Positions 1-23,047 of a stretch of DNA of 23,047 nt are shown piece after piece. Under the pieces are notes generated by a model. It made no database searches. It was not told the DNA's origin and saw only the letters and a program-made list of their open reading frames with translations. The position numbers were made by a program, and so were the translations under genes. How positions within the stretch are numbered: the first letter of the stretch is position 1; every line of letters starts with the position of its first letter. The stretch lies in NCBI GenBank assembly GCA_002747015.1, contig NVXI01000010.1, positions 1 through 23,047 of the forward strand, in the 5' to 3' direction. The DNA comes from Zetaproteobacteria bacterium (GTDB lineage Bacteria > Pseudomonadota > Alphaproteobacteria > Micavibrionales > Micavibrionaceae).

Positions 1-52
1 TAGTTTGCCTTTTTTGTCGTGCTTTCACAGTACACGAAACTTAACTGTTTGA

Positions 53-61
53 ATTATATCA
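53..61 (-). promoter_or_regulatory. Possible extended -10 promoter firing leftward out of the window
   Basis: On the minus strand this reads TGATATAAT, a perfect extended -10 (TGnTATAAT). No convincing -35 lies 16-18 bases upstream. If real it would serve a minus-strand gene left of the window, downstream of guaA. The rest of 1-145 shows no gene. The T-run at 10-15 could be the end of a terminator whose other arm lies outside, but this cannot be tested here. Confidence 0.25.
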
Positions 62-145
62 TAGTTTACAGCCAGTTTGTAGTAAGCAATTTATATTATT
101 AATCGTTATGTTTCAAGTAGTTATAGCTATATATCTGTAGAAGAA

Positions 146-1720
146 CTACTCCCACTCAATCGTGCCTGGTGGTTTGGAGGTGATGTCATAGACGACGCGG
201 TTGATGCCGTGGACTTCGTTGATGATGCGTGTTGAAACGCGGCCCAAGAATTCATGTTCAAACGGGTAATAATCGGCGGTCATACCATCGGTGGAGGTGA
301 CAGCGCGCAGTGCGCACACATAATCATATGTACGGGCATCGCCCATAACCCCAACAGTTTTAACGGGAAGAAGCACCGCGAAGGCTTGCCATATTTTATC
401 ATATAGCCCGGCTTTTCTAATCTCGTCCAGATACACAACATCGGCTTTGCGCAGGATGTCGATTTTCTCTTGTGTGATTTCGCCCGGAATGCGGATCGCC
501 AGACCCGGACCTGGGAAGGGGTGGCGGCGAATTAAATCCTCGGGCATGTTCATTTCACGCCCTAATGCACGCACTTCATCCTTGAACAGCTCACGCATAG
601 GCTCCACCAGTTCCATCTCCATATCATCAGGAAGGCCGCCGACATTATGGTGGCTTTTTATGGTTTGGGATGGCCCGCCAGTGAAACTGACAGATTCAAT
701 GACATCGGGGTATAATGTACCTTGCGCAAGGAATTTTGCGGCCCTACCGCCCTCGGCAACACGTCTTGAGCACGCATCAAAAACATCAATGAATAGGCCG
801 CCAATCACTTTACGCTTAATTTCTGGATCGCTGATCCCTTCCAGTCCGTTTAGGAATAAGTCGGAGGCATTCTCATGGATCAGTGGGATATTGTAATGAT
901 CACGGAACAGGGAGACCACTTGCTCGCTCTCTCCTGCACGCATCAGGCCGGTATCAACATAAATACAGGTGAGCTGATCGCCGATTGCCTCATGGATTAG
1001 GACGGCTGTGACGGAGCTGTCTACGCCGCCGGAAAGGCCGCAAATGACTTTTTCATTACCCACTTGGGCACGAATTTTTGCGATTTTCTCATCGCGGAAG
1101 GCCGCCATGGTCCAGTCGCCAGAACATCCGCATATATCATGGGTAAATGTCCGGTACAGCTCTGCCCCGTTTGGGGTATGAACAACTTCTGGGTGGAACT
1201 GTACGCCGTAGAATTTCTTGTCGTCATTGGCGATAATGGCAAAGGGCGCACCTTCGGATTTTCCGATCACATGAAAACCATCAGGCAGCGTGGCAACGTG
1301 GTCACCGTGGCTCATCCATACTTGTTCGTTTGCGCCTTTTTTCCATGCGCCACTATATATAGGTGAGTCTTCGGTGATGTCGACTTGCGCGCGACCAAAT
1401 TCACGTGATTGTTCGGCCTCGACAACGCCGCCGAGCTGTTTGACCATTGTTTGTTGGCCGTAACAAATACCAAGAATCGGTACACCCATTTCAAAAACGA
1501 TATCTGGCGCGGATGGCGCGTCATCATCTAGTACGCTGCACGGGCCACCAGAGAGGATAATGCCTCTTGGATTATACGCTTTGATACGCTCATCAGAGGC
1601 TTGATTAAATGGCCATATCTCGCAATATACGCCGATTTCCCGTAGGCGACGTGCAATAAGTTGTGTAACTTGGGAGCCAAAATCCAGAATAAGGATCTGT
1701 TCGTGATTTGTGTTAGACAT
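146..1720 (-). CDS. guaA: GMP synthase (glutamine-hydrolysing)
   Basis: Converts XMP to GMP using ATP and the amide nitrogen of glutamine; cytoplasmic, last step of de novo guanine nucleotide synthesis. The 524-residue product has the full-length architecture. An N-terminal class I glutamine amidotransferase domain carries nucleophile Cys86 (GICYGQQ) with His176 and Glu178 (FHPE). The ATP pyrophosphatase domain has the P-loop SGGVDSS at 230-236. The C-terminal dimerisation domain ends in the usual ...GTIEWE. The start ATG at 1718-1720 has only a weak AGAAAG-like ribosome site, but it gives the standard N-terminus (ILDFGSQ within 15 residues). The gene is divergent from metF. guaB lies 7 kb away on the same strand, so the common guaB-guaA operon is split here. 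The family call is essentially certain. Confidence 0.98.
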
Positions 1721-1879
1721 AGATTTTTAAACTTTCTATTGCGCGATACATTATGATGAAGTTTCTTTTTTAACGTGAAATCTGCCCGATGCAAAGACTA
1801 AATTGTTGTTATGCTTCAAAAAGGGTGCTGTAATGCGGATCGAATTAACCAATGATAGGCATATAAGGATTATCTAACC

Positions 1880-2719
1880 GTGAGCAAAGCAACTTTTTCG
1901 TTTGAATTTTTTCCACCTAAAACAGAGAAGGCCGCAGATAAATTGTGGGGCTGTGTCGCGGAATTGGTGAAACTTGATCCGAAATTTATGACCGTAACCT
2001 ATGGTGCGGGCGGTACGACCAGAGACGGTACGATTGATACAATTGCCAAGAAAATGGAAATGACCAATATTCCAATTGGATCACATTTAACATTCCTAAA
2101 CACAACTAAAGATGAGCTTTACAAGTATGTTGATGGCTTGTGGGAGCGTGGAGTAAAGCATATTGTTGCGCTTCGTGGTGACATGCCAAATGACCTTGAA
2201 TGGCCACTCGCAGGGGATGAAAACTACTTCCAATATACATCAGATTTTGTAGAAGGGCTGTTGGCGCGCCATCCTTTTGAAATTTCCGTTGGTGCATATC
2301 CAGAAAAACATCCGGATTCAAAAACATTAAACGCCGATGTACACGCCCTTCAGTTAAAGTGTGAAGCAGGTGCAACACGAGCATTAACACAGTTTTTCTT
2401 TGATAATGACGTATATTATAACTTTGTTGAAAAATGTGAGAAGGTAAATATCCGCACACAAATTTGTCCGGGTTTATTGCCGATACATGATTTTAAATCA
2501 ATGTGTAATTTCGCCAAAAGATGTGAAGCGAATGTGCCGCTTTGGCTGCATGAGAAGTTCGAAGGCTTGGATGATAAGCCTGAAGAAGCGCGTAAAGTTG
2601 CAATTGATCTGTTGGTAAAGCAAAGCGAAGATTTAGTGAAGAATGGTGTTGAACATATCCATTATTATACGCTGAACAAATCCGATATTACTACGCAAGC
2701 TGTTGACGCAATTTCTTAA
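1880..2719 (+). CDS. metF: Methylenetetrahydrofolate reductase
   Basis: Reduces 5,10-methylene-THF to 5-methyl-THF with an FAD cofactor, feeding methyl groups to methionine synthase. The 279-residue TIM barrel shows the hallmark FEFFPPK near the N-terminus (Glu9, equivalent to the catalytic Glu28 of the E. coli enzyme) and ALRGDMP with Asp101 (equivalent to Asp120, flavin contact). VTYGAGGTTRDG at 39-50 and the ending HIHYYTLNK are also family signatures. The start is a GTG at 1880, chosen because AAGGA at 1865-1869 sits 10 bases upstream. The gene is followed at 165 bases by metE on the same strand, whose substrate it makes. It is slightly shorter than E. coli MetF (296 residues), mostly at the N-terminus. 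Confidence 0.96.
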   Translation: MSKATFSFEFFPPKTEKAADKLWGCVAELVKLDPKFMTVTYGAGGTTRDGTIDTIAKKMEMTNIPIGSHLTFLNTTKDELYKYVDGLWERGVKHIVALRGDMPNDLEWPLAGDENYFQYTSDFVEGLLARHPFEISVGAYPEKHPDSKTLNADVHALQLKCEAGATRALTQFFFDNDVYYNFVEKCEKVNIRTQICPGLLPIHDFKSMCNFAKRCEANVPLWLHEKFEGLDDKPEEARKVAIDLLVKQSEDLVKNGVEHIHYYTLNKSDITTQAVDAIS

Positions 2720-2770
2720 TCATAGAGTGGCTGCCCTATATACTTCGCCAAATTCAAGGTTTTTTCAAGT

Positions 2771-2810
2771 AATGCTATATAATGTGGCATTATGCTATGA
2801 TTATGGCATT
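2771..2810 (+). repeat. Tandem imperfect repeat upstream of metE, possible operator and promoter
   Basis: Two near-identical units lie one base apart: atgctatataatgtggcat (2772-2790) and atgctatgattatggcat (2792-2809). Each unit is itself flanked by an ATGC...GCAT inverted repeat with a 10-11 base spacer. Each also contains an extended -10-like element (TGCTATATA, then TGCTATGAT), without a good -35. The block sits about 75 bases before the metE start. Its arrangement suggests a regulator binding site overlapping the metE promoter. The regulator is unknown, and I see neither a MetJ box nor a clear MetR box. Confidence 0.45.
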
Positions 2811-2884
2811 TTTGTGCTTGATCTTTAAGATGAACCGTTCTACCAAAAAGGTAAGTAAATTTTTAGACTTTAATGGAGGAACGT

Positions 2885-5218
2885 ATGGTTCTGGCAACAA
2901 ATTTGGGATTTCCGCGCATTGGTGATATGCGTCAATTGAAAAAGGCTGTCGAAAGCTATTGGAAGGGCAAAAGCTCATCTGATGATCTTTTAAATACTGG
3001 AAAAGAATTACGTGCGCATAACTGGGCATTACAAAAGAAAGCCGGACTAGATCATATTCCGTCAAATGACTTTTCTTTCTATGATCAGGTATTGGATATG
3101 ATTACAACGCTGGGTCTTGTGCCGGAGCGTTATGAATGGGATGGCGGTCAAGTTGATCTTGATACATATTTCGCAATGGCACGTGGCGCGCAACAAGGTA
3201 ATGTTGACGTGACGGCGATGGAAATGACAAAATGGTATGATACAAACTATCATTATATTGTTCCTGAATTTGAAGAAGGTATGGAGCCAAAACTTTCCAA
3301 TACAAAGATTTTTGATCAATATAAAGAAGCCAAAGACCACGGTATCGAAACACGTCCGGTTCTTATTGGCCCGGCAAGCTTTGTCTTCCTTGGTAAAGCC
3401 CAATACGAAGGCTTTAGCCATGAAGAAACAGTGAAGAAATTGCTTCCTGTTTATAATGAGATTTTGGCGAAGTTGGCTGATCTTGGTACGCAGTGGGTTC
3501 AAATTGATGAGCCGGTATTCTCTCTTGATCTTTGTCCGATTGGGCAAGGTGTTGTGAAAGCAGCTTATGACGGTCTTGAAAAACCAAAAGGTATGAAAAT
3601 CCTTGTTGCTTCTTACTTCGATACATTACGTGATAATGCAGACTTGTTCTATGGCTTGCCTGTTGACGCGCTTCATATCGACTTATGTCGTGGCCCGAAC
3701 CAAGCAAACACATCTGCAAATAATGCAGAAAAAGCCTTCGACGAAGCGCTTGCAAAAATCGGTGATAAAACACTATCTGTTGGTATTGTTGATGGCCGTA
3801 ATATCTGGAAAAACGATTTGTCCAAATCTTTGGGCTTCATCGACAAGGCTGTTGCAAAGCTTGGTTCTGACAAAGTGTTCGTAACAGGGTCTAGCTCTTT
3901 GCTTCACACACCTGTTGATCTGAATAGCGAAACAGTTCTTGATGATAAAATCAAAAGCTGGATGGCATACGCGACGCAAAAAGTGTCCGAAATTGCAGTT
4001 CTTGCAAAGGGCGCGAATGATGGTCGTGATGCGATCTCATCCGAGCTTGCAGCAAGTGACACCGTTCAAGAAGATCGCCGTACGTCTAAACGTATCCATA
4101 ATGATGCAGTCAAGGAGCGCGTTGTAAACATCACACCTGAGATGAAGAAACGTAAATCTCCTTTTGCTGTGCGTCAGAAGATACAACAAGCGGCACTTAA
4201 CTTACCACTCTACCCAACGACATCTATTGGCTCTTTCCCGCAAACTAAGGAAATCCGTAAGGCGCGCTCTGCGTTTAAAAAGGGTGAACTTGGTAAGGCA
4301 GAGTATTTGGACGCAATGCAGACAGAAATTCGTTCTGTTGTTGAATTCCAACATGAAGTTGACATTGATGTTCTTGTACACGGTGAACCAGAGCGCAATG
4401 ACATGGTCGAATATTTCGGCGAGCAGCTTGACGGTTTCACATTCTCTAAATTTGGTTGGGTTCAATCCTATGGTTCACGTTGCGTGAAGCCACCAATCAT
4501 TTACGGTGATGTGTCTCGTCCAAACCCAATGACGGTTGAGTGGGCGACATATGCGCAAGAGCAAACAGACAAGATTATGAAAGGGATGCTTACTGGTCCA
4601 ATCACAATTTTGCAGTGGTCTTTTGTTCGTGACGATCAACCACGTAGCGTGACGTCAAAACAGATATCTCTTGCCATTCGTGATGAAGTTTCCGATTTGG
4701 AAGCAGCAGGAATCAAGATGATCCAAATTGATGAAGCCGCCTTCCGTGAAGGTCTACCGCTTCGTAAATCTGATTGGAAAGCATATCTTGATAATGCCGT
4801 AGAAGATTTCCGCATTACATCGTGTAGTGTTGAAGATTCAACGCAGATTCATACGCATATGTGTTATTCCGAGTTTAACGATGTGATGGAAGAAGTTGCA
4901 GCAATGGACGCGGATGTTATTTCAATTGAGACATCGCGCTCTCAAATGGAATTGTTGGAAGCCTTCGTGGCATTCAAATATCCAAATGAAATTGGACCGG
5001 GTGTTTATGATATTCATTCTCCGCGTGTTCCTACAACACAGGAAATGGTTGATCTGCTTGATAAAGCCAAAGAAAATCTGGATGAGCGTCAAATTTGGGT
5101 GAATCCGGACTGTGGTTTGAAAACACGTGGTTGGGCAGAGGTCAAACCTGCGCTTAAACATATGGTGGAAGCCGCAAAAATTATGCGTGAGAAATCAAAG
5201 GCAAGTGCCGCTGCATAA
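2885..5218 (+). CDS. metE: Cobalamin-independent methionine synthase
   Basis: 5-methyltetrahydropteroyltriglutamate-homocysteine methyltransferase; transfers a methyl group from the folate to homocysteine, the last step of methionine synthesis, in the cytosol. It is a double barrel of about 777 residues. The N-terminal barrel begins LGFPRIGDMRQLKKA and the C-terminal catalytic barrel begins near PTTSIGSFPQT. All four zinc ligands are present: His658 and Cys660 (HMC), Glu682 (SIETSRS) and Cys743 (NPDCGLKTR). An in-frame ATG at 2873 exists, but GGAGGA (2875-2880) lies immediately before the ATG at 2885, so 2885 is the better start and it yields the canonical N-terminus. The gene follows metF and ends at a strong terminator. 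No cobalamin-dependent metH is visible in this window. Confidence 0.97.
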   Translation: MVLATNLGFPRIGDMRQLKKAVESYWKGKSSSDDLLNTGKELRAHNWALQKKAGLDHIPSNDFSFYDQVLDMITTLGLVPERYEWDGGQVDLDTYFAMARGAQQGNVDVTAMEMTKWYDTNYHYIVPEFEEGMEPKLSNTKIFDQYKEAKDHGIETRPVLIGPASFVFLGKAQYEGFSHEETVKKLLPVYNEILAKLADLGTQWVQIDEPVFSLDLCPIGQGVVKAAYDGLEKPKGMKILVASYFDTLRDNADLFYGLPVDALHIDLCRGPNQANTSANNAEKAFDEALAKIGDKTLSVGIVDGRNIWKNDLSKSLGFIDKAVAKLGSDKVFVTGSSSLLHTPVDLNSETVLDDKIKSWMAYATQKVSEIAVLAKGANDGRDAISSELAASDTVQEDRRTSKRIHNDAVKERVVNITPEMKKRKSPFAVRQKIQQAALNLPLYPTTSIGSFPQTKEIRKARSAFKKGELGKAEYLDAMQTEIRSVVEFQHEVDIDVLVHGEPERNDMVEYFGEQLDGFTFSKFGWVQSYGSRCVKPPIIYGDVSRPNPMTVEWATYAQEQTDKIMKGMLTGPITILQWSFVRDDQPRSVTSKQISLAIRDEVSDLEAAGIKMIQIDEAAFREGLPLRKSDWKAYLDNAVEDFRITSCSVEDSTQIHTHMCYSEFNDVMEEVAAMDADVISIETSRSQMELLEAFVAFKYPNEIGPGVYDIHSPRVPTTQEMVDLLDKAKENLDERQIWVNPDCGLKTRGWAEVKPALKHMVEAAKIMREKSKASAAA

Positions 5219-5238
5219 TTTCTAGCTTATAGAATTAC

Positions 5239-5274
5239 AAAAGCCCGTGATGATAATGTCGCGGGCTTTTATTT
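5239..5274 (+). terminator. Intrinsic terminator of metE
   Basis: AAAAGCCCG (5239-5247) pairs with CGGGCTTTT (5262-5270). The stem extends inward through a G-U, a G-C and an A-U pair to about 12 base pairs with an 8-base loop, and is followed by a T-rich tract. It starts 21 bases after the metE stop. The A-run on its left side means it could also act weakly on the opposite strand. Confidence 0.88.
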
Positions 5275-5304
5275 TATTTGGAGTGAGCTGTAGATGTCAA
5301 AAGC

Positions 5305-5338
5305 CATAAAAAATGCGTAACCTAAGGCAACGCATTTT
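5305..5338 (-). terminator. Intrinsic terminator of rsmB
   Basis: On the minus strand AAAATGCGT (5338-5330) pairs with ACGCATTTT (5318-5310), and six T residues end the structure (5313-5308). The loop contains a small CCTTAGG palindrome. It lies 87 bases past the annotated rsmB stop codon and 24 bases past a second in-frame stop at 5362-5364. Confidence 0.8.
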
Positions 5339-5424
5339 AAAGATATGAATGAGGATCTTATTTAAAGCGCAGCACTTGTATTCTGGCCCATCATATCATC
5401 GGGTTTACCGTCTGCTCCGTTGAT

Positions 5425-6747
5425 TTACTCAGTGGTATCTTTGGCTTTTTCTGCATCAATAGCTGGTTTTCTGACCAAAATTGCGGCAAAGAACCCATCT
5501 GTTTGATGGCGTTTCGGGGTCAGGCGCATAAACGGCGTGCCTAAACCCAGAGCTTCATCCAGAGGTGCAATTTCGAAATCATCATTGTTTGCTAAAAATT
5601 TTTCGATTTGATTTTCATTCTCATCAGGTAACAGAGAACACGTAGCATAAACAAGCTTACCCCCCGGCTTAACGGCTTTCGCAACTTTTTCTAGAATTTC
5701 GGCTTGTATCTGTATCAAGTCGGCCAAGCTAGGGCCATAATTTCGCCAGCGCATATCGGGGTTACGACGCCATGTTCCTGTTCCACTGCACGGAACATCG
5801 GTCAGGACAATATCGAATGTACCCTTTTGGCGCTTAAGCCATTTTTTATGACGCGCATCAGAAAGTGGGCGCACCTCTATAATATCAGCAAGCCCCGCTT
5901 TTTTGTAGCGGCGGCGGCCTTTCTCAAGACGTTTTTCATCTAGATCCATCGCAACAACGCGGCCTTTGCGCATCATCGCTGCAGCCAAGGCAAGCGTTTT
6001 ACCACCACCACCTGCGCAGTAATCCAGAACTTGCATGCCCGGCTTCGCATCGCAGACATGGGCGATAAGCTGTGAGCCCTCATCTTGAATTTCAAGCCAG
6101 CCCTTATTTTTGGCCTTGGTCTTAGAGAGGTAGGCTTTGTCTTTGCAACGCAAGCCCCACGGAGAAAATGGTGTGAGCGTTGTTTCTACGCCGTCTTTGG
6201 CCAGAGATTTTTGTACATTTTCACGCTCCATCGCGAAGATATTGGCACGAACATCCAGCGTAGCGGAGGTTTGCATTGCGCGCATTTCTGCGGCAAAATC
6301 GTCCTTGAAATAGGCGCGTAAAGTATCCTCATAATCCGGTGGGCATTCGACCAAAACCGCCTCATCCATATCTGTATTATCCATGGTTTGGCCGGAGAGG
6401 GCGCCGATGAATTTCTTTTCTTCATCGGTTAATTCTTCTTGTGCATATTGGCTGCCATCAAATAAATCACCGAGACGCTTTTCGTCTGCAGATTCACCCA
6501 AAGCAAGCCAGCAGATAACGCGGCTGCGTGGGGTATCTTCAATTTTATGCTTCGCCAGCCACCAGATAATGCGTGCATGGTGACGCGCAATTTCATAGAC
6601 GCGTTCTGCGACTTCACGACGATCTTTGGACCCGATATAGCGACGATTACGCATGTAATCTCCAACACAAGAGTCAAGGGGAACACGGATTCTTTGATCG
6701 CGTTCAAGGATTTCAATAGTGGCGTCTATGCGGGATGCTGGTTTCAT
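5425..6747 (-). CDS. rsmB: RsmB/NOP-family RNA (cytosine-C5) methyltransferase
   Basis: SAM-dependent methyltransferase of the RsmB/NOL1/NOP2 family; by family it most likely makes m5C967 in 16S rRNA. Residues 1-160 look like the NusB-related RNA-binding region (SKDRREVAERVYEIARHH). The Rossmann methyltransferase domain starts near 215, with SAM motif DYCAGGGGKT (242-251), where most relatives have CAAPGGKT. It has both catalytic cysteines: Cys320 in DVPCSGTG and Cys370 in YATCSLLPDENE. The length of 440 residues is normal. The ATG at 6745-6747 has a weak GTAAGAG ribosome site. The gene is convergent with metE and divergent from the methyltransferase at 6873. An in-frame open stretch follows the stop codon (see findings). 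The RNA target is inferred from family only. Confidence 0.9.
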   Translation of the reverse strand: MKPASRIDATIEILERDQRIRVPLDSCVGDYMRNRRYIGSKDRREVAERVYEIARHHARIIWWLAKHKIEDTPRSRVICWLALGESADEKRLGDLFDGSQYAQEELTDEEKKFIGALSGQTMDNTDMDEAVLVECPPDYEDTLRAYFKDDFAAEMRAMQTSATLDVRANIFAMERENVQKSLAKDGVETTLTPFSPWGLRCKDKAYLSKTKAKNKGWLEIQDEGSQLIAHVCDAKPGMQVLDYCAGGGGKTLALAAAMMRKGRVVAMDLDEKRLEKGRRRYKKAGLADIIEVRPLSDARHKKWLKRQKGTFDIVLTDVPCSGTGTWRRNPDMRWRNYGPSLADLIQIQAEILEKVAKAVKPGGKLVYATCSLLPDENENQIEKFLANNDDFEIAPLDEALGLGTPFMRLTPKRHQTDGFFAAILVRKPAIDAEKAKDTTE

Positions 6748-6872
6748 GGTGGCTACTCTTACAGGATAAATTTAGTTTCTACAATGTTTTAGGATATTAT
6801 TGCCGTAAATAATTTGCGGTGGTGCTTGGCTCGCGCTAGGTTCATCCATGTTTTGAGAGGATCGCTGCGAAT

Positions 6873-7529
6873 ATGATTTACCCAACTTATATAGAGCTGC
6901 CCTTTACGGGTGAGCATAATGCGCCTATGGGGGCGGATAATTGTGATCAATATCCAGAGAGTCTTGTGCGGTATTTTCTGGAGAATTATACCAAAGAGGG
7001 GGATTGTGTGTTTGATCCGTTTATAGGGTTTGGCACAACGGCATTTGTGGCAGAGGATATGGGACGCGTTCCGTATGGCGTTGAGGCGGATGGTGAGCGT
7101 TTTGAATGGGCGGCTGGTCAGTTAGAGCATTGGCGTAATATTATTCATGGAGATGCTGCCGATATTGGCGCATATGATTTTCCGCAAATGGATTTCTGCG
7201 TGACCTCCCCGCCTTATATGCTGTGCGAGGATACGTGGAACCCGCTTTATGGCGGCGACCCTGATTATGAGGGTTATAACGTTTACCTTGCGCGCATGGC
7301 TTTGATTTTTAAAAAAATCTCAAAGGTCATGAAGAAGGGCGCATTGATAATTGTGCAGGCAGATAATTTTCAGGGGCAACGCTATACGCCGCTGGTGCAT
7401 GATTTTCATCAGCAAATTTCGAAAAGTCTAGAGCCACAGGCAGAAATTATTATACGTTGGACAGGGTCAAAATCTATTCATCATCGGGATTATGAGCACA
7501 CACATTGTCTTGTTTTTAAGAAAACTTAG
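6873..7529 (+). CDS. Small solitary DNA-methyltransferase-like protein (N4-C/N6-A type)
   Basis: A 218-residue SAM-dependent methyltransferase of the amino-methylating class. Motif I is DPFIGFGTT at 48-56, the acidic motif II is YGVEAD at 68-73, and the catalytic motif IV is TSPPY at 111-115, the form usual in N4-cytosine enzymes. DPFxGxGTT motifs of this kind normally lie C-terminal to SPPY; here the order is reversed, implying a circularly permuted fold. After motif IV there are about 100 residues ending in EHTHCLVFKK. There is no obvious separate target-recognition domain and no restriction gene next door. The start ATG has AGAGGA about 11 bases upstream. The gene is divergent from rsmB and convergent with the permease at 7547. 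An RNA or protein substrate is not excluded. Confidence 0.7.
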   Translation: MIYPTYIELPFTGEHNAPMGADNCDQYPESLVRYFLENYTKEGDCVFDPFIGFGTTAFVAEDMGRVPYGVEADGERFEWAAGQLEHWRNIIHGDAADIGAYDFPQMDFCVTSPPYMLCEDTWNPLYGGDPDYEGYNVYLARMALIFKKISKVMKKGALIIVQADNFQGQRYTPLVHDFHQQISKSLEPQAEIIIRWTGSKSIHHRDYEHTHCLVFKKT

Positions 7530-7546
7530 GTCTGTTGGATTGACGA

Positions 7547-8263
7547 CTAGAAAATGATTTTGAGCGTTAGAAGTATTGCTGATAATGCCAGCAGAGTTTC
7601 AACAAGGTAGAAGAATTTTTCTTGTGGAATTTTATCGTGTAGTTTTTGGCCGAGATAAAGGGCGAGTAAAAACCCAGGAAAGGCGTAAAGGGCGGTGGTA
7701 AACAGGTCATAGGTGAGAAGCCCTGTGCCGATTGTTCCGATGGCGCGCGGAATGTTAGAGAGCATGAGCATCATGATGATGCTGGCGCGAAACTCTGATG
7801 AGGTCGTTACTTTTTCTTTTAGATAGAGAATGAATGCAGGCCCGCCGCCGCCAATCATCGCATTGAGCGTCCCGCCCAAGAACCCTGCGAGATGCGCATC
7901 GCCCCATTTTATGATGCGCCCTAAGGGGTCTATCTTCGTGTGTTTTCTAAGGAGGTGCAGGATAATGTAGAGAACCAGTATCGCGCGTATAATATCACCC
8001 GCAATATAATTTAAGAGCATCACCCCAAGCACCGCGCCAACGATGGTCATGGGTAACATCTTTATAACATGTTGCCATTGAATGTGGCCGTGTGTTTTGA
8101 AGATGAGAAGCCCCATAGATATCTGGTAGATCATAACCATTGCAACGACATCTTGCACGGGCATGAATAGGCTTAATATCGGGATACAGATAAGTCCACC
8201 ACCAAACCCTAGTAGGCTTTGTGCAAAGAAGGCAAAAGTGATGATGAGTGTAATAAGTATCAT
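7547..8263 (-). CDS. TSUP (TauE/SafE) family membrane permease
   Basis: A 238-residue, very hydrophobic protein with seven to eight predicted transmembrane segments and two inverted-repeat halves. Each half carries the glycine-rich signature of the TSUP family: LLGFGGGLICIP (18-29) and MIGGGGPAFILYL in the second half. Family members transport sulfite, sulfonates or related small organic anions across the inner membrane; the substrate cannot be read from sequence. The ATG at 8261-8263 has no Shine-Dalgarno sequence. Upstream of it lies the terminator of the next gene, whose loop contains a perfect extended -10, so the transcript may have a very short leader. It is convergent with the methyltransferase gene, 17 bases apart. 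Confidence 0.85.
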   Translation of the reverse strand: MILITLIITFAFFAQSLLGFGGGLICIPILSLFMPVQDVVAMVMIYQISMGLLIFKTHGHIQWQHVIKMLPMTIVGAVLGVMLLNYIAGDIIRAILVLYIILHLLRKHTKIDPLGRIIKWGDAHLAGFLGGTLNAMIGGGGPAFILYLKEKVTTSSEFRASIIMMLMLSNIPRAIGTIGTGLLTYDLFTTALYAFPGFLLALYLGQKLHDKIPQEKFFYLVETLLALSAILLTLKIIF

Positions 8264-8274
8264 ATACGGAGTAT

Positions 8275-8309
8275 AAAAAACCCGACAGGATTATACCAGC
8301 CGGGTTTTT
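8275..8309 (-). terminator. Intrinsic terminator of the acidic repeat protein gene
   Basis: On the minus strand AAAAACCCG (8309-8301) pairs with CGGGTTTTT (8284-8276), followed by the T-run ending at 8275. It sits 26 bases beyond the stop codon of the gene at 8335-8622. The structure is symmetric enough to act in both directions. Its loop overlaps a promoter-like element for the TSUP permease. Confidence 0.85.
8290..8298 (-). promoter_or_regulatory. Extended -10 promoter element for the TSUP permease, inside a terminator loop
   Basis: The minus strand reads TGGTATAAT, a perfect TGnTATAAT. The expected start point near 8283 would give a leader of about 20 bases before the ATG at 8263. There is no matching -35, which extended -10 promoters can tolerate. 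The position within the hairpin loop of the upstream gene's terminator is unusual. Confidence 0.45.
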
Positions 8310-8334
8310 GTAAATCTGTAATTACACGGTGATA

Positions 8335-8622
8335 TTATTCAGCGTGTGGAGCATGTTCTTCAGTAGCGTGGCCTTCAACTGGCTCTGCTTCTGTTGCGTC
8401 ACTTTCAGTTGGCTCTGCTTCAGTAGCGTCGCCTTCAGCTGGCTCTACTTCTGTGGCATTCTCTGCTTCGGCTACTGCATCAGTTGCTACATCTGTTGTT
8501 GCTTCAACAGCAGTCTCAATGGCAGCTTCAGGAGCAGCCGCCGTGTCTTCAGCATGCGCTGTTGTTGATACTGGTGCAACTGCAACAAGAAGTGCTGCAA
8601 GTGTTAAAAAATATTTTGTCAT
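8335..8622 (-). CDS. Small exported acidic Ala/Glu/Thr repeat protein
   Basis: A 95-residue protein that I do not recognise. Residues 1-24 form a clear Sec signal peptide, with a hydrophobic core LTLAALLVAVAP and cleavage expected after AHA. The mature part is almost entirely Ala, Glu, Thr, Asp and Val, strongly acidic, and probably unstructured. It contains three tandem 10-residue repeats (EVEPAEGDAT, EAEPTESDAT, EAEPVEGHAT), encoded by exact 30-base units. The C-terminus is histidine-containing (GHATEEHAPHAE), which could bind metal, though this is only a guess. The start is supported by AAGGA nine bases upstream of the ATG, and the gene has its own terminator. It lies between guaB and the TSUP permease on the same strand. 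No function can be assigned. Confidence 0.8.
   Translation of the reverse strand: MTKYFLTLAALLVAVAPVSTTAHAEDTAAAPEAAIETAVEATTDVATDAVAEAENATEVEPAEGDATEAEPTESDATEAEPVEGHATEEHAPHAE
8371..8460 (-). repeat. Three in-frame 30-base tandem repeats
   Basis: Units at 8371-8400, 8401-8430 and 8431-8460 are the same length and mostly identical; a partial fourth copy is visible at 8361-8370. Each encodes one 10-residue E-x-E-P-x-E-x-x-A-T unit of the acidic exported protein. Differences are mostly single-base changes. Confidence 0.85.
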
Positions 8623-8673
8623 GAGTTATATTCCTTATTCATTAAAGTATAGTACTATTTATTTAGGCGCCCA

Positions 8674-8706
8674 CTTTGCTCTGATCCCAGAAATTTGCAA
8701 GCAAAG
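8674..8706 (-). repeat. Inverted repeat just downstream of guaB
   Basis: CTTTGCT (8674-8680 on the plus strand) and AGCAAAG (8700-8706) can form a 7-base-pair stem with a 19-base loop, starting 14 bases after the guaB stop. No T-run follows on either strand, so it is not a convincing intrinsic terminator. It may be an mRNA 3' stabilising hairpin or chance. Confidence 0.3.
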
Positions 8707-8719
8707 ATTTATATTCTGT

Positions 8720-10210
8720 TTAACTCTTTGATTCTGTTCTATAATTTGGTGCTTCACGGGTTATGGTTACATCATGGACATGGGACTCTTTAAAACCAGC
8801 ACTCGTCATGCGAATAAATTCTGTTTTGTCGTGCATTTCCTGAACGGTGGTACATCCTGTATAGCCCATAGAGGCACGTAGTCCGCCAACCATTTGGTGC
8901 AAAACATTTGCAACAGAGCCTTTATAGGGGACTCGTCCCTCGATCCCTTCGGGGACGAGTTTATTGCTTTGATTGACGTTACCTTGGAAGTAGCGGTCGG
9001 CAGATCCTTTAACCATTGCGCCAACACTGCCCATGCCGCGATAGGACTTGTATGAGCGTCCCTGAAATAAGATTACTTCACCTGGAGCCTCATCTGTTCC
9101 GGCGAAAACGCCGCCCATCATGGCTGCATTTGCGCCTGCTGCGATTGCTTTTGCAAAATCACCAGAGTATTTGATACCGCCATCTGCAATAACCGGAATG
9201 CCTTTTTTCTCACATGCGCTAACAACGTCCATAATCGCGGTTAGTTGCGGTACGCCAACGCCTGCAACAACGCGGGTTGTACAAATGGAACCCGGGCCAA
9301 TACCAACTTTAACAGAATTAGCACCAGCCTTAATCAACGCGGTTGCTGCGTCGGCTGTTGCGACATTGCCCGCCATGATTTGCAAAGTTGGATTTTCTGC
9401 ACGAATTTGGGCAACAGTATCAAGAACGGCACGAGAATGTCCGTGCGCGGTATCAACAACGACCAGATCAAGGCCAGCTTGTGCAAGTGCACTTGCACGT
9501 TGTATGCCATTTATATCACCTGTGCCAACGGCCGCGCCAGCGCGCAAACGATCTTGCGAATCTTTTGTTGCCATAGGAAAAAGTTTTGATTTCTCGATAT
9601 CTTTCACAGTCATAAGACCGATACAGTTACCCGCGTCATCGACGATCAATAGTTTTTCAATGCGGTGTTTATGTAGGAGTTTCTTGGCCTCATCTTTCGT
9701 GATGTTTACCGTTACTTTTACGAGGTTCTCATATGTCATTAATTCTTTGATTGGTTCGTCAGGGTTTTCTGCGAAGCGTACATCTCTATTTGTAAGGATA
9801 CCAACCAGACGGCCTGATGTTTCGGTAACCGGGATACCGGAAATTTTATGGGTGCTCATGAGTTCCCACGCATCAGCAAGCGTAGCATCGGGGCGAATTG
9901 TAATGGGATCAAGCACCATAGCAGATTCAAATCGTTTTACTTGTCGTACCAGCTTGGCTTGTTCATCGATCTCCATATTGCGGTGAATAATACCTAACCC
10001 GCCATTTTGCGCCATGGCAATGCCCATCTCTGCGCCGGTGACAGTATCCATAGCCGCAGATAAAACAGGGATGTTGAGCGATATTTCCTGAGTGATCTGT
10101 GTTGATGTATCAACCTCATTTGGTTGAACTTCTGATGCACCTGGAATAAGTAATACATCATCAAAAGTGAGTGCTTCACGAATTTTTGTAGAGTCTTTAA
10201 TACGAGCCAT
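8720..10210 (-). CDS. guaB: IMP dehydrogenase
   Basis: Oxidises IMP to XMP with NAD+, the committed step toward GMP. The 496-residue product has the complete family layout: a catalytic TIM barrel starting with [11 protein letters not shown] (14-24), an inserted pair of CBS domains at about 95-205, then the barrel continuing with the catalytic Cys310 in the GPGSICTTR loop. The flap region MVKGSADRY and the C-terminal [17 protein letters not shown] are typical. The start is supported by GGAG nine bases upstream of the ATG and by a recognisable promoter. The gene is monocistronic-looking, with its own upstream region and a different operon from guaA. The bacterial-type CBS pair suggests allosteric control by purine nucleotides, as known for the family. 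Confidence 0.98.
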
Positions 10211-10257
10211 AATGCAAATCTCCAGCGCTTAATCATATGGGCGAAATTTGCAAGTGA

Positions 10258-10285
10258 GTTATAGCGTATTTTCTTACAATGTAAA
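10258..10285 (-). promoter_or_regulatory. Sigma-70-type promoter of guaB
   Basis: On the minus strand TTTACA (10285-10280) and TATAAC (10263-10258) are separated by 16 bases; each matches five of six consensus positions. The predicted start near 10251 gives a leader of about 40 bases to the guaB ATG. No purine-regulator box was recognised. Confidence 0.55.
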
Positions 10286-10417
10286 GGCCGTGGAATTAAA
10301 CCTGCAATAATTATATAAAATTTTCGAGAATAGTAACGATTTGTTATGAATCCTTCATGTATTCTTAGGGTCAGGTTGTAAGTGAAGAAATAAGAAAGAA
10401 TAAGGAAGGCAAACCAA

Positions 10418-10972
10418 ATGATACCTAGCAGTAATATGGCGCAGATGTATGTTAAAATAATAGGGGAGCAATCATTGTTAGCGATGGCGCAGAATAATTT
10501 GCTAAGTAATTTGGAGCGTATTGGCAAGGTTAGAACACATACATTTATCGAACATAACGGTCAGACAGAATTTGGTATTAGTAGAAATATTGGGTGTGAA
10601 CGGTATTATAGTTGGGAAGACACGATTATTGATTGCCGTAATAGTCCAGGTCTTGTCGATAGTGATGTGTTGCAGAATTTCTCTGAGTCGTTGGCCAGTA
10701 ATTCAAAATTTGAAAATTTTAAAGAGGATCTTGAGGATCGTGTGAATGGTTTGATTGCGATTATGCCATTTTACAGTGTTTTACGTGGTAAAGATAATAT
10801 GCGGTATAATATTAAACGTGCTGATAAGGTTGAAGATTTTGATATTATTCGTGTAGGTATACGCCTGAACGCACCTTGTGATCAAGATTTTAAACGTGGC
10901 CTGGAATGTCTGCGTGATTGGTCAAATCCATATAAGTTTAAGGGACCTGCTGTTCGTGTGTTGAGTTCATAA
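10418..10972 (+). CDS. Orphan 184-residue protein, first of a tandem paralogous pair
   Basis: Not recognised as any known family. It is a soluble, mixed alpha/beta-looking protein without signal peptide or membrane segment. It aligns end to end with the second 184-residue protein at 11084-11638: both start MIP. They share HTFIEHNGQT (41-50; partner HAFLENNGQT), YSWEDTI (64-70; partner YSWPDTEI), VGIRLNA (146-152; partner VGIKVCA), DFKRGL (157-162; partner DFEEGL) and a Trp eight to ten residues later. Identity elsewhere is low, so the duplication is old. A strong ribosome site AAGGAAGG (10402-10409) precedes the ATG, and a terminator follows the gene. Cysteines at 60, 73, 154 and 164 are not conserved in the partner. 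It is probably cytoplasmic, role unknown. Confidence 0.8.
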   Translation: MIPSSNMAQMYVKIIGEQSLLAMAQNNLLSNLERIGKVRTHTFIEHNGQTEFGISRNIGCERYYSWEDTIIDCRNSPGLVDSDVLQNFSESLASNSKFENFKEDLEDRVNGLIAIMPFYSVLRGKDNMRYNIKRADKVEDFDIIRVGIRLNAPCDQDFKRGLECLRDWSNPYKFKGPAVRVLSS

Positions 10973-11014
10973 CATAAGTTTGTGCGGTCTTTATTTTATA
11001 TGTTACAAAGAAAT

Positions 11015-11048
11015 GCGTACTCTTGTTTTTAAGGGGTGCGTTTTTTTT
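11015..11048 (+). terminator. Intrinsic terminator between the two 184-residue paralogues
   Basis: GCGTACTCTT (11015-11024) pairs with AGGGGTGCGT (11032-11041) to form a ten-pair stem containing several G-U pairs. An 8-base T-run follows (11041-11048). It lies 42 bases after the first paralogue's stop, implying that the two genes are transcribed separately. Confidence 0.65.
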
Positions 11049-11083
11049 ATTTAAAGAATATTGTAATAAGCAAGGTGATATAA

Positions 11084-11638
11084 ATGATTCCAAATACAGG
11101 CTTGTCAGGGGCTTTTTATAAGATGCGAAATGATGACGCATTGTTTTCAAAGGCGGCAAGTAATCTTTCTGGTCAGTTAGCTTATATTCAAAACCTTGGT
11201 TCTGGTGCGCATGCATTTTTAGAAAATAATGGTCAGACTGTTAGAGAAAACCCTCAAAAAGAAGTTGAACAATTTGGGAAGACTTATTCATGGCCTGATA
11301 CAGAAATAAACGCTCAATACCTTTCAGAAGCTGTTGATATTGAATCGATTGAGAAGAATATAGAGGGAAAAGCGGCGTTTAAGGTGTTGAAAGCGTATAT
11401 AAGTGAAGGTAGTGAAGGTGCTTTGAATGTTGTTCCATATGTACAGGAAAATGTGGTTTTAGAAGGCGGAAAAGATGTTTTATCTTCTGTGAATGTAGGG
11501 ATTAAGGTCTGTGCAAACTCTAAGGATGACTTTGAAGAAGGTTTGCAGAAATTTAAGGTATGGGAACGATCAAGTATGGCGGCTAATTTTCGCCCTATAA
11601 AATTTGATGGGAACAAAGAGTTTTCTCTGTTTTCGTGA
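11084..11638 (+). CDS. Orphan 184-residue protein, second of a tandem paralogous pair
   Basis: Not recognised. It has the same length as its upstream neighbour and the same order of conserved blocks: MIP start, HAFLENNGQT at 43-52, YSWPDTEI at 68-75, a VPY segment near 117-119 (MPFY in the partner), VGIKVCA at 138-144, DFEEGL at 149-154 and Trp160. There is no signal peptide or membrane segment, and the C-terminus is NKEFSLFS. Possible ribosome site AAGGTGA at 11072-11078. The preceding terminator means it needs its own promoter within about 35 bases, or read-through. It ends 26 bases before the convergent rlmE gene. The conserved NGQT and YSWxDT blocks are the best candidates for a functional site. 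No role can be assigned. Confidence 0.8.
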   Translation: MIPNTGLSGAFYKMRNDDALFSKAASNLSGQLAYIQNLGSGAHAFLENNGQTVRENPQKEVEQFGKTYSWPDTEINAQYLSEAVDIESIEKNIEGKAAFKVLKAYISEGSEGALNVVPYVQENVVLEGGKDVLSSVNVGIKVCANSKDDFEEGLQKFKVWERSSMAANFRPIKFDGNKEFSLFS

Positions 11639-11664
11639 GATTATGTAATAAACGTCATGTCGTT

Positions 11665-12336
11665 TTACTCTTCTGACTTGTGAAACCCTGTCGCAACGAC
11701 ATATTGTTCTGCGCTACCTTTGCGACTTGCCGGTGGCTTAACATGTTTTACGGTTGTAAAATGTTTCTTCATTTCTTTCAGCAATGTATCTTGTGCGCCG
11801 CCTTGGAAAACTTTGGCAATAAAAAGACCATCCGGTTTTAATACCTCGATTGCAAAGTAATATGCGGCCTCGACCACGATCATAATTCGTAAGTGATCTG
11901 TTTGTTTATGTCCCATTGTATTGGGCGCCATATCACTGATGACGGCGTCAGCCAGTCCATCAACCGATTGTTTGTTGAGAGCTTTTTTCAATATATCCGG
12001 TGCATCATCGTCCATGAAATCCATCTTAAAAAATTCAACACCGGGCATTTCGTCAATTTCAAGTAGATCAATGGCGATTACATTGCATTTTTTTTGAGTT
12101 GCCACCTGACACCATCCACCTGGTGCGGCGCCTAAATCAATGATGGTCATTCCGGGTTTTAAGAAGTCTAGTTTATCGTTAATCTCTATGAGCTTGAAGG
12201 CCGCACGTCCGCGATAGCCTTGTTTTTCAGCCATGTCGATATAAGGATCGTTGAGTTGACGTTGTAACCAACGTGTTGAGGAGCTTTTACGTCCTTTGGC
12301 TGTACGAACCTTTGTTTTCTTTTTATTACGTGACAT
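11665..12336 (-). CDS. rlmE: 23S rRNA (uridine-2552-2'-O)-methyltransferase
   Basis: FtsJ/RrmJ family; by family it methylates the ribose of U2552 in the A loop of 23S rRNA late in large-subunit assembly. The 223-residue protein has a basic N-terminus, then the SAM motif DLGAAPGGWCQ (67-77) and the complete K-D-K-E catalytic set: Lys48 (RAAFKL), Asp135 (ISDMAPN), Lys175 (FIAKVFQG) and Glu210 (KGSAEQYVV). AGGAA lies seven to eight bases upstream of the ATG. It is preceded on the same strand by a small membrane protein gene 55 bases away, probably co-transcribed, and faces the second 184-residue paralogue. Confidence 0.96.
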   Translation of the reverse strand: MSRNKKKTKVRTAKGRKSSSTRWLQRQLNDPYIDMAEKQGYRGRAAFKLIEINDKLDFLKPGMTIIDLGAAPGGWCQVATQKKCNVIAIDLLEIDEMPGVEFFKMDFMDDDAPDILKKALNKQSVDGLADAVISDMAPNTMGHKQTDHLRIMIVVEAAYYFAIEVLKPDGLFIAKVFQGGAQDTLLKEMKKHFTTVKHVKPPASRKGSAEQYVVATGFHKSEE

Positions 12337-12391
12337 GTATCGTTCCTAGGTTATGCCTGTATGGTTCTGGCCCTTAGTATTCTTAATGTTC

Positions 12392-12739
12392 TTATAACAG
12401 CATAACAAAGGCTGCGGTAACAAAAATTGCAAAGAAAAGGCTAAGACAGGCTGCCATAAAGACAACGCCCTCAGTCTTTGGTGAAAAATGAGCCATAAAA
12501 ATGAATAAAATATAATAGGAACTGGACACGATAATACCTCTGGTGTGGACATCTGATGTCATAAAACCCATAATGCCATTCCCGTAACCGATATAAACCA
12601 TTATCTCGGATTGCAGGCGAATGAGTATCATAGAGGCAATCACGAAGCCAAGAGCCCACCAGCGATGTTTCTTATGGACGCTGATATAGGCAACAGGTAT
12701 CCATATTGCATCGACCCAAAAATTAAGAAATTCAAACAT
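12392..12739 (-). CDS. Small four-helix membrane protein of unknown function
   Basis: A 115-residue hydrophobic protein with likely membrane segments at about 4-20, 29-50, 68-85 and 91-115, and no family motif I recognise. A short basic/aromatic loop HKKHRWW (22-28) joins helices one and two. The ATG at 12737-12739 has no clear ribosome site; it is the only early start that keeps the first helix. Its start codon lies only 16 bases from the divergent M48 peptidase start at 12756, so the two genes' promoters must sit within each other's coding sequence. It probably heads a transcript that includes rlmE. Confidence 0.7.
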   Translation of the reverse strand: MFEFLNFWVDAIWIPVAYISVHKKHRWWALGFVIASMILIRLQSEIMVYIGYGNGIMGFMTSDVHTRGIIVSSSYYILFIFMAHFSPKTEGVVFMAACLSLFFAIFVTAAFVMLL

Positions 12740-12755
12740 TGAAGTAGTTTAGGCT

Positions 12756-14126
12756 ATGTGCACAGTTTTTAAAAATAGTTTCAGAATAATTTTTATAACC
12801 GCCATTTGGATGGCAGCGGGAGTGATGTGTATCGCGCCGGCTTTCGCAGGTGCACCCAGCTTAATCCGTGATACGGAAATTGAAAATATTTTGCGCTTAT
12901 GGGGAACGCCTATTTTTGAGGCTGCCGGCCTTGATCCTAAGGCTGTTCATATTATTTTGGCGCAAAGCGATACGGTGAACGCGTTTGTGGCTGGGGGGCC
13001 TAATATTTTTCTTTATACTGGCTTGATTGATAAGACCTCTAGTCCGGGTGAGTTGATTGGTGTGATTGCGCATGAAACTGGTCATATTGCCGGTGGACAT
13101 CTTATTCGGAGCCGAGAGGCGATGGAGCGTGCATCCTATGAGAGTATAATAGGAATGATTTTAGGCGTAGGCGTCGCTATTGCCAGTGGTGATGCGAGTG
13201 CGCTGCCTGCTGCATCTCTAGGGGGAAGTGGTCTTGCGCATCGCCGCCTTCTTGCTCATAGTCGCATACAAGAATCAAGTGCAGATCAGGCTGCGCTGGG
13301 GTTTTTGGAAAAGGCAAAAATTAACCCATCAGGAATGGCCAGTTTTATGGGGAAGCTGAAGGCAGATAACTTTGTACCTGAAAACCAACAAAGTGAATAT
13401 GTGCGCACGCATCCGTTAGTTGACAGCCGGATTGAAGCAATGGAGCGACGCATTGAAAAGTCAGCGTATCGCGCCAGTGCTTACCCAGAATTGTGGGAGG
13501 AACAGCACGCACGTATGAAAGCAAAGTTGATTGGTTTTATTAGCCCTGGGAAAATTCCATGGGTTTATGATGATAGGGATAAATCTATACCTGCCCAATA
13601 TGCGCGTGCGATTGCGGCTTATCGTAATAATCAGGTGGATGATGCGTTGCACCGTATGGACGATCTTTTGAAACTGGAGCCAAATAATCCGTATTTTCTG
13701 GAGCTAAAAGGGCAGATGTTGGTGGATTTTTCACGTCTTGAGGAGGCCATTCCCTATTACAGGAAAGCGATTAAGATTTTGCCGGAGGCAACTCTTTTTA
13801 GGATTGCGTTGGCGCATGCACTGATCGAATCTGCGGGGCAAAATAATCCCTCTCTTTTAGTTGAAGCGATTGAGCATCTGGAGCGTTCTTTACGTGATGA
13901 ATCACGTTCGACGCGCGTTCATCGCCTTTTGGCAACGGCCTATGGTCGTCTTGATCAACATAATAATGCGAAAATACATTTGGCTGAAGAGGCGGTGTTG
14001 CAACGGCGTTTTTCTTATGCAATGCAACACGCACAGAGCGTTTTGGAGAGTGAAAATGAGGGCAGTAAGCTTTGGCTTAAGGCGAAAGATATTATTTCTT
14101 TTATAGAAACGACGAAAAAAGGGTGA
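12756..14126 (+). CDS. Periplasmic M48 metallopeptidase with TPR repeats (BepA-like)
   Basis: A 456-residue zinc protease and chaperone of the YfgC/BepA type. It has a Sec signal peptide (hydrophobic core about 10-28, cleavage after AFA at 31) and an M48 domain with zinc motif HETGH (106-110). The third ligand is probably Glu173 in IQESSADQAAL, and the LAHSR segment precedes it as usual. From about 265 to 445 it consists of tetratricopeptide-like helical repeats (for example PNNPYFLELKGQMLVDFSRL). Family members act on misassembled outer-membrane proteins. It is followed 57 bases later by a DsbA-like gene and then another, which fits a periplasmic protein-quality role. The start codon has a poor ribosome site and lies only 16 bases from a divergent gene. 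Confidence 0.88.
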   Translation: MCTVFKNSFRIIFITAIWMAAGVMCIAPAFAGAPSLIRDTEIENILRLWGTPIFEAAGLDPKAVHIILAQSDTVNAFVAGGPNIFLYTGLIDKTSSPGELIGVIAHETGHIAGGHLIRSREAMERASYESIIGMILGVGVAIASGDASALPAASLGGSGLAHRRLLAHSRIQESSADQAALGFLEKAKINPSGMASFMGKLKADNFVPENQQSEYVRTHPLVDSRIEAMERRIEKSAYRASAYPELWEEQHARMKAKLIGFISPGKIPWVYDDRDKSIPAQYARAIAAYRNNQVDDALHRMDDLLKLEPNNPYFLELKGQMLVDFSRLEEAIPYYRKAIKILPEATLFRIALAHALIESAGQNNPSLLVEAIEHLERSLRDESRSTRVHRLLATAYGRLDQHNNAKIHLAEEAVLQRRFSYAMQHAQSVLESENEGSKLWLKAKDIISFIETTKKG

Positions 14127-14170
14127 CTTTTTTGTAAAGGGAACGAATAATAAGATTGTAACGTATATTT

Positions 14171-14186
14171 GAGGAGTTATGTTTTG
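14171..14186 (+). promoter_or_regulatory. Ribosome binding site deciding a TTG start
   Basis: GAGGAG at 14171-14176 is followed seven bases later by TTG (14184-14186), in frame with the DsbA-like gene. A nearer ATG at 14179 is out of frame, runs only two codons (ATG TTT TGA) and is too close to the ribosome site to be efficient. Confidence 0.7.
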
Positions 14187-14954
14187 AAGAAAACAATTAA
14201 GAATTTTAAGTTTTTGGCACTGACAATGGGCGTGTGTAGCGTCGCGATATTAGCACCGGTACAAAGCGTTAGAGCAGAGGCCTTTACCCCAGAGCAAGTA
14301 AAGGAGTTGGAAGTTCTTTTCAAAAAGTTTTTGGCAGAAAATCCAGAAGGAATTTTAAGGTCAGTTGATGATTTCCGCGCATCGGAAGAAAAGAAAACGC
14401 AACAATCAGCAAAAGAAAAATTGGTAGAATATAGAGGATATTTTGCCGATTCCAAATTGCCTTCTACTGGTAATCCTGACGGTGATGTAACGGTTGTAGA
14501 ATATTTTGATTATAATTGTGGGTATTGTCGTAAGGCGTATACAGATATTATGGCTCTGTTGAAAGAGGATACGAACCTACGTGTTGTGTTTCAGGAAATG
14601 CCGATTTTAAGTCCATCTTCCAAGGTTATGGCAAACTATGCTATGGCTGCGCATGCGCAAGGGAAGTATTTTGAGATGCATCAGGCTTTGATGGATTATC
14701 GAGGTGGTCAAGGTGATGAGGCCTATATGAAATTGGCTAAAGAAATTGGTTTGGATCTTGATAAATTACAAGCTGACGTAAAGTCTGCGGATATATCGGC
14801 AAGTATCGCAAAATCATCGGATATGGCTAGAAATTTAGGGATACGCGGAACACCTGGATTTATTATTGGCAATGAAATTTATCATGGAAATCTTGGCATG
14901 AAGGGCTTGCGTCATGCAATTAAAAAAGCAAGAGAAGCGCAGAGCAAGAAGTAG
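14184..14954 (+). CDS. Periplasmic DsbA-family thiol oxidoreductase (ScsC/Com1-like)
   Basis: A 256-residue thioredoxin-fold protein. The signal peptide runs to about residue 31 (SVRA, then EAF). A charged helical N-terminal stalk (33-85) contains FLAENPEGIL, as in ScsC/Com1-type proteins whose stalk mediates oligomerisation. The catalytic motif is CGYC (Cys112, Cys115), and the cis-proline loop is GTPGF (Pro224). It forms or isomerises disulfides in exported proteins; which of these cannot be told. The start is TTG at 14184; no in-frame ATG serves. It lies between the M48/TPR protease and a second DsbA-like gene, all on one strand. Confidence 0.88.
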   Translation: MKKTIKNFKFLALTMGVCSVAILAPVQSVRAEAFTPEQVKELEVLFKKFLAENPEGILRSVDDFRASEEKKTQQSAKEKLVEYRGYFADSKLPSTGNPDGDVTVVEYFDYNCGYCRKAYTDIMALLKEDTNLRVVFQEMPILSPSSKVMANYAMAAHAQGKYFEMHQALMDYRGGQGDEAYMKLAKEIGLDLDKLQADVKSADISASIAKSSDMARNLGIRGTPGFIIGNEIYHGNLGMKGLRHAIKKAREAQSKK

Positions 14955-15006
14955 AATTTTCTTTTATTAAATTGCGGAGTAATTAAAATAAGATGGTCAA
15001 ATTCCA

Positions 15007-15615
15007 ATGAAGTATGTTAATCAAGTTTTGGTTGCTCTTTTGGTCTTGGCCATCGGTTATTTGGCCTATGGTATCCTTGAGATACGCCGTGATTTATTTA
15101 CGGTTTATGATGTTCCTGATCATTATGCCTATGACCCCGGCGACGCCGATCTGACCATTGTCGATTTCAATCGATATGGCTGTGATCACTGCCGGATGCT
15201 GCATCCGATTTTGATGGAAGCAATTAAAAAAGATGGGAAAGTGCGTTATATCTCCCGCACTCTAGCCTATGGCAGTGAGTGGGAGAGCGTGTTGGCTTCT
15301 GCCGTTTATGCCGCGGCAGAGCAGGGAAAATTTCAGGAAATGCAGGATATTATTTATGCGAAATGGCCGATTCAAAGCCCGAGCGTCTTATTTTCCTATG
15401 CCAAAGAAATTGGGCTTGATACGCAACTTTTAAGTCGGGATATGTCGAAAGATAAGATTGCAAATCAGGTGCATATAAATGAAAACTACTTCGAAGCATG
15501 GCGTTTAAAGAGAACGCCGACCCTTTTGTTGGGGGATTCATTTATTTATGTGCCGATGGAGAGGGATCTGACGGTTGAGGCTTTGTTAAAGAAATTTAAG
15601 GCTGCGCGTTCTTAA
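15007..15615 (+). CDS. Membrane-anchored DsbA-like oxidoreductase with CDHC active site
   Basis: A 202-residue thioredoxin-fold protein tethered by an uncleaved N-terminal helix (about 5-23) facing the periplasm. The active-site motif is CDHC (Cys59, Cys62) in RYGCDHCRMLHP, and the cis-proline is in RTPTLLLG (Pro171). CDHC differs from the neighbour's CGYC; a histidine before the second cysteine is the residue DsbA itself has (CPHC) and favours an oxidising enzyme. It follows the first DsbA-like gene by 52 bases and probably belongs to the same transcript. The ATG overlaps the stop of a five-codon reading frame (14993-15010) in an ATGA arrangement. GGAG at 14976 is far upstream, so initiation looks weak. 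Confidence 0.85.
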   Translation: MKYVNQVLVALLVLAIGYLAYGILEIRRDLFTVYDVPDHYAYDPGDADLTIVDFNRYGCDHCRMLHPILMEAIKKDGKVRYISRTLAYGSEWESVLASAVYAAAEQGKFQEMQDIIYAKWPIQSPSVLFSYAKEIGLDTQLLSRDMSKDKIANQVHINENYFEAWRLKRTPTLLLGDSFIYVPMERDLTVEALLKKFKAARS

Positions 15616-15639
15616 ATAAACCGTATTATGAAGGTGGAT

Positions 15640-16074
15640 ATGAAAAAAATTCTAATCCTTAATGGGCCTAATCTGAATATGATCGGCACAAGAGAGCCCG
15701 AGATATATGGGCATCAAACTTTGCATGACATAGAAGAGCTCTGTTTGAAAAAGGCGAAGGCTCTGAGTTTTGAAGTTGATTTTAGACAATCCAATTATGA
15801 AGGGGAGATTGTGACGTGGATTCAAGAAGAACGCGAAGCCCTCAGTGGTGTGATTATAAATGCCGCGGCGTATACGCATACGTCTGTTGCCATACATGAC
15901 GCGTTGCGTTTGCTGTCTTGCCCAATCGTAGAGGTGCATTTATCCAATCCGAAAGAAAGAGAAGAATTTCGTCATTTTTCTTATATTGAATCGCTTGCAG
16001 TGGCGGTTATAGCAGGGCATGGCGCATCTGGATATGAAATGGCATTAGAGGAACTCGCAAAAGTTTTACGGTAA
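15640..16074 (+). CDS. aroQ: 3-dehydroquinate dehydratase, type II
   Basis: Third step of the shikimate pathway, removing water from 3-dehydroquinate; type II enzymes are dodecamers. The 144-residue product begins KKILILNGPNLNMIG. It carries the lid residues Arg18 and Tyr23 (TREPEIYG), the substrate-binding block INAAAYTHTS (73-82) and catalytic His100 in EVHLSNPKERE, and ends with IAGHGASGYEMAL. An in-frame ATG at 15628 would add four residues, but AAGGTGG sits between the two ATGs and serves the one at 15640. The gene lies 24 bases after the second DsbA-like gene and 89 bases before accB, a linkage common in Alphaproteobacteria. Confidence 0.96.
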   Translation: MKKILILNGPNLNMIGTREPEIYGHQTLHDIEELCLKKAKALSFEVDFRQSNYEGEIVTWIQEEREALSGVIINAAAYTHTSVAIHDALRLLSCPIVEVHLSNPKEREEFRHFSYIESLAVAVIAGHGASGYEMALEELAKVLR

Positions 16075-16088
16075 AACTCTCGTATGCT

Positions 16089-16117
16089 TTGACATTCTAC
16101 TTCAACTTTTGTATTCA
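16089..16117 (+). promoter_or_regulatory. Candidate promoter of accB-accC
   Basis: A perfect TTGACA (16089-16094) is followed after 17 bases by TATTCA (16112-16117), a weak -10. It would give an AT-rich leader of about 40 bases to the accB ATG. The perfect -35 and ideal spacing are the main support. Confidence 0.45.
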
Positions 16118-16163
16118 GGTACTTAAATTTAAAATATAATATTAATAACAATAAGATTTATCG

Positions 16164-16613
16164 ATGAAAATTGACTCGGATGCGATCAAAGAATTAGCTG
16201 GTTTACTTGATGAAACAGGACTAACCGAAATAGAAGTTGCCGATGGTGACCAATCTATTCGCGTTAGTAAGGGTGGTATGATTATCGCTGGCGGTGGTGT
16301 TGCCACTGCGATGCCATCTGACCCTGCTGCGCCACAAAAAGCCAGTATGGACGCACCTGCGAATGTTGCTTCTGCCCATCCGGGGGCTGTGAAATCCCCG
16401 ATGGTTGGTACTGTATATTTGCAAGCAGATCCGGAATCGCCAGCTTTTGTAAAAAAAGGTGATAATGTCAATGCAGGTGATACGCTGCTGATTATTGAGG
16501 CAATGAAGGTTATGAACCCGATTAAGGCCGAAAAATCCGGTACTGTGACCCAAATTTTGGTTGAAAATGCACAACCAATTGAATTTGGTGATGTTCTGTT
16601 GGTTATTGAATAA
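16164..16613 (+). CDS. accB: Biotin carboxyl carrier protein of acetyl-CoA carboxylase
   Basis: Carries biotin between the carboxylase (AccC) and the carboxyltransferase in the first step of fatty acid synthesis. The 149-residue protein has the usual N-terminal helix ([19 protein letters not shown]), an Ala/Pro-rich linker at about 45-75, and the C-terminal biotinyl domain. The biotinylation site is Lys115 in EAMKVMN, and the preceding MVGTVY and thumb-like segment [11 protein letters not shown] match the acetyl-CoA carboxylase subtype. The 5' leader is AU-rich with no Shine-Dalgarno sequence. It is followed 17 bases later by accC. Confidence 0.97.
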
Positions 16614-16630
16614 TTCTTTAGAAGGCTTAC

Positions 16631-17983
16631 ATGTTTAAGAAAGTTCTGATTGCTAACCGTGGTGAAATCGCCCTTCGTATTATTCGTGCTTGTCGTGAGA
16701 TGGAGATAGGAAGTGTGGTTGTTCATTCAACGGCGGATGCTAGCTCTATGGCCGTGCGCTTGGCGGACGAGTCTGTTTGTATCGGGCCGCCTGCGAGCAA
16801 GGATAGTTACCTGAATATTCCTGCAATTTTGACGGCAGCGTCTTTGACTGGGGTGGATGCTATTCATCCGGGCTATGGGTTCTTATCAGAAAATGCACAA
16901 TTCGCGCGGATGGTTGAGGAGCATGGCTTTACATTTATTGGCCCTTCTGCCGATCATATTGAACAAATGGGCGATAAGGTGCGGGCAAAGCAAACTGTGG
17001 ATGCGCTTGGCTTACCTGTTGTTCCAGGGTCGGATGGCAGCGTTGAAAGCGCGGAAGATGGCTTGCAAACATCCATTGATATGGGATTTCCTATTATTAT
17101 CAAGGCGGCCAGTGGCGGCGGTGGTAAAGGTATGCAGGTCGTGAACGCAGCTGAAGATTTCGTTGAGGCCTATCATACAGCGCGCATTGAGGCGAAGGCC
17201 AATTTTGGTGATGATACGGTTTATATTGAAAAATATCTTACAAATCCTCGCCATATTGAAATTCAGGTGTTTGGTGATTCTCATGGGAATGCGATCCATT
17301 TGGGGGAGCGCGATTGCTCTATCCAGCGTCGTCATCAAAAATTGCTTGAGGAAGGCCCATCACCCATCTTAACGCATGAACAACGCGAAGAAATCGGGAA
17401 ATTATCTGCGGATATGGTGCGTAATCTTGGCTATCTTGGAGCGGGGACGATTGAGTTTTTGTTTGAAAATGGCAAGTTTTACTTCATGGAAATGAATACG
17501 CGTATTCAGGTTGAACATCCGGTGACTGAGATGATTACCGGTATTGATTTGATCGCCGAGCAGATTCGCGTTGCGGCAGGTGATCCGCTGAGCATTAACA
17601 AAAATGGTTTCCGTTTTCGTGGGCATGCCATTGAAATTCGTATTAATGCGGAAGACCCCGATACATTTGTGCCCTCCCCCGGCACGATTACACGTTTTCA
17701 TGCGCCCGGCGGTTTGGGCGTGCGCTTTGATAGTGCGATATATGGTGGCTATACAATACCGCCTTATTATGACTCGATGATTGGGAAGTTGATCGTTCAT
17801 GGTCGCAATCGTGAAGAGTGTATTAGGCGTTTGTCACGTGCGATTCGCGAAACCGTTGTAGAAGGCGTGAAAACAACATTGCCGTTGCATGAGTGGATTA
17901 TAGAACAACCAGAATTTATATCAGGTGAATATACAATCCAGTGGCTTGAGAATAAATTGGCCGAGAAACACAGCGAAGAGTAG
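16631..17983 (+). CDS. accC: Biotin carboxylase subunit of acetyl-CoA carboxylase
   Basis: Carboxylates the biotin on AccB using ATP and bicarbonate. The 450 residues match the family size. The N-terminal domain starts KKVLIANRGEIALR and contains HPGYGFLSEN (79-88). The ATP-grasp domain has the glycine-rich loop GGGGKGM (162-168) and the metal/bicarbonate site EMNTRIQVEHPVTE (287-300). The C-terminal domain contains GHAIEIRINAEDP. AGAAGG precedes the ATG by about six bases. It forms an operon with accB and is followed 32 bases later by aat. Confidence 0.98.
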   Translation: MFKKVLIANRGEIALRIIRACREMEIGSVVVHSTADASSMAVRLADESVCIGPPASKDSYLNIPAILTAASLTGVDAIHPGYGFLSENAQFARMVEEHGFTFIGPSADHIEQMGDKVRAKQTVDALGLPVVPGSDGSVESAEDGLQTSIDMGFPIIIKAASGGGGKGMQVVNAAEDFVEAYHTARIEAKANFGDDTVYIEKYLTNPRHIEIQVFGDSHGNAIHLGERDCSIQRRHQKLLEEGPSPILTHEQREEIGKLSADMVRNLGYLGAGTIEFLFENGKFYFMEMNTRIQVEHPVTEMITGIDLIAEQIRVAAGDPLSINKNGFRFRGHAIEIRINAEDPDTFVPSPGTITRFHAPGGLGVRFDSAIYGGYTIPPYYDSMIGKLIVHGRNREECIRRLSRAIRETVVEGVKTTLPLHEWIIEQPEFISGEYTIQWLENKLAEKHSEE

Positions 17984-18015
17984 CGCATTGTTTTTCTTTG
18001 CGGCATAATAAAGCT

Positions 18016-18672
18016 ATGCAAATTACCCTGACACCCGATATTTTGCTGGCGGCCTATTCTCAGGGCTTGTTCCCGATGGCGCAAAGCGCAGATAATCCAG
18101 AGATACATTGGTTTTGTCCTGAGGTTCGCGGGCAGCTTTCTATTCCTGATATGCATATTCCACGTCGTTTAAAGAAAAACGTTCGTCAAATGAAAATCGG
18201 GGGGCAGCCCTATGAAATCCGTCTAAACACGGACTTTAAGGGGGTTATGCTGGCTTGTGCAAATATGAGCGATAACCGCGAAGAGACGTGGATTAATGCA
18301 GAAATTTTAACTGCCTATTGTGCACTTCATGTGCGCGGATATGCCCATTCTGTCGAATGTTGGCAAGATAATAAAATGGTTGGTGGCTTGTACGGTATTG
18401 CTTTGGGCGGTGCATTCTTTGGCGAGAGCATGTTCTGTCTTGCGCGTGATGCCAGTAAGGTTGCTTTGGTGCATTTGGTTGCGCGTCTGGATTGGGCAGG
18501 CTACAAAATTCTTGATACACAATTCATAAATGATCATTTAGAGCAATTCGGTGTGCATGAAGTGCCGCATCAAGTCTATATGAAAACGTTGGAGGCGGCA
18601 TTGCATATCGCTTGTAAATTCGATTCTCAGGAACGATTAGAGAAAGATTTGATCACCCAGTATTTATCGTGA
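18016..18672 (+). CDS. aat: Leucyl/phenylalanyl-tRNA-protein transferase
   Basis: Adds Leu or Phe from aminoacyl-tRNA to proteins with N-terminal Lys or Arg, marking them for ClpS/ClpAP degradation. The product is about 218 residues and contains the family signatures LLAAYSQGLFPMA, WFCPEVRG, GYAHSVECW and GGLYGIALGGAFFGESMF. The start was set at the ATG at 18016, giving MQITLTPDILL. An in-frame TTG at 17998 would add six atypical residues. No strong ribosome site is visible. It is linked to accC, as usual in Alphaproteobacteria, and convergent with the DUF2155 gene, with stops two bases apart. A partial clpA, the downstream partner in the N-degron pathway, lies at the far end of the window. 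Confidence 0.95.
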   Translation: MQITLTPDILLAAYSQGLFPMAQSADNPEIHWFCPEVRGQLSIPDMHIPRRLKKNVRQMKIGGQPYEIRLNTDFKGVMLACANMSDNREETWINAEILTAYCALHVRGYAHSVECWQDNKMVGGLYGIALGGAFFGESMFCLARDASKVALVHLVARLDWAGYKILDTQFINDHLEQFGVHEVPHQVYMKTLEAALHIACKFDSQERLEKDLITQYLS

Positions 18673-18673
18673 A

Positions 18674-19180
18674 TTATTCCAGCATGTCGCCTGTTTCAGG
18701 CGAGGGCTTTGGCGTGGATTTATCATCATTATTTTCTGTGTCTGTATTTGTAGCGTCTTCTATTTCTTCGCCCTCTTCTTTTTTTGCTAGACAATCAATG
18801 ACCCACACGTCGTAAATAGGGTGATCCATCGGAGAAAGGCCAGGGGAAGAGGCAAACATCCAGCCACTAAACACCCATTTGGCTGTGCCCTCTGTTCCAC
18901 CTTCCCATACCTGTATAAAGGCGGCTGATTCTGGGTCATCAATAGGCGAGGACTTCTGGCAGGATTGTACTTTCATATATAGCGGGCCAAATTTCAGAGT
19001 GCTGCCCACATCCGCTTCGAACGTCATTGTATGCGCCGTTATTTTATCAAGTGATTGTAACTTTACACGCGGATATTCTGTCATCTCGCGGGCATTGGCA
19101 TTGCTTGGTAATCCAACAATTACGCACAGGGATAGGAGGGTGTATAGGGCGCGTTTGCGCTTACTTATCGTTTGTATCAT
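18674..19180 (-). CDS. DUF2155 exported protein
   Basis: A 168-residue secreted protein with a signal peptide cleaved after NANA (30) and the DUF2155 core. This includes LQSLDKITAHTMTFEADVG, FGPLYMKVQSC, and the strongly conserved FSGWMFASSPGLSPMDHP followed by YDVWVIDC. Two cysteines (in QSC and IDC) could form a disulfide. The acidic C-terminal tail (about 133-168) is low complexity. The function of DUF2155 is not known; it is an alphaproteobacterial family found near accBC/aat/NDUFA12. Its ATG lies inside the 3' end of the MlaD-like gene (20-base overlap), so translation is probably coupled. Confidence 0.88.
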   Translation of the reverse strand: MIQTISKRKRALYTLLSLCVIVGLPSNANAREMTEYPRVKLQSLDKITAHTMTFEADVGSTLKFGPLYMKVQSCQKSSPIDDPESAAFIQVWEGGTEGTAKWVFSGWMFASSPGLSPMDHPIYDVWVIDCLAKKEEGEEIEDATNTDTENNDDKSTPKPSPETGDMLE

Positions 19181-19619
19181 CTTGCATACTGAAAATGAAT
19201 TGACCTAAAAGCTGCTCCAGATTTTGTGGTGCTTGAGTGTATTGGATGCTGCCGCCGTTTTCGATCATTTCTTCATCTGCTCCAGGCTCTAGGGACATAT
19301 AAAGCCCGCCAAGCAGGCTTTCGCTGCTGATGAGTGCAGCCGTATCTGTTGGAAGCTCGTACCCACTACGAATGTTGATGTATACGCGTGCCAAATATGT
19401 TTCAGGAACTAGTGCTATATTGGTTACAGAGCCAACTTTTACACCGCTTATTTGAACGCTGTCACCAGTTTGTAGGCCGCCAACACTAGAGAAATCAGCC
19501 GTGATGTTGTAGCCGTCGGTACTGCCGATATCTGCGGTTTCGATGCTGTACATCAGGAAAATGCCAGACGTTATAATTACAACGGCCCCTAATATTGTCT
19601 CTGCTATACTGCGTTTCAT
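19161..19619 (-). CDS. mlaD: MlaD-like MCE-domain lipid transport protein
   Basis: A 152-residue inner-membrane-anchored protein with one helix (about 7-25) and a single MCE domain (about 35-115). Recognisable blocks are ADFSSVGGLQTGDSVQISGVKVG and YINIRSGYELPTDTAALI, then SESLLGGLYMSLEPG. MlaD is the periplasmic substrate-binding hexamer of the MlaFEDB phospholipid transporter. The MlaE, MlaF and MlaB genes are not in this window, so the protein may act with partners encoded elsewhere. The start was placed at the ATG (19619), since the 14-residue upstream in-frame extension from a GTG is atypical. It overlaps the DUF2155 gene by 20 bases and follows the NDUFA12-like gene by about 100 bases. 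Confidence 0.88.
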   Translation of the reverse strand: MKRSIAETILGAVVIITSGIFLMYSIETADIGSTDGYNITADFSSVGGLQTGDSVQISGVKVGSVTNIALVPETYLARVYINIRSGYELPTDTAALISSESLLGGLYMSLEPGADEEMIENGGSIQYTQAPQNLEQLLGQFIFSMQDDTNDK

Positions 19620-19720
19620 ATTTTTCTCTTTAGTCTGTTCTTTATATATTAGGGGTAGCACGAGTCTCTAGCATGGTAAAGCATCGAACCGACCCATGGT
19701 GGAGTTATCTGAATATTGTT

Positions 19721-20116
19721 CTATTCAGGAGGACTCCATGCCTCATAGTCACTTGATACTTTATCGCGCTTCCCACCTGAAAGGATATGCCCAGGTGGAC
19801 GATATGCTTGATTTGTACCGGTCATATTTGCAAGATGCGGTTTTTGCCATGGCCTGCGGTATGATGGGCTGTCTTCACTGGGAACGATATTGGTTTGATG
19901 ATGTATCCAGCCATGCCATTCGGGGGGGATGTTGCTTGCCTCTGGTGCATCCTTATAGATGACCCAACGCCGAGGAAGCTTATAGCCTTTTCTTGGTGCG
20001 GCTTCGTGGTAAACATTACCGAGCTGATCCGTGCCAATCTTTTTTCCGCGCGCCGTGAGGGTAAACAGTGAAATATGCGCCGGAGATAAGACACCTAAAA
20101 AGCTTAATAGTCCCAT
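19721..20116 (-). CDS. NDUFA12/B17.2-family NADH:ubiquinone oxidoreductase accessory subunit
   Basis: A 131-residue protein related to the 17.2 kDa accessory subunit of complex I, a supernumerary subunit shared between alphaproteobacteria and mitochondria. Diagnostic blocks are GTDQLGNVYHE, RRWVIYKDAPEASNIPPEWHGWIHH, WQKPHLANMTGTNQAYRPPG and the terminal DYEAWSPPE. It likely sits on the peripheral arm at the inner membrane. The C-terminal half matches best; the N-terminal 25 residues are more variable. It is divergent from the RidA-family gene, with about 80 bases between start codons. This gene and DUF2155 are the main evidence for an alphaproteobacterial source. Confidence 0.92.
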   Translation of the reverse strand: MGLLSFLGVLSPAHISLFTLTARGKKIGTDQLGNVYHEAAPRKGYKLPRRWVIYKDAPEASNIPPEWHGWIHHQTNIVPSEDSPSYRRPWQKPHLANMTGTNQAYRPPGHILSGGKRDKVSSDYEAWSPPE

Positions 20117-20195
20117 AATTTATATTTTCTTGTTGCGAATTAAAATTTCGCTGCGATTATGACAGAGGATGAATGAATCTGAAAGGGTAAAACAC

Positions 20196-20657
20196 ATGAA
20201 TATTCAAACAAAACTACAAGACTTAGGCTTATCCCTTCCAAGTGTTGCGGCGCCTGCGGCGAATTATGTGCCATATGTAATTTCAGGAAAGACATTGTTT
20301 GTTTCTGGGCAAATACCTTTCTTGAATGGCGAGAAAATGCACTTGGGGCGCGTTGGCGATAATGTGAGTGTTGAGGACGGCGTGAAAGCGGCACAGGCGT
20401 GTGCCTTGAATATTTTGGCGCAGGTGAATGAAGCCGTTGATGGCGATTGGTTAAAGGTAGAGCGTTGTATAAAATTGGGGGGCTTTGTGAACTGCACGCC
20501 TGATTTTACGGATCAGCCGATTGTGATTAATGGTGCATCGAATTTAATTGCCGATGTTATGGGTGCGGCAGGTAAACATGCCCGTTTTGCCGTAGGTGTG
20601 CCGTCATTGCCACTTGGTGTGTCTGTTGAAATTGACGCTGTGTTTGAGTTGGTTTAG
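20196..20657 (+). CDS. RidA (YjgF/YER057c/UK114) family protein
   Basis: A 153-residue member of the Rid superfamily. Canonical RidA hydrolyses reactive enamine/imine intermediates released by PLP enzymes. The protein contains SGKTLFVSGQIP (39-50), CALNILAQV, CIKLGGFVNCTPDFTDQP and ARFAVGVPSLPLGVSVEIDAVFE. The Arg of ARFAV aligns with the catalytic Arg105 of RidA, and the glutamate of VEIDAV is present, so activity is possible. It is longer than the 128-residue RidA and fits the subgroup with an N-terminal LGLSLP segment. The start at 20196 is preferred over the ATG at 20169 because AAAGGG lies about nine bases upstream of it. Confidence 0.88.
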   Translation: MNIQTKLQDLGLSLPSVAAPAANYVPYVISGKTLFVSGQIPFLNGEKMHLGRVGDNVSVEDGVKAAQACALNILAQVNEAVDGDWLKVERCIKLGGFVNCTPDFTDQPIVINGASNLIADVMGAAGKHARFAVGVPSLPLGVSVEIDAVFELV

Positions 20658-20701
20658 AGTTACAATTTATAATATATAAAAATAATGAAGGATATTTTAT
20701 A

Positions 20702-21127
20702 ATGAAACATTGCCCGGTTACTGGTGTGAATATTATTCGATTTTGGAGTATGTCTTTAATCGGTTTTATATTTGTTTTTGGATATGATTTTGTTTTTCAT
20801 GGTGTGTTGTTGCAAGAGCAATATCAGGCCACGCAGCATTTATGGCGCGGGTTGGATGAAATGCAGCTGTATTTCCCAGTGGCAATGGCCGCGCAATTGG
20901 CTCTTTCTGTGACCCTTGCCTATGTCTTTACCAGAAATTTTGAAGGGTCGGGGATAGGAGAGGGCGTGCGCTTTGGTATGGCTTTGGGGCTTGTTCTTGG
21001 TGTCGCGAGTTTTGGAATATACCCATATATGCCTATTCCATTAAGCTTGGCAGTGCTTTGGTTCTGTGGGACGTTTTTTGAAGTTCTGGGCTTGGGTGTA
21101 ATTTTCTCTTTGATTTATAAGAAGTAA
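20702..21127 (+). CDS. Conserved-looking four-helix membrane protein
   Basis: A 141-residue protein with likely membrane segments at about 12-34, 57-77, 90-108 and 112-138. The polar stretch HGVLLQEQYQATQHLWRGLDEM (33-54) between helices one and two resembles small uncharacterised bacterial membrane proteins (DUF1761-like in general plan), but I cannot name a family. GAAGGA (20687-20692) lies nine bases upstream of the ATG. It follows the RidA-family gene by 44 bases and may be co-transcribed; its stop lies 10 bases from the convergent receiver-deaminase gene. The function is unknown. Confidence 0.75.
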   Translation: MKHCPVTGVNIIRFWSMSLIGFIFVFGYDFVFHGVLLQEQYQATQHLWRGLDEMQLYFPVAMAAQLALSVTLAYVFTRNFEGSGIGEGVRFGMALGLVLGVASFGIYPYMPIPLSLAVLWFCGTFFEVLGLGVIFSLIYKK

Positions 21128-21137
21128 ACCTTAAGCC

Positions 21138-22019
21138 TTAGTCGTCCAATTTATTATCTAACGCTTTCCAGCGTTCAAACATGATCATGGCATCATCATG
21201 CCCAAGTTGAGTGTATTGGGTTTCTTTCTGCTCTTTGTTGGTGAGTTCGGCGCGAACTTTATTCTCCCGAGAGCGGATTATATTGATTTCTTTGTGGCTA
21301 AGTCCGTAGTAGACGTGCCTAATGCCAACGCTGATGATAAGGGCCTGTCCCATCATTGTTGGTTCGCTGGAGCAATATAAGAGACAATCGGATAAATCGG
21401 ATTGTCCAAGTTTTTCGACGGCCTTTCTGATCGCCATAATTTCGGCGTGCGCAGTCGGGTCAACGCGTGACGTAATGCCATTCGTGCCTTCACTCAGAAT
21501 TTTTCCTTGCGAATCTGCAATCACTGCGCCGAAAGGTCCACCTTTTCTAGTCTTGGCGTTTCGTTCTGCTAGATCTATTGCCCGTTGCATCAATTGGTCG
21601 TGTGAGTATTGTAGGCTACGGGTTATGACGGGCTCTATATTTAGATTGTGCCCGTATCGTTTCAAAACATGTTGGGCGACACTTATCAGTCTGTCTGGCT
21701 CCACAGGTTTTTGTAGGACACGTGTCACACCCAGCTCAGTTGCGCGAATAAGGATATCACTTGAATCATCTGCGGTAATAATAACGACGGGTAACTTTAT
21801 GCCATGTGTGACCAAATATTTTACAAATTCAAAGCCGCCTTTTGGCTCCATATTTAAATCTACCAGTGCCAGAGCAATGACGTGTTCTTTGGTTGCTTGT
21901 ATCGCCGCCTCACCATCAGATGCAGGAATAATGGTATATCCTTGCGTGCTTAGGATGCTGCTCATCAATTCACGGCTTATTTCGTTGTCTTCGGCGATTA
22001 AAATATTGATATTGTTCAT
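21138..22019 (-). CDS. Response regulator receiver fused to a deaminase-like domain lacking zinc cysteines
   Basis: A 293-residue two-domain protein. Residues 4-120 form a receiver domain with all key residues: acidic pair Glu10/Asp11 (IAEDNE), phosphoacceptor Asp54 (ALVDLNM), Thr82 (VVIITADD) and Lys104-Pro105 (LQKPVEP). Residues 140-293 match the guanine/nucleoside deaminase fold: GGPFGAVIAD (160-169), HAE (191-193, His191 and Glu193), DCLLYCSSEP (211-220) and a guanine-deaminase-like end AMIMFERWKALDNK. Where active enzymes have the zinc motif CxxC (EPCPMCxG), this protein reads EPTMMGQ, with Thr221 and Gly224 at the cysteine positions. It is therefore probably an inactive binding or signalling domain under phosphorylation control. 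An in-frame GTG upstream gives three extra residues; the ATG is preferred. No histidine kinase is nearby. Confidence 0.88.
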   Translation of the reverse strand: MNNINILIAEDNEISRELMSSILSTQGYTIIPASDGEAAIQATKEHVIALALVDLNMEPKGGFEFVKYLVTHGIKLPVVIITADDSSDILIRATELGVTRVLQKPVEPDRLISVAQHVLKRYGHNLNIEPVITRSLQYSHDQLMQRAIDLAERNAKTRKGGPFGAVIADSQGKILSEGTNGITSRVDPTAHAEIMAIRKAVEKLGQSDLSDCLLYCSSEPTMMGQALIISVGIRHVYYGLSHKEINIIRSRENKVRAELTNKEQKETQYTQLGHDDAMIMFERWKALDNKLDD

Positions 22020-22114
22020 ATAAAACACTCTAAAATGTTTTGTTTTGGGATAATATAGCCTCATGCTACAGTAAGATGATTAAAAAAACCTATTAAAGAA
22101 TATACAATTTTATT

Positions 22115-22825
22115 ATGATATCGGCAAATCGTCATATAAAAACACAATCAGGAAATGTTCTCTTTATCATTTTGATCGCAGTGGTATTGTTTGCCGCGCT
22201 TTCGTTTGTGACCTCGACAATGATGCGTGGTGGTGCGAATATTGGGCGGGAAAAAGCTGGGATTTATGTATCTGAAATTCTGACATATTCACGTAGCTTA
22301 AGTGAATCTGTGCGCTTTATACGCATTTCAAATGAGTGCGCCGTAGAAGATGTTAGCTTTGAGCGTAGTCCGTTTGATGGCTCTGATACGGACTATGTTA
22401 ACGGCAGTGCGCCATCGGATTATTCTTGCCATGTATTTCATCCCGATGGTGGCGGTGTGGCGTATAGTGAGATGCATCCGGAAATTTTTGATAGTGCCTA
22501 TAGTGGATCTCCGAATTATGAGCAATGGATTATCAGTGGCTCAGCAAAAGTGATTGGGCTTGGCAGTGACAGCGCGGGGGAGCTTATTCTAGCTTTACCC
22601 TATTTGAAAAAATCTGTTTGTGAGATTTTAGCCAAGAGATTAGAGCAATCAATTCCTATTCCTATTGATGGTGTTGGGGGAATTGATCTTACGAAATTTG
22701 TGGGTAGCTATGCCTCAACGTCAACATATGATTTTGTCGATAATATGATGGTAGGGTGCATAAACGTTACCTCAGGGGGTGACCCTCGGTCTTATACTTT
22801 CTTTTCAGTTTTAATCCGGCGCTAG
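22115..22825 (+). CDS. Prepilin-like membrane-anchored exported protein, function unknown
   Basis: A 236-residue protein with a short polar N-terminus (SANRHIKTQSGN) followed by one long hydrophobic helix (about 14-34), then a soluble domain presumably outside the inner membrane. The layout of a Gly-polar junction before a 20-residue helix resembles type IV prepilins and pseudopilins. However, the usual Phe at +1 and Glu at +5 are not present, so processing by a prepilin peptidase is doubtful. Four cysteines (75, 105, 169, 215) could form two disulfides. No ribosome site is evident. It is divergent from the receiver-deaminase gene, 95 bases apart. Confidence 0.65.
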   Translation: MISANRHIKTQSGNVLFIILIAVVLFAALSFVTSTMMRGGANIGREKAGIYVSEILTYSRSLSESVRFIRISNECAVEDVSFERSPFDGSDTDYVNGSAPSDYSCHVFHPDGGGVAYSEMHPEIFDSAYSGSPNYEQWIISGSAKVIGLGSDSAGELILALPYLKKSVCEILAKRLEQSIPIPIDGVGGIDLTKFVGSYASTSTYDFVDNMMVGCINVTSGGDPRSYTFFSVLIRR

Positions 22826-22826
22826 A

Positions 22827-22846
22827 AAAACAAGAATTATTGTTTT
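22827..22846. terminator. Weak AT-rich hairpin between convergent genes
   Basis: AAAACAA (22827-22833) pairs with TTGTTTT (22840-22846) around a six-base loop, lying between the stop of the prepilin-like gene and the stop of clpA. The stem has a single G-C pair, so if it is a terminator it is a weak one. Confidence 0.25.
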
Positions 22847-22849
22847 CCT

Positions 22850-23047
22850 TTAGACTTTTTCTTTGGTTTTTGATTTTTTCCGACGATTTTTAGGTGTGAG
22901 GGCTTCATATTTGAAGGTTAATTCTTCGCCATCATAATCAATCATAACCAAGCCACCTTTTTCGAGTTTTCCAAATAGGATTTCTTCTGCCAGAGGGCGT
23001 TTGATTTTCTCTAGGATAATGCGGCTCAGTGGACGTGCGCCCATGGT
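22850..23047 (-). CDS. clpA: ATP-dependent Clp protease ATP-binding subunit ClpA, C-terminal part (cut by window edge)
   Basis: Only the last 65 residues are present; the gene continues beyond 23047. The visible part, MGARPLSRIILEKIKRPLAEEILFG followed by KLEKGG, matches the C-terminal D2 small domain of ClpA/ClpB-type unfoldases, including the GARPLSR sensor-2 segment. It ends in a very basic tail (KNRRKKSKTKEK). The length and form after the sensor-2 segment fit ClpA rather than ClpB. ClpA feeds substrates to ClpP; with ClpS it degrades proteins tagged by Aat, whose gene is in this window. Confidence 0.85.
   Translation of the reverse strand, partial: TMGARPLSRIILEKIKRPLAEEILFGKLEKGGLVMIDYDGEELTFKYEALTPKNRRKKSKTKEKV

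Follow-up and report, generated by a model that had tools for sequence, protein, structure and literature searches.

A receiver joined to a zinc-free guanine-deaminase fold: a putative response regulator of Micavibrio-type bacteria

What can a response regulator do with an output domain that is built like a guanine deaminase and has lost the cysteines that hold the zinc? This question is raised by a gene at 21138..22019 on the reverse strand (ATG at 22019) of the window, the whole 23,047-nucleotide stretch analysed here. The gene encodes a protein of 293 aa combining a receiver with a zinc-free guanine-deaminase fold. An alternative in-frame ATG at 22064 would give 308 aa; the start of most aligned relatives lies near that of the 293-aa form.

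Domain composition of the window protein

The receiver occupies residues 6-114 (21678..22004, reverse strand; Pfam Response_reg, 1.5e-22), and the receiver fold, acidic pair, Asp54, Thr82 and Lys104 of a two-component response regulator are present. The deaminase-fold domain spans residues 139-290 (21150..21605, reverse strand). It was recognized by Pfam (dCMP_cyt_deam_1 on residues 139-239, 3.4e-21), by phmmer, in which residues 139-290 matched the B. subtilis guanine deaminase 1wkq (5.3e-22), and by Foldseek, in which the first AF2 model matched guanine and guanosine deaminases, TadA and receivers. In the VIA comparison, receivers alone appeared among the 50 rows listed, so this comparison bears on the receiver half only. 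Mean pLDDT of the AF2 models was 83.9 with 35 sequences and 86.4 with 97 sequences; because pTM was 0.51 and 0.53, respectively, the domain arrangement in these models is unsure. Relatives of the protein were sought in viral contigs, where none was found. Altogether, Pfam, phmmer and alignment agree on the union of a receiver (D54, T82, K104) with a deaminase-fold domain that the initial annotation had described.

In both sequence and fold, the second half comes closest to bacterial guanine deaminase (1wkq, 1tiy) and to plant guanosine deaminase (7dbf). In the plant enzyme, His80, Cys110 and Cys113 hold the zinc, with Glu82 as the base; the substrate is anchored by Asn69, and the C-terminal Tyr185 caps the site (PMC9739398). 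The window protein shows the fold and the sequence kinship of a guanine deaminase, but of the ligands His, Cys and Cys only the His stays; Thr and Gly replace the Cys pair, and the capping Tyr is absent, the protein ending in D. It had been claimed that HAE is kept and that the second zinc motif is altered, and both points hold. H191-A192-E193 (21441..21449, reverse strand) retains the former zinc His and the catalytic Glu. In SSEPTMMG (residues 217-224; 21348..21371, reverse strand), T221 and G224 stand at the zinc-cysteine positions, and SSEPTMMGQ aligns without gaps to SCEPCPMCL of 1wkq. D54, T82, K104, H191, E193, T221 and G224 all align with the expected receiver or deaminase positions.

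A clade-wide loss of the zinc cysteines under purifying selection

One protein search gave 489 relatives and another 936, with 120 listed in each and only 8000 candidates scored in the second. The matches listed comprise 205 different proteins, the window's own included, and these form the database set. T221, H191 and E193 were found in all 205, G224 and Ala192 in 201 each, and PCxxC in none of the 205. When 142 genomes of one order were searched with the fusion profile, 50 matched at E<=1e-40, namely 43 zinc-free fusions (one, in G085, incomplete at a contig end), 5 intact-zinc fusions and 2 receivers only. The alignment contains 41 genome copies, all with T221. Its 246 zinc-free rows thus combine 205 database and 41 genome sequences, two overlapping sets in which 16 genome copies match a database protein over the last 200 aa; the 14 zinc relatives beside them are 9 intact fusions and 5 lone enzymes. 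Furthermore, 29 of 80 relative loci were examined, and the first 20 (L001-L020), hosted by Micavibrio or other alphaproteobacterial MAGs, carry receiver fusions that are all zinc-free, with the deaminase part alone visible in the incomplete L020. Among 385 class-sampled genomes, with at most six candidates scored per genome, only the centre genome itself gave a match including the receiver at E<=1e-50.

The zinc-free deaminase domains form one clade (44 rows) with an SH-aLRT of 98. One member, the fusion of G104, lacks the zinc His as well. The replacement of C/C by T/G throughout the clade, proposed as a check in the initial annotation, was borne out, T221 being present in 205/205 database and 41/41 genome copies and G224 in nearly all. 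Homologues with intact CxxC, which had been regarded as a sign of a local mutation or sequencing error, do exist, but they belong to different lineages within the order; the loss of the zinc cysteines is thus old and clade-wide, and no local mutation. Within the 43 genomes carrying zinc-free fusions, another guanine deaminase with a match rivalling that of the zinc enzymes was found in one (G110), in a gene with PCxxC.

Searching with the intact type yielded nine intact fusions in their family (18 genomes), with the motifs confirmed, and four further ones elsewhere in the order (G009-G012). Their domain order is that of the zinc-free fusions. All nine have the zinc motif and D54, and none of the nine has the full phosphorylation set, in contrast to the zinc-free fusions, where it is complete in 205/205 database proteins and 34/41 genome copies. 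The receiver of the zinc-free clade accordingly appears phosphorylatable, as had been supposed. In 4/41 genome copies (G041, G109, G110 and G111), the phospho-Asp is absent and the zinc-free domain is kept all the same, so phosphorylation is not always needed. A single origin of the zinc-free and intact fusion clades was neither demonstrated nor rejected by the deaminase half, with AU p values of 0.15 and 0.12. In the receiver tree, the receivers of intact fusions lie on a long branch; a topology with lone receivers nested among fused ones was favoured, and constraining the fused ones together was not rejected, with an AU p of 0.076.

A zinc loss that, judged by similarity, is apparently separate from that of the main clade was encountered in the fusion of G007 (L225:3755-4965), where the motifs read TSKAV for TAHAE and SEPEPMS for CEPCPMC, so that the Glu is missing along with every one of the three zinc ligands. 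The remainder is guanine-deaminase-like with the terminal Tyr present; the receiver-like stretch has no Pfam receiver match, and the gene adjoins a lone receiver that, on our reading of the sequence, resembles DivK. Among the 120 relatives listed for it, 23 of 24 other fusion-sized proteins keep PCxxC, including the nearest listed relative (46%), and the exception is P0265 with CEPCAMG. P0265 and the lone protein P0288 (CEPSPMC) may represent further single-cysteine losses.

The zinc-free domain is under strong purifying selection. Its dN/dS was 0.007-0.064 in six of eight pairs; the other two pairs were saturated, dS was near 2 in three of the six usable ones, and some genomes were used twice. 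Across the 246 zinc-free rows, T221 occurs in 246, G224 in 239, H191 in 245, E193 in 246, N154 in 245 and R185 in 241, and the 14 zinc relatives share the H and the E but have C at 221 and 224, K at 154 and T/S/I at 185. R185 was also found in one lone zinc deaminase (L043). S218, nearly fixed in the zinc-free clade, corresponds to C in the 14 zinc relatives, and Ser230, present in 205/205 database zinc-free rows, to Trp. By sequence position, N154, R185, S218, T221, G224 and S230 lie mostly at or beside the old motifs, and of the 20 positions in the deaminase part that are at least 98% conserved, 12 fall within residues 187-198 and 220-221. The counterpart of the substrate-anchoring Asn, N180, is kept in 186/205 database fusions. 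Compared with the deaminases of known structure, the window clade thus keeps His, Glu and mostly Asn, lacks the zinc cysteines and the Trp, and has gained a receiver; the terminal Tyr, present in 14/14 zinc relatives, survives in 1/205 database and 2/41 genome zinc-free rows. The purine binding suggested in the initial annotation is thus no more than a possibility, the Asn being mostly kept but the Trp and nearly always the Tyr lost. From these alignment positions, it looks as if the old site has been put to another use and has not decayed.

Gene neighbourhood and the recurrence of clpA

The 3' end of clpA (22850..23047, reverse strand), whose translation agrees with the C-terminal part of L001 ClpA, is cut off at the window edge. 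Between clpA and the fusion lies c8, a divergent 236-aa gene (22115..22825, forward strand; no Pfam match) that is often found there in relatives; its N-terminus reads as hydrophobic and pilin-like. Recurring neighbours in the window also include a RidA/YjgF gene (20169..20657, forward strand; Pfam) and a candidate aat recognized as an ORF and by clustering (17998..18672, forward strand), which presumably encodes leucyl/phenylalanyl-tRNA-protein transferase. The recurring order is clpS, clpA, c8 (divergent), fusion, RidA, NDUFA12-like, MlaD-like, DUF2155-like, Aat, AccC and AccB; Pfam confirmed ClpA, RidA, phasin and peptidase S11 among the neighbours, the remaining names being our reading of the sequence. 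The 23-kb window also contains genes at 146-1720 and 8720-10210 that we take to be guaA (GMP synthase) and guaB (IMP dehydrogenase), so these share it with the former guanine deaminase, and two adjoining, paralogue-like 184-aa proteins of one shared cluster (10418-10972 and 11084-11638).

Stretches centred on the fusion or on clpA were compared for 134 of the 142 genomes (all except G009, G012, G016, G086, G093, G118, G130 and G138). A ClpA-like gene was present in the stretch of 28/43 zinc-free fusions, with at most one gene between in 20; both counts include G002, placed by hand, and fall to 27 and 19 without it. In the other 15 genomes, clpA was on another contig in 12, about 15 kb away in two (G102, G103), and without a search match in one (G085). 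As the assemblies are fragmented, a clpA on another contig may still be near. In G005 and G059, the fusion directly follows a ClpA-like gene on the same strand; in G005 this gene is a divergent ClpA paralogue, separated from the fusion by 31 bases, and the canonical clpA is on another contig. In G105-G107, the fusion and clpA converge and overlap slightly.

The same locus houses the other gene states. Each of the nine intact fusions directly follows clpA in the same orientation, with clpS seen too in six, and the five lone zinc guanine deaminases found at clpA lie directly behind it as well. Lone receivers, which came to light because clpA stretches were examined, occur near clpA in 14 genomes; in seven of these the receiver follows clpA immediately, and in 13 no more than one gene separates the two. 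The full phosphorylation set is present in 13 of the 14 lone receivers. The clpA stretch contains neither domain in 61/134 genomes, G002 being excluded; before this exclusion there were 62 such stretches, three of which end less than 1500 bases from clpA. No ClpA-like gene was present in the stretches of 18 lone guanine deaminases outside the clpA locus (0/18), and no clpA was seen in the fetched stretches of the fusions of G009-G012 and G007. G027 and G028 (L141, L142) were dropped as carriers of zinc guanine deaminases at clpA, their sequences resembling TadA; a tadA-like gene lies close behind clpA in both.

In several genomes, a second, strongly diverged ClpA paralogue lies behind clpA. 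Such paralogues, 30-53% identical to L001 ClpA, were noted in L017, L082, L094, L139, L160 and L180; those in L094, L139, L160 and L180 are in tandem with the canonical copy, and that of L017 shows no Clp_N among the best 25 of 26 families. In a quick FastTree phylogeny of ClpA, covering 24 of the 43 zinc-free genomes and with paralogues mixed in at rows G059, G031, G053 and G055, the gene states were scattered.

Proposed function and its alternatives

Taken as a whole, we assign a probability of about 0.5 to the reading that the fusion is a response regulator in which a former guanine deaminase with a rebuilt pocket serves as the output, acting in an adaptor-like manner with ClpA as its likeliest partner. 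The metal site was lost yet the domain is strongly preserved, so in these bacteria, relatives of the predator Micavibrio, the old enzyme seems to have been turned into a regulator. On the best reading of the altered motifs, the output domain would no longer bind the catalytic zinc, and it very probably does not deaminate. Switching of the fusion by phosphorylation is likely, with phosphorylated Asp54 setting the activity of the output domain or its binding of a partner. A ligand pocket is somewhat less secure and still favoured: the retained H191 and E193 and the nearly fixed T221, G224, S218, S230, R185 and N154 would suit an active site that was rebuilt and not abandoned, and the domain would most likely bind another protein, with a small ligand in this site perhaps acting as the gate. 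ClpA (ClpAP) is a tentative choice of partner. It is the best candidate on two grounds: clpA is the neighbour that the four gene states have in common, and RssB and CpdR show that receivers control Clp proteolysis. The fusion might thus be an adaptor or inhibitor of ClpAP, comparable to RssB for ClpXP and to CpdR around ClpXP.

RssB of E. coli consists of a receiver and an output fold without active-site residues and is an adaptor of ClpXP (PMC7226468). The likeness lies in a receiver followed by a C-terminal enzyme fold missing its active-site residues. The differences lie in the fold, PPM/PP2C phosphatase versus deaminase, and in the Clp protein concerned, RssB working with ClpX and clpA being the neighbouring gene here. 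The RssB model NF007969 was the top NCBIfam match of the window receiver, at 65 bits against a cut-off of 329, so the window protein is not an RssB member; its output has the deaminase fold in place of a PP2C-like one. CpdR, a lone receiver of Caulobacter, recruits ClpX, and its phosphorylation state controls Clp proteolysis in this bacterial class (PMC11519897). The receivers found on their own near clpA, in 14 genomes, are comparable in being lone receivers, but CpdR serves ClpX. The CpdR model scored 49.5, 42.0 and 33.8 bits with three of these 14 receivers, below its cut-off of 180, and CpdR was absent from the best 25 of 87 families for the window protein.

The strongest alternative holds that the fusion is a phospho-controlled sensor of a nucleotide or another small molecule, with a target unrelated to ClpA and with clpA as a bystander of gene order. 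It agrees with the clustering of 12 of the 20 most conserved positions around the old active-site motifs and with the many clpA loci (61/134) that have neither domain beside them. RidA, NDUFA12, DUF2155 and Aat are, moreover, often retained even without clpA in the stretch, as in G104 (RidA, NDUFA12, DUF2155) and G110 (NDUFA12, DUF2155, Aat); since the neighbours on the RidA/NDUFA12 side are conserved too, shared gene order may explain much. We nevertheless hold this alternative to be rather unlikely, clpA being the neighbour shared by lone zinc deaminases and lone receivers as well as by the intact fusions and many of the zinc-free ones.

A zinc-free enzyme performing new chemistry through His191, Glu193 and Thr221, possibly aided by a different metal, is less probable still. 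The near-invariance of these residues (245, 246 and 246 of 246 rows) exceeds what a scaffold should need, but one of three zinc ligands is left, the His is gone too in G104, and the receiver occurs without a deaminase domain at 14 clpA loci. Continued guanine deamination with zinc held by displaced ligands, Cys212 or Cys216, is very improbable. C212 is present in 204/205 and C216 in 172/205 database fusions, and one source labels several of these proteins guanine deaminase; C212, however, occurs in all 14 zinc relatives and is therefore no compensating gain, C216 is replaced in 33/205, and the terminal Tyr shared by 14/14 zinc relatives is down to 1/205. Finally, a sequencing error is ruled out as the source of the lost motif by the clade-wide Thr, and a decaying domain, favoured by the lost motif and nothing more, can practically be dismissed given an identical Thr in 205/205 listed database proteins and a dN/dS far below 1 in the six computable pairs.

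Deaminase folds without deamination are familiar from Tad3/ADAT3 and from enzymes that share the fold but carry no zinc, AICAR transformylase among them; we know of no protein of either type fused to a receiver. No description of an inactive deaminase-fold output on a receiver was found among the open papers listed in literature searches, and in an article on M. aeruginosavorus the terms deaminase, guanine, ClpA and response regulator do not occur, while 'two-component' appears twice (PMC3189940). The 'new kind of two-component output' announced in the initial annotation was nevertheless overstated, because RssB already joins a receiver to an output fold without active-site residues; receivers whose output is a dead enzyme are thus already known as a type. 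If our interpretation is true, the deaminase would be the second fold, after the dead phosphatase of RssB, by which a dead enzyme has become the output of a receiver. The names given by sources among the matches listed are guanine deaminase, TadA/CheY-like protein and response regulator, and caution is needed where some of these proteins are still labelled guanine deaminase.

All four gene states, the lone enzyme, the intact fusion, the dead fusion and the lone receiver, survive within a single order. It is conceivable, though doubtful in its entirety, that a guanine deaminase settled behind clpA, was joined to a receiver and underwent zinc-site loss on more than one occasion. The outcome in Micavibrio-type bacteria would be a phospho- and ligand-gated ClpAP adaptor that would tie purine or other nucleotide status to regulated proteolysis. 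The fusion provides a concrete candidate for receiver-controlled ClpAP proteolysis.
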